Of a stretch of 64,000 bases of DNA, positions 1-64,000 are shown piece after piece; the first letter of the stretch is position 1, and each line of letters begins with the position of its first letter. Where the stretch lies: NCBI RefSeq assembly GCF_029504735.1, contig NZ_JAQFIP010000002.1, positions 124,001 to 188,000 of the forward strand, given 5' to 3'. Source of the DNA: Ereboglobus sp. PH5-10. Its GTDB lineage: Bacteria > Verrucomicrobiota > Verrucomicrobiia > Opitutales > Opitutaceae. The position numbers were made by a program, and so were the translations under genes. The notes under the pieces were generated by a model, which was given only the letters and a program-made list of their open reading frames with translations, had not been told where the DNA came from and ran no database searches.

Positions 1-289
1 CGGCCTCGGCGGCGGCGAGCGCGGCACCGGCTTGCGCGACTTCCTGCTCGTAGGGCGCGGCGTCAATGCGGGCAATTGTCTCGCCGGGCGCGACGGGGTC
101 GCCCTCGTCCTTGAGGATTTCGGTGACGCGGCCGGAAACGCGAAAGCCGAGATTCACTTCGCGGATATCGACATTGCCGTGGAGCGTGAGGTGCGTGGCG
201 TCCTGTTTTTCGAGGGACGAGTGCCAGAACCACGCGCCCAAGCCGGCGGCGGCGGCGAGAAAAAGAATGAGGGGGATTTTGCGTTTCAT
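1..289 (-). CDS. HlyD-family periplasmic adaptor (YbhG-like), partial
   Basis: N-terminal part of a membrane-fusion adaptor protein; the rest lies beyond the left edge. The reading frame begins with MKRKIPLILFLAAAAGLGAW, a membrane anchor of about 20 residues, followed by a biotinyl-lipoyl-like segment (HGNVDIREVNLGFRVSGRV, then DEGDPVAPGETIARID) and the start of an alanine-rich coiled coil. Such proteins link an inner-membrane ABC or MFS exporter to an outer-membrane channel. The ATG overlaps the stop codon of the upstream TetR gene as ATGA, so the two genes form one unit. This TetR-adaptor order matches the cecR-ybhG arrangement of enterobacteria, where ABC-2 exporter genes follow; that part is not visible here. 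Confidence 0.85.
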   Translation of the reverse strand, partial: MKRKIPLILFLAAAAGLGAWFWHSSLEKQDATHLTLHGNVDIREVNLGFRVSGRVTEILKDEGDPVAPGETIARIDAAPYEQEVAQAGAALAAAEA

Positions 290-969
290 GTGCGTGCGGG
301 TTTGGCGAGTTTGTCGATGTTTTCGCTTAAAATGGCGGAGATCGTAGCGCGGGTTTGTCGGTCCAGCGTGTTCTTTCCGAGCCGGCGGCAGATCGCGGCG
401 TTGGCGAACACGAATGAGAGGATTTGCCCGAAAAGCATGTGCGCGCGGATAATGCACTCCTGCGTTTCGGGGTTTCGTCCCGTTGCGATGCCAAAAAGCC
501 GGGTGACCGTTTTGTGCAATGTCTCCATGCCGCTGCCAAACACGATGTCGAAACCGGCGGTGGGTTGCGTTTGCTCCCGGACAATCAACCTGGCGGCCAG
601 CAGTATTTCACCCGAACTCAATGCGTTGTTTGCAAAGCCGCCCAGCAGCGTCTTGAGCATGTCGCGGGCGTCCGCGCGCGACGGATTCTGGATGCGCTCG
701 TCCCCGTATGCGGCGGTGAACCTGTCCAGGGCGGCCTGCACGCGGTTCACCACGATGGAGCGAAGGAGCTCCTTGTAGAGCCGCTCCTTGCCGCCGAAAT
801 GATAGGAGACAAGGGCGACATTGGTGTTTGCGTCGCGGGCGATGTCGCGGATGGAGGCGCCGTCGTAGCCGCATTCGCCGAATATCCGGAGCGCCGAGGC
901 GAGAAGTTTTTCGCGCGCGGTCTCTGGGGCGGCCGACGGAGCCGGTTTTGCGGAGGATGTCCGGGTCAT
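286..969 (-). CDS. TetR/AcrR-family transcriptional regulator (CecR-like)
   Basis: Predicted repressor of 227 residues. A TetR helix-turn-helix occupies about residues 18-65 (ALRIFGECGYDGASIRDIA, then NVALVSYHFGGKERLY), followed by an all-helical ligand domain resembling the C-terminal domain of CecR/YbiH. The gene overlaps the downstream HlyD adaptor gene by four bases. A strong inverted repeat lies about 10 bases upstream of its start codon (979-1000), so autorepression of the regulator-exporter operon is likely. The TetR assignment is firm; the CecR-like subfamily is inferred from domain length and the neighbouring adaptor. The inducing ligand is unknown. Confidence 0.93.
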   Translation of the reverse strand: MTRTSSAKPAPSAAPETAREKLLASALRIFGECGYDGASIRDIARDANTNVALVSYHFGGKERLYKELLRSIVVNRVQAALDRFTAAYGDERIQNPSRADARDMLKTLLGGFANNALSSGEILLAARLIVREQTQPTAGFDIVFGSGMETLHKTVTRLFGIATGRNPETQECIIRAHMLFGQILSFVFANAAICRRLGKNTLDRQTRATISAILSENIDKLAKPART

Positions 970-978
970 GGCCGAATG

Positions 979-1000
979 GATTTAAACGATTGTTTAAATC
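979..1000. promoter_or_regulatory. Probable TetR operator (inverted repeat)
   Basis: Two perfect 9-base arms, GATTTAAAC at 979-987 and GTTTAAATC at 992-1000, are separated by GATT. The word TTGTTTAA at 990-997 recurs at 1011-1018, 21 bases or two helical turns downstream. The position just upstream of the minus-strand TetR start fits an autoregulatory operator. Confidence 0.6.
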
Positions 1001-1175
1001 AGTCAATCATTTGTTTAATGCCGGTGATTTAGCGCACACATGGATGGGTGTGGAGCCTCATCCGGGGGCGAAACAAAAAATGAAATAAAATTTTAATAAA
1101 ACGCCGGCTGGCGCGTTGTCATGGTGAACGCAGAGACCAACCAACAACCACTCCAGGAACGAAAGGCATAACATC

Positions 1176-1838
1176 ATGATCACCCGATTCATCATACCGG
1201 CCACAATCACCGGAACCGCATGCGCGGCCTTGTTCTTCGTAAATCCCGCCGAGCAGCAGCAGCCGCCCAAGAAGAAAGCCGAACCCATTCTTATCACCTT
1301 TCCCCCGCTGCCGCCAGTGCCTCCCCCCAAGACCCAGGAGGACGATGCAAAACCAACAATCGACGTCAGGGATATCAAACCGACGCCGATGCTCTCGCCC
1401 GTGATTTCCACGAATATCGACCCCGCTTTTGTCACGCCGTTCAACCCGATCATTCCCACTCCGGACTTCACGGGCGGCATCACCATGACGCCGCCGACTG
1501 GCAATTACGAAGATGCCGCAAATGCCGGACGGAAACTGGCCGACACATTCCGGCTGGTGGATCTCGACAACAGGCCGCAGACACTATTCCAAGCCTCGCC
1601 GGAGTATCCCTACACGCAAAAGAACACGGGCAATCCGGGCGAGGTGATCGTGAACTTCACCGTAGATGAGCGCGGTCATGTGCAGGATGTGCTGGTTGTG
1701 AAATCTTCGCATCCGGACTTTGACGCGCCGACGGTGCGCGCGGTCAGCAAGTGGCGTTTCGAGCCGGGCCGCAAAAATGGCAAGCGCGTCAAGTTCCGCA
1801 TGAGCGTGCCGATCGCATTCAACCTTAACGACGTTTGA
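1176..1838 (+). CDS. TonB-family energy transducer
   Basis: 220-residue TonB-like protein. It has an N-terminal membrane anchor (about residues 4-23), a Pro/Lys-rich linker (PPKKKAEPI, PPLPPVPPP) that would cross the periplasm, and a C-terminal TonB domain from about residue 140 ending in VKFRMSVPIAFNLNDV. The domain carries the usual hallmarks YPYTQKNTGNPGEVIVNFTVDE in part and KWRFEPGRKNGKRV. Such proteins pass proton-motive energy from ExbB/ExbD to outer-membrane receptors, but no exbB, exbD or receptor gene is adjacent. A purine-rich AGGAACGAAAGG stretch precedes the ATG. It stands alone, convergent with the BNR-repeat gene. Confidence 0.85.
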   Translation: MITRFIIPATITGTACAALFFVNPAEQQQPPKKKAEPILITFPPLPPVPPPKTQEDDAKPTIDVRDIKPTPMLSPVISTNIDPAFVTPFNPIIPTPDFTGGITMTPPTGNYEDAANAGRKLADTFRLVDLDNRPQTLFQASPEYPYTQKNTGNPGEVIVNFTVDERGHVQDVLVVKSSHPDFDAPTVRAVSKWRFEPGRKNGKRVKFRMSVPIAFNLNDV

Positions 1839-1889
1839 GCAAGCACGGTTTTGGTTCCGTGATGGAGTGAGACAAAGGGGACGGAACAA

Positions 1890-1920
1890 AGGCGCGGGTG
1901 TCGCAATGATGCCCGCGCCT
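1890..1920 (+). terminator. Possible terminator after the TonB-like gene
   Basis: AGGCGCGGG at 1890-1898 pairs with CCCGCGCCT at 1912-1920 around a 13-base loop. A modestly T-rich run (TATTTGGTTTTTG) follows after seven bases. It lies between the convergent TonB-like and BNR genes and could end either transcript, but there is no clean U tract. Confidence 0.38.
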
Positions 1921-1976
1921 CTTGCGTATTTGGTTTTTGAATACCAGGCGGCCTTGCCGGAATCCGGGCTGAAAAC

Positions 1977-3542
1977 TTACCGGGGGGCTTGAGAGGCGGC
2001 GGGCAATAATTCGGGACGCGCCTCGTCGCCGGACATTTTGTAGGGGAGTCGCCAGGTTTTTGTGCCGTCGGAATTGGTGAAATACAGGCGGGACTCGCTG
2101 AGGCGCGAGGGATCCCCGTCGGCCCAGAATGCGTAAAATGGATCGGCGGCAAGCTCGGGGCGGCGGACATAGCTGTGGTTGAACTCGCTGGAGTTGGTGA
2201 CCTTGCGCTCGCGTTTCCACGAGGCTCCGCTGTCATTGCTTGTCCATACGGCGACCTCGCCGCCGGTGCCGTGGCGCTGCGGGCCGGGTTCCGTGGGGGC
2301 GATGATTTTCCATGTGTTGCCATCCACGTAGACGCTGCCCATGTCGTAGTTGTGGCCGGAGGTGGTGACGATGCGGGTTTCCCATTTGCCGTTTGTCCAG
2401 TGCATCAGAAACCATTCGCGCGGGTCGCCCCTCGGGCCGGGTTCGCCGGCGCGGCTGACGATGCAGAGCAGGATGGGGTTTCCCGACGCGTCGAAATTGA
2501 GGTCGCAGGTATACATGAATTTTCCCTGCGATTTCAGGTCGGCGAGCAGCGCGGGGTTGGCGGGATCGGTCAGTGGAAGTTCGAGGGGCTGGCCGCTTGC
2601 GGTTGTCCATGTTTTTCCGGCGTCGGTGGTCTGCGCGTAATAGATGTTGGTGCGGCGATCCACATGGCTTTCGGGGTGGTAGTTGAAAAATGTCGCGTAT
2701 TTTGTGACGCGTTTTCCGTCGGCGTCGACGCCCGTCCATCGTCCGCTGGTTTGATAGTGTCCGCCAAAGGCCGCGAGCGGTTGATCCTCGCTCCAGGTGC
2801 GTCCGTCGGGGCTTGTTTTCCAGAAGAGGTTTCGTGCGGGGCCGTTTTTGGTGGCGCGAAAATATTTTGAGAACAGGAGGAAGAAACCGCGGCCTTCATC
2901 CGGGCCGTGCCAGACTTGCGGATAAGTGAAACTCTGCCGCTCCACGCATTCAAACTCGCCGATGTCGTAGGGGCGCGTGCTTCGGAAAACGATGCCTGGG
3001 CGTCGTCGTCCGCGTCCGCTTTTGAATACCCATATGTGTCCGTCGGAATCGATCTGGATGGAGGCGTTGTCGTGCGGATCCTTGACGGACGGGTCGGCGT
3101 AAAGCGCGACGGGGCGCGGAACAGTTTTCCTTTGGTGGTCGTAGTAGGAAACCATGATGACGAGGTTGCGCTGGTCGCGCGCGGTCGTGGCGCCCCAGGT
3201 GAAAAATGTCTTGTCCACCGCCGGCGCGTAAACGGCCAGGGGCTGGTGATTGGCGGTGTAGGTGCCGAGGCCGCCGGAATACTTGTCACCGTATTCAAAC
3301 TTGAATCCGAGCGTGAACCAGATGCCGCGATAACCGTCGGCCCTTATGGATTTGCGGATGGTTCCCGCGGGAATCGCGGGCGAGGTTTTTTTCTTGGAAT
3401 CGTAAACAAACGTGGCGCGGTTCGCAGTGTCGGTTTGCGCGTCAGGCGTTTTTTCAGCGGGAGCGGCGTCCGTCGCACGGACACCGGGCAATGCGAACGC
3501 GAGGAACGCGAGCGCGAGCGCATTGATATGAGAGCGGGGCAT
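1977..3542 (-). CDS. Exported BNR-4 repeat protein (sialidase-like fold)
   Basis: About 521 residues from the chosen ATG, which opens a good signal peptide (MPRSHINALALAFLAFALPG, then VRA). The body has the features of BNR_4 proteins: the GYRGIWFTLG opening, an early GGLGTYTANHQPLAVY segment, and repeated Asp-box-like strands such as TSPDGRTWSED, TTDAGKTWTTAS and SNDSGASWKRE. These form a six-bladed beta-propeller also used by sialidases and polysaccharide lyases. The protein is probably periplasmic or secreted and acts on carbohydrate; catalytic residues cannot be assigned. The frame stays open upstream to a GTG at 3584 overlapping the preceding gene's stop, so a 535-residue form is possible, but the signal peptide favours 3542. 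Confidence 0.78.
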   Translation of the reverse strand: MPRSHINALALAFLAFALPGVRATDAAPAEKTPDAQTDTANRATFVYDSKKKTSPAIPAGTIRKSIRADGYRGIWFTLGFKFEYGDKYSGGLGTYTANHQPLAVYAPAVDKTFFTWGATTARDQRNLVIMVSYYDHQRKTVPRPVALYADPSVKDPHDNASIQIDSDGHIWVFKSGRGRRRPGIVFRSTRPYDIGEFECVERQSFTYPQVWHGPDEGRGFFLLFSKYFRATKNGPARNLFWKTSPDGRTWSEDQPLAAFGGHYQTSGRWTGVDADGKRVTKYATFFNYHPESHVDRRTNIYYAQTTDAGKTWTTASGQPLELPLTDPANPALLADLKSQGKFMYTCDLNFDASGNPILLCIVSRAGEPGPRGDPREWFLMHWTNGKWETRIVTTSGHNYDMGSVYVDGNTWKIIAPTEPGPQRHGTGGEVAVWTSNDSGASWKRERKVTNSSEFNHSYVRRPELAADPFYAFWADGDPSRLSESRLYFTNSDGTKTWRLPYKMSGDEARPELLPAASQAPR

Positions 3543-3580
3543 GTTTTTTTGTGGGTTGTCGCGGAGTTTTCCGGCGGCCC

Positions 3581-4048
3581 TCACACGATTTCAATCACGC
3601 GGAACGAGCGGCCGGGGAGGTGGATGACGTCGTCGATATATTTGCCGAGCAGTTCGCTGCCGAGCGGGGACTGGGGGGTGACGATCATGATGGTTTCCCC
3701 CTGGAAGGCGAACTCCACACCGCCGTTGCGGGGGCCGAGAAAATATTTCGAGGGCTTGCCGCGAAGCTCGAGCGTGATCACCGCGCCGACGGCCACGGGC
3801 TGGCCGATTTCAAATGCGGGGAGGTCCAGGGTTTTGTAGAACTCGATGTTGTCGCGTATTTCGCCGGCGAGGTTGGCCTGGCTTTCGGCGAGATAGGCGG
3901 CTTCCTGGCCGTGTGTTTCGTATTTTGTGGTGGCCTTGCTTTCCTCGTGGGTGGCTTCTTCGCGCGCCATGAGGGCGGCGCGTGAAAGCATGTCGAGGTC
4001 GGCTTGCAGTTTTTCGAGGAGAGCCTGTCGGAGAATGTTTTTGTCCAT
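3581..4048 (-). CDS. GreA/GreB-family elongation-factor-like protein
   Basis: 155 residues. The N-terminal half is a predicted coiled coil with EEATHEESKATTKYETHGQEA near residues 27-47, a block typical of the short GreA/GreB-like family. The C-terminal half is the FKBP-like Gre domain ending in TPQSPLGSELLGKYIDDVI and a basic strand. Gre factors enter the RNA polymerase secondary channel and stimulate transcript cleavage; whether this short variant cleaves or only binds polymerase is unknown. ATG at 4048 is chosen because it gives the normal family length; the open frame further upstream runs into the next gene. Only 8 bases separate it from the upstream flavodoxin-ferredoxin gene, so co-transcription is likely. 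Confidence 0.85.
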   Translation of the reverse strand: MDKNILRQALLEKLQADLDMLSRAALMAREEATHEESKATTKYETHGQEAAYLAESQANLAGEIRDNIEFYKTLDLPAFEIGQPVAVGAVITLELRGKPSKYFLGPRNGGVEFAFQGETIMIVTPQSPLGSELLGKYIDDVIHLPGRSFRVIEIV

Positions 4049-4056
4049 TGGTTTTT

Positions 4057-4848
4057 TTAGATAAAAATTTCGGGTTCGCGACGAGTCATAAAAAGTGTTT
4101 CGAGCCGGTTGACCGTTGCAAGAATTCGCGGGTCTTCCATGTGGCGCGCGTCGTTGGGGCAGACTTTTACGCAGTAGCAGCAACTGATGCATTTATCCTT
4201 GTCGGTCAGGCGCGGATTCTGGCGGTCAATCGCCTCCGTCGGGCATCCTTCGACGCACGTGTGGCAATCAATGCAGTTGTCGTTTGCGACGGGGGTGATC
4301 CCGGAATTAACAACGGGTTTTTCGTAGGGAAAATGTCCGGGCACGTCGACTAGGCCGCTCGCGTCCATCGTTGCGGATGCGTGGGCTTGCGCCTTTTGCA
4401 GGAAGCGGGCGCCGAAGCTGTTTCCGGCGGTGGCATCGTCAGCGTCGGGACGGTTGGCGGCGACCTTGCCTGTGTAGGAATGCTCGCCGAGAAACGCGCC
4501 CGCGGCGATGGGCATGAAGCCGGCGGCGATCGCACAGTTTTTCAATTCGATGAGCGCGTCGTCGTAGTGGCGATTGCCATACACGGCCACGATGGCCGCG
4601 GGGGTTTTGTCCGCGGTGATGCCGGCGAAAAACTCATTTGAGATGCCGGGCAGCCGTCCGCCGTAGACCGGAAGCGCGATGACAACGAGGTCTTTGCTGG
4701 AGAAGTGGTGCGGCTGCTTGCGGCTGGAAACCGCGGTGCGGTCGATTTCCTGAAGGGGCAGGGCGATGCCCGCCGCGATGTTTTGGACTGTGCGCCGCGT
4801 GGTGCCGGTGGGACTGAAATAGACGAGGCTGAGTTTTTCGAAGCTCAT
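4057..4848 (-). CDS. EFR1-family flavodoxin-ferredoxin protein
   Basis: 263 residues. The N-terminus is a flavodoxin-like domain with the FMN-phosphate loop SPTGTTRRT (about residues 12-20) and the YGGRLPG loop. The C-terminus carries two 4Fe-4S motifs, CIDCHTCVEGCP and CISCCYCVKVCP, spaced as in bacterial 2[4Fe-4S] ferredoxins. This matches the EFR1 (ferrodoxin) family. It should shuttle electrons in the cytoplasm between an FMN and two clusters; the partner enzyme is unknown. It heads a likely two-gene unit with the Gre-like gene and is transcribed away from hemB. Confidence 0.88.
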   Translation of the reverse strand: MSFEKLSLVYFSPTGTTRRTVQNIAAGIALPLQEIDRTAVSSRKQPHHFSSKDLVVIALPVYGGRLPGISNEFFAGITADKTPAAIVAVYGNRHYDDALIELKNCAIAAGFMPIAAGAFLGEHSYTGKVAANRPDADDATAGNSFGARFLQKAQAHASATMDASGLVDVPGHFPYEKPVVNSGITPVANDNCIDCHTCVEGCPTEAIDRQNPRLTDKDKCISCCYCVKVCPNDARHMEDPRILATVNRLETLFMTRREPEIFI

Positions 4849-4963
4849 TGTGTGTTGTCAGATTGAGTGCTTTTTGGCGCGGGGCGAGGGATTTTTATCT
4901 GGTGCGCGCGTTTGTGTTCGCGCACGAAAAATCGAATTGGCGAAACCGTGTTCCGGCGGTTTT

Positions 4964-5998
4964 ATGCAAAACATGCCTTCCCAGCCTTCCTCCGGTTTCA
5001 AACTTGATTTGCCTGCGCGTCCGCGCCGGCTGCGCCGCAACGCGAGTGTGCGCGCGCTTGTGGAGGAGACCGTGCTGCGTCCGGCGGATTTTATCGCGCC
5101 GCTGTTTGTGATCGACGGGAAGGGCGCGCCGGAGCCAATCGCCTCGATGCCGGGCGTGGCGCGTTTTAACGTCGCGGATTTGGTGCGGGAGTGCCGCGCG
5201 CTTTGGAAACTCGGCGTGCCGGCGGTCGCGTTGTTTCCCAAAATCGACGCCAGGCTCAAGGATCCCTCGGGCTCGATTGCGCTTGATGAGGACGCCTTGG
5301 TTTTGCGCGCCGTGCGCGCCGTGAAAAAAGCGCTGCCCGGGCTGGTCGTGATGACGGACATAGCGCTCGATCCTTACACGAGTCACGGGCACGACGGTTT
5401 GCTTTCTGACGATGGACGCGAGGTTCTGAACGACGCCACCGTGGAGGTGCTCGCAAAAATGGCCGTGCTGCATGCGCGCGCGGGCGTGGATTTTGTCGCG
5501 CCGTCCGACATGATGGACGGGCGCATCGCGGCGATTCGCAAGGCGCTCGACGCGGAGGGATTTGATCAGACCGCGATCATGGCGTATTCGTCGAAATTCG
5601 CGTCGGCATATTACGGACCGTTTCGCGACGCGGTCGGCAGCGCCAAGGCCGCGGGCACGAGCTTGCTCGACAAGCGCACCTATCAGCTCAATCCCGCCAA
5701 CCGCCGCGAGGCGATTGCCGAGGCGATCATCGACGAGGGCGAGGGCGCGGACATCCTGATGGTGAAACCCGCCGGCCCTTATCTGGACATCATCCGCGAC
5801 GTGCGCGAGGTCACTCGCAAGCCGCTCGCCGCGTATCAGGTTTCGGGTGAATACGCTCAGCTGCATGCCGCCGCGAAACTCGGCTGGCTCGATCTTGAGC
5901 GCACGAGCATGGAGTCGGTGCTCGCAATCAAGCGCGCCGGCGCGGACATGATTCTGACGTATTTTGCCAAAACTCTGGCAGTGCGCTTGAAAGCGTGA
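4964..5998 (+). CDS. hemB: Delta-aminolevulinic acid dehydratase (porphobilinogen synthase)
   Basis: Condenses two 5-aminolevulinates into porphobilinogen in tetrapyrrole synthesis, in the cytoplasm. The 344-residue protein has both Schiff-base lysines: K211 in AYSSKFASAYYGPFR and K268 in MVKPAGPYLD. The metal-site loop reads DIALDPYTSHGHDG, in which the zinc-binding cysteines of the E. coli type are replaced by Asp/Ala, pointing to a magnesium-type enzyme. ATG 4964 is preferred over the upstream ATG at 4850, since the extra 38 residues resemble no HemB N-terminus. It is divergent from the flavodoxin-ferredoxin gene. Confidence 0.97.
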   Translation: MQNMPSQPSSGFKLDLPARPRRLRRNASVRALVEETVLRPADFIAPLFVIDGKGAPEPIASMPGVARFNVADLVRECRALWKLGVPAVALFPKIDARLKDPSGSIALDEDALVLRAVRAVKKALPGLVVMTDIALDPYTSHGHDGLLSDDGREVLNDATVEVLAKMAVLHARAGVDFVAPSDMMDGRIAAIRKALDAEGFDQTAIMAYSSKFASAYYGPFRDAVGSAKAAGTSLLDKRTYQLNPANRREAIAEAIIDEGEGADILMVKPAGPYLDIIRDVREVTRKPLAAYQVSGEYAQLHAAAKLGWLDLERTSMESVLAIKRAGADMILTYFAKTLAVRLKA

Positions 5999-6082
5999 TC
6001 GCCACCAACAGCCGCGCAGTTTTCCCGAGTGATTCGCGTGGATGCCAAACGCGCGAAGCGCGAAAAAAATAAAAAAAAGCTG

Positions 6083-6129
6083 TTACCTTGTCCGGCAGGC
6101 GCGGTTTATAGGGGACAACAAATAGTCCC
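6083..6129 (+). promoter_or_regulatory. Possible promoter and leader hairpin of the ABC exporter genes
   Basis: TTACCT at 6083-6088 and TATAGG at 6107-6112 are spaced by 18 bases, a plausible but weak sigma-70-type pair. GGGAC (6112-6116) can pair with GTCCC (6125-6129) just before the ATG at 6136, and no Shine-Dalgarno sequence is visible in that short leader. Confidence 0.3.
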
Positions 6130-6135
6130 GCATTA

Positions 6136-7035
6136 ATGCTTTCCATACGATCCATCACCAAACGCTTCGGCGGGTTCACCGCGCTGGACGAGGTTTCCCT
6201 CGAAATATCCCCGGGCGAATGTTTCGGCCTGCTCGGGCCAAACGGCGCCGGCAAGACGACGCTCATGTCGCTCATCGCCGGGCTTCGCAAACCGGACGGC
6301 GGCATGATTTCGCCCGGCAAATCCGGCGCGCGCGCCTCGCTTGGCTTGGTGCCGCAAAACGTCGCGCTCTACACCGACCTGACCGCCGGGCAGAACTTGG
6401 AAATCTTTGGCAAGCTGCAGGGATTGCGCGGCGCGACATTGCGCGAGCGGGTGGGGGAGGCGCTTGAGGCCGTGCAGCTTTCGGAACGCCGCAAGGATGT
6501 CGTGAAAACATTTTCGGGCGGCATGCAGCGCCGCCTTAATCTTGCCGCGGCGCTCCTGCACCGACCGGGGTTGCTGCTTTGCGACGAGCCGACCGTCGGC
6601 GTCGATCCCCAGTCGCGCAACGCCATCTTCGACTACCTCGGGCAACTCAATCGCGACGGGCTCACGATCATTTATTCCACGCATTACATGGAGGAGGCGG
6701 CGCGCCTCTGCTCGCGCATCGGCATCATTGACCACGGGAAAATCCTCGCGCTCGGCACGCTCGACGAGCTGCTTGCGCTGCTGCCGTTCGAGGACGAGAT
6801 CATTTTTCCAAACACATCCGAAACGAAACTTTTCGCAGAGCGCATGGCGCCGCATGGAAAACTTGTTTCGGAAAATGGCGCGCAATATCGATTCTTTCCG
6901 CAGCTTAAACTCTCGGAGTTTTACCGGCGCGCGGAGGAACTCAACCTGCCCGCGCGACTTTTCGCGCAGCAACGTCCCACGCTCGAGGCGGTGTTCTTGC
7001 ACCTGACCGGGCGCACCTTGCGCGACACGAAATAA
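6136..7035 (+). CDS. ABC exporter ATP-binding protein (ABC-2 type)
   Basis: 299-residue ATPase subunit. Walker A GPNGAGKT is at 34-41, Q-loop glutamine near 74, signature FSGGMQRR near 126-133, Walker B LLLCDE at 146-151, and the switch histidine in STHYMEE near 183. The C-terminal 80 residues form the extra domain seen in CcmA/DrrA-like exporters. It is followed after 36 bases by the ABC-2 permease, so the two should form one efflux pump. The substrate cannot be read from sequence. The adaptor at the left edge belongs to a different operon, but the pairing type (adaptor plus ABC-2) is similar. Confidence 0.93.
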   Translation: MLSIRSITKRFGGFTALDEVSLEISPGECFGLLGPNGAGKTTLMSLIAGLRKPDGGMISPGKSGARASLGLVPQNVALYTDLTAGQNLEIFGKLQGLRGATLRERVGEALEAVQLSERRKDVVKTFSGGMQRRLNLAAALLHRPGLLLCDEPTVGVDPQSRNAIFDYLGQLNRDGLTIIYSTHYMEEAARLCSRIGIIDHGKILALGTLDELLALLPFEDEIIFPNTSETKLFAERMAPHGKLVSENGAQYRFFPQLKLSEFYRRAEELNLPARLFAQQRPTLEAVFLHLTGRTLRDTK

Positions 7036-7071
7036 ACCGGCGCGAACCACTCACCCCTGATTTTTTGAAGC

Positions 7072-8424
7072 ATGTCCATCATCCTCACTTTGCTCCGCAA
7101 GGAATATCTGATTTTCAAGTGCGATCGCGCCGCGTTCGCGCTCACTTTTCTCGTTCCGGCGCTGATGATTTATATATTCGGCATGGTCTTTGGCATTAAT
7201 CGAGCCGACACCGGCCCGAGGGGAATTCCCCTGGCTGTCGTCAACGAGTGCGACAATCCGGCCGCGCGGCACCTGGTCGATGTGCTGCGCGCCGAAAAGG
7301 GTTTCAGGATAATCACCACGACAACGCCGGACGGCGGCGCGGAGCGCGAGCTTGAGGCGGGCGACTTGAAACCGCTCATGCGCGACAATGTGTTTCGTTT
7401 TGCAATCGTGATTCCCTCAAACCTGATTGAAACCAGCTCGCCCGGCGTGAACCTGAAACTGCTTTCCAACCCGCGCAACGAGATCGAAACACAAACAGTC
7501 AATGGCCTGCTGCAAAAATGTATTTTTTCAAACGTCCCCCAACTGCTCGGCCAGTCGATGCAAGCCAGCATGAAATCGATGCTCGGCGGCGCGGGGAAGG
7601 ACAAGTTCAACCGCAACATCGCGGGCGCCATTTCAGAATCGTTTGGCGTCAATGAATCCGAGGTGCTCAGGGAGCTTGAGGCGGGCAACTTCGGATTCGA
7701 CCGGATGACCTCCCGCGACGGGGACGCCGCCGATGGCGGAAAAACAAAGAAAGGCAATCCGCTCGGCGAACTAATAAAAATCGAAAACGAGCAGGTGGTC
7801 GGCAAGGATGTGAAAAGTCCCGCGGCGGCGCGCAATGTGGGCGCGTGGGCGGTCATGTTTCTCCTGTTTTCGGTCTCCCATCTGGCGATCACGCTTTTTG
7901 AGGAGAAACGCGCCGGTTTGCTTCAACGGTTGATGTCCTCCTCGGTGCGGCCCTCGCATGTGCTGTGGAGCAAATTTTTGTTCGGTGTGCTTCTCGGACT
8001 TGTGCAATTGATGGCGCTTTTCTGCGCGGGCCGCTTGCTATACGGGCTGGATATCGTCTCGCACTTTGGTCAGCTCCTGCTGATGAGCGCGGCTGCCGCG
8101 GGGGCATGCGCGGGCTTCGGAATGTTGATTGCGTCAATCGCCCGCACCTCCGCCGCTGCGGGGTTCCTGACAACACTTTTGGTGATGCTGATGAGCTGCC
8201 TCGGCGGCGCATGGGTGCCGGTTTCGTTCATGCCGGAAGTCGTCCAAAAAATCAGCGTGTTCACGATTCCTTACTGGGTCATCGAGGGATTCATGCAAGT
8301 ATTCTGGGAGGGCGGTTCGCTCGCGCGACTCGCGCCGACAGTCGGCGTGCTGTGCGGCATCACACTCGCCGCGATGAGCGTGGCCTGGTGGCGGTTCAAA
8401 CGCGGGACGATTTTTGAGCCCTGA
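7072..8424 (+). CDS. ABC-2 family exporter permease
   Basis: 450-residue inner-membrane protein. One N-terminal membrane helix (about residues 22-42, FALTFLVPALMIYIFGMVFGI) is followed by a large extracytoplasmic domain of about 200 residues, then about five more helices from residue 255 including the VMFLLFSVSHLAITLFEEKRAGLLQRLMSSSV region in part, typical of ABC2_membrane_3 proteins such as YbhS/YhhJ. It partners the ATPase encoded just upstream. The large soluble domain suggests contact with a periplasmic adaptor. Substrate unknown. Confidence 0.9.
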   Translation: MSIILTLLRKEYLIFKCDRAAFALTFLVPALMIYIFGMVFGINRADTGPRGIPLAVVNECDNPAARHLVDVLRAEKGFRIITTTTPDGGAERELEAGDLKPLMRDNVFRFAIVIPSNLIETSSPGVNLKLLSNPRNEIETQTVNGLLQKCIFSNVPQLLGQSMQASMKSMLGGAGKDKFNRNIAGAISESFGVNESEVLRELEAGNFGFDRMTSRDGDAADGGKTKKGNPLGELIKIENEQVVGKDVKSPAAARNVGAWAVMFLLFSVSHLAITLFEEKRAGLLQRLMSSSVRPSHVLWSKFLFGVLLGLVQLMALFCAGRLLYGLDIVSHFGQLLLMSAAAAGACAGFGMLIASIARTSAAAGFLTTLLVMLMSCLGGAWVPVSFMPEVVQKISVFTIPYWVIEGFMQVFWEGGSLARLAPTVGVLCGITLAAMSVAWWRFKRGTIFEP

Positions 8425-8587
8425 GCGGCGCGGCCGACGGGACTTGAAACATGGCGTGGCGGGCGAGCTTGGCTTGCGCGACCCGGAAGGTCATTGGCCG
8501 GTGCAATATGCACCGCGGCGTTGCGTTGGAATCATTCGGCATAATTTGCAACATCCCGTCGCTTTTGTTTTCATACTGTTACTGCCC

Positions 8588-11446
8588 ATGATGAAACCGC
8601 GCATTTTTTATAATTTTCCGGAAGGTGTTTTTTTAACGCTGGTTTTATTGTGCGGCGTGTGCGTTTCCGGCACCGCGCAGACATTTCGCTCGTCCGACAA
8701 GTCCCCGCCGCCGAGGGCCTCGACAACAACCCCGTCGGGAGCGCCGCGCGATTTTTCGAATCTCGCCTATGGGGACTCGCTTTCCAACAGCGGCGCGGCG
8801 GGTGACGGCGCGTATGCGGTTACGATTCCGCTCACCACCGGGGCGATGACGCAGCTCGCGCAACAATCCGCCGTCGTAGTTGCCAGTCCGGGCGCGGACA
8901 CCAATCCCGCCGGCGAGGTCATTTCCGCCACGCGCTCCAGCCTTACCATGAACGCCAATCCATGGACGCCGGTCATGGGCGAGTTTCATTATTCGCGTTA
9001 TCCGGCGGCGGAATGGCGCGACGAAATCCTCAAGATGAAATCGGGCGGCATCGACATCGTGGCGACGTATGTTTTCTGGATACACCACGAGGAAATAGAA
9101 GGGCGCTTCGATTGGAGTGGAGATCGCGACTTGCGGCGCTTCGTGCAAACATGCGGCGAGCTGGGCATGCGCGTGATGGTGCGGCTCGGCCCGTGGTGCC
9201 ACGGCGAGGTGCGCCACGGCGGGCTGCCCGACTGGCTCGTGGCGAGCGGTTGCCGGCTTCGTTCCGACGACCCGCGCTACATGGACAAGGCTCGCATTCT
9301 CTACAGCGAAATCGCCGCGCAAATCGACGGCCTGCTTTGGAAAGACGGCGGGCCGGTGATCGGCGTGCAGCTTGAGAACGAATACCGCGGCCCCGCCGAG
9401 CACCTGCTCGCGCTCAAGAAAATGGCAATCGACGCGGGCATGGTCGTGCCGCTCTACACGCGCACCGGCTGGCCCGCGCTAACGACGCCGATGCCGCCGG
9501 GCGAAATCGTGCCGCTCCACGGTGTTTACGCGGAGGGATTTTGGGATCGTGAAATCACGCCGATGCCGGGCAACTACTGGACGGGGTTCCGTTTCACGAC
9601 GCTGCGCGTTGACAGCAACATCGCGAACGAGGCGCTCGGGCGCGACAACGTCGCCGACGATCCCGATGTCGCGTCGTATCCCTACATGACTTGCGAGATA
9701 GGCGGCGGCATGATGAGCTCGTATCATCGGCGCATTCTTATAGACCCGCGCGACATTGAATCGACCACGCTCGTCAAGCTCGGCTCCGGCAGCGTGCAAC
9801 CCGGCTACTACATGTATCACGGCGGTGTGAATCCCGAGAGCGCGACCGGCGTCACGCTTCAGGAAAACCAATCCACTCGCTTCACAAACTGGAACGACCT
9901 TCCTGAAAAAAACTACGATTTCCAAGCCCCCCTCGGGCTCGGCGGCCAGGTGCGCCCGCACTACCACCTGCTGCGCCGCCAGCATTTGTTCATGCACGAT
10001 TTTGGCTATCTGCTTTCGGGGATGCCCACCGTGCTGCCCGCCAACCGCCCCGTCGGCAAGGACGACAAACGCACGCTTCGCTGGGCGATGCGCTCGAATG
10101 GCCGCTCCGGTTTCATCTTCGTCAACAACTACCAGCGCCAACAATCCATGCCGATCCATCGCGGCGTGCAATTCGCGCTCAACCTGCCCCCGCTCGAATC
10201 CGTCTCGCCGCTCCCGGGCAGCGCGGACGCCACGCGCGCCGCGGGACTGTCCGGCACCACGCCCGACGCCGCGCGCCGCGCCGCCGTCGCGCAAGCCGTG
10301 AGCAAGCGCATGGTGCCGGTCGCGCCGGTGGACATTCCCGCGGACATATCGTTTTTCTGGCCCTTCAACTTCGACCTCGGCAACGGCGCCATCCTCGCCT
10401 ACGCGACCGCGCAGCCACTCTGCTTTGCCGACACACCCGACGAAAAAGAGCGCGTCTATTTCTTCTCGGAAATCCCCGGCATTCCGCCCGAGCTTGCGTT
10501 CAACGACCTCACCGTGCGCGACGTTAGCAACGCCTCCGGGCGCCAGCGAAAAGGCGACGGCCTCGTGCGCATCACCAGCCCGAAAAGCGGCCACTCGCCC
10601 GCGATCACGCTGCGCTCTTACGACGGCAGGGCGATCAGCATCGTGATTCTTTCCTATGCCGATTCGCTCAACCTCTACAAACTCACCTGGGGCGACGAGG
10701 ACCGCGTTTTCCTCTCAAAACATCCCGTCACAATAGACACCGACGAAACGCTCCGCGTGCACACGCCCTCGCCCGATTCGGTGGACGTGCTCGTGTATCC
10801 GCGCCCCGACCCCAACGCGCCCGGCGCGAAAAATGGGACAAAGTTCGCGCGATGGCTGCTCACATTCCTGACCGGCATTCAGGCCGGCGAGGGCGTGTTC
10901 GCAAAAATCACCGTGCCCGGCGCCGCAAACCCCGCGCTCGCAAAAGTCGCCGCGCCCCGTGCCGGGAAAATACGCGACGCCGGCCCGCCTCGCGAAATCC
11001 CTCTCGGCAAATCGCCCCGACCCGTCCCCGCCGCGCCCGCGGCCGCGGATTTCGCCGCCGCGGCCGCATGGAAAATCACACTTCCCTCCGGAGTCTGGAA
11101 CAATCCGACCGAGCCAATCCTGCGCATTCACTACACCGGCGACATCGCCCGCGTGTTGCTTGACGGAAACCCAATCCTTGACGATTTCTACAACGGCCAC
11201 CCGCTCGACCTGCCGCTCGCGCGCCTCGCCGGAAAACTCGACACCGGCGCGCAACTCACCCTGGAGATATTACCGCTGCGCAAAGACGCGCCGATACTGC
11301 TCCCGAACAGCGCGTTCCCGCGCTTTGGCCCGCGCGCGTCGGTAGCCGAACTCGGCAAACTGGAAATCCTGCAAACCTTCACGCACACCCTTGTGCCATC
11401 GATCAACGACGGCACGAGCGGGAGCGAGGAGAAGGACGAGCCGTGA
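8588..11446 (+). CDS. Exported glycoside hydrolase family 35 (beta-galactosidase-like)
   Basis: About 952 residues from ATG 8588, where a signal peptide begins (MMKPRIFYNFPEG, then a hydrophobic core ending near SGTAQ). The catalytic TIM barrel shows the GH35 start GEFHYSRYPAAEW, the segment GPWCHGEVRHGGLPDWL and GGPVIGVQLENEY, whose second glutamate (E265) is the expected acid/base. E370 in YMTCEIGGG is a candidate nucleophile. Beta-sandwich domains follow. A Ser/Thr/Ala-rich stretch of about 90 residues separates the signal peptide from the barrel. The enzyme should release beta-linked galactose or a related sugar outside the cytoplasm. The frame is open upstream to 8414, but that part overlaps the permease gene. 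Confidence 0.88.
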   Translation: MMKPRIFYNFPEGVFLTLVLLCGVCVSGTAQTFRSSDKSPPPRASTTTPSGAPRDFSNLAYGDSLSNSGAAGDGAYAVTIPLTTGAMTQLAQQSAVVVASPGADTNPAGEVISATRSSLTMNANPWTPVMGEFHYSRYPAAEWRDEILKMKSGGIDIVATYVFWIHHEEIEGRFDWSGDRDLRRFVQTCGELGMRVMVRLGPWCHGEVRHGGLPDWLVASGCRLRSDDPRYMDKARILYSEIAAQIDGLLWKDGGPVIGVQLENEYRGPAEHLLALKKMAIDAGMVVPLYTRTGWPALTTPMPPGEIVPLHGVYAEGFWDREITPMPGNYWTGFRFTTLRVDSNIANEALGRDNVADDPDVASYPYMTCEIGGGMMSSYHRRILIDPRDIESTTLVKLGSGSVQPGYYMYHGGVNPESATGVTLQENQSTRFTNWNDLPEKNYDFQAPLGLGGQVRPHYHLLRRQHLFMHDFGYLLSGMPTVLPANRPVGKDDKRTLRWAMRSNGRSGFIFVNNYQRQQSMPIHRGVQFALNLPPLESVSPLPGSADATRAAGLSGTTPDAARRAAVAQAVSKRMVPVAPVDIPADISFFWPFNFDLGNGAILAYATAQPLCFADTPDEKERVYFFSEIPGIPPELAFNDLTVRDVSNASGRQRKGDGLVRITSPKSGHSPAITLRSYDGRAISIVILSYADSLNLYKLTWGDEDRVFLSKHPVTIDTDETLRVHTPSPDSVDVLVYPRPDPNAPGAKNGTKFARWLLTFLTGIQAGEGVFAKITVPGAANPALAKVAAPRAGKIRDAGPPREIPLGKSPRPVPAAPAAADFAAAAAWKITLPSGVWNNPTEPILRIHYTGDIARVLLDGNPILDDFYNGHPLDLPLARLAGKLDTGAQLTLEILPLRKDAPILLPNSAFPRFGPRASVAELGKLEILQTFTHTLVPSINDGTSGSEEKDEP

Positions 11447-11597
11447 AAATGAAGTGAGGCGGCAACGCGCGTATTGGAGCGGCGATCTCCATGCCGCCGA
11501 TTGCCGCGCCTGGATCGAAAATAATCTGCATTTTCTCCGAGGGCGGGCTTGCAGGGTATTCTAGAAAACAGCCAGTGTATCGTAATACTGCAATTTT

Positions 11598-12947
11598 ATG
11601 ACTGATGCGCAAACATCCCGGGCTTACTGGCTGCGGGCGATCTCGGGAGTGAGACGCCGCGTAAATGCCGTTGCGTGGATGGAATGGTTTGCGCCGGGCG
11701 TGTTCGCATGCGGAACACTGGCGGGGCTTTTGTTTTACGCCATGCGCCGGGTGCGAGTGGACGCGACCGGCTGGATATGGCTTGCGCTGGCGTTTGCGTT
11801 TGCGATTGCCGCGGTCATGGCGTGGCGCATTGCGCGCGGAGCTTTTTTCTCCCGTGACGACGCGCGCGCGTTTCTGGAATACCAGTTGCGCATCAACTCG
11901 GGTCTCAGCGCGGCGGAGGCGGGAATGGCAAAGTGGCCGCGGACGTCCGTGTTTTCCTCGCGGGTTTTGCGCTGGAAGCCGCAGGTTGTCCTGGGCTGGC
12001 TCGTCGCCGCGGTGGTGATGTTTGCCGCGGGTTTTTGGCTGCCGGTGCCCGCTCAAAATATGCGCGTGGTTCCCGTGGAAAAACCGCCCGCGCTCGCGCA
12101 AACCGAGGAATGGCTGAAGGACCTCGCGCAGGTCAACGCCGTCGATCCTCAATCGATTGAAAACCTGGAGTCACGGGCGCGCGAACTCGCCTCGAAACCG
12201 GCGGAGACGCAGTATTCGCACTCGTCACTTGAGGCGGCGGACGCGCTGCGCGAGCAGGCGGCGCAGGCCATGCAATCGCTTTCGCGCGAATTCGAATCCG
12301 CGGAATCGACACTTTCATCGCTGGCATCCGCCCGGAATTCACTTTCCGAAACCAATGAGTCGCTCTCCGGGGAACAACTGAAACATGCCGCCGGGCAGCT
12401 CGACAAAGCGTTGCACGGTTTGAGCGAGGGCAATCTCACCGCGAGCCAGGAATTGCGCGAGGCGCTGCAAAAACTCGACGCGTCGGCATTGCGCGAACTC
12501 ACCGCGGAGGAGGCCGCCAGGCTCGCGCAACAACTGGGCGAGGCCGGGCGCGCCGTCCGCCTCGTCATGGGCAACGAAAACAACGGGGACTCGGAGAGCA
12601 TGGCCGTGTTGCTCGCCGCGCTCGACGGCGCCGGAGGCACCCCGATGCGCATGCGCGGCACCGGCGATGTTTTACGCGGTCGCGGCGACGCGCCGCTGGA
12701 GTTTGACCGGCGCGAAAGCGACGCGGGCGGCGGCAATCTGCAAACAGTGCGCAACGACGACTATTCGCGCGCCGCTCTTGGCGACAAACTCGGCGTGCAA
12801 GTCGGCGAGCACACCGTCGATCCCAACGCGGCCCAAGGCCCCGTCAGCGCGGGCGCGATGGCGGGCGCGGCGCGGGGCGGCGAGGCCGTTTGGGTCAACA
12901 AGCTCACGCCCGCCGAGCGCGAGGCGCTCAAGGAATTCTACAAATGA
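11598..12947 (+). CDS. Membrane protein with coiled coil, first gene of the MoxR operon
   Basis: 449 residues, family not recognised. Three hydrophobic helices lie near residues 28-48, 54-74 and 132-154, followed by a long soluble part rich in Glu, Ala, Leu and Ser (about 175-330) with strong coiled-coil character, then a Gly/Asp-rich tail ending ERE-ALKEFYK. The topology recalls the DUF4175-type membrane proteins that often precede MoxR genes, but I cannot confirm homology. Its TGA overlaps the ATG of the MoxR gene. It probably belongs to the membrane complex built by the operon. Confidence 0.82.
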   Translation: MTDAQTSRAYWLRAISGVRRRVNAVAWMEWFAPGVFACGTLAGLLFYAMRRVRVDATGWIWLALAFAFAIAAVMAWRIARGAFFSRDDARAFLEYQLRINSGLSAAEAGMAKWPRTSVFSSRVLRWKPQVVLGWLVAAVVMFAAGFWLPVPAQNMRVVPVEKPPALAQTEEWLKDLAQVNAVDPQSIENLESRARELASKPAETQYSHSSLEAADALREQAAQAMQSLSREFESAESTLSSLASARNSLSETNESLSGEQLKHAAGQLDKALHGLSEGNLTASQELREALQKLDASALRELTAEEAARLAQQLGEAGRAVRLVMGNENNGDSESMAVLLAALDGAGGTPMRMRGTGDVLRGRGDAPLEFDRRESDAGGGNLQTVRNDDYSRAALGDKLGVQVGEHTVDPNAAQGPVSAGAMAGAARGGEAVWVNKLTPAEREALKEFYK

Positions 12948-13975
12948 CACCCTCAACACCCACACTTCCAAACGATGCCGAGCTCGCCTCGGCCTCGGCG
13001 TCGATCAACCGCCTGGTCATCGCGCTCGACGGCGTGCTTTACGGCCAGCACGAGCTGATCGAGCTCGTTGTCGCGGGCGTGCTCGCGCGCGGGCACATTC
13101 TGCTTGAGGGCCTGCCGGGCCTTGGCAAGACGGAGCTCGTCAAGGGGCTTGCGCGCACGCTCGGCCTCGACGCGCGCCGCGTGCAATTCACGCCCGACTT
13201 GCTGCCGGGCGACATCACGGGAAACCCGATTTTGCAGGAGGTGGACGGCAGGCGCGCGTTTGTTTTCCAGCGCGGTCCGATCTTTGCGAACATCCTGCTC
13301 GCCGACGAAATCAACCGCGCGTCACCCAAAACGCAGTCGGCGCTCCTTGAGGCGATGCAGGAGCGGCGCGTGAGCGCGGGCGGCGAAACGCACACGCTGC
13401 CCGATCCGTTTTTCGTGCTGGCAACGCAAAACCCGATCGAGCTCGAGGGCACCTACCCGCTGCCGGAGGCGCAGCTCGACCGTTTCCTTTTCAAGATCGA
13501 GGTGCGGCGCAACTCCGCCGAGGTGCTGCAGCGCATCGTGCTCAATCGCGAGATCGGCGTGGAGCCGCGCGTGGAGCCGGTGCTGGCGCGCGAGGAGTTC
13601 ACCGCGCTGCTCGGCATGGCGCGGCGTATCCACATGCCGGATACAGTCGCGAATTACATCGCGCGGATGGTGACGGCCACGCATCCGGGCGAGTCGGCGG
13701 CGTCGGCGGGCGTGCGCTATGGCGCGAGCCCGCGCGCGGCGCTCGCCCTGGCGTCGGCGGCCAAGGCGCGCGGTTTGCGGCACGGGCGGGGGCATGCGAG
13801 TTTCGAGGACGTGCAGGCGGTGGCGCGCCCCGTGCTCGCGCACCGCGTCCTGCTGGAGCACTCGGCGCGGCTCGACGGCGCGACGCCGGCGGGCGTGGTC
13901 GAAAAACTGCTCGCGGAAATACCCGCGCAGGCAAAACCGCTTCCCACTTCACTCGCCGCGGCAAAGATCAAATGA
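12944..13975 (+). CDS. MoxR-family AAA+ ATPase
   Basis: 343 residues. Walker A GLPGLGKTE lies near residue 55, Walker B LLADEINRASPKTQSALLEAM near residue 120 in part, then sensor 1 ATQNPIELEGTYPLPEAQLDRF and a C-terminal lid domain. MoxR ATPases act as chaperones for complexes containing VWA proteins, inserting metal or remodelling them. This fits the operon, which encodes DUF58 and two VWA/BatA-type proteins further on. ATG 12944 is chosen because it overlaps the preceding stop as ATGA; its own stop overlaps the next start in the same way. Confidence 0.96.
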   Translation: MTPSTPTLPNDAELASASASINRLVIALDGVLYGQHELIELVVAGVLARGHILLEGLPGLGKTELVKGLARTLGLDARRVQFTPDLLPGDITGNPILQEVDGRRAFVFQRGPIFANILLADEINRASPKTQSALLEAMQERRVSAGGETHTLPDPFFVLATQNPIELEGTYPLPEAQLDRFLFKIEVRRNSAEVLQRIVLNREIGVEPRVEPVLAREEFTALLGMARRIHMPDTVANYIARMVTATHPGESAASAGVRYGASPRAALALASAAKARGLRHGRGHASFEDVQAVARPVLAHRVLLEHSARLDGATPAGVVEKLLAEIPAQAKPLPTSLAAAKIK

Positions 13976-15687
13976 GGGCCGAACGCAATTTCAGTTTCCG
14001 CCTCGGAAAGGCCGCGCTCGCCTGTCTTTTCCTCGTTGCGCTGTTTGCGGCGGCCTTGCGCGCCGACTCCGTCACGGAGCAGGTGCCGCTTGACCCGTCG
14101 CGGAAGGCGGCGTTGAGCGTTTTGTTTCCGGTCGATGAATGGGACGGCTTTGGCTTTTTGCCGGTCATGGTGCACGCCGAGAACAAGTCGGATTCGGACT
14201 ACACGTGGCGGTTTGGGTTCACCCATGGGCTATCGCGCGGGCGGGATCGCGCGCTTTCGTTTCAGTCGGAATTCACTGTGACGGCACCGGCGCACACCTC
14301 GCGCTCGACGGTGCTTTGGGTGCCGGGAGGCCGCGCCGCGGCGGACGAGGTTTGCGTTTCGCTTTCCCTCACGGTTCAGGGGGCGGGGGTTCAGGGGCTT
14401 CGCTGGAACTCGTCGATCATGAGCGGCTGGCGCGGAAAGGGCGTGTGTTTCGCGGTCTCGCCGCAACTGGAGCGCAATTATCGCGTGAAGCACGACGAGA
14501 TAAAAAACACCAACAAGAGCGCGCCCTGCACAACCACGATGCGCGCGTCGGATTGGCCGGCGGACTGGCGCGTGTGGTCGCCGTTCACGGTCGTGGTGAT
14601 GGCCGAGGACGAGTTCACCGCGCTCGACATGGCGAGGCAGGCGGCATTGCGCGAGTGGGTTTCGCTTGGCGGGCATTTGTTTTTGAAACCGCAGGGAAGC
14701 GTGCCGGCGCGGTGGAGTTCGACCGCGAAAAAAATCCGCCATGGTCTGGGCGCCATCACAATGTCCGAGTTGCCGGCGGGCATGTATGTTATGGAGGACA
14801 GCCAGCGCCCCCTTTGGCGCGGGCAGCGCGTGCAGCCGTGGAAGTCGCTCATAAAGTTGCTTGATCTGGAGGACGCTGAGTTGATGCGGTTTTCCTCGGT
14901 CGTGTGGTGGTTAATGATCTTTTTGCTGCTTTTCGGCGTGACGATAGGCCCGGTGAATTTGTTTTTGCTGGCGCCCGAGGGAAAACGGCACCGTTTGTTT
15001 TTCACGGTGCCGGCGATTTCGATCGGCGCGTCGCTGCTGTTGATGGCGGTGATTGTGTTTAGCGACGGCTTCGGAGGGCAGGGCGTGCGGCGTTCACTGG
15101 TCGTGTTGATGCCCGGTGAAAACAAGGCCGTGGTCGCGCAACAGCAGGTGACGCGCACGGGCGTGTTGATCGGGAAGAAATTTTCGCTGGCGGACGACAC
15201 GGTGATGGGAAAGGTCGGGATTGATTCCGACGGCGACATTCCGGGGAAAAGCGCGGCGCGCGGCAATGGCGCCGCATCGGGAGACTGGTTCACGAGCCGC
15301 GCGGTGGAGAGCCATGTGTTGATGCGCGTGACGCCGACGCGCGAGCGCGTGGAGCTCGTCGCCGGCGGCAAGCCGGGCGTGGCGCCCATCGTGCAATCGA
15401 GCATGTCGGGCGTGTTGCGGGACTTCCTTTACCTGGATGAATTCGGACGCATGTGGAGGGCGGACGAGGTATCCCCGGGGCGGCGCGTGGCGCTTTCGCC
15501 GCACGATAAAAACGCGAGCGTGTTCGAGGTGTTGCATTCGTTCGTGAAGAAGGACGGGCGCGGTTATTTCCATGCCACGATGACGGGCGGCGAGCTCGGA
15601 TTGATTTCCTCACTCGACGCAATCAAGTGGACTGATGACCGGACGACCGTGATTGGTTTCGTGGAAGGAGGGGCTCGCAATGAGTGA
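13972..15687 (+). CDS. Exported/membrane protein of the MoxR operon
   Basis: 571 residues, function unknown. An N-terminal signal sequence (LGKAALACLFLVALFAAALRA) precedes a beta-rich periplasmic part of about 270 residues. Two membrane helices follow near residues 305-330 and 342-365 (VVWWLMIFLLLFGVTIGPVN, and SIGASLLLMAVIVF), then a soluble C-terminal part of about 200 residues. The layout, with an exposed beta domain and two helices, is common to proteins encoded next to MoxR/DUF58 genes. ATGA overlap with the MoxR gene upstream and an 8-base overlap with the ABC ATPase downstream tie its expression to the complex. Confidence 0.8.
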   Translation: MRAERNFSFRLGKAALACLFLVALFAAALRADSVTEQVPLDPSRKAALSVLFPVDEWDGFGFLPVMVHAENKSDSDYTWRFGFTHGLSRGRDRALSFQSEFTVTAPAHTSRSTVLWVPGGRAAADEVCVSLSLTVQGAGVQGLRWNSSIMSGWRGKGVCFAVSPQLERNYRVKHDEIKNTNKSAPCTTTMRASDWPADWRVWSPFTVVVMAEDEFTALDMARQAALREWVSLGGHLFLKPQGSVPARWSSTAKKIRHGLGAITMSELPAGMYVMEDSQRPLWRGQRVQPWKSLIKLLDLEDAELMRFSSVVWWLMIFLLLFGVTIGPVNLFLLAPEGKRHRLFFTVPAISIGASLLLMAVIVFSDGFGGQGVRRSLVVLMPGENKAVVAQQQVTRTGVLIGKKFSLADDTVMGKVGIDSDGDIPGKSAARGNGAASGDWFTSRAVESHVLMRVTPTRERVELVAGGKPGVAPIVQSSMSGVLRDFLYLDEFGRMWRADEVSPGRRVALSPHDKNASVFEVLHSFVKKDGRGYFHATMTGGELGLISSLDAIKWTDDRTTVIGFVEGGARNE

Positions 15688-16666
15688 TCCGATTGTGAAA
15701 GTGCGCGGGCTTGAGCGGGCGTTCGGCAGGGTGCGCGCCGTGGACGGCATTTCGTTCGACCTGGCGCGCGGGCAGGTCGTGGGGCTGATCGGCGCGAATG
15801 GCGCGGGCAAGACGACGGCAATGCGCATCATGGCCACGCTCGACATGCCTGACTCGGGGGCGGTGACGATCGGCGGTGTTGACATCGTTGATTATCCGAC
15901 GCGCGTGCGCCGACACATCGGCTGGATGCCCGACCACATCACGCCCTACTCGGACACGACGGTGGGCGACTATCTCGATTTCTTCGGACGCGCGCACGGC
16001 TTTGCCGGCGCGGAACTGGCGCGGCGTGTCGATGAGGTGCGCGATTTCACGGACCTTGTTTCGCTGAATGACAGGCCGACGACGGGGCTTTCAAAAGGGC
16101 AGTCGCAGCGTCTCTGCCTCGCGCGCACGCTGCTCAACAACCCGGAGTTTCTCATCCTCGACGAACCCGCCGCCGGACTCGACCCGAAGGCGCGCCTGGA
16201 GTTCAAGAACCTCGTGCGCGTGCTGCGCGAACGGGGCAAGACGCTGCTCATCAGTTCGCACATTTTGTCGGAGCTCGGCGAGATGTGCGATTCGCTCATC
16301 TTCATGGACGCGGGACGGCTCGTGCACCACGGCGACACGGACAGCCTGCAACGGCGCGACGCGCGCACGGGCATTGTGTTTGAGATTGAAACACTCGGGC
16401 CGGCGGCGGCGTTGCTAGACTGGCTCGCGGTGCGCCCGGGGTGGCGCGTGGTCGAGCAATTGCGCGACGGCGCGCGCGCCGAGTTCGCAAGCGGCGAGCC
16501 CGGCGCCGTCGCGGCGGAGTTGCGCCGGATGTCGGCGGATTTGCAGATCGTGGAATTTAGGAGGCAGGAGCGCAGGCTCGAGGAGGCGTTCGTGGAAATG
16601 TTGCGAGCCGGAAACGGAGCCCCGCCGCCGCTGCCCTTTGCGGGAAACGGAGGTGATGCGCAATGA
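15680..16666 (+). CDS. ABC transporter ATP-binding protein in the MoxR operon
   Basis: 328 residues. Walker A GANGAGKTT near residue 41, signature LSKGQSQR (a variant of LSGGQ), Walker B FLILDEPAAGLDP and the switch segment LLISSHILSELGEM. The C-terminal region resembles ABC-2 exporters of the gliding-motility or NatA type. A good ribosome-binding site, GAAGGAGGGG, precedes ATG 15680, which lies inside the end of the upstream gene. The next gene is its permease. Finding an ABC-2 transporter inside a MoxR/DUF58/VWA operon suggests export or membrane remodelling tied to the VWA complex, but the substrate is unknown. Confidence 0.93.
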   Translation: MSDPIVKVRGLERAFGRVRAVDGISFDLARGQVVGLIGANGAGKTTAMRIMATLDMPDSGAVTIGGVDIVDYPTRVRRHIGWMPDHITPYSDTTVGDYLDFFGRAHGFAGAELARRVDEVRDFTDLVSLNDRPTTGLSKGQSQRLCLARTLLNNPEFLILDEPAAGLDPKARLEFKNLVRVLRERGKTLLISSHILSELGEMCDSLIFMDAGRLVHHGDTDSLQRRDARTGIVFEIETLGPAAALLDWLAVRPGWRVVEQLRDGARAEFASGEPGAVAAELRRMSADLQIVEFRRQERRLEEAFVEMLRAGNGAPPPLPFAGNGGDAQ

Positions 16667-18204
16667 GCGGGACCGCAAACCAGGCCGGACAGACGGCTGA
16701 AACAAAACCGAAATTCGACTTCCCGACATGGCTGCCGCCGATGCTCGTGAAGGAGCTTCGCCAGGGGCTGCGCACGCGCGCCTTCGTGCTCAGCCTGATC
16801 GGGCTGCACACGGCGCTGGTGCTCGCCTTCGGATGGGCGCTTGTCATGCAGATATTCGACAGGAGCGCGGGGCTGAACATGGCAAACAACTTTTTCTGGA
16901 TGCTGACGTTTGTGATACTCGTGTTTGTGATGCCGCTGCGCGCGCTTGGCGGACTGCGCTCGGAAATCGACGCGCGCAACATCGACCTGCTCATGCTCAC
17001 GCAGCTGACCTCGTGGCGCATCGTGTTCGGAAAATGGACATCGCTTGTCACGCAGACCGCGCTGCTGCTGGTCACGCTGCTGCCCTATGGCGTGATTCGC
17101 TACTTTTTCGGGAGCGTGGACTTGATCCAGGACATGGTCACGTTTGCGTGGCTGTTCGCCTTCAGCAGCATGGCGACGGCGCTGTTGCTGTGGGTGTCGG
17201 GGCTGCATCGATTTCTTCGGGTGCTGTTGGTCGTGGTCGTGCTGATAATTTTCAACGGCATGCTCGGATCGTCGTTTTTCGGAATGTTGCGCTACGGCTT
17301 TGGCGGCAGCAGGGGTATGTTTTCGGGGCTCCACGCGGGTCCCGTTGCCATCCAGTTGTGCCTGCTTTTCGACATGGCGATATTTCTCGTGTTTTGCCTC
17401 GTGCAGGCGGTGCGGCGAATCGCGCCGCCCTCGGAAAACCACTCGATGGCCACGCGCCTGATTTCGCTGGCGCCGCTTTTGCCGCTGCCGCTGCTCATGC
17501 TCATGCGCCATGCGAGCCGCGGCGTGCGCGACGCGATGGAGATGCAGTCGGTGCTGGCGCTGGTTGTGTTCATGCTGGTGTGCGTGCTGGAACTGGCATC
17601 GATGGAGCTGCCGATGGCCGTCCAGGTGAGGCAACTTTACGGCAAGGGCGGTGCGGTGCGCCGGTTCCTCGCCAGGATATTCCTGCCGGGCTGGTCGAGC
17701 GCGGCGCAATTCACGTTTGCCGGATTGTGCCTGTTTGGCGCGCTGGTGCTCGCAAGCGCGTTTCCCGACGAGTTTCGACAGGCGCGGTTTTTGCGCGTGC
17801 TCGCGCTTGTGTGGGTGGCGGTGGTGACCCCCGCGGCGCTGCTCTCGCTATTCCTGCGCCGCGTGAGAATTTTTCCGCTGATCATCTACGGGCTGATCCA
17901 AAGCGGAATCGGGCTTCTGTGCATTTTCGCCGCGTTCGTCATTCACGAGACACAGGCGTCGGGAAACATAAGCCGCACGATTGACAACCTGTTTCGCGTG
18001 ATGCCGGTGACCGGTTTTTGGTTCGAGCTCGGCTACATGACGCGACGCCATGGCGACTGGAGCACGATGGTCACGGGACTGCAGTTTCTCGTTTTTGTGG
18101 CGGCGGCATGTTTTGCGTGGTGGTGCAGCAGGCCGTTTTTCCAGGCGCTGAAATCGGGCGTGCAAAGCATCAAGCCGGAACCCGAAAAGGACGATGACAA
18201 ATGA
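16663..18204 (+). CDS. ABC-2 type permease in the MoxR operon
   Basis: 513-residue multi-spanning membrane protein with about 12 hydrophobic segments; the first begins near residue 42 after a cytoplasmic VKELRQGLRTRAF motif typical of ABC-2 permeases that face an ATPase. A short soluble C-terminus ends in EKDDDK. Start overlaps the ATPase stop (ATGA), and its stop overlaps the DUF58 start (ATGA). It should form the membrane half of the transporter with the preceding ATPase. Confidence 0.9.
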   Translation: MSGTANQAGQTAETKPKFDFPTWLPPMLVKELRQGLRTRAFVLSLIGLHTALVLAFGWALVMQIFDRSAGLNMANNFFWMLTFVILVFVMPLRALGGLRSEIDARNIDLLMLTQLTSWRIVFGKWTSLVTQTALLLVTLLPYGVIRYFFGSVDLIQDMVTFAWLFAFSSMATALLLWVSGLHRFLRVLLVVVVLIIFNGMLGSSFFGMLRYGFGGSRGMFSGLHAGPVAIQLCLLFDMAIFLVFCLVQAVRRIAPPSENHSMATRLISLAPLLPLPLLMLMRHASRGVRDAMEMQSVLALVVFMLVCVLELASMELPMAVQVRQLYGKGGAVRRFLARIFLPGWSSAAQFTFAGLCLFGALVLASAFPDEFRQARFLRVLALVWVAVVTPAALLSLFLRRVRIFPLIIYGLIQSGIGLLCIFAAFVIHETQASGNISRTIDNLFRVMPVTGFWFELGYMTRRHGDWSTMVTGLQFLVFVAAACFAWWCSRPFFQALKSGVQSIKPEPEKDDDK

Positions 18205-19097
18205 GCAACGCGCCCGCAGCCAACCCGATTGCGCAAACGACCTCCTCGCCGCATCGCGAGGGGATCGAGGCGGCGCGGCGCTACCGGTTGCCGTTCGGGC
18301 GGCAAAGCTGGCGCGGTTACCAGGGCGCGTGGCAGGGCGCGGGCACGGGAAGCTCGATTGATTTTCAGGATCATCGCGCGTATGCGCCGGGCGACGATCC
18401 GCGCTACATCCACTGGGCGGCGTATGCGCGCACGGGGCAGTTGACGATGAAACTTTATCGCGCGGAGGTGTCGCCGATGGTGGATGTCGTCGTGGATGTG
18501 TCGGAGTCGATGACGTTTGACGCGGCGAAGGCGGCGCGCACGGAGGCGCTGGTGGCGTTTGCGGTGGCGAGCGCCGACGCGGCGGGCGCGCCGGTGCGCG
18601 TGTTTGCCGCGCGCGGACGCGAAACACGCCCCGTGCCCGTGGAAAGCGCGCGCGCGGGCGACTGGCGCGGGCGACTCGCGCTCGGCGGGCGGGCCCTGCC
18701 TTCTGCGCCGTCGCATTTGCCTTGGCGCGCGGGCGCGCTGAAGGTGCTGGTGTGCGACTTGCTTTTTCCGGGAGATCCGTCGCTGTTGTTGTCCGCGATG
18801 TCGGCGGGCGGCGGTTCGGCGGTTGTGTTTGCGCCGGCGCTCGCGACGGAGGCGGAGCCGCCGCTGCGCGGCAATGTGGAGCTGGTCGATTGCGAGAGCG
18901 GGGAAAAGCGCCACCAGCGCATCGACGACGATCTGGCGGCGCGTTATGGCGCGGCCTATGAGCGGCATTTTGAATTGTGGGACGAGTCGGCGCGGCGTTG
19001 CGGCGCGACGCTCGTGCGCGTGCCTTGCGAGGACGCGCTCGTGAATGTGCTTGGCGGCGAGGCGCTCGACCGGGGCGCGGTGGAGGTGACAAGATGA
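18201..19097 (+). CDS. DUF58 domain protein
   Basis: 298 residues. The DUF58 signature SIDFQDHRAYAPGDDPRYIHW is near residues 53-73 in part, followed by a VWA-like fold with an intact metal-site motif D99-V-S101-E-S103. DUF58 proteins are regular partners of MoxR ATPases. The gene starts as an ATGA overlap. Its TGA (19095-19097) also lies in an ATGA, but the ATG there leads into the repeat element described next rather than into the following gene. Confidence 0.93.
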   Translation: MSNAPAANPIAQTTSSPHREGIEAARRYRLPFGRQSWRGYQGAWQGAGTGSSIDFQDHRAYAPGDDPRYIHWAAYARTGQLTMKLYRAEVSPMVDVVVDVSESMTFDAAKAARTEALVAFAVASADAAGAPVRVFAARGRETRPVPVESARAGDWRGRLALGGRALPSAPSHLPWRAGALKVLVCDLLFPGDPSLLLSAMSAGGGSAVVFAPALATEAEPPLRGNVELVDCESGEKRHQRIDDDLAARYGAAYERHFELWDESARRCGATLVRVPCEDALVNVLGGEALDRGAVEVTR

Positions 19098-19431
19098 AAA
19101 ATTCCAAATTTCAAAATCCCAAATTCCAAAGGGGGGCGGGGGGGATATTTCAAAGTTTTGGCCGAAATACGCGTGCGACAAGGAGCGGCTGCGCCCCGCT
19201 GCCGGACGAGGCGAAAGCCTCGCCCGCTTGCCGATTCGCCTCCCGTTTTGTATTCAAAAAACAAATACGCAAAGGGCGCTCGCATTGCTCGCGTCCGGCG
19301 GCGGGACGCGCGCCGCTCCTTGCGCACGCGTCCCTTCGCGCATCACAAAATTTTAAGGTGCCTCCGCGTGGCGAATGCTTGTTTTGGAATTTGGATATTG
19401 GATATTGGAATTTGGAGCCGGAGGCGACCCC
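19098..19431 (+). repeat. Inverted-repeat element inserted between DUF58 and BatA-like genes
   Basis: 334 bases without a convincing gene. The left end is AT-rich and made of ATTCCAAATTTC and CCAAATTCC words; CCAAATTCCAAA at 19119-19130 is matched by its exact complement TTTGGAATTTGG at 19384-19395. The right end repeats GGATATT and GGAATTTGG. The middle is GC-rich, with a G-run near 19131-19143 and a CGAGGC-GAAA-GCCTCG hairpin at 19207-19222. ATGA flanks it on both sides (19094-19097 and 19432-19435); deleting one copy and the element would restore an ATGA stop-start overlap. The word AATTTCAAAATCCC at 19107-19120 recurs at 49603-49616. Confidence 0.65.
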
Positions 19432-21198
19432 ATGATTCCGACCCTTTCCAACCTTGCCGGACTTTGGGCGCTGCTGGGAATTCCGGTGGTGGTGGCGATT
19501 CATTTTTTGCAACAGCGCTCGCGCACGGTTCGCACCAGCACGCTGTTTTTGATGGAGGCGCTCGCTCCCGAAAGCCGCGAGGGCCGGCAGTGGGAGCGGT
19601 TGCGTTTCTCACGGGCGTTTTGGCTGCAAATCGCTGCGGTGATGCTCGCGACGTGGGTGCTCGCGCAGCCGCGATGGACGCGCAACGAGTCGGCGCAAGT
19701 AGTCGTGGCCGTGCTCGACGATTCGGTGTCGATGCGCGTGTTTCGCGACGGGACGGCGCGCGCCGTCGAGAAGGCGTTTTCGCAAAACGAGGGGCGCGCG
19801 GCGCACACCGAGTGGGTCGTGATGACGAGCAATCCCCGGCAGCCGGCGCTCTATCGAGGGACGGACAAGCGCGCGGCGCTGGCCGCGGTGTCGGAATGGA
19901 CTCCGTCGAGCGGGACGCACGAGGCGGAAAGCGCGCTGCGGCTTGGTCGCGCGCTGGCGGGCGCCTCGGGCGCGACATGGTTTTTCACGGACAGGCGCGG
20001 GCGCGCCCCGGCGGACCAGCCGACGGCGGGCGCGGGGCGGCGGATAAACAACGCGGGATTTGCGGGGGCGCGTGTCGGACGAGACGAATGGCGCGCGCTG
20101 GTGCGGAATTATTCAAGCGAGCCGTTGAGCCGAGAATGGTGGCTTGAGAGCGGCGGGCAAAAAAGCGCGCCTCGGCGAATCGATATTGAGCCCGGTGGAT
20201 TGGTCGAGTTGTCGGCAAAGTTTCCCGAAGGCGCGGAATCGTGCGAACTCGTGCTGGCGGGCGACGAGTTCACCCTGGACGACCGGTTGCCCATGGTTCG
20301 GCCCGTTCCGAAACGGCTTTCGGCAAGCATGGAAATGAACGGCGAAGGCGCGCGCGTATTTTTCCGAAAGCTTGCGGAGAGCGTGGAGGGTGTGGAGTTC
20401 GTGCCGCGCGACTCGGGCGCGCTGAGACTGGCGGATTTGCAGGACGGGAGCGTGCCGCCGAAGGGCGCGGCGATTTTTGTGGCGCGCGCGCCGACGGGCG
20501 CTGACGCGCGGCGCGCGGTGCAAACCGCGCCCGCGGTGGCGGAGCGCCACGCGCTGACTGCGGGGCTGAACTGGCAGGGCCTGGTGGGAACGGGCGCGGC
20601 GGGATTGCGGCGCGCGGAGGGCGCGGAGGTGCTATTGTGGCAGGGCGGCGAGGCGCTGGCATGGGTGGCGGACAGGCAGTTGTTTTTGAATTTCGACTGG
20701 GAAACAAGCAACGCGTCGCGTCTGCCGTCGATGGTGCTGCTCGCGCGGCGTTTCATCGGGGAGACGCAGGCGTATCAAGATGTTGGATACACGGCGAACT
20801 TTGACTCGGGCGCGCGAATCCGCGCCGGCGGAGGCCTCGATGGCGCGCTGATACTGGAGACGCGCAAGGGCGCGCGCGAGCTGACGATGGCCGAGGCGGG
20901 CGTGTTACGCGCGCCGGAGGAACCGGGATTTTTCACGATCAAGCGCGGCGACAAAATTCTGGTGCGCGGCGCGTCGCAGTTTGCCGACGCGCGCCAGGGG
21001 GATTTTCGCGAGTGCGAAAGTTTTGTGTCGGGCGCGCCCGATGCGAGGGCGGAGCGCGAGGTGTGGATGCTCAATTCGCGCGGCGATCCGCTGGCGAACG
21101 CGTGGCTGCTGCTCATGGGCGCACTGCTGATGTGGAGCTGGTGGCCGCGCGCGGGCGCGCTTCGCGAAACACGCGTCAATGGAGGGCGGGTCGCATGA
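19432..21198 (+). CDS. BatA-like membrane protein with VWA-type fold
   Basis: 588 residues. The N-terminus has the BatA/DUF4381-type opening: helix LSNLAGLWALLGIPVVVAIHFL, the basic loop RSRTVRTSTLFLMEAL, and a second helix FWLQIAAVMLATWVLAQPRW. A VWA-like domain with LDDSVSM (a variant of the DxSxS metal site) follows near residue 100, then a long beta-rich periplasmic region and a C-terminal helix near 560-580. ATG 19432 follows a GGAGCCGGAGG ribosome-binding site provided by the end of the repeat element. It is the only gene of the operon without a direct stop-start overlap on its 5' side. Confidence 0.85.
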   Translation: MIPTLSNLAGLWALLGIPVVVAIHFLQQRSRTVRTSTLFLMEALAPESREGRQWERLRFSRAFWLQIAAVMLATWVLAQPRWTRNESAQVVVAVLDDSVSMRVFRDGTARAVEKAFSQNEGRAAHTEWVVMTSNPRQPALYRGTDKRAALAAVSEWTPSSGTHEAESALRLGRALAGASGATWFFTDRRGRAPADQPTAGAGRRINNAGFAGARVGRDEWRALVRNYSSEPLSREWWLESGGQKSAPRRIDIEPGGLVELSAKFPEGAESCELVLAGDEFTLDDRLPMVRPVPKRLSASMEMNGEGARVFFRKLAESVEGVEFVPRDSGALRLADLQDGSVPPKGAAIFVARAPTGADARRAVQTAPAVAERHALTAGLNWQGLVGTGAAGLRRAEGAEVLLWQGGEALAWVADRQLFLNFDWETSNASRLPSMVLLARRFIGETQAYQDVGYTANFDSGARIRAGGGLDGALILETRKGARELTMAEAGVLRAPEEPGFFTIKRGDKILVRGASQFADARQGDFRECESFVSGAPDARAEREVWMLNSRGDPLANAWLLLMGALLMWSWWPRAGALRETRVNGGRVA

Positions 21199-23768
21199 GT
21201 TTCGCCGCGCCGGAGTGGTTTTTTCTAGTGCCGCCGCTGATTGTGATCGGCTGGCGGTTTCGCGCGTTGCGACTGTTTGAGCCGGCGAGGGCGGCGGCGT
21301 TGCTGGCGTGCGTGCTGGCACTGGCAAATCCGCAGGCGCGCATGAGCGATAGCGGGCTGGATTTGTGGGTGCTGGCGGACAGGTCGGACTCATCGGCGGC
21401 GGTGACGGCGGCGCATGCGCCGGAGGTGGAGTCAATTTTGAGGAGATCAAAGCGCGCCGCCGACCGGGTGTTTTTTGTGGATTACGCCGTCGATGCGGTG
21501 AGGCGCGACCAAGGCGACCCGGTGTTTCGCGGGGGCACGCATTTGACGCGCACGGGCGCGGCGCTGGATTTTGCCCTGGCGCAAATCGAGACGGCGGGGC
21601 AACGCCGCGCGTCGAGGCTGCTGCTTCTGGGCGACGGGTTTTCGACCGAGCCTCTTGGCGACGCGGCAGAGCGTGTGTTGCGCAGCGGCGTGCCTCTTGA
21701 TTACCGGTTAACTGGCGCGGGAATGGAGCGGGATTTCCGCGTGGAGCGCGTGGCGGTTCCGAACCGGGTGCTTCCGGGCGAGGCGTTTTTGGTGGAGTTT
21801 TTTGTTGTCGGCTCGGGGGCGGGCGCGGATGGCGCGGCGCGCGTGCCTTGGGAGGTTTTGCGGGGCGGCCGCGTGGCGGCGAGCGGCGAGGCGGTGTTGC
21901 GCAACGGCGCGGCGCATGTGCAGTTGAGCGACCGGCTCGCGGCAGGGGGGGCGGGGCACTACGAGGTGCGGATTCGTCCGTCGGAGGATGCGCATCCCGA
22001 GAACAATTCGGGCGAGGCGTGGGTGGAGGTCACGGGCGGGCCGCGGGCGCTGCTCGTTTCGAATTATCCGGACGACCCGCTGGCGGATTTGCTGGCGGCG
22101 ATGGGGTTCGAGGTGGAGCACGCGGGTGATCCGGCGGCGCTCACGGAGACGGCGTTCGCGGGGGCGCGGCTTGTGGTGCTCAACAACGTGCCCGCGCACA
22201 GGGTTGGCGCGCGTTTTTTGCGTGGACTGGACTTTTTTGTGAGGGAGCAGGGCGGCGGATTGTTGATGGCGGGCGGTGAAAACAGTTTCGGCGCGGGCGG
22301 CTATTTTGCGTCGCCCGTGGACGCGCTGCTGCCGGTGTCGATGGAGTTGCGCAAGGAGCAGCGGCGGCTCGCGACGGCGATGGCGATTGTGATGGACCGC
22401 TCGGGGAGCATGGCCGCGAGCGCGGGCGGCGGACAGACGAAGATGGACCTGGCGAACACGGGCGCGGCGCGCGCGATCGAGCTTTTGGGCGACCATGACG
22501 CGGTGTCGGTGCACGCGGTGGATTCGACGGCGCACGAGGTCGTGCCGTTGATGCAGGTGGGGGCGAACCGGGACAAACTGGTCAGCGCGGTGCGGCGGGT
22601 GGCGAGCGAAGGCGGGGGGATTTTTGTGGGCGAGGGGTTGCGCGCGGGCTGGGCGGAGCTGCAGAAGGCGCAGACGGGGCAGCGGCACTTGATTTTGTTT
22701 GCCGACGCCGCGGACGCGGAGCAGCCGGATGATTACAAGGAGACGCTGGCGGCGATGCGCGCGGAGGGCGCGACGGTGAGCGTGATCGGCATGGGAACGC
22801 GCGCGGACAGCGACGCGGCGCTGCTGGAGGAAATCGCGGCGCTGGGCGGCGGACGGTGTTTCTTCGGCGAGACGGCGGCGGAGCTGCCCGCTATTTTTGC
22901 GCAGGAAACGGTGTCGGTCGCGCGCTCGGCGTTTGTGAAGGAGCGAACCGACGCGGCGGGCACGGCGGGGTGGGGCGAGATCGCGGCGAAGACCCCGGAG
23001 TGGCCGCCGGCGGTGGACGGCTATAATTTGAGTTATTTGCGCGAGGGCGCGACGGCGTCGTTTGTGACGACGGACGAGTATCAGGCGCCGCTTGTCGCGG
23101 CGTGGTCGCGGGGCGCGGGACGCGTGGGTGCGATCTCGTTTGCGCTCGGAGGAAACTATTCCGGGGCGGCGCGCGCGTGGAGCGGGCTGGGGGACTTTGA
23201 GCAGACGTTGTGCCGCTGGCTGGCGGGAGAGGATGTGCCGCAGGGGTTGGGTTTGCGCACGGAGACGAGCGGCGGACGGCTTGCGGTGGATTTGTTTTAC
23301 GACGAGTCGTGGGCGTCGCGGATCGCGCGCTCGGGGCCGGTGGCTATGCTGGCCGAAAGCGGCGCGGGGCTTGGAAGCGAGAATGTGCGCGCGCTTGTGT
23401 GGGAAAAAATCGAGCCGGGGCATTTTCGGGCGACGACGGAGCTGACGCCGGGGCGCCTGGCGCGCGGCGTGGTGCGCGTGGGCGGGAGCGAGCGAGGCGG
23501 GCGCAGCGCGACGCTGGTGTTCGGCCCGGCATCGGTGAGCGGGTCGCTCGAGTGGAATTTCGACCGCGCGCGCGCGCGGGAATTGCGGCAGTTGTCCGTG
23601 CGCAGCGGCGGCGTAGAGCGGCTGGACCTTGCAAGCGTTTGGGACGCGCCAAGGCCCGCGACGGTGCGCAGCGTGCGCGGTTGGGTGATCGCGATGTTTA
23701 TCGCGCTGGCGCTGCTTGACGCGTTGCTGACGCGAATCGGAGTGCGGTTGGCGCGTCGGCGCGTGTAG
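21195..23768 (+). CDS. VWA-domain protein with glutamine-amidotransferase-like domain
   Basis: 857 residues, last gene of the MoxR operon. Two N-terminal hydrophobic helices (about 8-22, 30-48) precede a first degenerate VWA-like region (VLADRSDSS), a beta-sandwich, and a class-I amidotransferase-like segment (ALLVSNYPDDPLADLLAAMG, GGGLLMAGGENSFGAGGY). A complete VWA domain follows with D401-R-S403-G-S405-M and SVIGMGTRAD. A C-terminal helix ends near residue 850. Such proteins sit in the membrane with VWA domains in the periplasm. The start overlaps the preceding stop as ATGA. Confidence 0.88.
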   Translation: MSFAAPEWFFLVPPLIVIGWRFRALRLFEPARAAALLACVLALANPQARMSDSGLDLWVLADRSDSSAAVTAAHAPEVESILRRSKRAADRVFFVDYAVDAVRRDQGDPVFRGGTHLTRTGAALDFALAQIETAGQRRASRLLLLGDGFSTEPLGDAAERVLRSGVPLDYRLTGAGMERDFRVERVAVPNRVLPGEAFLVEFFVVGSGAGADGAARVPWEVLRGGRVAASGEAVLRNGAAHVQLSDRLAAGGAGHYEVRIRPSEDAHPENNSGEAWVEVTGGPRALLVSNYPDDPLADLLAAMGFEVEHAGDPAALTETAFAGARLVVLNNVPAHRVGARFLRGLDFFVREQGGGLLMAGGENSFGAGGYFASPVDALLPVSMELRKEQRRLATAMAIVMDRSGSMAASAGGGQTKMDLANTGAARAIELLGDHDAVSVHAVDSTAHEVVPLMQVGANRDKLVSAVRRVASEGGGIFVGEGLRAGWAELQKAQTGQRHLILFADAADAEQPDDYKETLAAMRAEGATVSVIGMGTRADSDAALLEEIAALGGGRCFFGETAAELPAIFAQETVSVARSAFVKERTDAAGTAGWGEIAAKTPEWPPAVDGYNLSYLREGATASFVTTDEYQAPLVAAWSRGAGRVGAISFALGGNYSGAARAWSGLGDFEQTLCRWLAGEDVPQGLGLRTETSGGRLAVDLFYDESWASRIARSGPVAMLAESGAGLGSENVRALVWEKIEPGHFRATTELTPGRLARGVVRVGGSERGGRSATLVFGPASVSGSLEWNFDRARARELRQLSVRSGGVERLDLASVWDAPRPATVRSVRGWVIAMFIALALLDALLTRIGVRLARRRV

Positions 23769-23791
23769 TCGCCCGGGCTTTTGCGGCGGGC

Positions 23792-24562
23792 TTAACGGAA
23801 CCGCAGGCGCAGGAGGTCGCGATACATTTGGAGGCCGTGGCGAAAGGCGCGCACGGTTGAATGAGGGGAATCGGTCCAGTGGACGGGGATCGTGCGAACC
23901 TCATGGCCGAGGCGGTGCGCGAGCAGGAAAATTTCGATGTCGAAGGCAAAGCCGTCGATGCGGGCGCGGTTGAATATTTCGCGCGCGGCGTCGGCGCGAA
24001 ACATTTTGAAACCGCATTGGGTGTCGCGGACTTTTATGCCTCCGGGGAAGAGCATGCGCGCGGTGAGGTTAAAAACCTTGCTGAGCAGGGGGCGCGATTT
24101 GCCCTGGTTGTGGGTGACCACGCTTTCGGGATGCCTGCGGTTGCCGGCAACAACGGCCGCGGACGTGGTTTCGAGGACTTTGAGCGCGTCGTTTATGGCG
24201 GCGGGATCGCTGCTTAGATCGGCGTCCATGAAACAGATGAAATCCCCGGTTGCGCGCAACATGCCGGAACGCACCGCGTAGCCTTTGCCGCGGTGAACGT
24301 GGTTGTCGATTGCCTTCCAGTTGGGATGCCCGGCGGCGATTTTTCGGGCAAGCGCGAGGGAATCGTCCCTTGATTTTTCAACGACCAGGAGGACTTCATG
24401 CGAAAAGGGAAGCGTGCCAAGCATTGCCGCCAGGTTTTGCATCGCGGAGGCCAGCCGGCGCGTTTCGTTGTAAGCGGGGATGACTATTGAGAGGTGCACG
24501 CCGCGCGTTGGTTTTTTTGGCTTAGGGTTTGGGATTGCGGCGGGAAGGGGCGGGGGACTCAT
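23792..24562 (-). CDS. Family 2 glycosyltransferase (dolichyl/polyprenyl-phosphate type)
   Basis: 256 residues. GT-A fold with SIVIPAYNETRRL at about 26-38, CFMDADLSSDPAAI (DxD-like metal site), and the DTQCGFKMFRADAA and FDIEIFLLAHRLG segments typical of DPM1-like polyprenyl-phosphate sugar transferases. It should charge a lipid carrier with a hexose at the cytoplasmic face; no transmembrane tail is visible. ATG 24562 gives a normal N-terminus; an in-frame TTG at 24595 is a weaker alternative and would lie next to a terminator hairpin. It converges with the MoxR operon, whose last gene ends 23 bases away. Confidence 0.88.
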   Translation of the reverse strand: MSPPPLPAAIPNPKPKKPTRGVHLSIVIPAYNETRRLASAMQNLAAMLGTLPFSHEVLLVVEKSRDDSLALARKIAAGHPNWKAIDNHVHRGKGYAVRSGMLRATGDFICFMDADLSSDPAAINDALKVLETTSAAVVAGNRRHPESVVTHNQGKSRPLLSKVFNLTARMLFPGGIKVRDTQCGFKMFRADAAREIFNRARIDGFAFDIEIFLLAHRLGHEVRTIPVHWTDSPHSTVRAFRHGLQMYRDLLRLRFR

Positions 24563-24595
24563 CGTGCGACATTTTCCCGGCCTTGAAATAAACAA

Positions 24596-24627
24596 GGGGC
24601 TTGGACAGCTTCACGCATCCAAGCCCC
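24596..24627 (-). terminator. Rho-independent terminator of the Gfo/Idh-discoidin operon
   Basis: A perfect 10-base stem, GGGGCTTGGA at 24596-24605 with TCCAAGCCCC at 24618-24627, has a 12-base loop. On the minus strand it is followed by TTGTTTATTTC. It lies 38 bases beyond the stop of the discoidin-like gene. Confidence 0.7.
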
Positions 24628-24664
24628 AAATGTTAAACTGAAAACAATGATTCCGGGGGGACCA

Positions 24665-25324
24665 TTATTTTCCCCAGACTTCCACTTCGATGTAGTGGTT
24701 GGCGGAGTTGGCGGTGTTGCCCTTGCTGTAGAGGCGCACGTAGCGGCCGCTCACGCCGTCAACGGGGAGCACGCGGCCCCGGCTGGTGTCGGTGTAGGCC
24801 TTGTCCGCGCCCTTGCCGAGTCCGCTGGAGTTGTCGTGGTCGTTGTTGAAGACGGTCGACACTCCGGTGAGGAAGTCGGCGTCGTTGGAGATTTGCACGA
24901 TGACGTCGTGGTAGGCGCGTTCCTGCGAATGGAAGTGCCAGAGCGCGATGGCGTAGATTTTGTGCGCTTTTTCGAGGTCGATCTGCACCCATTGCTTGCC
25001 GTCGCCGAGCTCGACGAAGCAGCCCTCGTCGGAGTCCTTGTCGCCGTCGGTGATTTGCTCGAGCATTCCGATGATGGGCATCGAGTCGCTGGAGGTGACG
25101 GGTTTTTCGGCCGCGAGGTTCTTGGAACCCTCGGGCACCCGCACCGGTTTGCGCGCGTCGATGTCGGCGGCGGTTTCGAGATGGGGCACGCGGATGGCCA
25201 CGGGAGTGCCGGCGAGCTTGGGCTTGGGCAGCGTGGTTTTGAACGGCACCATTTTGTCCTGGGCGCCGAGCGTGACGCAGGCGGCGAGGGCGAGTGTGGA
25301 AAGGAGGATGTTTTTAATTTTCAT
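24665..25324 (-). CDS. Exported discoidin-like (F5/8 type C-like) protein
   Basis: 219 residues. Signal peptide MKIKNILLSTLALAACVTLG ends near AQ. The rest is a beta-sandwich resembling F5/8 type C domains: KNLAAEKPVTSSDSMP, GKQWVQIDLEKAHKIYAIALW and a closing GRYVRLYSKGNTANSANHYIEVEVWG in parts. Such domains bind carbohydrate or act as surface accessory modules. It follows the Gfo/Idh gene by 8 bases and ends before the terminator, so it is the last gene of that operon. ATG 25324 is fixed by the signal peptide; the open frame upstream is inside the Gfo/Idh gene. Confidence 0.82.
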   Translation of the reverse strand: MKIKNILLSTLALAACVTLGAQDKMVPFKTTLPKPKLAGTPVAIRVPHLETAADIDARKPVRVPEGSKNLAAEKPVTSSDSMPIIGMLEQITDGDKDSDEGCFVELGDGKQWVQIDLEKAHKIYAIALWHFHSQERAYHDVIVQISNDADFLTGVSTVFNNDHDNSSGLGKGADKAYTDTSRGRVLPVDGVSGRYVRLYSKGNTANSANHYIEVEVWGK

Positions 25325-25332
25325 GGCGATAA

Positions 25333-26679
25333 TCAGGCGATGTAATCTTCTGGTTTGAACTGGATGACTTTTTTGGCGGCGACCGAGTCGTTGACGCGGT
25401 AGATGGGCACTTCGCTTTCGAAGGCGTGGCGTCCATCGCAGGTGAGCTTGCCCTTGCCTTGGACGGCGGCAAAGAAGTTTTCGAGGTGCGGCTGGTGAAT
25501 CGGCTTGTTCAGCACAACGGGAATCTCGTAGGCGGCGAGGGCCTTTGTTTCGCGCACGTCGATGACGGATTTCGTCTCGGGTTCGGGCGGGGCCGCGGTT
25601 TTGCGAAGGTAGTTTTTCTTCACCCATTGATCCCATTCGGGGGCGCGATCCTCGCGGTAGGCCGCGGTGAGCTTCGGATTTTCCGAGATGCAGATGCTGC
25701 CCTCGTCGCCCATGAAGTTTTCGAAATAACCGCCGCCGGAGCTGGTGGCCGTCTGCACTTGGTAGAAGGCGCGGACGGTGCCGTGCGCGAGCGGGTATTC
25801 GTAAACGACCATGACGTTGTCGGACCACTCGTGGTTCTTGTAGTAGTCGATGCCGCCGGAGGCGAAGACGGTGGAGGGATTCGCGCCGAGGAACCAGGCG
25901 AAGATGTCGATCTGGTGCGAGCCGAGGTCGGAGATGGGGCCGCCGGAGAGGTCGCGGAACCAGCGCCAGTTGCGGAACTGGTGCATGTCGCGATAGCCGT
26001 ATTTTTTAAGCGTGGCGGCGTCGATGGTGTAGGCTTTCGGGAAGCCGAGGTCGTCGGTGACGGCGCGGTTCCACTGGCCGTTGGCGGCGACAAACTTGCC
26101 CTGGAGTTTCGCGCTTTTGATGAGGTTGTTGTAAACGTGGAGGTAGCGCGGGTTGCTGCGGCGCTGGTGGCCGATTTGGAGGAGCTTGCCGGCGGCCTCG
26201 GAGGCTTTCACCATGCTGCGCGCGCCCTCGATGGTGTTGGACATCATCTTTTCGCAATACACGTGGAGGCCGGCCTTGTGGCAGGCGACGGTGTGCGGTG
26301 CGTGCCAGAAATCGGGCGTGGCGATGATGGCGACGTCGAGATCCTTTTCCTTGGCGAGCATGTCCTCGATGTCGGTGTAAACATTAACGTCGTGCCCGGC
26401 TTTCTTGAGTTTGTTGCGTCCGTATTGGAGGGCGTATTTCCAGATGTCGCACACCGCGCGAAACTTGAGGCCGGGGATGTTGAGCATCGACTCCAGAAGG
26501 ATGCGTCCTTGCGAACCGAGGCCGACGAGGGCGACGTTGATCTGGGAGTTGGGCGACTGGCCGGGCTGCGCGATGGCGAAGGGGGCCGTGCGCGAGAGCA
26601 CGAGGCCCGCGGTCGCGAGCGAGCTGGCGGCGAGGAATTTGCGGCGGGTGAAAATGGGAGTGTTGCTTGTGTTGCTCAT
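25333..26679 (-). CDS. Tat-exported Gfo/Idh/MocA family oxidoreductase
   Basis: 448 residues. A twin-arginine signal is present at residues 10-18 (FTRRKFLAAS), followed by the hydrophobic stretch to about residue 37. The NAD(P)-binding Rossmann fold starts VALVGLGSQGR, and the catalytic-loop equivalent is YCEKMMSNT, with Met-Met in place of the usual Pro-Leu after EK. The C-terminal domain contains SDLGSHQIDIFAWFLG. Such enzymes oxidise or epimerise sugars; a Tat signal means it folds with its cofactor before export. It is flanked by a DoxX-like and a discoidin-like gene in the same operon. Confidence 0.93.
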   Translation of the reverse strand: MSNTSNTPIFTRRKFLAASSLATAGLVLSRTAPFAIAQPGQSPNSQINVALVGLGSQGRILLESMLNIPGLKFRAVCDIWKYALQYGRNKLKKAGHDVNVYTDIEDMLAKEKDLDVAIIATPDFWHAPHTVACHKAGLHVYCEKMMSNTIEGARSMVKASEAAGKLLQIGHQRRSNPRYLHVYNNLIKSAKLQGKFVAANGQWNRAVTDDLGFPKAYTIDAATLKKYGYRDMHQFRNWRWFRDLSGGPISDLGSHQIDIFAWFLGANPSTVFASGGIDYYKNHEWSDNVMVVYEYPLAHGTVRAFYQVQTATSSGGGYFENFMGDEGSICISENPKLTAAYREDRAPEWDQWVKKNYLRKTAAPPEPETKSVIDVRETKALAAYEIPVVLNKPIHQPHLENFFAAVQGKGKLTCDGRHAFESEVPIYRVNDSVAAKKVIQFKPEDYIA

Positions 26680-26715
26680 GTCTATTTGGAAAACAAAAAA
26701 CGGAATCGGTTCAAA

Positions 26716-27300
26716 TTAGTATTTTGCGCAGCAGCCGCAGACCGACCAGCGGTTGTGGTCAACCCACTTGAGCGCGAGCGCGATCATGATGACATGCACA
26801 CCAAGCATGGCGGAGCCGAGAATTTCGTTTTGGCCGCCAAGCATGATCATGCCGACGGTGAGCGACATATAGATGAGGCCCTGGACGAAAAGAGTGATGC
26901 GGGGGGCGATGCCGAGAAAGAGCGCGATGCCGGTGATGAGGAGAAGCGGTCCGAGCGCGTAGCCGTAGGCGGTGAGCATCCAGCCGGGCATGAGTGGCTC
27001 GGCGCGGAATGACTCTTCCATTCCGGGAGCCATGCCGTGGTAATACTCAAGCCCGTAAACCTTGGTTTTGACCTCGACCATCGCGCCGTTGATGTCGGGC
27101 TCTCCGAATTCATCGAGCAAGGGTTTTTGCAGCATTTTGGTGCCGGTGAATTTCTCGACGGCCGTGACGATGGCACGGATGGCGATCCAGAGGCGCAGGA
27201 CGATGAAGCCGAGCGAGGCGCCGGAGGGCAGCCAGGCCGGGCAGGCACAGGCACGCGCAGTTTTGGTTGAACCGGAGGCGGAGTCAGATTGTTGAGTCAT
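26716..27300 (-). CDS. DoxX-like membrane protein
   Basis: 194 residues with about four membrane helices: LGFIVLRLWIAIRAIVTAVEKF near residue 30, then three in the second half (YALGPLLLITGIALFLGIAP, LFVQGLIYMSLTVGMIMLGG, SAMLGVHVIMIALALKWVD). The arrangement and the R-x-W-x-A pattern in helix 1 fit DoxX/DUF6041-like proteins. Cysteine pairs occur at both ends (CACP and CGCC), which could bind metal or form disulfides. It is first in the operon with the Gfo/Idh oxidoreductase, so it may serve electron transfer or oxidation at the membrane; that is inference. Confidence 0.75.
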   Translation of the reverse strand: MTQQSDSASGSTKTARACACPAWLPSGASLGFIVLRLWIAIRAIVTAVEKFTGTKMLQKPLLDEFGEPDINGAMVEVKTKVYGLEYYHGMAPGMEESFRAEPLMPGWMLTAYGYALGPLLLITGIALFLGIAPRITLFVQGLIYMSLTVGMIMLGGQNEILGSAMLGVHVIMIALALKWVDHNRWSVCGCCAKY

Positions 27301-27392
27301 GGGTTTGCTTGAAACTAAAAGGGTAAGTTGAAATAAAAGGAAATAATTATAAAAGCCCAAAAATGCGGAATAATTATGCGACGCCTGCCATT

Positions 27393-27405
27393 CCTAAATT
27401 TTAGG
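27393..27405. promoter_or_regulatory. Palindrome between divergent transcription units
   Basis: CCTAAATTTTAGG is a perfect 13-base palindrome, extended by TTCC/GGAA-like flanks (27391-27409). It lies in the 165-base gap between the DoxX operon start (27300, minus) and the ApbE-like gene (27466, plus), where an operator for either unit would be expected. No regulator gene is adjacent. Confidence 0.35.
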
Positions 27406-27465
27406 GGAAGTTTTGGTTGAAGTTGCGGCCACCGGCATATCTTTTTGCACATTGCACAAACAGGC

Positions 27466-28461
27466 ATGGGCACGCACGCATTCAATCATGAGGCAATGAA
27501 CACGTTGTTCGACTTCCGCATACGTCATGCGGACGCGGACTACGCGCGCCAGGCCGCGCAGGCCGCCTTTGCCGAGGTTGACCGGCTTGAAAAACTCCTG
27601 AGCCGCTTCGAGGAGGGCAGCGATGTGTGGCGGATCAATCACGCCGAGGACGGCGAGACGATCATGATCAGCGAGGAGTGCCACGCGTGCCTGCAACAAG
27701 CGGTGCAGATATCGCTGGCGACGGAGGGCGCGTTCAACGTGTCCGTCGGCGACGCGGCGGACATCGCGAAACAGCACAAATCGAAAAAGGCGCCCATGGC
27801 GCAACTGCGCGCCGCGCTCAAGCGGAGCGCGAACGCGCTTGTTTCAATGGCCGAGGATTCGCTGGCGCTGCGCGTGGAGCACAAGGGAATTTCAATCGAC
27901 CTCGGCGCCATCGGGAAGGGCTTTGCGGTCGACCGCGCGCGGGACTTGTTGCGCGAGTGGGGAATCAAGCACGCGCTGCTGAGCGCGGGCAACAGCTCCG
28001 TGCTTGCGACGGGCACCTGCTCGTCCAGAAAACACGCGGTCACCGCGGGCGCGAAGCACGCGTCCCCCTACGAAAACATCATCACGGCCAAGCCGAAACC
28101 CGGCGGCTGGGTGGTCAACATCGCGGGCGACAAACAATCGACCCCCGTGACGCTGCACGAATGCTCGCTGAGCAGCTCGGGCACGTCGGAGCTGGGGCGC
28201 CACATCATTGATCCGCGGCGGGGCGGGCAAAGCTACACACATTTGCGCACGTGGGTGCTCGCGCCGAACGCCGCGGCCGCGGACGCCCTCTCGACGGCGT
28301 GCATGACGATGATGCCGGAGGAAATCGCGCGCGCGCTGCGCGAGCTCGGCAAGGGCCACGCCGCGATCACCGAGGACACAAACGGACGGCTCCACATCTG
28401 CCGCCGCTCGGGTGTGTGGACGCAAATCAAACGAACCCACGCGCTCAGCTGGCCCGCATGA
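27466..28461 (+). CDS. ApbE-like FAD:protein FMN transferase, divergent
   Basis: 331 residues. The ApbE fold is recognisable: NTLFDFRI, ISIDLGAIGKGFAVDRARDLL (residues about 145-165), HIIDPRRGG and a final APNAAAADALSTACMTM. ApbE attaches FMN to target proteins through a threonine, normally in the periplasm. This copy has no signal peptide or lipobox, and two key positions differ: the usual DAGG(N/D) reads SAGNSS and the usual SGDY is SGTS in a shortened loop. Activity is therefore uncertain. In-frame starts exist at 27445 (TTG), 27466 and 27496 (ATG). Its stop overlaps the next start as ATGA. Confidence 0.82.
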   Translation: MGTHAFNHEAMNTLFDFRIRHADADYARQAAQAAFAEVDRLEKLLSRFEEGSDVWRINHAEDGETIMISEECHACLQQAVQISLATEGAFNVSVGDAADIAKQHKSKKAPMAQLRAALKRSANALVSMAEDSLALRVEHKGISIDLGAIGKGFAVDRARDLLREWGIKHALLSAGNSSVLATGTCSSRKHAVTAGAKHASPYENIITAKPKPGGWVVNIAGDKQSTPVTLHECSLSSSGTSELGRHIIDPRRGGQSYTHLRTWVLAPNAAAADALSTACMTMMPEEIARALRELGKGHAAITEDTNGRLHICRRSGVWTQIKRTHALSWPA

Positions 28462-29930
28462 AAAACAACCCGCGCGCTTGGCTTGTTGTGCTGCCGCCGG
28501 TGCTGTTGCTGGCGCTCGCGGCGGTGTTGCGTTTCGCGGACCTGGGCTCGCGGCCGATGCACGCGGACGAGGCGGTGCAGGCGTATATTTTCGCCGATTT
28601 GCTTGAGGAGGGAAAATACCGCTACGACCCGTCGCACTACCACGGGCCGCTGCCGCACTTTATAAACCTGCCGCTGATGCGCGCGCTTGGTATCCGTAAA
28701 TTGGATACACTTCAGGCGTGGCAGTTTCGCCTGCAGCCCGCGCTCGCGGGGCTGTTGCTCGCGGCGCTTGCGGGCGCGTGCGCCGGCGGGGATTCGCGCG
28801 CTCGCTGGCGGGCGATGCTGCTCGCGGGCATCGCGCCGATGCTGTTGTATTTCAGCCGCATGGCGATTCACGAGACGCTGCTGGCCCTGTGCGCTCTTGC
28901 AGTGCCGTTTGCCGTGGCGCGCTGGCTGGAGACGCGGCGCGCGCGCTGGCTGGTTGCGACCGCGCTGGCGTTCGGCTGCATGCACGCGACGAAGGAAACC
29001 TGGTGCATTATCGCGTTCAGCTGGGCGGCGGCCGCCTTTGCGTTGTGGCCGAAAAAAACATGGCATGCCGTGCGGGGCGCGGGGGCGGCCAGGATTGCCC
29101 TGGTCGCGGCGGCGGCGATGGGGATTTCGTTTTTGTTGTATTCCAACTTCGGAAAACATCCCGGCGGGTTTGCCGACGCGTGGCGCACGCTGTTTTCCTA
29201 TCGCACGGGCGGCGGGCATGAAAAGGGCTGGTGGTATTACGCGGTGGAATGCCTCGGGTTTTACCGGCCCGGAGGCTGGCCGGTCGGGGAGGGCGTTGTC
29301 GGCCTGTTCGCGATCGCCGGCGGCGTCATGGCGTGGCGGCGGAGGAAAAACCGCTATGTGGGGCACCATGTGCCGGCGCTGCCGCTGTTCCTGGCGGTGT
29401 CGGGCGCGGCGCAGGTTTTTGTGTATTCAATAATCAAATACAAGACGCCGTGGCTCATGCTGGCGCCGCTGGCGTCGTTTGTGCCGCTGGCTGCGCACGG
29501 CTGGATTTGGGCGCTGGGGCGGCGCCCGCGCTGGTGGCGCGCCGCGGCGTGCGCGCTTGTCGTGGCCGCGGGGCTGCTGGCGCCCGCGCTTGTGTCGAGT
29601 TTCAAGGCGCCGACGAGCGCGGCGTTCCCTTTCGTTTACGTGCCCACGCTGCCGGATGCGGACGCTGAGCTCGACCGCGTCGCAAGGGCGCTGCCCGCGG
29701 ATGCGATGACTGCGGTGATTGGCAACGACTACTGGCCGCTGCCCTGGTATTTTCGCGCGGCCCGGGAGCGGACGGGGTTTTTCTCGGAGGCCGGCGCGCC
29801 ATCGTCGGAGGAGTTGAAGGAATTCGCACTGGTGGTTCACACGGGCTACCAGCTCGATCCCTCCGCCACGGGCGCGGGCTGGCGCGTGTTTGAACTGCGC
29901 CCCGGATATTTTGTGAGCATTTCGCGTTGA
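28458..29930 (+). CDS. TIGR03663-family membrane protein (Agl23/GT39-like)
   Basis: 490 residues, multi-spanning. The N-terminal helix is followed by the first periplasmic loop LGSRPMHADEAVQAYIFADL, carrying the HADE acidic motif, then YRYDPSHYHGPLPHF, both diagnostic of the TIGR03663 family related to dolichyl-phosphate-mannose-dependent transferases (GT39). A second hallmark is CMHATKETW. About ten membrane helices and a C-terminal soluble domain follow. It should move a sugar from a lipid carrier at the periplasmic side; acceptor unknown. Coupled to the ApbE-like gene by ATGA. Confidence 0.87.
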   Translation: MKNNPRAWLVVLPPVLLLALAAVLRFADLGSRPMHADEAVQAYIFADLLEEGKYRYDPSHYHGPLPHFINLPLMRALGIRKLDTLQAWQFRLQPALAGLLLAALAGACAGGDSRARWRAMLLAGIAPMLLYFSRMAIHETLLALCALAVPFAVARWLETRRARWLVATALAFGCMHATKETWCIIAFSWAAAAFALWPKKTWHAVRGAGAARIALVAAAAMGISFLLYSNFGKHPGGFADAWRTLFSYRTGGGHEKGWWYYAVECLGFYRPGGWPVGEGVVGLFAIAGGVMAWRRRKNRYVGHHVPALPLFLAVSGAAQVFVYSIIKYKTPWLMLAPLASFVPLAAHGWIWALGRRPRWWRAAACALVVAAGLLAPALVSSFKAPTSAAFPFVYVPTLPDADAELDRVARALPADAMTAVIGNDYWPLPWYFRAARERTGFFSEAGAPSSEELKEFALVVHTGYQLDPSATGAGWRVFELRPGYFVSISR

Positions 29931-30006
29931 TGTCCGGACGTCCCCGCGGTTGAGAAAAAAGATTGTTGCCCGGGGGACTTTCGCCTCAGTCTTTCCGTTT
30001 TTACTT

Positions 30007-31320
30007 ATGGAACAGATCAACATCGGCATGATTGGCGGCGGCACTGTGGGGAGCGGAGTTTTCCGCGCCCTTGAAAAAAACAGCGCCCTCATGACGGCGC
30101 GCCTCGGCGTCAAACTCAAGGTCGCGAAAGTCGCGGTCAGGGCGTTCGACGAACCGCGCCCGTATAAAATTCCCGTCGCAACCATGACGACCGATTGGAC
30201 GACTGTCGTGAACGACCCCAAGATTCAGGTGGTCATCGAGCTGATGGGCGGCACCGGCCTGGCAAAAACCGTCGTGCTCGCCGCGCTCAAGCTCGGCAAG
30301 CCGGTCATCACCGCCAACAAGGCGCTCATTTCCAAGTGCGGCCCGGAGCTCTTCGCCGCCGCCGCCAAAAACAACACCAACCTTTATTACGAGGCCAGCG
30401 TCGCGGGCGGCATTCCGATCATCAAGACGATCCGCGAGGCGCTCGTCGGGAACCGGTTCACGCAGATCTACGGCATCGTGAACGGCACCTGCAACTACAT
30501 CCTCACGCGCATGAAAAACGAGCGCGCCGAGTTTGCCGAAATCCTCGGCGACGCGCAAAAACTCGGTTATGCCGAGGCCGAGCCCTCGCTCGATGTTGAC
30601 GGTTACGACGCGATGCACAAGACGCACATCCTAGCCTCGCTCGCGCACGGGTTTTGGGTTGATGAGAAAAAGATTCTCGTCGAGGGCATCCGCTCGATCT
30701 CGCAGACCGACATCCAGTTTGCCGAAAAACTCGGCTACACGATCAAGCAGCTCGGCATCGTGAAGGCGGCCGGCGCCGGCAAGTCTGAGAAGGTGCAAAT
30801 CTCGGTTTATCCCGCGCTCATTCCCCAGCAGCACGTGCTCGCCAATGTGAACGACGTGTTCAACGCCGTGTTTGTGCGCGGCGACATCGTGGGCGACACG
30901 CTTTATTACGGACGCGGCGCGGGCAAGGACGCCACGGCCAGCGCCGTGCTCGGCGACATCGCCGACGCCGCCACGGACCTCGTCAACGGGACGCCGCGCC
31001 GCGTGCCCGCGTTTGTCGATTACGGCAGGCGCGCCAGCGTGATGCCGGCGAGCGAAAGCGTTTCGCAATTCTACATCCGCCTCGGCGTGCAGGACAAACC
31101 CGGCGTGCTTGCGCGCGTGGCCGCGATTTTCCGCGACAACAAGATCAGCATCGCGTCGGTCGTGCAGCCCGAGAGCGCGGTCGCGCGGCCAAGCGTGCCG
31201 CTCATCATCATGACGCACGCTTGCAAGGAGGCCTCGCTGCAAAAGGCGCTCAAGCAGATCGCGCGCCTTTCGGATGTGAAGGCGAAGCCCGTGTTGTTGC
31301 GCGTGGAGCATTTCGAATAA
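30007..31320 (+). CDS. hom: Homoserine dehydrogenase
   Basis: Reduces aspartate-4-semialdehyde to homoserine in threonine/methionine synthesis. The 437-residue protein has the NAD(P)-binding loop GMIGGGTVGSGV at about 7-18, the ITANKALIS segment, the substrate motif IVNGTCNYILTRM, YAEAEPSLDVDGYDA, and a C-terminal ACT domain (RLGVQDKPGVLARVAAIFRD, from about residue 355) that usually gives feedback control by threonine. ATG 30007 gives the standard N-terminus MEQINIG; the longer in-frame start at 29950 adds 19 unusual residues. It stands alone. Confidence 0.97.
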   Translation: MEQINIGMIGGGTVGSGVFRALEKNSALMTARLGVKLKVAKVAVRAFDEPRPYKIPVATMTTDWTTVVNDPKIQVVIELMGGTGLAKTVVLAALKLGKPVITANKALISKCGPELFAAAAKNNTNLYYEASVAGGIPIIKTIREALVGNRFTQIYGIVNGTCNYILTRMKNERAEFAEILGDAQKLGYAEAEPSLDVDGYDAMHKTHILASLAHGFWVDEKKILVEGIRSISQTDIQFAEKLGYTIKQLGIVKAAGAGKSEKVQISVYPALIPQQHVLANVNDVFNAVFVRGDIVGDTLYYGRGAGKDATASAVLGDIADAATDLVNGTPRRVPAFVDYGRRASVMPASESVSQFYIRLGVQDKPGVLARVAAIFRDNKISIASVVQPESAVARPSVPLIIMTHACKEASLQKALKQIARLSDVKAKPVLLRVEHFE

Positions 31321-31352
31321 GAAACGCACCCGCCCCAGTTGTGAAAAATGGC

Positions 31353-32483
31353 TCAGCCGGGATTGGCGCCCCGCTTTTTTGCGAGGCGCTCCTTTACGAT
31401 GGCGATGTTTTCCCGGAGGTCTTTGCCGCCGGTGATCTCGGTGTAGATTTTGTAGATGGCGCCCATGTTGAACGCGGGGCTGTTTTGCGCGCGCATGCGC
31501 TCAAACAGCGGGGGAATCCAGTCCTCCCCGTTTTCCTCGATCGCGTCGAGGATGACGAGCATCGCCAGGTAGGAGTAGGAGTCGGCCACGGCTTTTGGCG
31601 TCGCCGCGGTGCGCGTGCCGATCCATGTGTCGAGGTTGATGCCCGCGGCGTGGGTTTCGAAATCGGACGGTCGCGCGGTGTGCGCCTGGAGAAGCTGCTC
31701 GTAACTGAGATTGGGATTGTGCGAGCGCAGGACCGAGATCGGGATGATGTTGACCATGCCATCGACGATCCAGAGCGGGAAGCTGGCCTTGTCGATGGTG
31801 GCGATGATTGAAGGGCGCGCGATTTCGTAGAGTTTGCCGCAATAGGCGTTGTAGACGGCCTCGTCGAGACGCCAGCGCATGTCGCGAATGGTGGCGTTGA
31901 AGAGGCGCATTTTTTCATCGGTCATGCCGGGGGCCTTTTTCATGAGGACGATGGGAACGACGCGCGCGCGGGCGCGTCCGGCGCGCGGCGCTGTGATGTG
32001 GTTGGCGATGCTGAGCGCCTCGTTTTCCGGATTGTAGCCGAGGCCGTCGGGCAGGGAGCCGGATGCCTGCGCGGCCTTGATGTCGGAAAAATGGTAGATG
32101 CGAACCACGCCGATTTCCTCGACAACGGCGGGGCGGCAGATGTCGCGGAATTGGTCGAATGAGGCGCTCATGGCCTCGGTGGGTTTTTCGAGCGCGAGTT
32201 TTTTTGCGATCAGCGCGAGGTCGTTCTTTTTCCACCGGGCGAGCTGGGCCTCGAAACTGGCGTCGTCAAGAATGCGCAGGGGAAATTGGTAGCTCAGCAG
32301 GATTTCGTCCGCGAAGGCTTGTTCGTCGGCGGGGTAGGTGATGGTGGCGTCGTTGGTGATTTTTGTTTTGTAGGCTTCGAGCGGGTTTGTCGGCGGGGCG
32401 GGTTCGCCGGCGCATCTCACATCGGGCGGCATCAATGCCAGCAGGAGCGGTAGAAGTAGAAGAGGGCGTTTGAACATGGTCAT
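31353..32483 (-). CDS. Exported protein of unknown function
   Basis: 376 residues; no family recognised. It opens with a signal peptide, MTMFKRPLLLLPLLLALMPP, ending near RCAG. The rest is a mixed alpha/beta protein with no repeats or membrane helices, rich in charged residues, with segments such as YPADEQAFADEILLSYQF, DGLGYNPENEALSIANHI and SFPLWIVDGMVNIIPISVL. Several starts are possible (32510, 32483, 32477); the two nearest the signal peptide are preferred. It converges with hom and is divergent from the polymerase gene. Confidence 0.7.
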   Translation of the reverse strand: MTMFKRPLLLLPLLLALMPPDVRCAGEPAPPTNPLEAYKTKITNDATITYPADEQAFADEILLSYQFPLRILDDASFEAQLARWKKNDLALIAKKLALEKPTEAMSASFDQFRDICRPAVVEEIGVVRIYHFSDIKAAQASGSLPDGLGYNPENEALSIANHITAPRAGRARARVVPIVLMKKAPGMTDEKMRLFNATIRDMRWRLDEAVYNAYCGKLYEIARPSIIATIDKASFPLWIVDGMVNIIPISVLRSHNPNLSYEQLLQAHTARPSDFETHAAGINLDTWIGTRTAATPKAVADSYSYLAMLVILDAIEENGEDWIPPLFERMRAQNSPAFNMGAIYKIYTEITGGKDLRENIAIVKERLAKKRGANPG

Positions 32484-32680
32484 GCGATGATGTGCGCGAA
32501 AAGGATGCAATCAAACGGATGTGGCGGATGTGTGCAAGCGGGCAGGGCGGGTTTTTACGGCGGGGATCGTCCGCGCGGTCAGAGGCCCGTTCACATGCGC
32601 GTTTTTTGTCCGCCCGGTTTGTTTTTCTGGCGTCACTTTGAATTGCGCATCCGCTTGATTCGCGTTTCTCATTTTCGGTC

Positions 32681-33967
32681 GTGCCTCTTCGCGCCATGGT
32701 CGTTGATTTTAATTCCTTCTTCGCTTCCGTCGAACAACAGGAGCGGCCGGAGTTGCGCGGGCGGCCTGTGGGGATCGTGCCGGTGATGGCCGAGACGACC
32801 GGGTGCATCGCCGTGAGCATCGAGGCGAAACAAGCGGGACTGAAGCGCAACACGCGCGTGGCCGAGGCGCGGCGCATGTGCCCGGGGCTTCGCATCGTCG
32901 AGTCGCGACCGGAGGTGTATATCGATTATCACCGGAGGCTCGTGGACATTATCGAATCGTGCATCCACGTGGGCAAGGTGCAGTCGATCGACGAGGTGAC
33001 GTGCGAACTGCGCGGCACGTGGTCGGAGCCGGCGAAGGCGGTTGCGGTGGCGAAAAAAATAAAGGCGGAGATTGCGAGAAGGGCGGGGGAGTGCCTTCGC
33101 AGCAGCATCGGTGTCGCGCCAAACTGGCTGCTGGCAAAGGTGGCGTCGGACATGCAAAAGCCGGACGGCCTCGTGGTGCTGAACGACGACGAAGGCGACA
33201 TCCCTGCAAAATTGCTGCACCTGCGACCTTCGGATATTTCGGGGATCGGTCGCGGCATGGACGAGCGGTTGCGCATCCGTGGCGTGGATACAATGGAAAA
33301 GCTTTACGCGCTGTCGCGCGACGAGATGCGCGCGATCTGGCGCGGCGTTGTCGGCGACCGGTTGTGGCGGCTGCTGCATTGCGAGGACCTGCCGTTTTTC
33401 GAGCAGGAGGGCGACAAGTCGGTCGGGCACGGGCATGTGCTGCCGCCGGAGTTGCGCAACAACACCGCGGCGCTCGCCGTGCTGCACCGCCTGCTGCAAA
33501 AGGCGGCGATGCGGCTGCGCGACTCGGGTTTGTTCGCGGGCGGCCTGCAGGTTTACGCGGCGCACGGCGACGACACGACATGGAGCGACGCGCTGCACTT
33601 CAACGAGACGCAGGACACGATCGCGCTGACGCGCGCGCTTTCGCAATTGTGGGCGCGCCGCATGGCGAAGCCGGGTGTCGCGAAAAAAGCGCCGGTGCGC
33701 ATCGGCGTGATGCTGTTTCGGTTGTTGAAGGCGGAGGCGCACACGCCCGATTTGTTTGAGGCGGCGAACGAGCGGGCGCGCGGGCGTTTGCTCGGCGCGA
33801 TGGACGAGATCAATCGCGTGCTCGGCAAGAACACGGTTTATTTCGGAGGCGCGCACGGCGCGACTGCCGACGCGCCGATGCGGATTGCCTTCACGCGAAT
33901 CCCGAAGCCCGAGCTGGAGGAGATCGACAAGTCGCTGAAAGGGCGCTTTCGGAGGGGGAAACGGTGA
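32681..33967 (+). CDS. Y-family DNA polymerase (DinB/UmuC type)
   Basis: 428-residue translesion polymerase. Catalytic acids are visible: D9 in MVVDFNSFFASVE and D104-E105 in QSIDEV. The fingers have the usual IAVSIEAKQAGLKRNTRVAEAR. A helix-hairpin-helix reads DISGIGRGMDERLRIRGV, and the little-finger domain follows from about residue 250. No C-terminal clamp-binding peptide of the usual QL(S/D)LF form is obvious; the protein ends FRRGKR. The GTG at 32681 gives MPLRAM, with ATG 32696 as the alternative. The gene is isolated, with no LexA-like box that I can recognise and no imuA/dnaE2 neighbour. Confidence 0.92.
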   Translation: MPLRAMVVDFNSFFASVEQQERPELRGRPVGIVPVMAETTGCIAVSIEAKQAGLKRNTRVAEARRMCPGLRIVESRPEVYIDYHRRLVDIIESCIHVGKVQSIDEVTCELRGTWSEPAKAVAVAKKIKAEIARRAGECLRSSIGVAPNWLLAKVASDMQKPDGLVVLNDDEGDIPAKLLHLRPSDISGIGRGMDERLRIRGVDTMEKLYALSRDEMRAIWRGVVGDRLWRLLHCEDLPFFEQEGDKSVGHGHVLPPELRNNTAALAVLHRLLQKAAMRLRDSGLFAGGLQVYAAHGDDTTWSDALHFNETQDTIALTRALSQLWARRMAKPGVAKKAPVRIGVMLFRLLKAEAHTPDLFEAANERARGRLLGAMDEINRVLGKNTVYFGGAHGATADAPMRIAFTRIPKPELEEIDKSLKGRFRRGKR

Positions 33968-34044
33968 TGGTTTTGGGACAGGATTAACGGGGTTGGCAGG
34001 ATGATGAGTGCGGCGCTTAAGTTTGACGTTTTCGAAAAGACGCA

Positions 34045-34076
34045 AAAAAGCCGCGATGTTTCCATCGCGGCTTTTT
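34045..34076. terminator. Bidirectional Rho-independent terminator
   Basis: A 14-base perfect stem: AAAAAGCCGCGATG (34045-34058) and CATCGCGGCTTTTT (34063-34076) with loop TTTC. T tracts are present on both strands, so it can stop the polymerase gene (plus) and the superoxide dismutase gene (minus), which converge here. Confidence 0.92.
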
Positions 34077-34135
34077 GTTGATCGTATGGCGTTAACCCTG
34101 GCGTTGTTTTTTGCTCCGCTGGTAGCGGCGCGAAA

Positions 34136-34774
<639 letters not shown>

Positions 34775-34863
34775 GTGATTGTCCTTAGTTTGATTTTAGC
34801 AGGGTGGAGCAATCAATAGTTTTATCGGAGCGATGCAATGAAATGCGTGAGGTATTAGGATAA

Positions 34864-36024
34864 ATGATTGTGAAATGCTTGCGAAAAAGAGGCTGTTTAC
34901 AGGCATTTGCGTTTGCGCGCTTAGGGGTTGCCTTGGGCGGATTTTTCCACGAGCCTCTGGTCGTGATTGCCTCAGTTACCATTCGCAATTTCAGGGCGCT
35001 CAAACACGCGGAGCTTTCGCTGATGCCGTTTAATCTGCTGATCGGCCCGAACGGGTCGGGAAAAACGAGCCTTATCGATGCTGTGCAACGATTAAGCTCA
35101 CTCGCCAAACTGCCGCTTTGCGGCGTGAAATCGGAGGAGGCGCGCGAGGGCATCGCGGACGGGCCGGAGCTTTATTGGTATTTCACGCCGCCGTTTGACG
35201 GGCTGGAGGCGGTGATGAAATGCACCTCGGAGACGGAATGTGATTTTCTGGACGTGGTGTCGCTGCCGTCCGGTTCGGGGCAGAACGATTGGCCCAAGTT
35301 GAGGTCGGAGTTGATGCGAGTCCGCTGTTATGTGCTTGATCATCGGGCATTAGCGGAGAAAAGCATGTCGCGCGAAGGCGCGGATTTGAAGAGCGACGGG
35401 GAGAACCTGGCGACGGTGCTCGCTTCACTGCAAATGCGTGAGCCAAAGGCATTTGAGGAAATGCGCGCGGAACTATGCCGAATTTTGCCCGAGTATGATG
35501 ATCTGCAGTGGACGTTTACCAAGGATGGCGGCACGGAGCTGTTGTTGCGCCTGACGGGAACCGGCGAACTGATCGGCGCGGGACATCTTTCCCAAGGCAC
35601 TTTATATTTGCTGGCGTTTTTGGCGCTGGCGTATGACCCGAATCCGCCGTCGATCGTGTGCATCGAGGAAATTGACCGAGGGTTTCATCCGCGATTGTTG
35701 CGCGAGGTGCGCGATGTTTTGTATCGGCTGTCCTATCCGGAGGCGTATGGGCTGGATCGCCCGCCGGTGCAGGTGATTGCCACGACACATTCGCCGTATT
35801 TGCTGGATTTGTTTGGCGAGCATCCCGAGGAGGTGGTGCTGACTGAGAAACGCGGACTGACGGCGCGGTTCATGCGTTTGTCGGATCGCAAGGATTTGCG
35901 GGATTTGATGGCCGAGGGGGGACTTGGTGACATGTGGTTTTCGGGAATCCTCGGCGGTGTGCCGCAGGAGGGGATGCCTTCCGAAGACGTCAACGAGAGC
36001 AACCCTGACGACACCCGCGGATGA
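34864..36024 (+). CDS. AAA_21/OLD-like ABC-type ATPase
   Basis: 386 residues. Walker A GPNGSGKTS at 61-69, preceded by the typical VTIRNFRALKHAELSL strand-turn. The C-terminal half has FLALAYDPNPPSIVCIEEIDRGFHP, a Walker B and D-loop, and ATTHSPYLLDLF with the switch histidine, as in AAA_21/AAA_15 and OLD-family ATPases. The family is common in phage-defence systems but also in repair. The next gene starts inside its stop codon. Residues before about 34 resemble no ATPase start, so the GTG at 34963 may be the true start (353 residues). Confidence 0.87.
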   Translation: MIVKCLRKRGCLQAFAFARLGVALGGFFHEPLVVIASVTIRNFRALKHAELSLMPFNLLIGPNGSGKTSLIDAVQRLSSLAKLPLCGVKSEEAREGIADGPELYWYFTPPFDGLEAVMKCTSETECDFLDVVSLPSGSGQNDWPKLRSELMRVRCYVLDHRALAEKSMSREGADLKSDGENLATVLASLQMREPKAFEEMRAELCRILPEYDDLQWTFTKDGGTELLLRLTGTGELIGAGHLSQGTLYLLAFLALAYDPNPPSIVCIEEIDRGFHPRLLREVRDVLYRLSYPEAYGLDRPPVQVIATTHSPYLLDLFGEHPEEVVLTEKRGLTARFMRLSDRKDLRDLMAEGGLGDMWFSGILGGVPQEGMPSEDVNESNPDDTRG

Positions 36025-36677
36025 AGCTTGGAATCATTAGTGAGTCACCCGCTGACGAAATGGTCATACGCGTGCTGGTCGAGTCGGTGCTCGGCGAGAA
36101 CGTAAAGCTGGTCTCGCCCTCGTTGCGCGCGCGCGGCTGGCCGTCGGTTGCGCAAGTGCTGCCGGCGGTGATCAGGCATTTGCATTTCAACACGGACGCG
36201 ACGGGCCTCGTCGTGGTCGTGGACGCGGACGACTCGGTGGTGCACACGGCGGAGCACGACCGCGAGGGTTATTATCATCCGCGTTGCCGGATGTGCCAGT
36301 TGCGCGGAGTGTTCAGGCAGACGACAAAAAAACTGCCGCCCGCGCGCGGTCGCAAGCACCTGCTGCGTTGCGTGGGCGTGGCGGTGCCGGCGGTGGAGGG
36401 TTGGTATTTGTGCGGACGCGACGAGACCGTGTCGGAACGCGCATGGACCGACGGGCAGGCCTCGGGCTCGATGCCTTACACGCGCAAGGAATTGAAATGG
36501 CGCGTGTATGGCACGGATCGTCCGAGCCTGGCGCACGAGATTGATTGCGCGATGAGGGAAGTGCAGCGCCACCGGCGCGACACGCGGCGCTTGGAGCACG
36601 ATTTCCCCGGCTTTGAATCGTTGGCGAAAGACTTGCGCAGTTGGAAAAGTCAGTTAGCAACAACGGCTTCCCAATAA
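36021..36677 (+). CDS. TOPRIM-like (DUF4276-like) partner of the AAA ATPase
   Basis: 218 residues; family assigned only by motif. The N-terminus MKLGIISESPADEMVIRVLVE places acidic residues E8 and E13 on a strand-loop-helix, and a second strand ends VVVVDADDS with D68 and D70, giving the acidic pattern of TOPRIM/DUF4276-type proteins. A HPRCRMC segment (residues 86-92) could bind metal. No signal or membrane helices. ATGA overlap with the ATPase gene means the two are made together, as in two-gene ATPase-TOPRIM nuclease systems. Nuclease activity is inference. Confidence 0.7.
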   Translation: MKLGIISESPADEMVIRVLVESVLGENVKLVSPSLRARGWPSVAQVLPAVIRHLHFNTDATGLVVVVDADDSVVHTAEHDREGYYHPRCRMCQLRGVFRQTTKKLPPARGRKHLLRCVGVAVPAVEGWYLCGRDETVSERAWTDGQASGSMPYTRKELKWRVYGTDRPSLAHEIDCAMREVQRHRRDTRRLEHDFPGFESLAKDLRSWKSQLATTASQ

Positions 36678-36740
36678 ACCGTTCCGCGCCCGGCGCCCTC
36701 ACTTTCGACTCCTGTATTCTTACTTCCGACACCTTTTTTC

Positions 36741-38990
36741 ATGGCAACCAAACTTTTTCGAAAACGTTCGTATCTGCCTTTGCCGCTCGAATGGCTGCTG
36801 CTTCCGATTGTGCGGCTCATGTATCGCGTGAAGACGAGGCGCCCAGAAAACGTGCCCGAGCGCGGCGGGGTGATCTTGATTGCGAACCATCTTTCATTTG
36901 TGGACGCGGTCGTGCTGCAACTGGCGTGCCCGAGGCCGCTGCGGTTTCTCGGCTACGAGGGGCTGAAGGCGAATGTGTTTTTCGAAAAACTTTTCCGCTG
37001 GTCGGGCATGATCGGGTTTTCGCCGCGCGACCCGGTGGGCAGCACGAGGCGCGTCTTGCGTTCGTTGCAGGACGGCGAGGTGCTGTGCATTTTCGGCGAG
37101 GGGCACATCTCGCGCATCGGCGAGTTGATGCGCATCAAAAACGGGTTCGAGGCGATTGCGAAACGCGCGGGCGTGCCGGTCGTGCCCGTGGCGCACGACG
37201 GCTTGTGGGGCTCGGTCTTTTCGTTTTCGGGTGACCGCTGGATTTTCAAGTCGCCGCGCATCATGCCCACGCATGTGTGCGTGTGCTTCGGGCGCCCGAT
37301 GCTTCCGAGCGAGGCGACGGCGGAGAAGATGCGCCGCGAGCTGCTCGACTTGGGGGCGGAGGCGTTTTCGGCGCGGCCCGTGCTGCGCAGGCATCTCGGC
37401 GCGGAGGCGGCGCGCGCGCTTGTGAAGCATCCGAGTTTTATCCAAGTGATCGACCGCACCGGCGAACGCGCCGAACTGTCGGCGGCGAAACTTTTTGCCG
37501 TGTCCGCCGCGCTTTCGCGCCGTCTCAAAAAAACAGTTCCCGAAAAGCGCGTGGGCATTGTGCTGCCACCGGGCGCGGGTGCGTATATCGCGAATCTCGC
37601 CGTGAGCTTTGCCAACAAGATTCCCGTGAACCTGAACTTCACCGCGGGCAAGACAACCTCGGAGGCCTGCATGAAACTCGGCGAAATATCGACGGTCATC
37701 TCGGCGCCGGCCATGCAGGAGCGGGTGCCGAATTTTCCCTGGCCCGCGGGCACGAAGGACCTGAAGGCCGAGATCATGGCCATCAGCAAAGTGCGCATCC
37801 TGTTCTGGATCGTCGTCGCCTACATCGTGCCCAACCAGCTCGTGCCGCGCCTGCTCGGCCTGCCGCGCCGCGGCGACAACGACGAGTGCTCGTTGCTCTT
37901 CACCAGCGGCACCTCGGGCGAGCCCAAGGGGGTCGTTTACACGCATCGCAACATTCTCGCGCAGTGCTGGCAGATTTCGTCCATCGCGGTGCTGCCCGCC
38001 AGCGCGCGCATGCTCGCGTGCCTGCCGTTGTTTCACAGCTTCGGTTATTCGATCACGGTCTGGTATATGATCCTGCGCGGCTGCACCACGATCACGGTGC
38101 CGAGTCCGCTCGACACGCGCCGCGTGGTGGACTCGATTCGCGATGAAAAAGCCACGGTGATCATCGGCGTGCCCTCGTTCCTGCGGCCCATCCTGAAACG
38201 CGCCACGCACGGCGAACTCAAGTCGCTCGAGCTCGTCGTCTCGGGCGCGGAAAAAATGCCGATGGATCTCTACGACTCGTTCATGAACCAGTTCCACATC
38301 GACATCATGGAGGGCTTCGGCCTGACAGAAACGAGCCCCGTGACCAATGTGAACCAGCAGCACCCGCCGTCGATTTCGCGTTTTTCCGTGCCGCAATACG
38401 GCAAGCGGCTCGGCTCGGTCGGTCGCCTCCTGCCGGGCATGAGCGCGCGCATCCTCGACCCGGACACGCACGAGGACCTGCCGCTCACATCAACAGGCCT
38501 GCTCCTGTTCAAGGGCGACAATGTTTTCACCGGCTACTTGAAGGACGCCGCCAAGACGTCCGAGGCGCTTCGCGACGGCTGGTTCTTCACGGGCGATCTC
38601 GCTCGCTTCGACGAGGACGGGTTTCTCTTTATCGAGGGCCGCCTTTCGCGCTTCTCAAAACTCGCCGGCGAGATGGTGCCGCACGGCACGATCGAGGAGA
38701 CGATCGTCAAGGCATTTGGCTTTGGCGAGGAGGAGGGTTACGTCGTCGCCGTCACCGGCGTGCCCGACGAGGCGAAGGGCGAGATTCTCGTGCTGCTCAC
38801 CACGCGCGACATCGAGCTCGCCGACCTGCGCCAAAAACTCACCGACGCCGGACTTCCCAACCTCTGGGTGCCGCGCATCATCCTCAAGACGGACCACATC
38901 CCCGTGCTCGGCTCCGGCAAGCTGGACCTCAAGGCGCTCAAGGAAGCCGCGACCAACGGCATCCACCGCCACGGACACGGCGCGCTGTGA
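36741..38990 (+). CDS. Acyltransferase-acyl-CoA/ACP synthetase fusion (Aas-like)
   Basis: 749 residues in two parts. The N-terminal 1-acylglycerol-3-phosphate acyltransferase domain has the H50-x4-D55 motif in NHLSFVD and FGEG at 118-121. The C-terminal AMP-forming domain has LLFTSGTSGEPKGV near residue 390, EGFGLTETSP and GWFFTGDLARFDEDGF. This order matches E. coli Aas, which re-acylates lysophospholipid, but Aas has a membrane MFS partner in other species; here it stands alone. It should act at the inner membrane. The gene starts 63 bases after the TOPRIM-like gene, possibly with its own promoter. Confidence 0.9.
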   Translation: MATKLFRKRSYLPLPLEWLLLPIVRLMYRVKTRRPENVPERGGVILIANHLSFVDAVVLQLACPRPLRFLGYEGLKANVFFEKLFRWSGMIGFSPRDPVGSTRRVLRSLQDGEVLCIFGEGHISRIGELMRIKNGFEAIAKRAGVPVVPVAHDGLWGSVFSFSGDRWIFKSPRIMPTHVCVCFGRPMLPSEATAEKMRRELLDLGAEAFSARPVLRRHLGAEAARALVKHPSFIQVIDRTGERAELSAAKLFAVSAALSRRLKKTVPEKRVGIVLPPGAGAYIANLAVSFANKIPVNLNFTAGKTTSEACMKLGEISTVISAPAMQERVPNFPWPAGTKDLKAEIMAISKVRILFWIVVAYIVPNQLVPRLLGLPRRGDNDECSLLFTSGTSGEPKGVVYTHRNILAQCWQISSIAVLPASARMLACLPLFHSFGYSITVWYMILRGCTTITVPSPLDTRRVVDSIRDEKATVIIGVPSFLRPILKRATHGELKSLELVVSGAEKMPMDLYDSFMNQFHIDIMEGFGLTETSPVTNVNQQHPPSISRFSVPQYGKRLGSVGRLLPGMSARILDPDTHEDLPLTSTGLLLFKGDNVFTGYLKDAAKTSEALRDGWFFTGDLARFDEDGFLFIEGRLSRFSKLAGEMVPHGTIEETIVKAFGFGEEEGYVVAVTGVPDEAKGEILVLLTTRDIELADLRQKLTDAGLPNLWVPRIILKTDHIPVLGSGKLDLKALKEAATNGIHRHGHGAL

Positions 38991-39024
38991 TCGACGCGCC
39001 CTCGCATTTTAAAACCTCAATCCA

Positions 39025-39939
39025 ATGAAAATCCGCCTCCGCACCCTCGCAGCCCTCCTTCTCCCGATTACTCTCGCCGCCGCCGAGCCGGCGATTATTC
39101 CGCTCTGGCCCGAGGGTGTTCCCGGACTTCGCGCCGACGCCGCGCCCGACAAGGACACGCCGACAAGCTCCAGCGCCATCCACACGCCGACGATGCTGTT
39201 TTATCCCGCGCCGAAAAACAACGCCACCGGCACCGCCATTGTCGTGTGTCCCGGCGGCGGCTACTCGCGCCTCTCGATGGAAAACGAGGGCCGCAATGTC
39301 GCGCAATGGCTCAACTCCATCGGCGTCTCCGCCTTCGTTCTCAAATACCGGCTCAAGGAATACGGGCAACCCGCCCCGCTCCGCGACGTGCTCCGCGCAT
39401 TGCGCACCGTGCGCTCAAAAGCGGCCGAGTTTGGCGTGACCCCGGACCGCGTCGGCGTGCTCGGTTTTTCCGCCGGCGGGCACCTCGCGTCAACCGCGAC
39501 CACGCTCTACGCCCATCCCGACGGCAAGACCGGCGCGCCAATTGACGAAGTGAGCGCGCGCCCCGATTTTTCCGTGCTTGTTTATCCGGTGATCTCAATG
39601 CGCAGGATCGCGCACAAGGGCTCGCGCGAAAATCTCATCGGCAAAACCCCGTCGTCCAAACTGGTGGATTTGTATTCGACCGACGAACAAATCACGAAGG
39701 ACACTCCTCCGGTGTTTCTCGTCAGCGGCACGGACGACAAAACCGTGCCCGTTGAAAACAGCGTGCGCTTTTACCTCGCGCTGCGCAAAGCCGGCGTGCC
39801 CGCCGAAATGCACCTTTATCAAAATGCCCGGCACGGTTTCGGAATGAAACCCGACATGGGCCCGCCCTCCGGCTGGCCCGTGCGTTGCGAGGAATGGATG
39901 CGACACAACGGCTGGCTGACGATTTCGAGAAGCCGATAA
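39025..39939 (+). CDS. Exported alpha/beta hydrolase (carbohydrate-esterase-like)
   Basis: 304 residues with a signal peptide MKIRLRTLAALLLPITLAAA. The catalytic triad is readable: S149 in GFSAGGH, an Asp in GTDDKTVP (237/238) and H270 in ARHGFG. The oxyanion segment is CPGGGYSRLS. The ILPIWPEGVPG-like opening (here IIPLWPEGVPG) is shared with bifunctional acetyl-xylan/feruloyl esterases and related polysaccharide deacetylases in Bacteroidetes and Verrucomicrobia, so removal of ester groups from plant glycans is the likely job. It follows the Aas-like gene by 34 bases and converges with queG. Confidence 0.88.
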   Translation: MKIRLRTLAALLLPITLAAAEPAIIPLWPEGVPGLRADAAPDKDTPTSSSAIHTPTMLFYPAPKNNATGTAIVVCPGGGYSRLSMENEGRNVAQWLNSIGVSAFVLKYRLKEYGQPAPLRDVLRALRTVRSKAAEFGVTPDRVGVLGFSAGGHLASTATTLYAHPDGKTGAPIDEVSARPDFSVLVYPVISMRRIAHKGSRENLIGKTPSSKLVDLYSTDEQITKDTPPVFLVSGTDDKTVPVENSVRFYLALRKAGVPAEMHLYQNARHGFGMKPDMGPPSGWPVRCEEWMRHNGWLTISRSR

Positions 39940-39957
39940 AACCGGCCGGCGGCGCGC

Positions 39958-41100
39958 TCAAGGTTGGGCTCCATACTCATCCAGCACGGCGGCGTCTTTT
40001 TCGGCGTTCCTGGCCTCGGCCAGCAGCCGCGTTGCCAGCTCCCTGTCCGCGATGCGCCGCACGGCCCAGACCGCGTGCGCGCGCACGAGCGGCGATTCGT
40101 GCGCGGCGAGGCGCGAAAGTTGCGGAAGATGCTCCGCGGCGCGCGCGCCGGTGTTGCCCGCGACGATGCACGCGTTGCGCAGCAGCCCGGCGAGCTTGAT
40201 GCGTTTGATCGCGGTTTTGCGGAAATGCGCGGCAAAACTCTCCGGTGTCAGCGCGAGCAATTCGTTAAGGGAAAGTCGCGTAATCTCCGGGCGCGCCTCG
40301 AGGAGCAGCCCCCTGCTTGCTTGCGCGAAGCGATTCCACGGGCAGGTTTCCGCGCACGCGTCGCAGCCATAAATGCGCGCGCCGATTTTTGCGCGCAGCC
40401 CGCGCGGGATTGCGCCCTTGTTTTCAATGGTCTGGTAGGAAATGCACAGGCGGGAATCAAGCGTGCCGGGGCTCGCGATTGCGCCGGTCGGGCACGCGTC
40501 GATGCAGCGCGTGCATTTGCCGCAATGGGAGCGCGCGGGGAGAGGTTCATCCGCCTTAATTTTTGCGCGGACAAGAATCGCGGCAAGAAAGAGCCAGTTG
40601 CCAAAGTCGCGCGAAACAAGCATCGCGTTTTTGCCGATAAAACCCGCGCCCGCGCGTTCGGCCCAGGCGCGTTCCAGGACGGGGCCCGTGTCCGCGTAAT
40701 AACGATAATCGGCGGATGTGAGCCCCAGTGTTTCCTCAATCACGCGGCCCGCTTTTTCCAGCGCCGGCTTGATCGTGTCGTGATAATCCGAATACAGCGC
40801 GTAACGCGCCCAGCGCGGGTGCCGCGAATCGGATGATGCACCGGCGGCGCCCTGAAAATAATTCACGCCGAGCATGATGACCGACCCGGCATCGGGAAGA
40901 ACGAGGGTGGGGGAGGCGCGCTTGGCAAAACCGCGTTCGATCCAGTGCATGTCCGCCTGATATCCGGCGTCGAGCCACTTGCGAAGGGCGTTGACTTCGG
41001 GCAGTGCGCCGCCGTCGTCCCTCGCGGGGATGCTCGCGAAACGCGCCACGTCAAAGCCAAGGGCGAGCAGGCGCTTGCGCAGTTCAGCCGGCTCGATCAT
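39958..41100 (-). CDS. queG: Epoxyqueuosine reductase
   Basis: Reduces epoxyqueuosine to queuosine at the tRNA wobble base, a cobalamin- and iron-sulfur-dependent cytoplasmic enzyme. The 380-residue protein has the DUF1730 domain, the conserved DTGPVLERAWAERAGAGFIGKN segment (about 138-159, with the catalytic Asp), two cluster motifs CGKCTRCIDACP and CDACAETCP, and C-terminal HEAT-like repeats. Its start overlaps the end of the shikimate kinase gene by 17 bases, so the two are coupled. Confidence 0.96.
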   Translation of the reverse strand: MIEPAELRKRLLALGFDVARFASIPARDDGGALPEVNALRKWLDAGYQADMHWIERGFAKRASPTLVLPDAGSVIMLGVNYFQGAAGASSDSRHPRWARYALYSDYHDTIKPALEKAGRVIEETLGLTSADYRYYADTGPVLERAWAERAGAGFIGKNAMLVSRDFGNWLFLAAILVRAKIKADEPLPARSHCGKCTRCIDACPTGAIASPGTLDSRLCISYQTIENKGAIPRGLRAKIGARIYGCDACAETCPWNRFAQASRGLLLEARPEITRLSLNELLALTPESFAAHFRKTAIKRIKLAGLLRNACIVAGNTGARAAEHLPQLSRLAAHESPLVRAHAVWAVRRIADRELATRLLAEARNAEKDAAVLDEYGAQP

Positions 41101-41680
41101 CGGGGGCGGCGGGATTTGTCGCGGGAGGTTCCGCGTGCCTGTGCGTGCGCAGAAAATCGGCCGCCTCGCGTTTGTAAACGCGCATGGCGTGCGCGATGAC
41201 GTCGGGGAGCGAGCGGTTGTCCGTGAGCAGAAGCGTGCCCGCTTTTCGATAAATGGGTTCGCGCGCCGAGTAGATTTCGCGCATCCGGGCGAGGGGATCG
41301 TCCACGTTCAAAAGCGGGCGCGACTTGCTGTGGCGCGTGCGTTTGAGCACGGTTTCGAGCGAGGCGTGCAGGCAGATGACGACGCCGCGCGAATCGAGCA
41401 ACTCAAGCATTCCCGGCTGCACGACCAGTCCGCCGCCGCACGCGACGATGCAGCCTCGCGCGGGATGCCCGCTCTCGATGAAGTCGCGCTCCAGCTTGCG
41501 GAAAACAGGCTCGCCGTCCTCCTCGAAAATTTTTGAGACGGGCTTGCCTTGCTCGCGTTCGATCGCCGCGTCGACATCGATCAGCTTGGCGCCGAGCCGG
41601 TATGCGATGGCGCGGCCGACGGTGGTTTTGCCCGTGCCCATGAAGCCGACCAGGTAAAGATTTACAACCGGTGTTGTCAT
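41084..41680 (-). CDS. aroK: Shikimate kinase
   Basis: Phosphorylates shikimate at O3 in chorismate synthesis. 198 residues with Walker A GFMGTGKTT at 12-20, the shikimate-binding D35/D37 pair (LIDVD), the CGGGLV loop (about 80-85) and the lid region RPLLN. A tail of about 25 residues rich in His, Pro and Asp extends beyond the normal length. ATG 41680 gives the standard start; the frame upstream lacks family features. Overlaps queG. Confidence 0.95.
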   Translation of the reverse strand: MTTPVVNLYLVGFMGTGKTTVGRAIAYRLGAKLIDVDAAIEREQGKPVSKIFEEDGEPVFRKLERDFIESGHPARGCIVACGGGLVVQPGMLELLDSRGVVICLHASLETVLKRTRHSKSRPLLNVDDPLARMREIYSAREPIYRKAGTLLLTDNRSLPDVIAHAMRVYKREAADFLRTHRHAEPPATNPAAPDDRAG

Positions 41681-41825
41681 TGTGCTGTCCGGCACCCTGC
41701 GGCAGCCGCCCGGGTTTTGCAAAACAAGAAATGCGCGACGGACGGCGACCCGGAGAACACCGTTCCGATGATTAAAAATTTTGCGCTTCTCGGCGGGCGG
41801 GGTTTTTGCGAATACTTCGGGTCGC

Positions 41826-43052
41826 ATGTCTGACAATCCATCCACGCCAGTCCCAGCCTCCGAATCCGCGCAGGCGCCCGCGCTCAAACTCAAAATGAAC
41901 GCCAGGGCGCGCGCCCTTAACGGCCACCCGTGGGTGTTTGCCAACGAAGTCGAGGCGTTGCTTCCCGCATCGTTCGACGGCGAGGTGGTCGAGTGCCGCG
42001 ATCGCACGGGGCGCCGCATCGGCTCGGGCATCTACAACAGCCGTTCGCAAATCTGCTGGCGCAGGCTCGACCGCGGACGCGTGGCGCTCGACGAGGCCTA
42101 TTTGCGCGGGGCACTCACGCGCGCGATCGGACGGCGCGAGTCCCCGGACTGCGACAAAAACGCAAGGCGCCTGATCTGGTCGGAGTCGGATGACTTGCCG
42201 GGCGTGGTGGTCGACCAGTTTGGCGACACGCTTGTGTTGCAAATCCAAACCCTCGCCATGGAAAAGCGGCGCGATGTGATCGCGCGTTTGCTGCTGGAGA
42301 TTGTGAAACCCGCGCCGGTTGAAATCATATTTCGCAACGACGCGCCCATCCGGCGGCTGGAGGGGCTGGAGCAGACGACCGGCACGCTTTCGGGAAAAAC
42401 CTGGGAGCCGCGCTGGCTGCGCATCGACGGATTTGATTACTGGCTCGATTTGCAGGGCGGGCAGAAAACGGGTTTTTACCTCGATCAACGCGCGCAGCAC
42501 ATGGCGGTGGCGCGCCACGCAAAAGGCCGCCGCGTGCTCGACGCGTTTTGCAACCAGGGGCCGTTCGCGCTGCATTGCGCGCGCGCCGGCGCGGCCAGCG
42601 TGCTCGGCATCGACAGCGCGGAGGACGCGATTGCGCAGGCCCGGAAAAACGCGGAGCGCAACAGCGTGGGCGCGGAGTTTTTGGCGGCCAATGTGTTCGA
42701 TTTTTTCAACAGCCCGTCGCCGGAGCAGCGCGCGGAGACGTGGGACTTGATCATCCTCGATCCGCCGCCGTTTGCGAAGTCGAAGAGCGCGCTTGCGGGC
42801 GCGTTGCGCGGTTACAAGGAGATCAACCTGCGCGCGATGCAGCGGCTTTCCCCGGGCGGGATTCTGGCGACCTACACTTGCTCGCATCACATGCACGAGG
42901 CGGAGTTGCGGCAGGTCCTCGCCGAGGCGGCCTCGGACGCGCGTCGCCGCGTGAGCGTGCTGGAGTTTTGCCACCAACCGCCGGACCACCCCGTGCTCGT
43001 GACAATGCCCGAGAGCGAATACCTGCGCGGTTACATTCTGCGCGTTGAGTGA
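41826..43052 (+). CDS. RlmI-like class I rRNA methyltransferase
   Basis: 408 residues. N-terminal PUA-type domain (LKMNARARALNGHPWVFANE), a central EEHEE-like region, and a SAM-binding domain with VLDAFCNQGPFALHCARAGA (motif I), GIDSAEDAI and the catalytic DPPPFAK; YTCSHHMHEAEL follows. This matches RlmI/RlmK-type 23S rRNA cytosine-C5 methyltransferases, but Verrucomicrobia members are not characterised as far as I know. ATG 41826 is preferred to the open frame from 41781. It is transcribed away from aroK. The AT-rich island begins about 135 bases after its stop. Confidence 0.9.
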   Translation: MSDNPSTPVPASESAQAPALKLKMNARARALNGHPWVFANEVEALLPASFDGEVVECRDRTGRRIGSGIYNSRSQICWRRLDRGRVALDEAYLRGALTRAIGRRESPDCDKNARRLIWSESDDLPGVVVDQFGDTLVLQIQTLAMEKRRDVIARLLLEIVKPAPVEIIFRNDAPIRRLEGLEQTTGTLSGKTWEPRWLRIDGFDYWLDLQGGQKTGFYLDQRAQHMAVARHAKGRRVLDAFCNQGPFALHCARAGAASVLGIDSAEDAIAQARKNAERNSVGAEFLAANVFDFFNSPSPEQRAETWDLIILDPPPFAKSKSALAGALRGYKEINLRAMQRLSPGGILATYTCSHHMHEAELRQVLAEAASDARRRVSVLEFCHQPPDHPVLVTMPESEYLRGYILRVE

Positions 43053-43242
43053 GTTGGGGCTGTTTCGGTTGGGTTTTTTCGAGGAAATGCCTCTGGGGTG
43101 GGCGAATCTCCGGTCGCGCCACGGCATTCCCGGCTCGCCGGAACGGTTCGCCTTGCCTCAAAATGTGACAAAATAAACCACAAGGCCCTAATTCAGTTGC
43201 GCAAAAAGCGGACGCCAAACAGCCGCGTTTTGATGCTTCGCG

Positions 43243-43983
43243 TCAGTCAAGCTCCGCCTTTTTAAGCACGAATTTTCCCGAGGAATTGAGTTCATAAATT
43301 TTATATGTCCCTTTATATTTCCAAGCGTGAGTTGAAGCGGAGCATTGTCAGTTGGCGGTATAAACACCCTTTCAAATATCCTCATAGGGTTAAGCCCGTC
43401 ACTAATCAGCATTCCCTCCCCATCGCGAGCGAATGAACCATTTTCCTGTCTGACTGACACGCCAAGGTAAGTATTCGATCCGTGGGAGTAAATGTAATAT
43501 ACAGAGCCGCCCGATACAAAACAATCATAAAAAGCAAATCGTGGATATATTCCGTAGGAGCCGAACTCAGGCCCCAGTATGAATGTATCAATAATATATT
43601 CTTGATCTGATTCAACTATAATCAATCTGAATAATCCTGTGTCGTCATCGCGCACGACCATACCTGGTCTATTTTCAGCAAATTGCATTGGCATTCGTAT
43701 AGCGTTTTTTCCCGGCCCTGTGACACTTTTGGGATCAAAATTTTTCATGCATTCCCATCGTTCCAGGATTTCTCCTGTCAAAGGCCGGCCCGGAAACGTG
43801 TCCAAATAAACCACATCCTTGTCAGTTGGTTTCGCGGAAGCGTTTTTCAGAGGAGGCGATTTCCCTGGAAACACCTTCTCGTGGAGCGCCTGTTTCTCCG
43901 GTTTATTCGACCAAACCGTGAAAACCGTAAGGATAATAATTAAAATACCCCCCCCAACCTATAATATAATAATTGCGTTTCAT
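43243..43983 (-). pseudogene. Frameshifted exported orphan protein, paralogue of 44735-45466
   Basis: Three reading frames join into one protein. The ATG at 43983 opens MKRNYYIIGW, then a G8 tract (C8 on plus, 43949-43956) shifts the frame; removing one G continues with a membrane segment GILIIILTVFTVW and the body. A second shift lies near 43322-43330: after APLQLT, the alternative frame reads WKYKGTYKIYELNSSGKF and stops at 43243, aligning residue by residue with VKCAGYHRIYELKEPGKFE of the paralogue. The body shares YVY/YIYxxxxxYLGVS, SGG/xGD and LISDGL/LISEGL blocks. As written, the longest frame runs 43188-43874. Either a decaying gene, a phase-variable one, or assembly errors. Confidence 0.7.
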
Positions 43984-44076
43984 ATTCCCATCTTATCAAC
44001 CCAGCATAAACTGCTTGGGTGAAGGGGCAAGCCGAGACTTGCCATCATTTGCCCTTATTCCAGCCGTCGCGCTCCC

Positions 44077-44670
44077 TTAGCGAGGGAGCCAATAAAATGT
44101 CTCTGATGTTTTTTTGCTAATCGCGCCACCTTCATCCGCCTTGATTTCCCCCGTGTTTTTGTTCAACCAAAAAAAATAATAATAATCAGCATCTTCATAA
44201 CCTAAACTAGGCAAATATTCCACAGCAAAAGCCCCCGTGCCCATATAACGATCGGTTGCCTGATCCCGATTGGTTATCCTCATCTTCTTGGGTGGTCCGT
44301 AAAGAAAATTCAGACTTTTCTTTATTTTCTCAAAATCAAGGGATTTGACTTCATCACTATTCAGCCAATGAATCTTGGTTATTGATGCCCCTTGCTCCCC
44401 TGGGTGTGGATTGACTGCACGTTGAGATGCGGCCTTTCGCCCTTCGCCTGAGTGCGCAGTAATAATACCATTAGTTGTCACACGTTTATAAGTGCTGGCC
44501 TCTTCCAATGAAAGTGCGGGGCGAGGCAATGCGAGGTTCGTTTCCCTGTTAAGCGTCCCCATCTCCGCAATCTTTGATTCTTGATCACGTGGAAAAGTGA
44601 TACCTAAAAAGAAAATTGCAACACCTAGTAAAATACCCGCAGTCGTAAAAATTGATTTTTTATGTTTCAT
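44077..44670 (-). CDS. Small membrane-anchored orphan protein
   Basis: 197 residues, AT-rich, no known family. An N-terminal anchor MKHKKSIFTTAGILLGVAIF is followed by a polar region and LPRPALSLEEASTYKRV near residues 49-65. The same block occurs as LPRPAISLEEANTYKKI in the next gene, so the two share an ancestor or an N-terminal module; their C-terminal halves differ. Here the C-terminus is aromatic and charged (YEDADYYYFFWLNKNTGEI, then ETFYWLPR). Probably exported or periplasmic and tethered. Function unknown. Confidence 0.72.
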   Translation of the reverse strand: MKHKKSIFTTAGILLGVAIFFLGITFPRDQESKIAEMGTLNRETNLALPRPALSLEEASTYKRVTTNGIITAHSGEGRKAASQRAVNPHPGEQGASITKIHWLNSDEVKSLDFEKIKKSLNFLYGPPKKMRITNRDQATDRYMGTGAFAVEYLPSLGYEDADYYYFFWLNKNTGEIKADEGGAISKKTSETFYWLPR

Positions 44671-44734
44671 AACTGCGGTTGGTGGTGCGGTGATTCAGGA
44701 AGACCTAATGGTATTGCTCGAATTAATGAAATCG

Positions 44735-45466
44735 TCAATCATCAACAATCTCCACGCCGAGCCCCGGGATTATTCTCTTGTTTTTGGGCAAGTTGGTTTC
44801 GATTAGTTCAAACTTACCGGGTTCCTTTAATTCATAAATTCTATGATACCCGGCGCATTTAACCTGTGCGCGAAGCGGTGTTGATCCTGATGGCTCGATA
44901 AACATCATATCCCTCAAAAACTCCCAATACAGGCCTTCGCTAATGAGAAAATTATCACTTACAATTTTGTAGGAACCATCCTTATTTTTTATGGATACCC
45001 CTATATAGACCTCGTAGGGATTTCTATGCATGTAATAAACGTAATCGCCTTGAACATAATAATCACAAAACAAAAATGTCGGGCCGATACCACTAGCAGC
45101 ACCACCTTTACTAAATTTGTATGAGGCTACAACATACTCCGTTCCTGACTCAGAAATAATCAGTCTATCTGTATTAGTTTTAGTCTCAGGATCCGATTCA
45201 AATTCCCTAAATCCGAGGGGATCACGTGTAAATTTCATTGGACGCCGCGAGACTCCTGACCAAGCAATATTGCCATTAATTTCGATTTTTTTATAAGTAT
45301 TAGCCTCCTCCAATGAAATCGCGGGGCGTGGCAGCTCAGGATTTGAAAACTCGGTAGATGCCGTCTCCTTAACGCCATTCGACTTATGCTCATTTTGTGG
45401 AACAAAAATTAGAAAGAGAGCCAACGAAATAATCGCAATTGCTAGAATGATTTTAGTGTATTTCAT
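44735..45466 (-). CDS. Membrane-anchored orphan protein, paralogue of the pseudogene
   Basis: 243 residues from ATG 45466, where the anchor MKYTKIILAIAIISLALFLI begins; the frame extends to 45502. After LPRPAISLEEANTYKKI comes a domain of about 170 residues, with LIISESGTEYVVASYKF, YYVQGDYVYYMHRN, VYIGVSIKNKDGSY and LISEGLYWEFL, all echoed in the broken copy at 43243-43983. It is likely an exported beta-rich protein. No domain database family comes to mind. The base composition is far lower in GC than the neighbours on either side, suggesting acquisition from elsewhere. Confidence 0.75.
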   Translation of the reverse strand: MKYTKIILAIAIISLALFLIFVPQNEHKSNGVKETASTEFSNPELPRPAISLEEANTYKKIEINGNIAWSGVSRRPMKFTRDPLGFREFESDPETKTNTDRLIISESGTEYVVASYKFSKGGAASGIGPTFLFCDYYVQGDYVYYMHRNPYEVYIGVSIKNKDGSYKIVSDNFLISEGLYWEFLRDMMFIEPSGSTPLRAQVKCAGYHRIYELKEPGKFELIETNLPKNKRIIPGLGVEIVDD

Positions 45467-45714
45467 TTCATTTATATGCCGTGTGCCACACCAAGCAACC
45501 AAAAATTTTGTCAGAAAATAAAACGCGGTGTAAGCGTCTAATTTATTTCACGTTCAAATTGTGTTATCCCGCAAGAAGTAGCGATTTCGCGGTAATTAAA
45601 AAAGAAAAAGCGCGCATATCTTTTTTGCAAAAAATAAGCGCAAACCGCCCCTGCCATACGAACAAATGGTCGGCTTGGCTTTCGGGTGCGTCGCAATCGA
45701 CGCCCTTGTGGCGG

Positions 45715-48135
45715 TTATTTCTTTGGCTGGTTCTTTTTCTCGGATGGGTCGCGCACGAGATTGACGGGGGCGCCGTCCTCGGCGGGCAGCACCTTGAAGG
45801 GGAGGGCGGGAGCGAGCGAGGAGGTCTTTTGGCCGCGGAAGCGTTGCGTGGCCTCGATGATAAACACGCCTTCCTCGCCAACCATCTTTTCGTTCGTGCA
45901 GCGCACCTTGATCACGCCTTCCGTCGCGCCGGCTTCAATGACGGCGACCTCCACAATCATGCCCTTGCCCCCGCGCGAGGCCATCACGCGTATGGGAACC
46001 TTGGCGGCGGATTGCGGCTGCTGTTTTTTCGCGGATTTCTTCGCATTCTTTTTCCCGGCGTTTTTCCCGGCTGCGGCAGATTTGTTTTTCGGAGCCGCCT
46101 TCTTTTTTGCCGTTGCCTTGCCCTTTGTGCCGGCGCCGGATTTTGCCCTTGGCGGTGGCTTTGCGGTGACGGGGGGGCGGTAGTTCGGGTTGCGGATGAT
46201 GCGCACGGGGATTTCGCATTCCTTGCCAAGCGTCAATTCGAGCGGGCCGGCGTCGGCGGGGCGCATGACTTCAACGCGAAAGGGCGAGGCGGGCGTGACC
46301 ACGAGGTAGCCCTGCTCGACGGGCACGGTGTGGTAGTAGAAAAACGCCTGCATTAGCTCCTCGGCGACATTGGCCTTGTGCGTCACGGTCTTGCCGTCGA
46401 TTTCCGCCTCGGCGCGGAAGAGCGGTTTGTAGACGCCCGGTTTCGCGTCGAGCGGCGCGGAGAGGGTGAGGATGGTTTGGTTTTTGCCGGCCTTCACCTC
46501 GGCGCCCGCAAGCTCGAAGCCGGGGGGCAGCCCTTCGGTGCGCAGGCGGATGGGGCCCTTGTAATCGTCGATGCGAATGGACTTGAGTTGCACAACAACA
46601 TTTCCGCCCGCGGGCACGCTGAGGTTGTCGGGCGTGACGCGCAGTTCGAAGTCGGGCTGCTGCGGCGCGATGCTGAGGCGGTAGGCGTATTCGACACCGC
46701 CCTTGCCCTGGGTGTCGCTGAGGTGGACGAAGTAGTCGCCGTCCTGCGTGAATGTGTGCGCGAGGCGCGGGTCGGCATGGTGGGTGATGAGCCCGAAGCG
46801 CTCGTCCTTCACGTCGTCGGCCGTCAGGGTTTTGCCGAGCAGTTTTTGCGGACCAAGAACGATTCGCGCGTCGAGCGGCGAACCGAGGCGGCGCGCCATC
46901 ACGTCGATGACGAGCTTGTCGCCGGTCTTGGCGGAAAAGGTGAACACGTCGATATCGCCGGGTTTGTCGATGCGTCCGTTGATGATGACGGGCGTGGTCA
47001 CGCGCTGGGCCTGGCGCTGGGCGTTGTTCGGCTCGTATTCCGCGACCTCGGGCAGCTCGCTGATTTCGATCGGGCGCGCGTTGGTCTTTTCGCCGGTTTT
47101 TAGGGGGAAGCTGATCTCGGAAACCCCGGGCTGGCGGTCGCTCACATCGCATATCCAGTCTGCCGTTTCGCCGGGCAGGTTTATGCCGCGCGCGGTGAAG
47201 CGGTGGTGCTTGACCCCTTGCGGGGCGCCGAGGGGAAAGATGTCCGTCACGTAGGGCAGCTCGCCTATTTTCATGCGGTAAACAAGGTCGTCGCGTCCAC
47301 GGGAAACGGCGTCCCATATCTCGACGATGTAGTCGCCGTCGGCGGGCGCCTTGAAGAACATGACCGGGTCGGGGTCGAAACGAAAATCATCCGCCTCGGC
47401 CAGCCGGTCGCCCTCGCTGTTGTAGAGCACGATGCGCGGTTGAAACCATCCGGGCACGGCATCGGCGAGATAGGACTTGATGGCGCGGGCCTTGACCTCG
47501 ATGAGAATTTGCTGTCCGGCGCGCGCGCTGAAACGGAAAAAGTCGCGGTCGGCGTTTGTTATCTGGCCGTTGACGACGACGGGGAGCGCGGGCAGTTGCT
47601 GCGCGTCGGCCAGGTGGCCGTTCGGTTCCTTTTCGGAAACCTCGGGCAGCTTGCCGATTTCAAAACGAAAGCGGTTCGACAATCCCGCCGTTGCCATGAC
47701 GCGCAAATCGCGAATGCCGGGCTCGGCGTCGGGCGAGATCGTGAGGCGCACGCGCGCGGTTTGCGCGGCAACCTCGTCGCGTTTTCGGGCCTCCCTGATT
47801 TGCGCCTCGGTGGGCATGTTGACTTCGAGCACCTTGCCGGTGACTCCGCTGCCGCTGACCCAAACCTCGCTCGCGCCCTCAAGCGATCTGCCGCCGAGCG
47901 TGATTTCCATCGTGCGGTTTTGCTGCGCGCCCGCGGGGTAAAGGTATTCAATGTAAGGCGCGGCCACTGCGTGGCCGCAAATTCCAACGATCAAAATCCA
48001 GATTCCAACCAGCCAGCGGAATGTTGGCTGGAGGAATGCTTTTTCAGTTTTGGAATTTGGATGCCGGAATTTGGAATTTCGTTGGAATTTGTTCATTGGA
48101 ATTTGGGATTTACCGAGAGCGCAGCGAGCGGTCAT
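45715..48135 (-). CDS. Exported PPC-domain protein with Lys/Ala-rich segment
   Basis: About 806 residues if started at ATG 48135, which overlaps the DUF1501 stop as ATGA; ATG 48096 is an alternative. The first 60 residues (MTARCALGKSQIP, then MNKFQRNSKFRHPN) and the export signal core LVGIWILIVGICGHAVAA are encoded by the repeat element described separately. The mature protein starts APYIEYLYPAGAQQN and holds three bacterial pre-peptidase C-terminal-type (PPC) domains (QILIEVKARAIKS, DKLVIDVMARRLGSP and others). Near residue 655-710 a segment of mostly Lys and Ala interrupts the last domain. It is the last gene of the DUF1553-DUF1501 operon; function unknown, periplasmic or secreted. Confidence 0.82.
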   Translation of the reverse strand: MTARCALGKSQIPMNKFQRNSKFRHPNSKTEKAFLQPTFRWLVGIWILIVGICGHAVAAPYIEYLYPAGAQQNRTMEITLGGRSLEGASEVWVSGSGVTGKVLEVNMPTEAQIREARKRDEVAAQTARVRLTISPDAEPGIRDLRVMATAGLSNRFRFEIGKLPEVSEKEPNGHLADAQQLPALPVVVNGQITNADRDFFRFSARAGQQILIEVKARAIKSYLADAVPGWFQPRIVLYNSEGDRLAEADDFRFDPDPVMFFKAPADGDYIVEIWDAVSRGRDDLVYRMKIGELPYVTDIFPLGAPQGVKHHRFTARGINLPGETADWICDVSDRQPGVSEISFPLKTGEKTNARPIEISELPEVAEYEPNNAQRQAQRVTTPVIINGRIDKPGDIDVFTFSAKTGDKLVIDVMARRLGSPLDARIVLGPQKLLGKTLTADDVKDERFGLITHHADPRLAHTFTQDGDYFVHLSDTQGKGGVEYAYRLSIAPQQPDFELRVTPDNLSVPAGGNVVVQLKSIRIDDYKGPIRLRTEGLPPGFELAGAEVKAGKNQTILTLSAPLDAKPGVYKPLFRAEAEIDGKTVTHKANVAEELMQAFFYYHTVPVEQGYLVVTPASPFRVEVMRPADAGPLELTLGKECEIPVRIIRNPNYRPPVTAKPPPRAKSGAGTKGKATAKKKAAPKNKSAAAGKNAGKKNAKKSAKKQQPQSAAKVPIRVMASRGGKGMIVEVAVIEAGATEGVIKVRCTNEKMVGEEGVFIIEATQRFRGQKTSSLAPALPFKVLPAEDGAPVNLVRDPSEKKNQPKK
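47960..48131 (-). repeat. Repeat element encoding the start of the PPC protein
   Basis: On the minus strand, four CCAAATTCC-like words lie at about 48040-48110, followed by a stem CCAGCCA/TGGCTGG (plus 48009-48015 and 48025-48031), then GGAATCTGGATTTTGATCG and GGAATTTGC words, and a perfect hairpin GCGGCCAC-TGC-GTGGCCGC at plus 47960-47978. This matches the arrangement of the element at 19098-19431 (CCAAATTCC words, stem, GGAATTTGG words). It begins directly after an ATGA junction and is translated in frame as the N-terminus of the PPC protein. Confidence 0.6.
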
Positions 48136-49547
48136 GTTGGCATGATCTCCTTTAACATTCCCTCGCCGGGCGTGAATTGGGTGGATTTTTTTGCGGGCTG
48201 GGCGGTTTCGTCCTGGCGCGGCGTCACGTAGGCGGCGCAACCGAGGGGGTGGGGGAGGGTGCCGTCGGGATCGATACCGAGGAGCTTGTAGATGCTCGCC
48301 GACAAATCCCACGGCGCGATGGCGCGCTTGGTGACGCGTTCGCCGCGGTTGTCCGTTTCGCCGACGATCTGTCCGCCCCGGAATCCGCCGCCGGCAATCG
48401 CCCACGAAAACGCCGCGCCGTAGTGGTTGCGTCCGCCGTTCCACGGCGGCTCGGTCATGAATCGCGGCGTGCGGCCAAACTCACCGCCGCAGGTGACAAT
48501 CGTTGAGTCGAGCATCCCGCGCTCGGTGAGATCGGTGAGCAGTGCGGAGAATCCGCGGTCGAGTTCGGGCATGAGTTTTTTGTAGCGCTCGGCCTGGTCG
48601 CGGTGCGTGTCCCAGCCGCGCATGTTCACGGTGACGTAGGCGACGCCGTTTTCGACGAGCCGGCGCGCTTGCAGGCACGAGCGGCCAAACTCGGTGTTGC
48701 CGTAGAGTTCGCGGGTCTTGGCGCTTTCCTTGGAAATGTCGAAGGCGTCGCGCGCCTTGCCGAGCACCATTTCGCGAGCCTGGTCGCGGAAATAATCGGC
48801 TTCCTCGAACACGGCTTTTTGCGAATGGCCGAGGGCGTCGAGGTTGTCCAGGAGCGCGGCTCGTTTTTCGAGGTGCGCGCGTTGCTCGGCGCTGATCGGA
48901 TTGGAGAGGTTGCCCGGAATGAACGAACGGTAGCGGGGGCCGAGAAACCCGGTCTCGGAAAAACGCCCGATCGCAACCGGCACCGTCATGTAGGCGGGAA
49001 GCGCGCGCCCCTTGAGCAGGCCGGCCTCCTCCATTTTGTAGGCGATGACCGCGCCCATCGACGGATACACAAGGCCGGACCTGGGATCCGTGCCGGTTTG
49101 CATCATGTAGGTGGCGGTTTCGTGCGCGTTGGTTTTGTGCGAGAGGCCGCGCAGGAGCGTGTATTTGTCGGCGTGTTTCGCGGAGAGCGGCAGCAGTTCG
49201 CCGATCTGGATGCCGTCCACGTTGGTCCGCGCGGTTTTGCGCCACGGGCCGGTGATGTCGGTCGAGGCCTGCGGTTTGGGATCGAAGGTGTCGATATGCG
49301 ACGGGCCGCCAAACAGGAACAGTTGAATGACGGCCTTGGCGCGGGCGTTCGACGCGGGCGCGGAGCGCAGATACGGCGCCATGGCGAGTCCGCCGACGGT
49401 GAGCGCGCCGATGCGCAGAAAGTCGCGCCGGGTAACAAGGTCAAACGCGCGCCGGTAAAGCGCGTCCGAGGCGTGGTCTTCGTGGGCGCAGAGCGGGTCG
49501 TGTGGCGAGGCGGAATCGGGAGAAAAGAGAGGATCGGGAGTGTTCAT
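48132..49547 (-). CDS. DUF1501 domain protein, Tat-exported
   Basis: 471 residues from ATG 49547. Residues 25-55 carry a Tat-like signal (LVTRRDFLRIGALTVGGLAM). The DUF1501 domain shows FLFGGPSHIDTFDPKP, SNPIS, the DTHRDQ segment in VTVNMRGWDTHRDQAERY, and FGRTPRF with CGGEFGRT. This sulfatase-superfamily family is typical of Planctomycetes and Verrucomicrobia and always accompanies DUF1549/DUF1553 genes. The frame continues upstream to 49661 through repeat-derived sequence (MRNSECGFRNARCH), which is probably not translated. Its stop overlaps the next gene. Confidence 0.9.
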   Translation of the reverse strand: MNTPDPLFSPDSASPHDPLCAHEDHASDALYRRAFDLVTRRDFLRIGALTVGGLAMAPYLRSAPASNARAKAVIQLFLFGGPSHIDTFDPKPQASTDITGPWRKTARTNVDGIQIGELLPLSAKHADKYTLLRGLSHKTNAHETATYMMQTGTDPRSGLVYPSMGAVIAYKMEEAGLLKGRALPAYMTVPVAIGRFSETGFLGPRYRSFIPGNLSNPISAEQRAHLEKRAALLDNLDALGHSQKAVFEEADYFRDQAREMVLGKARDAFDISKESAKTRELYGNTEFGRSCLQARRLVENGVAYVTVNMRGWDTHRDQAERYKKLMPELDRGFSALLTDLTERGMLDSTIVTCGGEFGRTPRFMTEPPWNGGRNHYGAAFSWAIAGGGFRGGQIVGETDNRGERVTKRAIAPWDLSASIYKLLGIDPDGTLPHPLGCAAYVTPRQDETAQPAKKSTQFTPGEGMLKEIMPT

Positions 49548-49664
49548 GGAAATGTGGATTTCAGAACGCGGATTTAGGAATTGTGGTGCTTCCGCCCCAC
49601 TGGGGATTTTGAAATTCGCATGGCAGCGCGCATTCCGAAATCCACATTCCGAATTCCGCATTTT
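49548..49664. repeat. Short inverted-repeat element between DUF1553 and DUF1501 genes
   Basis: AATGTGGATTTC at 49551-49562 is matched by GAAATCCACATT at 49637-49648. Between and around them are GGATTT, GAATT and TTCCGAAT words, with CCCCAC-TGGGG at the centre. GGGATTTTGAAATT at 49603-49616 is the exact complement of AATTTCAAAATCCC in the element at 19107-19120. The element fills the whole space between the stop of the DUF1553 gene (49668) and the ATG of the DUF1501 gene. Confidence 0.6.
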
Positions 49665-49667
49665 GTA

Positions 49668-51527
49668 TCAGTGATTGTATAAAAATTCCTTTGTGTTGAT
49701 CAGCGCCCAGACGACATCTTGCGCGGCGGTGTTTTTGGAGGGGGCCTCCTGGAAATAACTGTTGATGATGGAGGTTTCCCCGCCGGTCGGCATGCGCGCG
49801 AGAAACGTGAGGTAACACTCCTCGGCAAACGCGCCCGCGTTCGCCCCGTGCTTTTTGGCGAGCTGCGAAATAACGCCGTCTTTTTTTCGCAGTTTTTTGG
49901 TGAGTGCCTCCGAGTCGAACAGGTAGAGGGCCTGCGCCATCGAGGGTCTGCGGTCGCGCTCGACCTCGTGGGAGGTGTCGCGTCCGGGGCGCCCGAAGGT
50001 TTCGAGAAATCCACTCGTCACGCTCGCGTCGGGATTCGCCACGCTGTGGAAATCGTCCGGCCACATGGCAAACGGCTCGGGGATCCGGCTCTCGAAATAT
50101 TCATACGCGCCGGTGGCCGTGCCGATCGCGTCCGCAAGAACCTCGGCGTCGAGGCGGCGCGGAATGTAATGCGACCAGTTTTGCGAGTCGCGGGCGTTGC
50201 TTTCGTTTGCGGCGCTCGAGCGCTGGTAAGTTTGCGAGGTCACGATGAAGCGGAGCAGGGCGCGCAAATCGAAACCGCTTGAGACCACCTTTTCCGCGAG
50301 CAGATCAAGCAGCTCGGGATTGGCCGGCGGATTGCCGGGGCGCACATCATCGACGGGCATTGTGATGCCGCGCCCGAACAGCGCGCACCAATAACGATTT
50401 GCCACGTGCCGCGCGAAGTAGGGATTTTTCGGCGAGGTCAGCCACTTTACGAGATGCTTTTGCGGATTGTCCGCGCGGCTGAATTTCACCGGCGTGCCAT
50501 CGGGGAGAACGGGGGCGGCGACGGTGTTTTTTTCCGCGCCGATCCTGTGCGGGGCCCACGAGGGGTTGAAATACACAATCTCCTCCTTCCACTCGCCGGT
50601 TTTTTTGTATTTCACATTGGTGAAAAACGCGGCGAGACCCGCGGCCTGCCCGGACTGCCAAGTCTGATACGGATGCTCCTTGCACTCGGCGCAATCGAGG
50701 CGCGCGCCCATGAAAATAAGCGCAAACGCCGACGCGAGCCCCGCGGGCGTGCGACGCTGGGTGGCGCGGTAAAAATTGCACGGTGGATCGCGGAAATTAC
50801 TGCCCGCCGTGGTGAGAAGCGTCCGCGCCATCTCATCGTAGCGCATGTTGCCGGCCATCGCTCCGCGCAGCCAGTTGTGGTAGGCCTGCACGGCGTTGGG
50901 CCAGAGGTTGCTGGGGAACTCGCTTTTCACGCGCAACACGTCGCTCCACTTCATCGCCCAATAATCCGCGTATTCGGGGCGCGAAAAAATCCAGTCGATC
51001 AACTTCTCGCGCTTTTGCGGATCTGTGTCCGCAAGAAACTCGCGCGTTTTTTCGAGCGGGGGAAGCGCGCCCGTCAGGTCGAGACACGCGCGTCGCAGGA
51101 ATTCCGAATCCGAGCAAAGAGGGGAGGGGAGAACGCCGAGCTGGCGCAGATTTTTGTTAACCAGCGTGTCAATCGGATGCGCGTCGGCGGCATCGGCAGT
51201 CGTGAAGAATTTCGCGCCGGAAGGAGGTGTTTGTTTCACCGTCACGAAAACCGTCGCGTAATCATCCCCGGAGCGAAAACTGAGCACGGCGCGCCCCGGC
51301 GAAACCGCCTCCAGCGTGCCATCGCTTTTGATTCGGGCGACGTTGGAATCGTTTGAATGGACGCTCGTGCCGGACGGGATTTTGATGCGCTTCGTTTTGC
51401 CAGGTTCAATGACCACCGACTCGGGACGGATTTTAAGTGCCGCGGCTTGCGCAAAAACGGAGCCGATCAGGCAAAACACAAATGCGCAAAAAGCCGTCCG
51501 CAGCGCGCGGGTGTGTTGCGTTTTCAT
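49668..51527 (-). CDS. Exported DUF1549/DUF1553 protein with Big2-like domain
   Basis: 619 residues from ATG 51527, where the signal peptide begins (MKTQHTRALRTAFCAFVFCL, ending near AQA). A bacterial Ig-like (Big2) domain covers about 30-100 (VVIEPGKTKRIKIPSG, GTLEAVSPGRAVLSF). DUF1549 follows (LDLTGALPPLEKTREFLAD, LDCAECKEHPYQTW with a CxxC-like motif but no CxxCH heme site). DUF1553 ends the protein (RHVANRYWCALFGRGI, TSQTYQRSS). It forms an operon with the DUF1501 and PPC genes. Start overlaps the Rid-like gene's stop as ATGA. Likely periplasmic; function of the family is unproven. Confidence 0.9.
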   Translation of the reverse strand: MKTQHTRALRTAFCAFVFCLIGSVFAQAAALKIRPESVVIEPGKTKRIKIPSGTSVHSNDSNVARIKSDGTLEAVSPGRAVLSFRSGDDYATVFVTVKQTPPSGAKFFTTADAADAHPIDTLVNKNLRQLGVLPSPLCSDSEFLRRACLDLTGALPPLEKTREFLADTDPQKREKLIDWIFSRPEYADYWAMKWSDVLRVKSEFPSNLWPNAVQAYHNWLRGAMAGNMRYDEMARTLLTTAGSNFRDPPCNFYRATQRRTPAGLASAFALIFMGARLDCAECKEHPYQTWQSGQAAGLAAFFTNVKYKKTGEWKEEIVYFNPSWAPHRIGAEKNTVAAPVLPDGTPVKFSRADNPQKHLVKWLTSPKNPYFARHVANRYWCALFGRGITMPVDDVRPGNPPANPELLDLLAEKVVSSGFDLRALLRFIVTSQTYQRSSAANESNARDSQNWSHYIPRRLDAEVLADAIGTATGAYEYFESRIPEPFAMWPDDFHSVANPDASVTSGFLETFGRPGRDTSHEVERDRRPSMAQALYLFDSEALTKKLRKKDGVISQLAKKHGANAGAFAEECYLTFLARMPTGGETSIINSYFQEAPSKNTAAQDVVWALINTKEFLYNH

Positions 51528-52660
51528 GCACGCGCCTCGCTTTCTTTTTTCCACGCGTCCAGTTCGATTTCAAAAAGCAAATCGTCGCGGCAGATGTCGC
51601 AATGCGCAAAAATCGCGGGCAATGGCGGAATCCCGAGCGCCGTTCGGCGCGCCTCCCAGCGGGGCATCCATTCGATGCGGGGGAAATATAAAATCGCGCG
51701 CGCAGTGTCGCGCCAGTCCATGTCGCGCGATTTGAGAATCGCCTCGACCACGCGCAGGCTCAGGTCGATTTGCGCGTCGAGATCGTCGAGATGGATGGTC
51801 TTGCCGCCGGGTTCGATGCTCGCCGTGCCCGACACGAGCAAATGGCGCGAACCGTCCGCGTCCGCGCATTCCACGGCGCGGCTAAACGCGCTCTTGTAAT
51901 CGTAGGCGGCGCACTGGAGCGGCGAAGTCACCGCGCTCACGCGCGGCGCAACGGCGGATTTTGGCGCGACTGCGAGCGCATCGAGTGAAAGCGCCGCGCC
52001 CGCGGCGTTGCTTGCGCCGACTCCCGTGCTCGCGGGCACCAGCGTGCCGAAGATATTGTGCTCCGTGAAAAACGCATTTCGCACGCGATTGAAGTCCGCA
52101 TACCAGTCGAGAATATGGTCGTTGAAAAACCAGGTGCGAACTAGGTTGCCGAGCGTGAAACCCGCGTGTTCGAGCCGCGCCTTCAACAACTGCCACACAT
52201 CCGCGGACTGGGCATCACGCGCCGCGCGAACATCAGGCGGCGTGAGCGCGCCGAGCAGCAGATAACGCGCATCGGGCGTTTCCCATTGCGCGCCGCAAAC
52301 CGCGCCGCGCTCGTCCAGCACGCGGTCAATCTTGATTTCCTTGGGAAGCGCCGTGATGCGCGCGCTCAAGACGCAACCCGCCGGTGTGTCGTGGCGCCCG
52401 AGAAATGCCACCGGGAAGGGCAGGTTCGCGGTCGCGTTGCCAAGCGCGGGATCACAAAACGCATTGCCTTGAATCGGAACGAGCCCGCGAGCGAGCGCCG
52501 CATCGGACAATCGGCCAATCAGCGCGACGATGGACTCGTCGGGCCCGGCATTTGCGCTGATTGAGACCATGCTTCCGCCAAGTGATTTCTCATGAACGAA
52601 GCCGTTGGTGTGGGATTGCGAGGATTCCAAATCAGATGGAACGGGAGTTTGCAGTGACAT
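51524..52660 (-). CDS. Rid/YjgF-like protein, two-domain, chorismatase-like
   Basis: 378 residues. The C-terminal half has RidA/YjgF character (LLVSGTASIEPGGKTIHLDDLDAQIDLSLRVVEAIL in part, then ARAILYFPR), and the central part reads LGNLVRTWFFNDHILDWYADFNRVRNAFF, which recalls FkbO/Hyg5 chorismatases and related two-domain Rid proteins. No signal peptide is visible. A catalytic assignment cannot be made. It is the first gene of the operon with DUF1553, DUF1501 and PPC proteins, whose start overlaps its stop; similar proteins occur beside DUF1501/DUF1553 genes in related bacteria to my knowledge. Confidence 0.7.
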   Translation of the reverse strand: MSLQTPVPSDLESSQSHTNGFVHEKSLGGSMVSISANAGPDESIVALIGRLSDAALARGLVPIQGNAFCDPALGNATANLPFPVAFLGRHDTPAGCVLSARITALPKEIKIDRVLDERGAVCGAQWETPDARYLLLGALTPPDVRAARDAQSADVWQLLKARLEHAGFTLGNLVRTWFFNDHILDWYADFNRVRNAFFTEHNIFGTLVPASTGVGASNAAGAALSLDALAVAPKSAVAPRVSAVTSPLQCAAYDYKSAFSRAVECADADGSRHLLVSGTASIEPGGKTIHLDDLDAQIDLSLRVVEAILKSRDMDWRDTARAILYFPRIEWMPRWEARRTALGIPPLPAIFAHCDICRDDLLFEIELDAWKKESEARA

Positions 52661-52901
52661 GGTTTTCGAGGAAAAAGTCAGTGTTGTTTGGGTTTGGGGA
52701 CTTTGATGCGACTGAGGACGCTTATTTCAGCAGGCGGTTACAACAGAGGGTTTTGAGAGGCGATTTTCAGGGAGCGAATGCCACTGAAAACTGTAACTGT
52801 AGGGAAAGGTCAATCGAATTCGCACAATGAACGTTATGTCTAATTATATTAAATCGAGATGCTCCTCATTCCGGTTTGTCCAGTCAGTCTTGAGGAGCAA
52901 T

Positions 52902-53798
52902 TCAGCGCCCTGCCTGTTCCCTATACTCCGACGGGCTTGTGCCGACGTGCAGGCGGAAGCGTTTTGAGAAATACAACGGGTCGGTGAAGCCGAGGCTATA
53001 GGCGATTTCGGAAATGCCCTGGTCGGTTTGCATCAAAAGCTCGCAGGCGCGCTGCATTTTCAGGCGCGTGAAAAATTCCAGCGGACCGCAGTTGATCTGG
53101 CGTTTGAACATGGCGCAAAAATGCGGCACCGAAATGCCCGCCTCCTTCGCGATTTGAGCGAGCGTGAGCGTGCGGTCCAGGTTCTCGCGCAGGAACCGCA
53201 CGCTGCGGACGATGCGCTCCTCGGTGTGCCGTCGGCGCGTGCTCGGCGAGCGTTTCATCGTGCGGCACAATCCCATGAATCGCATGAACGTGGTCGAGAG
53301 CCCGATCAGGTCGGAGTCGGTGTGGCCGCCGATTGTGTGATGATAACATTCCTCAAACGCCTCGATCATCACATCGACATTCTGAATCCAAAACCGCGGT
53401 TGTCGCGTGGTGAGGCCGAGCATTTTCACGTAGGCGGCGGCGCGGGCACCCGTGAAGTGAAACCAGAAAACCGTCCATGGATCGCGCGTGTCCGCCGCGT
53501 ATCGGTGCGCGACATTCGGAGGCAGCACAATGCCGTGCCCGCGGTGCAAAAACCACTTCGACGAACCCGAGTGGACAATGCCGCGACCGCCGAGGCAAAA
53601 GATAAGAACGTGCTGCGCGCAACCGTCCGGCCGGTCCACATAATGCCCGAGCACGCGGTCAAAGCGTCCGATGTGCGTCACGCAAAGATCGGCGCACGCG
53701 GGAATGCGCCCGGCCTGCCGGAGCACGTTTTTCGGAAGGATGACAAGCCGTTCGCCGGGGAATCCGTCCGCGATGCGCGGTGTTGCTGGAGTTTTCAC
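52902..53798 (-). CDS. AraC-family transcriptional regulator
   Basis: 298 residues. An AraC-type cupin domain (about 60-110, HVLIFCLGGRGIVHSGSSKW, LHRGHGIVLPPNVAHRYAAD) binds a ligand, probably a sugar. The C-terminal DNA-binding domain has two helix-turn-helices: TLTLAQIAKEAGISVPHF and ISEIAYSLGFTDPLYFSKRF, followed by GTSPSEYRE. It is divergent from the DUF5107-TPR gene, and 182 bases separate the starts. The likely role is activation of that gene with the sugar porter and GH2 genes behind it. Confidence 0.93.
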   Translation of the reverse strand: MKTPATPRIADGFPGERLVILPKNVLRQAGRIPACADLCVTHIGRFDRVLGHYVDRPDGCAQHVLIFCLGGRGIVHSGSSKWFLHRGHGIVLPPNVAHRYAADTRDPWTVFWFHFTGARAAAYVKMLGLTTRQPRFWIQNVDVMIEAFEECYHHTIGGHTDSDLIGLSTTFMRFMGLCRTMKRSPSTRRRHTEERIVRSVRFLRENLDRTLTLAQIAKEAGISVPHFCAMFKRQINCGPLEFFTRLKMQRACELLMQTDQGISEIAYSLGFTDPLYFSKRFRLHVGTSPSEYREQAGR

Positions 53799-53875
53799 AA
53801 TACCATAATATCTTCCATACCAAACATAGGGATGTCCATTTCAAACACGGGCGCGGCGTGTTACGATTTCGGCAT

Positions 53876-53893
53876 CCTGTTTTCAAAACCGGG
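53876..53893. promoter_or_regulatory. Candidate operator between araC-type gene and DUF5107 gene
   Basis: CCTGTTTTTCAAAACCGG is an 18-base near-palindrome (arms CCtGTTTT and AAAACcGG) about 90 bases before the DUF5107 start. It is the clearest dyad in the divergent gap, though AraC proteins usually bind direct repeats, so its user is uncertain. Confidence 0.35.
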
Positions 53894-53980
53894 TTCCCAT
53901 ATTTCACCCTTCCCCACCCTTCAATCCCGCAACCTCACGATTCAACGGCAAACGAGTCCTCGGCACACTTGCGAATAGTC

Positions 53981-56900
53981 ATGTCAATCCACGCACACAT
54001 CATCCAAAAAACAATAAAAACGTATCCGGTCGGAAAACCCGAGCGCAACCCCATGTTCTTCGAACGGCGGGTTTATCAAGGTTCGTCGGGGCGCGTTTAT
54101 CCGGTTCCGTTTATCGACAAGGTGTTCGACGATCCGGTCGACGCGAAATACAGCGTCGCGGAATTGGAGAACGAATTTGTGCGCCTCGAAATGCTGCCGG
54201 AAATCGGCGGCAGGATTTTTCTCGGTCAGGACAAAACCAACAACGACTACGATTTTTTCTACAAGCAAACCGTCATCAAGCCCGCCCTTGTCGGGCTCGC
54301 GGGGCCGTGGATTTCCGGCGGCGTGGAGTTCAACTGGCCGCAACACCACCGCCCCGGCACCTTCATGCCGACCGATATGTTTATCGAGGAAGAGGCGGAT
54401 GGCGCGCGCACGGTCTGGATGTCCGAGCACGATCCGATGCTGCGCATGAAGGGCATGCACGGCATTCGCCTGCGCCCCGGCAGTTCGCTGGTGGAGTTGC
54501 GCGCGCGTTTGTTCAATCGCACGCCCTTCATGCAGACATTCCTGTGGTGGGCAAATGTCGCGGCGCGGGTGCATGATCGCTACCAGTCTTTTTTCCCGGA
54601 GGATGTCACTTACGTGGCCGACCACGCGGTGCGCGCGATGACATCGTTTCCGATTGCGACGAGTCCGTATTACGGTGTCCGTTACCAGGACCGCCCCGGG
54701 GCCAACGACCTGACTTGGTATAAAAACATTCCCGTGCCGACCAGCTACATGGTGTGCCAGACCGCGTTCGATTTCTTCGGCGGTTTCGACTTCGAGGCGG
54801 ACGGCGGTTTTGTGCATGTGGCCGACCGCATGATTTCCCCCGGCAAAAAACAATGGACCTGGGGCAACCACCCTTTCGGTTATTCGTGGGATCGCGAGCT
54901 GACCGACGAGGGCGGCCCCTACATCGAATTGATGGCGGGCGTTTACACGGACAACCAGCCCGACTTCGCGTATCTCGCGCCCTACGAGACCAAGACATTC
55001 TCGCAATACTGGTGGCCCATCCAGAAAACCGGCCCCGTGCAAAACGCCAGCGAACGCGCCGCGCTCCGCCTCGTCGTCGGCGACGACAGGCGCATCGACG
55101 CGGCGGCGCTCGCGCCCGCGTTGCTCGACGGACGCGTCATTTTGCGCGAGGGCGGGCACACGCTCATCGACACGCGCGTCGAGCTGCGTCCGGGCCGGCC
55201 CTGGCAAAACCGCGAGCACACCATGCGCGGTGACAACCCGTCCGCGCTTGAGCTGATCCTTGAGGACGCGCGCGGCGAACGCGTGCTCGACTACCGTCCT
55301 GTTGACCGCGCCGCGCAGAAACAATCGCGCAACGTCGCAACCGAACCGCCCTCCCCCGCCGACATAACGACGGTTGATGAGCTGCGCTCCGTCGCCGAGC
55401 ATCTTGAGCAATACCGTCATTGCACGCGCGCGCCCGAGCCCTACTGGGAAGAGGCGCTCAAGCGCGATCCGGACAATGTCGCGTGCAATATCGCGCTTGG
55501 ACGCCGCCTGCTTTCGCGCGGGCTCTTTGAGAAAGCCGCCGCGCATCTCGAACGGGCCATTGCGCGGCTCACGGAGCGGCATCCGAATCCCTCGACGGGC
55601 GAGGCGCATTATTATCTCGGCCTGGCCCGCCGCTTCCAAGGCCGCCATGCCGAGGCCGCGCGCCATTTCGGCAAGGCGACATGGAACTACGAATGGCGCG
55701 CCCCCGCGCACTACGAACTCGCCGCGCTGTCGTGCCGCGACCGTCAATGGAAACGCGCGCTCGAACACTTGGAGAGCGGCCTGAAAACCAACACCGAAAA
55801 CAACAAGGCCCTCGTGTTAAAATCCATCGTGCTGCGCCGTCTCGGTGAGAACCAAAAGGCCGATGCCGTGCTGGACGCCTTGCTGAAAACCGACGCGCTC
55901 GATCATTGGGCGCGTTGCGAGCGGGCGCGCGCGATGAACGACAACACCGAGTTCCTCAAGCTGTCGCGCAACGACGCGCAGACGATCCTGGATATTGCGT
56001 TTGATTACGCCGAGGCAGGCCTGTTTGCGGAAGCGCTCGCGCTGCTTGATTTGCACGAGGCGCAACCCGTGGGCGTCAGCGCCACGCCGAATCCGATGGA
56101 GCGCTCGCAGTCGATCCGCTACACGCGCGCATGGCTGCTTGCGCAAGCCGGCGACGCCGCCGCCGCCGAGCGCGAACTCGCCGCGGCGCGCAATGCGTCG
56201 TTCGAATATTTCTTCCCCTCGCGCGTGCACGAGCAAGTCGTGCTCGAATGGGCGCTCTCGCAACCCGGCGGCGATCCGCTCGCGGCCTACGCGCTTGGCA
56301 ATTATTATTACGACAAAAAACGTCACGAGGATGCGATTTCCGTGTGGGAGCGCTGCGCCGCCTCCTCCTCGAAATGCGCGACCGCGCACCGCAACCTTGG
56401 CATCGCGTATTGGAATATTCGCAACGACGGCGACAAGGCAAAGGCCGCCTACGAGCGCGCGCTCGAAATCGATCCGAACGATCCGCGCCTGATTTACGAA
56501 TTCGACCAGCTCTTAAAAAAGCGCAACGAGCCGCTCGAAAAACGCCTCGCCTGGCTTGAGGCGCGGCGCGAGTTGGTCAACGAGCGCGACGACACATCGG
56601 TCGAGCTCGCCACGCTGTATAACCTGACCGGCCGGCCCGCCAAGGCGCTCGACCTCGTGCTCTCGCGCCGGTTCCACCCGTGGGAAGGTGGCGAGGGAAA
56701 AGTGCTGCGCGAATACACGCGGGCGCGGCTGCTGCTCGGCTGCGACGCGCTGGAACGCGGGGTCGCGGACGAGGCGCTGAAACAATTTCAACAGGCGATG
56801 GACACGCCCGACTCGCTCGGCGAGTCCTACCACCTGCTGCAAGCCAAAGCCAATGTGAATTACTGGACCGGTTGCGCGCTGCTTGCGCTCGGACAAAACG

Positions 56901-57304
56901 ACGAGGCCGCGAAACACTTCGAAATGAGCGCCGCCGAGCAGGGCGATTTCAGCGAGATGGCCGTCACCGTCCACAGCCCGCTCAGTTATTATCGCGGACT
57001 TTCGCTGCAAAAACTCGGGCGCGAGCAAGAGGCGAAAACGCAGTTCGAGGAAATGAAAAGTTTCGCAAAAATCCGCTTGGGCGAGCGCGCGAAAATCGAC
57101 TACTTCGCCACGTCGCTGCCCGACATCCTTGTGTTTGACGAAAACCTGCAAGCCCGGCGCGACGCGGAAAACCATCTCTTGATTGCGCTCGCCTGCGAAG
57201 GCCTCGGCGACGCGGCCCGGGCTCGCGAACACCTCGCGCGCACGCTCGCTTTCACAAACGCCGACGCATGGGCCGCCGACTTGAAAAACAAACTGGAAAA
57301 ATAA
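53981..57304 (+). CDS. DUF5107 and TPR repeat protein
   Basis: 1107 residues from ATG 53981. The N-terminal DUF5107 domain (about 20-330) has EFVRLEMLPEIGGRIFLGQD, GPWISGGVEFNWPQHH and the GNHPFGYSWDRELTDE segment, typical of a beta-sandwich related to aldose-1-epimerase/galactose-mutarotase folds. From about residue 450, tetratricopeptide repeats fill the rest (for example YDEAYxR-like helices at KAAAHLERAIARL and AKAAYERALEIDP). No signal peptide is visible. It leads a probable operon with a sugar porter and GH2 enzyme; such proteins are often found in carbohydrate loci and may bind or turn over oligosaccharides. Not known to be a catalyst. Confidence 0.86.
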   Translation: MSIHAHIIQKTIKTYPVGKPERNPMFFERRVYQGSSGRVYPVPFIDKVFDDPVDAKYSVAELENEFVRLEMLPEIGGRIFLGQDKTNNDYDFFYKQTVIKPALVGLAGPWISGGVEFNWPQHHRPGTFMPTDMFIEEEADGARTVWMSEHDPMLRMKGMHGIRLRPGSSLVELRARLFNRTPFMQTFLWWANVAARVHDRYQSFFPEDVTYVADHAVRAMTSFPIATSPYYGVRYQDRPGANDLTWYKNIPVPTSYMVCQTAFDFFGGFDFEADGGFVHVADRMISPGKKQWTWGNHPFGYSWDRELTDEGGPYIELMAGVYTDNQPDFAYLAPYETKTFSQYWWPIQKTGPVQNASERAALRLVVGDDRRIDAAALAPALLDGRVILREGGHTLIDTRVELRPGRPWQNREHTMRGDNPSALELILEDARGERVLDYRPVDRAAQKQSRNVATEPPSPADITTVDELRSVAEHLEQYRHCTRAPEPYWEEALKRDPDNVACNIALGRRLLSRGLFEKAAAHLERAIARLTERHPNPSTGEAHYYLGLARRFQGRHAEAARHFGKATWNYEWRAPAHYELAALSCRDRQWKRALEHLESGLKTNTENNKALVLKSIVLRRLGENQKADAVLDALLKTDALDHWARCERARAMNDNTEFLKLSRNDAQTILDIAFDYAEAGLFAEALALLDLHEAQPVGVSATPNPMERSQSIRYTRAWLLAQAGDAAAAERELAAARNASFEYFFPSRVHEQVVLEWALSQPGGDPLAAYALGNYYYDKKRHEDAISVWERCAASSSKCATAHRNLGIAYWNIRNDGDKAKAAYERALEIDPNDPRLIYEFDQLLKKRNEPLEKRLAWLEARRELVNERDDTSVELATLYNLTGRPAKALDLVLSRRFHPWEGGEGKVLREYTRARLLLGCDALERGVADEALKQFQQAMDTPDSLGESYHLLQAKANVNYWTGCALLALGQNDEAAKHFEMSAAEQGDFSEMAVTVHSPLSYYRGLSLQKLGREQEAKTQFEEMKSFAKIRLGERAKIDYFATSLPDILVFDENLQARRDAENHLLIALACEGLGDAARAREHLARTLAFTNADAWAADLKNKLEK

Positions 57305-57332
57305 CCGCACCATTAACCTCATATAAAAAACC

Positions 57333-58757
57333 ATGAATGCCAACGTCCCCGCAGGCCCCGCAGTCCCCGCGCCGAAAACCGGTTACAACCTCGCCTACGT
57401 CTGGTGCATTTCGATTGTCGTCGCGCTGGGCGGCTTGCTGTTCGGCTACGACTGGGTCGTGATCGGCGGCGCGAAGCCGTTTTTTGAACGCTATTTCCAA
57501 CTCGATAATCCCGCGCTTTCCGGCTGGGCCAACAGTTGCGCGCTCATCGGTTGCCTGGTCGGCGTCATGGTGGCCGGCATGCTCAGCGACCGCTTCGGAC
57601 GCAAACGGCTGCTGATGACGGCCGCGCTCACATTTGCGATTACCTCGATCGGCAACGCCCTCGCGCCAAACTTCACGCTGTTCATCATCTGGCGGATGCT
57701 CGGCGGCGTGGCCATTGGCCTGGCGTCGAATCTCTCGCCGCTGTATATCGCCGAGGTCGCGCCGGCGCATTTGCGCGGACGTCTCGTTTCCGTGAACCAG
57801 CTCACCATCGTGATCGGCATTTTGCTGGCGCAATTCATAAACTGGTTTCTCGTGCGCAACCTGCCCGAGGGCGCGACGAACGAGTGGATCGTTAACTCGT
57901 GGTTCGGACAGCAAGGCTGGCGCTGGATGTTCGGCCTCACCGCGGTGCCGTCGGTGCTGTTCATCATTGGCATGTTTTTTGTTCCCGAAAGCCCGCGCTG
58001 GCTCGTGACAAAGGGCCGCGTTGATGACGCCGCAAAAATCCTCGGCAAAATCGGCGGCGCGGCCTACGCGCAAACGGCGATTGGCGAGATCAACCAAACC
58101 ATCACCACCACGCGGGAAAAAATAAACTTTCGCGAACTGCTCGACCCGCGTTTGCGGGGCGTGCTCATCCTGGGCATCACGCTCGCCGTCTTTCAGCAAT
58201 GGTGCGGCATCAATGTCATATTCAATTACGCGGAGGATATTTTTAGCGCGGCGGGATATGACATTTCGACCGTGTTGAAAAACATCGCGTGGACGGGCTC
58301 GGTGAATCTCGCGTTCACGTTTGTCGCGCTCGGAACGGTGGACAAGGGCGGACGCCGTCCGCTGATGCTTTTCGGCGCGGCGGGGCTTGCGCTGATTTAC
58401 ACGGCGATGGGTTTTTGTTATTTCACCGGCGTGCAAGGCTGGCCGATGCTGCTGCTCGTGCTCGCCGCGATCGGCTGCTACGCCATGTCGCTCGGCCCCG
58501 TGACGTGGGTGGTGATTTCCGAGGTGTTCCCCAACCGCATACGCGGCGCGGCGATGGCCGTCGCCGTGGCGGCGCTGTGGGGCGCGTGCTTCGTGCTCAC
58601 CTACACGTTTCCGCTGCTCAACAGCGCGCTCGGCGCCTACGGCACCTTCTGGCTGTATGCCGCGATCTGCCTCGCCGGGTTTATTTTTATCAAAATCAAG
58701 CTGCCCGAAACAAAGGGCAAAACACTCGAGCAATTGGAAAAGGAACTGGTCGATTAA
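57333..58757 (+). CDS. Sugar porter (MFS, sugar:H+ symporter type)
   Basis: 474 residues with 12 predicted membrane helices. The sugar-porter motifs are all present: LSDRFGRKR after helix 2, PESPRWLV (helix 6 loop), GRRPLML, and PETKGKTLEQ at the C-terminus. The QQWCGINVIFNY segment in helix 7 is the usual sugar-contact region. It should import a monosaccharide, perhaps that released by the downstream GH2 enzyme. It sits 28 bases after the DUF5107-TPR gene. Confidence 0.95.
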   Translation: MNANVPAGPAVPAPKTGYNLAYVWCISIVVALGGLLFGYDWVVIGGAKPFFERYFQLDNPALSGWANSCALIGCLVGVMVAGMLSDRFGRKRLLMTAALTFAITSIGNALAPNFTLFIIWRMLGGVAIGLASNLSPLYIAEVAPAHLRGRLVSVNQLTIVIGILLAQFINWFLVRNLPEGATNEWIVNSWFGQQGWRWMFGLTAVPSVLFIIGMFFVPESPRWLVTKGRVDDAAKILGKIGGAAYAQTAIGEINQTITTTREKINFRELLDPRLRGVLILGITLAVFQQWCGINVIFNYAEDIFSAAGYDISTVLKNIAWTGSVNLAFTFVALGTVDKGGRRPLMLFGAAGLALIYTAMGFCYFTGVQGWPMLLLVLAAIGCYAMSLGPVTWVVISEVFPNRIRGAAMAVAVAALWGACFVLTYTFPLLNSALGAYGTFWLYAAICLAGFIFIKIKLPETKGKTLEQLEKELVD

Positions 58758-58795
58758 TAACACACACCACAACGAAATTTTAACCTGATTATCCC

Positions 58796-61564
58796 ATGTC
58801 AAAAAAAACAGTAATTATATTCGCCCTAATATTGATCCAGACGATTGCGGGGGCGAAGGATGAATTGTCATTGGCCGGCAAGTGGCAGGTGAGCCTGCGC
58901 CCTCCCCTGTCCGCCGACGCGGCATGGCGCGACATTCGCCTGCCCGGAACACTCGACGACGCCGGCATCGGCGAGGCGCTCGCACTAAAACCGGAGCTGA
59001 CACTGCAAGTGCTCACGCGGCTCCAGCGAAAGCACATTCACATCGGCCCCGCGTGGTATCGGCGCGATGTTGTCATTCCAGAAAACTGGCGCGGCAAACA
59101 AGTCGTGCTGGAGCTTGAGCGCGTGCTTTGGGAGTCACGGGTGTTTGTTGACGGAGTGGAAATCAGCCGCGAAGACAGCCTGAGCACGCCGCACCGGCAC
59201 GACCTCACCACCGCGCTGAAACCGGGGCGGCACGAGTTGATTTTGCAAATCGACAATTCGGAAATCCTGCCGGACTTGAGCCGCCACCACACGCGAAAAT
59301 ACCAGGCCCGCCACGACACCGCGCTGGCCCACGCCTATACAAATCACACGCAAGTGATGTGGAACGGCGCGCTCGGATTCATGCGCCTGGCCGCGATTGA
59401 ACCGGACGCCATCAAGACAATCTCGGCGCACCCGCGCGTGACGCCCGGCTTCTCGGTTCAAATCGCGCTCGCGTTCGATTCCGCCGCGGCGAAAAACAAA
59501 ACGCGCAATGCCGCGACATTCGATTTGGTGCTGCGCAACGCCGCGGGAAAACAAGTCGCCGCGGCGACAAAATCATTTCTGCCAAACAAAACGGGCGACT
59601 CGCTGGAAGCCGCGTGGACGCTACCGGAAGGCAGTGTGCGCGCATGGGACGAACTTGCGCCGCACCTCTATAAACTGGAAGTGCGCGCGCCCGGAAAATC
59701 CGGCGCGCTTGCATCGACGACTCTTGGATTTCGCGAAATCGCGGCGCAAGGCAGCGAGCTTCACGTCAACGGCAAGCGCGTCTTTTTGCGCGGCACGCTC
59801 GAGTGCGCCGTGTTTCCGCTCACCGGTTATCCGGCAACATCCGTCGCCGAGTGGAAACGCATAATCGCCACAGCCAAGGAATGGGGGCTGAATCATTTCC
59901 GCTTCCATTCGTGGTGCCCGCCCGACGCCGCGTTTCAAGCGGCCGATGAACTCGGCTTTTATCTGCAAGCCGAGTTGCCGCACTGGAGCCTCTTGGTCGG
60001 ACAAAACAAGAAGTCTTGGAATTATCTAAACGAGGAGGCGCGGCGCATATTGACCGCCTATGGAAACCATCCCTCGTTCGTGCTCATGTCGCTCGGCAAT
60101 GAACTGCAAGGCGATCTGGATTTGTTGAACAAGCTGGTCGGGGAACTGCGCGCGGAGGATTCGCGCCGGCTTTACACAACGACCTCGTTCACATTCAAAA
60201 AGGGGCACGGACGCTCGCCCGAACCGCAGGATGAGTTCTTCATCACACAATACACAAAGGACGGCTGGGTTCGCGGGCAGGGGGTGTTTAATGAAAAACC
60301 GCCCTCCTTTGACAATGACTACAGTCATGCCGCAAAGAATATAAAAGTGCCGATCATCACGCACGAAATCGGACAATATTCGGTTTATCCCGATCTCGCC
60401 GAAATCAAAAAATACAAGGGCAACCTCGTGCCGTTAAATTTCATCGCCGTGCAAAACGACTTGAAGGCAAAGGGACTCTTGAAACTGGCGGACAAGTTCA
60501 CCGAGGCCACGGGCAGATTTGCCACCCTGCTCTACAAGGAGGAAATTGAGCGCGCCCTGCGCACGCCCGAGTTCGACGGATTCCAGTTGTTGGGATTGCA
60601 GGATTTCCCGGGCCAGGGCACCGCGCTTGTCGGCATGGTGAACGTGTTTTGGGAGGGAAAACGCTTTATAAAATCGTCCGAGTTTCGCGAGTTTTGCAGC
60701 GCCACCGTGCCACTCGCCCGCCTGCCGAAGGCAGTTTATGAACGCGGCGAAACCGTGAGCGCCGCCATACAAGTGGCAAATTATGGAAATGATATAAACC
60801 CAGCTGTCATCAAATGGCGCGTCAAGGATCAGGCGGGAAAACAGATCGCGTCGGGACAATTTGATAAACAGGAAATCGCATCCGGCGGCACAGTGGATTG
60901 CGGTCGGATTTCGGTTGCAATTCCAGGCAGCGGTCCCGCGGCGCGCTGGACACTCGAAGTGACAATCGACGGCACGCCATATCGCAACCATTGGAACCTG
61001 TGGGTCTATCCGAAGGAAACAACACCCGTGCCGGAAAACGTCACCTATACAAGAACACTCGGCGAGGCATTGACCGCCCTGTCCGCTGGCAAGAAAGTGC
61101 TCTTCAATCCACCCGTCGCGCAAACCAAGGGCATCGATGGGAAATTCGTTCCCGTTTTCTGGAGCCCGGTGCATTTCCCCGAGCAACCCGGCACGATGGG
61201 CATGTTGTGCGACCCGAAACATCCGGCGCTGAAAAATTTCCCGACCGGGGAGCACTCCGACTGGCAATGGTGGGATCTGGCGTTGAAATCAAAAAGCGTG
61301 CGAATCGACGGCCTCTCCGTGACGCCAATTGTGCGGGTGATTGACAATTTCGCCCGCAACCACTCGCTCGCCGCCGTGTTCGAGGCGCGCATCGGAAACG
61401 GACGCCTGCTATTCTGCACCATCGACCTGGACGCCGACCTGCAAACCCGCCCGCCCGCGCGCCAGCTGCGCAACAGCATACTGGGCTACATGGCCGGCGA
61501 TTCCTTTAATCCCAAAACCGAAATGAAACCGGACGAACTCGGCGAAATGATTTTGAGCAACTAG
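58796..61564 (+). CDS. Exported glycoside hydrolase family 2
   Basis: 922 residues with a signal peptide (MSKKTVIIFALILIQTIAG). GH2 sugar-binding, immunoglobulin-like and barrel domains follow. The barrel shows NHFRFHSWCPPDAAFQAADELG and LMSLGNELQGD, where E436 is the acid/base. E524 in THEIGQYSVYPD is the likely nucleophile. Similar enzymes act on beta-galactosides, glucuronides or mannosides; the specificity cannot be read. The C-terminus is a further beta-rich region (about 700-910). Gene is 38 bases after the sugar porter, probably in the same operon. Confidence 0.9.
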   Translation: MSKKTVIIFALILIQTIAGAKDELSLAGKWQVSLRPPLSADAAWRDIRLPGTLDDAGIGEALALKPELTLQVLTRLQRKHIHIGPAWYRRDVVIPENWRGKQVVLELERVLWESRVFVDGVEISREDSLSTPHRHDLTTALKPGRHELILQIDNSEILPDLSRHHTRKYQARHDTALAHAYTNHTQVMWNGALGFMRLAAIEPDAIKTISAHPRVTPGFSVQIALAFDSAAAKNKTRNAATFDLVLRNAAGKQVAAATKSFLPNKTGDSLEAAWTLPEGSVRAWDELAPHLYKLEVRAPGKSGALASTTLGFREIAAQGSELHVNGKRVFLRGTLECAVFPLTGYPATSVAEWKRIIATAKEWGLNHFRFHSWCPPDAAFQAADELGFYLQAELPHWSLLVGQNKKSWNYLNEEARRILTAYGNHPSFVLMSLGNELQGDLDLLNKLVGELRAEDSRRLYTTTSFTFKKGHGRSPEPQDEFFITQYTKDGWVRGQGVFNEKPPSFDNDYSHAAKNIKVPIITHEIGQYSVYPDLAEIKKYKGNLVPLNFIAVQNDLKAKGLLKLADKFTEATGRFATLLYKEEIERALRTPEFDGFQLLGLQDFPGQGTALVGMVNVFWEGKRFIKSSEFREFCSATVPLARLPKAVYERGETVSAAIQVANYGNDINPAVIKWRVKDQAGKQIASGQFDKQEIASGGTVDCGRISVAIPGSGPAARWTLEVTIDGTPYRNHWNLWVYPKETTPVPENVTYTRTLGEALTALSAGKKVLFNPPVAQTKGIDGKFVPVFWSPVHFPEQPGTMGMLCDPKHPALKNFPTGEHSDWQWWDLALKSKSVRIDGLSVTPIVRVIDNFARNHSLAAVFEARIGNGRLLFCTIDLDADLQTRPPARQLRNSILGYMAGDSFNPKTEMKPDELGEMILSN

Positions 61565-61687
61565 CGCATTTATATAAAGAGTGCGGTCGTGTTTGACATT
61601 CAACAAACCTCGGCGCGCCCGCCCTGCCCTTCAACAACCAAAACTAAATCGTGGATGGCAGGGGTTGGTCCGTGGCATTTGAGACGC

Positions 61688-61720
61688 GCCCTTCGCCATG
61701 TGGAATTATAAGCGAAGGGC
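61688..61720. terminator. Intergenic hairpin between GH2 and autotransporter genes
   Basis: A perfect 9-base stem, GCCCTTCGC (61688-61696) with GCGAAGGGC (61712-61720), 15-base loop. It lies between convergent genes. No U tract follows on either strand, so it may be a Rho-dependent or attenuating structure. Confidence 0.4.
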
Positions 61721-61761
61721 GGACGCCAGTGCTCGTGTTTGTGTTAAGCGCGCGTTGTGTC

Positions 61762-64000
61762 TTACCAGGCGCGGCGGTAGCCGAGGTTTAGCGACCAGGG
61801 GCGCTCGTAACGGGATGCCTTGTTGTATTCGTAATCGAAATACACCTGGCTGCGCGCGTCGATCAGGTAGCCGACACCCGCGCCGGCTTCCATCCGCCAG
61901 CCGTCAAACCAGGGTTGGTAGGAGCGGCCTTCAACCGTCACCCTGCCGCCGCCGGTGTCGCTTTTCACCGCGGCAAACTTCAGGTAGGGTTGCCAGCGTC
62001 CGTAGTCCGCGCCGGTGCGCAGTTGCCCGCGATATTGCCAGGCGTCGGAGTCGCCGATGTGCACTTGCAGGTCGCGGCTCACGCCGTTCGAGACGGTGTA
62101 GTCCGCGCCGTTGATCCATGCCACGGCCACTTGCGCGCTGGGCTCAACCCAGTAGCGGCCGTTCATGAGACGGCGGCCAAACTCAACCGAGAGGCCTTGC
62201 GTTTGGTTGGTGTATTTGCCTCGCGAGACAAAGCCGTCCACGCCGCGCGCGTTGAGTTCGTTGGTCGAGCGGTCGAAGCGCAGGGTCGCGTCAACGAACC
62301 AGGCGTTGTCGTAGAGCCAGAGCGCGTAGAGGCCGGCGCCGATCATGTTGCTCTTGCCGTCGCCGTATTGGTTGCGCGCGTCGTCGAAGGTGCGGTCGCT
62401 GCGGCTCATGCCGAGGTAGGCGCCGGCAATGAGCACCGCGTTTTCGCGGCGGAAGATTTTATCGCCGCCGGCGGTGACGCCGTAGCTGTCCTGCTCGAAG
62501 GTGCTGCCGCCGAGTTGCGCGGAGGCGTTGAGGCGGTAGTTGTTCACGCGGGCCCAGACGTTGCCGGTGTCGGCGGGCAGGTTCACGCGGATTTCGCCGA
62601 GGCGTTTGTGGACGTTGTCGAGGTTGTAGTGCCAGTCGGCGCCCATCACGCCGGCGGTGAGCAGGATCGCGTCGGCGGCGCGGCTGAGGGCGTCGCCGCC
62701 CGAGAGGTAGTAGGCGTTTTTGTCGGGCAGAATCAGGCCGCCGTCGCCTTTGTGGAGTTTGTAGGTGTGCATGCCGGATTCGAGGCCGTCCGACTCAAAC
62801 ACGGCGTCGCCATTGGTGTAGCCGATGACTTTGAGCGCGTAGGTGCGCAGCGGGTCGTCGAGCGGCGTGTCGTTGGTCGAGTTGAGATAAACAAAGTGCG
62901 TGCCGCTGGCCGTGCCTTGGATCGAGAGTGTGTCGCTGTTTTGGTTGAACAGGTCCACGTTCATGACGCTGGTGGTGTCGCCGGTGAGGTTGCCGGTGAT
63001 CGTCAGCGTGGTGTAATTTGTCGAAAGACCGGCGGCGGTGCTGTATCTAATGAATCCGTTTTCGGCGTGCAGGTTTTTGACGGATTGCGAGTAATTGTTC
63101 AGGTCGAGCATCGCGTTGCGCAGGGTCAGGGTGCCGCTGTTTTGGATCGCGTCGGCAACGCCGGCGCGCAGGGTGCCGTTTTCGACGAGCGTGGCGCCGG
63201 CGTGCGTTTGCGCGACGGCGATGGTCGTGACGCCGGAGCCGGGGAGCACGAGGTTGCCCGCGCCGATGTTGCTGGCGAGGGTCATGTCGTAACCGTCGGC
63301 GTCGAGCGTGGCGGTGGCGTCCGCGGTGCTGACGAAGGGGTTCGAGACGGTGCCGCCGTAGCTGATGTAGAGGTCGGCGTTGTTGGCGAGCGTGGCGGTG
63401 GCGACAACGGCGTCGGCGTGCGTGATGGCGAGGTGGCCGTCGTTGGTGAGCAGCGAGGCGTCGCCCATGGCGGAGGAGCGGGTGAGGGCGAGCGCGCTGC
63501 CGGCGTCGATGACGGCGCGTGCGTTGGATGCGAGGCCGGAGTTGTCGCGCGAGATGGTGACGGTCGAGGATTCGGCGACGTGCACGGCGAGGTTGCCGGC
63601 GAGCTCGTTGCGAAGTGTGTCGGTGTAACCTTCGAGGCGCAGGGTGGCGTCGTTGCCGTCTCCGGCGATATATGCCGAGCCGAGCACCGACTGGTTTTGC
63701 GCGCGCAGGGTGCCGCTTTCATCAATCCAGAAGGCTGCGTTTTCGGTGAGGCCGGTGTTATTTCCTGTGAGGAGCACGGTGCGGTCCTCCTTGATGATGA
63801 CGACGCCGCTATTGCTGACGAGGTCCTTGCTGAATGTGCCGCTGGCATCGAGGTAGAGCCAGGTGGGGCCGAAGTCGCCGAGAAATACGGTGCCGGAGTT
63901 GCCGAGGCCGGCGAGGTTGGTGAGGTGGACATCGCTCCACGATGTGTCGCTGCCGGCATATACGTTTCCTGTGAAGCCGGTGTTGGCTCCGTGGATGTAA
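61762..64000 (-). CDS. Autotransporter with beta-strand repeat passenger, partial
   Basis: At least 746 residues; the start is beyond the right edge. The first part is a passenger with repeated beta strands (LLTGNNTGLTENAAFWIDE, VTISRDNSGLASNARAVIDAGSALALTRSS), the pattern of autotransporter-associated repeats that build a beta helix. The last 270 or so residues form the autotransporter barrel (GYTNGDAVF onwards, TGNVWARVNNYRLNAS, YGVTAGGDKIF, and the final strand SLNLGYRRAW with a terminal Trp). It should insert in the outer membrane and show the passenger outside. It converges with the GH2 gene. Confidence 0.9.
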   Translation of the reverse strand, partial: YIHGANTGFTGNVYAGSDTSWSDVHLTNLAGLGNSGTVFLGDFGPTWLYLDASGTFSKDLVSNSGVVIIKEDRTVLLTGNNTGLTENAAFWIDESGTLRAQNQSVLGSAYIAGDGNDATLRLEGYTDTLRNELAGNLAVHVAESSTVTISRDNSGLASNARAVIDAGSALALTRSSAMGDASLLTNDGHLAITHADAVVATATLANNADLYISYGGTVSNPFVSTADATATLDADGYDMTLASNIGAGNLVLPGSGVTTIAVAQTHAGATLVENGTLRAGVADAIQNSGTLTLRNAMLDLNNYSQSVKNLHAENGFIRYSTAAGLSTNYTTLTITGNLTGDTTSVMNVDLFNQNSDTLSIQGTASGTHFVYLNSTNDTPLDDPLRTYALKVIGYTNGDAVFESDGLESGMHTYKLHKGDGGLILPDKNAYYLSGGDALSRAADAILLTAGVMGADWHYNLDNVHKRLGEIRVNLPADTGNVWARVNNYRLNASAQLGGSTFEQDSYGVTAGGDKIFRRENAVLIAGAYLGMSRSDRTFDDARNQYGDGKSNMIGAGLYALWLYDNAWFVDATLRFDRSTNELNARGVDGFVSRGKYTNQTQGLSVEFGRRLMNGRYWVEPSAQVAVAWINGADYTVSNGVSRDLQVHIGDSDAWQYRGQLRTGADYGRWQPYLKFAAVKSDTGGGRVTVEGRSYQPWFDGWRMEAGAGVGYLIDARSQVYFDYEYNKASRYERPWSLNLGYRRAW

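Follow-up and report, generated by a model that had tools for sequence, protein, structure and literature searches.

Why should the gene of a PPC-domain protein begin inside an inverted repeat? This question was raised by a minus-strand operon in the 64,000-nt stretch of DNA analyzed here (the window), which is part of contig C2 in a 3.58 Mb genome labelled G000. The organism is a gut-type verrucomicrobium whose close relatives are Opitutaceae MAGs, one of them named Ereboglobus. The operon runs from a DUF1549-type gene through a DUF1501 gene to the PPC gene. A first-pass annotation had claimed that a repeat unit was recruited at the DUF1501/PPC junction as coding sequence for an export signal. 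The ATGA overlap and the peptide coordinates on which it relied were borne out (Table 1), and the frame that opens at the ATGA gives MTARCALGKSQIPMNKFQRNSKFRHPNSKTEKAFLQPTFRWLVGIWILIVGICGHAVAAPYIEYL. When the mature part of the PPC protein was compared between G000 and G001, pN was 0.020 and pS was 0.127; the mature protein is under purifying selection, and the gene is intact and maintained. Another inverted repeat, GAAATGTGGATTTC.../...GAAATCCACATTCCGAATTCCGCATTTTG, was observed at 49560-49661 between the DUF1549-type and DUF1501 genes, and the DUF1501 ORF call extends from ATG 49547 into it, up to 49661. Since the Tat-like motif RRDFLRIG of DUF1501 sits downstream of ATG 49547, this repeat is probably not coding sequence of DUF1501, and the start of the longest ORF call inside it is probably wrong.

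Table 1. Features at the PPC junction and one further family copy, in window positions. A slash marks signal-peptide cleavage.
Feature	Position	Strand	Remarks
PPC-domain protein gene (P0001, 806 aa)	45715..48135	-	Pfam PPC, E 2.3e-6
Preferred start of PPC gene	48135	-	ATG; alternative ATG at 48096 (MNKFQRN...)
ATGA stop/start overlap, DUF1501 and PPC genes	48132..48135	-	AAGGAG about 11 nt upstream of ATG
DUF1501 protein gene, operon neighbour upstream of PPC gene	48132..49547	-	Pfam DUF1501, E 1.3e-90; start ATG 49547
DUF1549-type gene, first in operon	49668-51554	-	Named by position and appearance
Left arm of element	48050..48111	-	AAATCCCAAATTCC...CATCCAAATTCC; encodes basic K/N/Q/S-rich n-region KSQIPMNKFQRNSKFRHPNSK
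Central stem-loop of element	48009..48031	-	CCAGCCAACATTCCGCTGGCTGG; stem CCAGC...GCTGG
Right arm of element	47978..48008	-	TTGGAATCTGGATTTTGATCGTTGGAATTTG; encodes hydrophobic core GIWILIVGI
Terminal hairpin of element	47960..47978	-	GCGGCCAC-gca-GTGGCCGC; encodes c-region CGHAVAA; form retained in G003
Signal-peptide h/c region	47962..48012	-	LVGIWILIVGICGHAVA; probable cleavage AVA/APYIEYL at 47962/47961
Another family copy, between two genes	19094..19416	.	MKNSKFQNPKFQ at left end; right arm directly before next ATG

Codons 1-57 of the PPC gene consist of an inverted-repeat element. The left arm carries CCAAATTCC-type words and the right arm GGAATCTGG...GGAATTTG, and the arms are complementary over 13 nt at 100% and over 30 nt at 73%. 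The folding z of the element was -3.96, an equally good fold being obtained in 0 of 200 shuffles. The right arm and the terminal hairpin together encode LVGIWILIVGICGHAVA, which directly precedes the conserved APYIEYLYPAG. The N-terminus shows the layout of a Sec signal, with a basic n-region, a hydrophobic core (best 12-aa hydropathy, 2.9) and small residues at -3/-1 (AVA/A). An n-region that began at the first ATG would span about 40 aa, which is long. Judging from this layout, LVGIWILIVGICGHAVA probably works as an export signal and is cleaved.

Subsequently, the dispersal of the element was examined by searches and by extraction of genome stretches, so that the copy counts given here are lower bounds. 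The 196-nt stretch of the PPC gene gave 56 matches at E <= 10 in the genome that carries it (about 30 with E < 0.2), located in some 20 places; the best dispersed matches reached E 1.5e-11 over 63 nt. No match to the element was obtained in the plasmid collection. Within the window, the motif TTCCAAATTCC (<=1 mismatch) occurred 8 times against 1.3 expected. The similar peptides that the first-pass annotation had read in the element at 19.1 kb were confirmed (KNSKFQNPKFQ from about 19094, and NLDIGYWNLE in the right arm). Other copies occupy the spaces between genes; often they begin at the stop codon of one gene and end shortly ahead of the following gene's start, and REP-like double hairpins are frequent in their central part. 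Many copies in G000 sit immediately upstream of a start codon. Copies were also found in frame within glutaminyl-tRNA synthetase (L015:597-690, G000:C12; EIPNSNTQIPTT) and UvrA (L030:1501-1600, G000:C8; NSKIQNPKFQKNLKSPKSKSQKK). Furthermore, PF01797 (Y1_Tnp/RAYT-like) gave 8 matches above the cut-off in G000 (loci L166-L173), the two best being nearly full length. These results bear on one alternative, namely that no mobile repeat is involved and that the codons of an ordinary signal peptide look repeat-like by chance or because of low complexity. Signal peptides are indeed of low complexity, and a periodicity score described below flagged even mature protein windows. The dispersed matches, the presence of both arms and the stem, and the folding z nevertheless contradict this explanation at the DNA level, as do the double hairpin found at 39 places in G002 and the segments of the G007 PPC and G006/G036 FlgI genes, which match 57-64 places each in their own genomes (see below); we regard it as very improbable.

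The N-terminus was then compared with those of the orthologues, as the first-pass annotation had suggested. In every close orthologue, homology begins only at APYIEYLYPAG, and the alignment from this point onward covers the four close species, G007, G138, G243, G244 and the MAG orthologues L063-L066. The signal/mature boundary is the same in the orthologues of G001, G002, G003, G007, G138, G243, G244, L064 and L065. Outside the genus, no alignable native N-terminus was found upstream of APYIEYLYPAG, and each lineage has its own signal-like segment; the claim that a repeat supplies coding sequence for the signal peptide is supported by this comparison and stands. In G001 (96% identical), the same element forms the N-terminus. 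In G003 (about 70%), a diverged element in the same frame encodes LFGIWTLAFGICGHSVA before the same residue. The ATGA overlap is present in G001 and G002, each with AAGGA/AAGGAG retained upstream, and absent in G003, where translation must begin inside the element. The G002 junction instead carries a double hairpin of REP-like appearance that matches 39 places in G002 and encodes the n-region KARRFSAAGRGEAPPK; the hydrophobic core that follows holds at most remnants of the element arms. Because the tree places G000+G001 beside G002+G003 (support 86/87), the simplest history would be that the element was already at the PPC junction in the genus ancestor. In G007, which belongs to another genus, the PPC signal peptide lies within an inverted repeat of an unrelated kind (CTGAAA.../TTTCAG...), for which G007 yielded 57 matches. 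This one junction has thus been supplied by at least two, and probably three, repeat families. In addition, the signal peptide LLHSALSLLLFSLSLTLT of the G138 orthologue (L073) was seen to be encoded by a CTCAGCC-type tandem stretch. In the G243/G244 pair (L075/L076), the n-region of L075 shows a palindrome, GGGCGCGGACATTCCTGTCCGCG...CGCGGGCAGGAATGCCCGCGCCC, which is degenerate in L076 and is probably another repeat.

It may be asked whether the element is translated at all. If it were a 5' untranslated or intergenic repeat, with the start at the GTG of the c-region or at a later ATG, the open frame would be an annotation artefact, as Di Nocera et al. (PMC3733652) suspected for many N-terminal REPs when warning that these may be untranslated. 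The position of many G000 copies directly upstream of start codons fits this explanation, 7-nt repeats are often open in all three frames, and the GTG (GTG GCC GC), which is conserved in G000, G001 and G003, could start a shorter, non-exported protein. The inner ATG at 48096 is without a Shine-Dalgarno sequence. However, this GTG, the nearest in-frame one downstream, lies inside GHAVAAP, and a start there would leave the protein without any of the export signal, whereas all close orthologues have one that ends at the same residue; the ATGA overlap with its upstream AAGGA/AAGGAG also persists in G001 and G002. An untranslated repeat is, moreover, hard to reconcile with the metallo-hydrolase, FlgI and FlgH described below, in which the repeat replaces the signal peptide and the conserved part follows directly. 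We therefore consider this explanation unlikely and retain translation of the element as the preferred reading.

Between G000 and G001, only 1 of the 171 nt of codons 1-57 differs, and this change is synonymous; the mature part shows 103 changes in about 2250 nt. Nucleic-acid constraint on the hairpin may explain the low synonymous change in the first 57 codons. Over the 17 h/c codons, pN was 0.16 and pS was 0.39 between G000 and G003, and selection probably acts on the hydrophobic core of the signal peptide. A role in RNA or DNA, such as a terminator, an mRNA stabiliser or translational coupling, could keep the repeat in place while coding is tolerated. Such roles have been proposed for REP/BIME elements in other bacteria (PMC3733652), and the conservation of synonymous sites agrees with them, whereas the retention of frame and hydrophobic core in G003 despite diverged arms does not. 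Likewise, the repeat in the FlgI gene of G138 has decayed in its DNA, yet the encoded peptide has become more hydrophobic. Such a role is compatible with recruitment as a signal peptide, but we think it rather doubtful as the reason why the repeat is kept.

A search for other signal peptides that match the element, also suggested by the first-pass annotation, yielded a metallo-hydrolase, G000a, in the same genome. All extracted copies were examined for long ORFs through the right arm. In G000a, a member of a five-gene tandem array, the whole signal peptide including the start codon is encoded by a composite element (MTKSQKIQ...WNFVISKFGIFLGFVILGFGISSAHA, followed after the predicted cleavage site by ADAKVGDQ). 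The neighbouring paralogue G000b, which is 91% identical, has the native MKTFTRSIVALLVFSAAIIPAARA (MKTFTRS...) before the same ADAKVGDQ, and a native signal peptide is also found in the other paralogues of the array and in the G001 and G002 orthologues. The DNA of G000a and G000b is nearly the same on both sides of the join (TACAAATCGCGSTAA and CGCGGCGGACGCCAAGGTTGGCGACCAACTGCC); the element replaces about 100 nt, and no target-site duplication was noticed in a by-eye comparison. The two genes form a before/after pair for the replacement of a native signal peptide. Sec cases in G000 itself are few, 2 of roughly 20-25 element places. ORFs through the arms such as those at L014, L016 and L151 were not counted; they have no recognizable exported protein after the arm or lie in an antisense-looking frame. 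An element arm was also observed in the prepilin leader of a G000 pseudopilin, just before RRRRG/FTLIEV; this copy is one of several in a single pseudopilin/type II secretion-like cluster (L010:826-1605, G000:C1:239.8-240.7 kb). When the hydropathy of 43 scoreable right arms was ranked, the two signal-peptide arms of G000 ranked 1 and 2 and that of G003 ranked 9, which is suggestive but partly circular since the signal-peptide cases had been noticed partly through their hydrophobicity. Among the arms of the G007 family, the one recruited into FlgI was unexceptional (rank 7), indicating that raw copies are already fairly hydrophobic.

Repeat-encoded signal peptides were also found on flagellar proteins. 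In G007, those of FlgI and FlgH are MRHLFLALFSFSVFSFSAFPARA and MHRRIHFLISAFQLFSLSAFSAFSVSA, and the Pfam domains start right after them, at residues 25 and 26, respectively. The G138 FlgI orthologue retains repeat traces in decayed DNA, the peptide having changed from FSFSVFSFSAF to FSFLAFSLLAF. Among 30 FlgI orthologues, two further cases were found: the signal peptide of G006 FlgI (L204) comes from a TGGTCAT-type repeat with 64 matching places in its own genome, and that of G036 FlgI (L205) from a CTTCAGC-type repeat with 57 places and complementary arms around the start codon. Most of the remaining FlgI/FlgH signal peptides gave no such repeat signal. The periodicity score was tried as a way to recognize repeat-derived signal peptides without a genome, but it proved unspecific: besides 7 of 60 FlgI/FlgH signal windows it picked out 12 of 300 mature windows, most of which were glycine-rich codon repeats. 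It was therefore rejected, and only matches to dispersed copies were taken as evidence. An ABC transporter permease of G007 (L127:1259-2158) has a repeat-encoded N-terminal extension before its first membrane helix; it was not counted, as the transmembrane helix that follows the arm has a core of its own. L125, which is without a known domain, is a further candidate.

Taken together, these findings make it highly probable that a REP/BIME-like repeat was captured as the signal peptide of the PPC protein and that the old one was lost. The steps probably followed in this order. A composite, junction-dwelling inverted repeat would have come between the DUF1501 stop and the start of the mature PPC sequence; translation would now start at the overlapping ATGA or at the ATG inside the element, the previous signal peptide being lost. 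The left arm would then have provided the basic n-region, the right arm the hydrophobic h-region and the terminal hairpin the AXA-type c-region. By the genetic code, the left-arm unit AAATTCC reads as cyclic KFQIPNS and the right-arm unit GGAATTT as cyclic GIWNLEF in all three frames, three repeats of a 7-nt unit giving the same cyclic heptapeptide whatever the frame. In a Sec signal, a basic stretch must come before a hydrophobic one. An inverted repeat has the same reading on either strand, so this order is obtained whichever its orientation. The raw GIWNLEF heptad is weakly hydrophobic, and the recruited arms are without its polar N and E; point changes may then have removed these residues, to I/I in G000 and to T/A in G003. 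Many different hydrophobic cores can serve in a signal peptide, and capture therefore needs only an in-frame join and a little tuning. Kaiser et al. 1987 reported, in a title cited in PMC8745461, that many random sequences can stand in for the invertase signal. The native signal peptide would thereafter be redundant and deletable, as in the metallo-hydrolase.

Rickettsia palindromic elements (RPE) are the classic protein-inserted repeats and lie in frame in many unrelated ORFs. The present element resembles them in its in-frame copies in unrelated conserved proteins (glutaminyl-tRNA synthetase and UvrA), but an RPE adds a tolerated peptide whereas the element takes the place of a targeting signal. 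Intragenic REPs are also known, including those that interrupt uvrA in Opitutus terrae (PMC3733652); like these GTAG-type, TnpA-REP/RAYT-associated repeats, the present family has an in-frame copy in uvrA (L030). Like the RAYT-mobilised REP/BIME elements, it consists of short, paired palindromic units that recur many times over the genome, chiefly at gene junctions and in part in frame inside genes; its central double-hairpin modules look REP-like, and G000 has the PF01797 transposase matches. Unlike them, its arms are 7-nt tandem units (AAATTCC/GGAATTT), and it has a probable signal-peptide role at the N-terminus, for which PMC3733652 contains no report. A MITE would be expected to have terminal inverted repeats and to duplicate its target site while leaving the rest of the site intact; the element has terminal inverted arms, but in the filled/empty pair G000a/G000b about 100 nt are replaced, and the by-eye comparison showed no duplication. 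One precedent is the RU-2 repeat that forms residues 1-30 of the predicted signal peptide of Yersinia pestis YPO1552 (SignalP 0.994), the homologues of which have unrelated signal peptides (Delihas 2007, PMC2759123). The PPC case is similar in both respects; YPO1552, however, is a small putative exported Yersinia protein, whereas here several families and genera, the conserved FlgI/FlgH and a before/after paralogue pair are involved. A partial literature search found no paper on recurrent signal-peptide capture or on cases in conserved proteins such as FlgI/FlgH. Since intragenic REP/RPE repeats and YPO1552 were already known, the novelty of the present cases lies in their recurrence.

The origin of new signal peptides goes mostly unobserved; their divergence is rapid, and they can seldom be traced back. 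In the present cases the DNA from which they came can still be recognized, and a before/after pair exists in one genome, which makes the birth of a signal peptide directly testable. Annotators are also warned against removing N-termini of this kind as artefacts of repeats. In four genera, at least four repeat families have served for signal peptides, those of the flagellar P- and L-ring proteins among them. It appears, then, that junk-like repeats can give rise to bacterial signal peptides; on the best reading of the sequences, junction-dwelling inverted repeats are a source on which Opitutaceae have drawn repeatedly for their signal peptides. We slightly favour the broader view that these repeats form a standing supply, with the signal peptides of conserved proteins turning over by repeat capture as well as by point mutation; insertion beside an exported gene would then repeatedly swap its signal peptide, whichever way the repeat is turned and, for the most part, whatever the frame.
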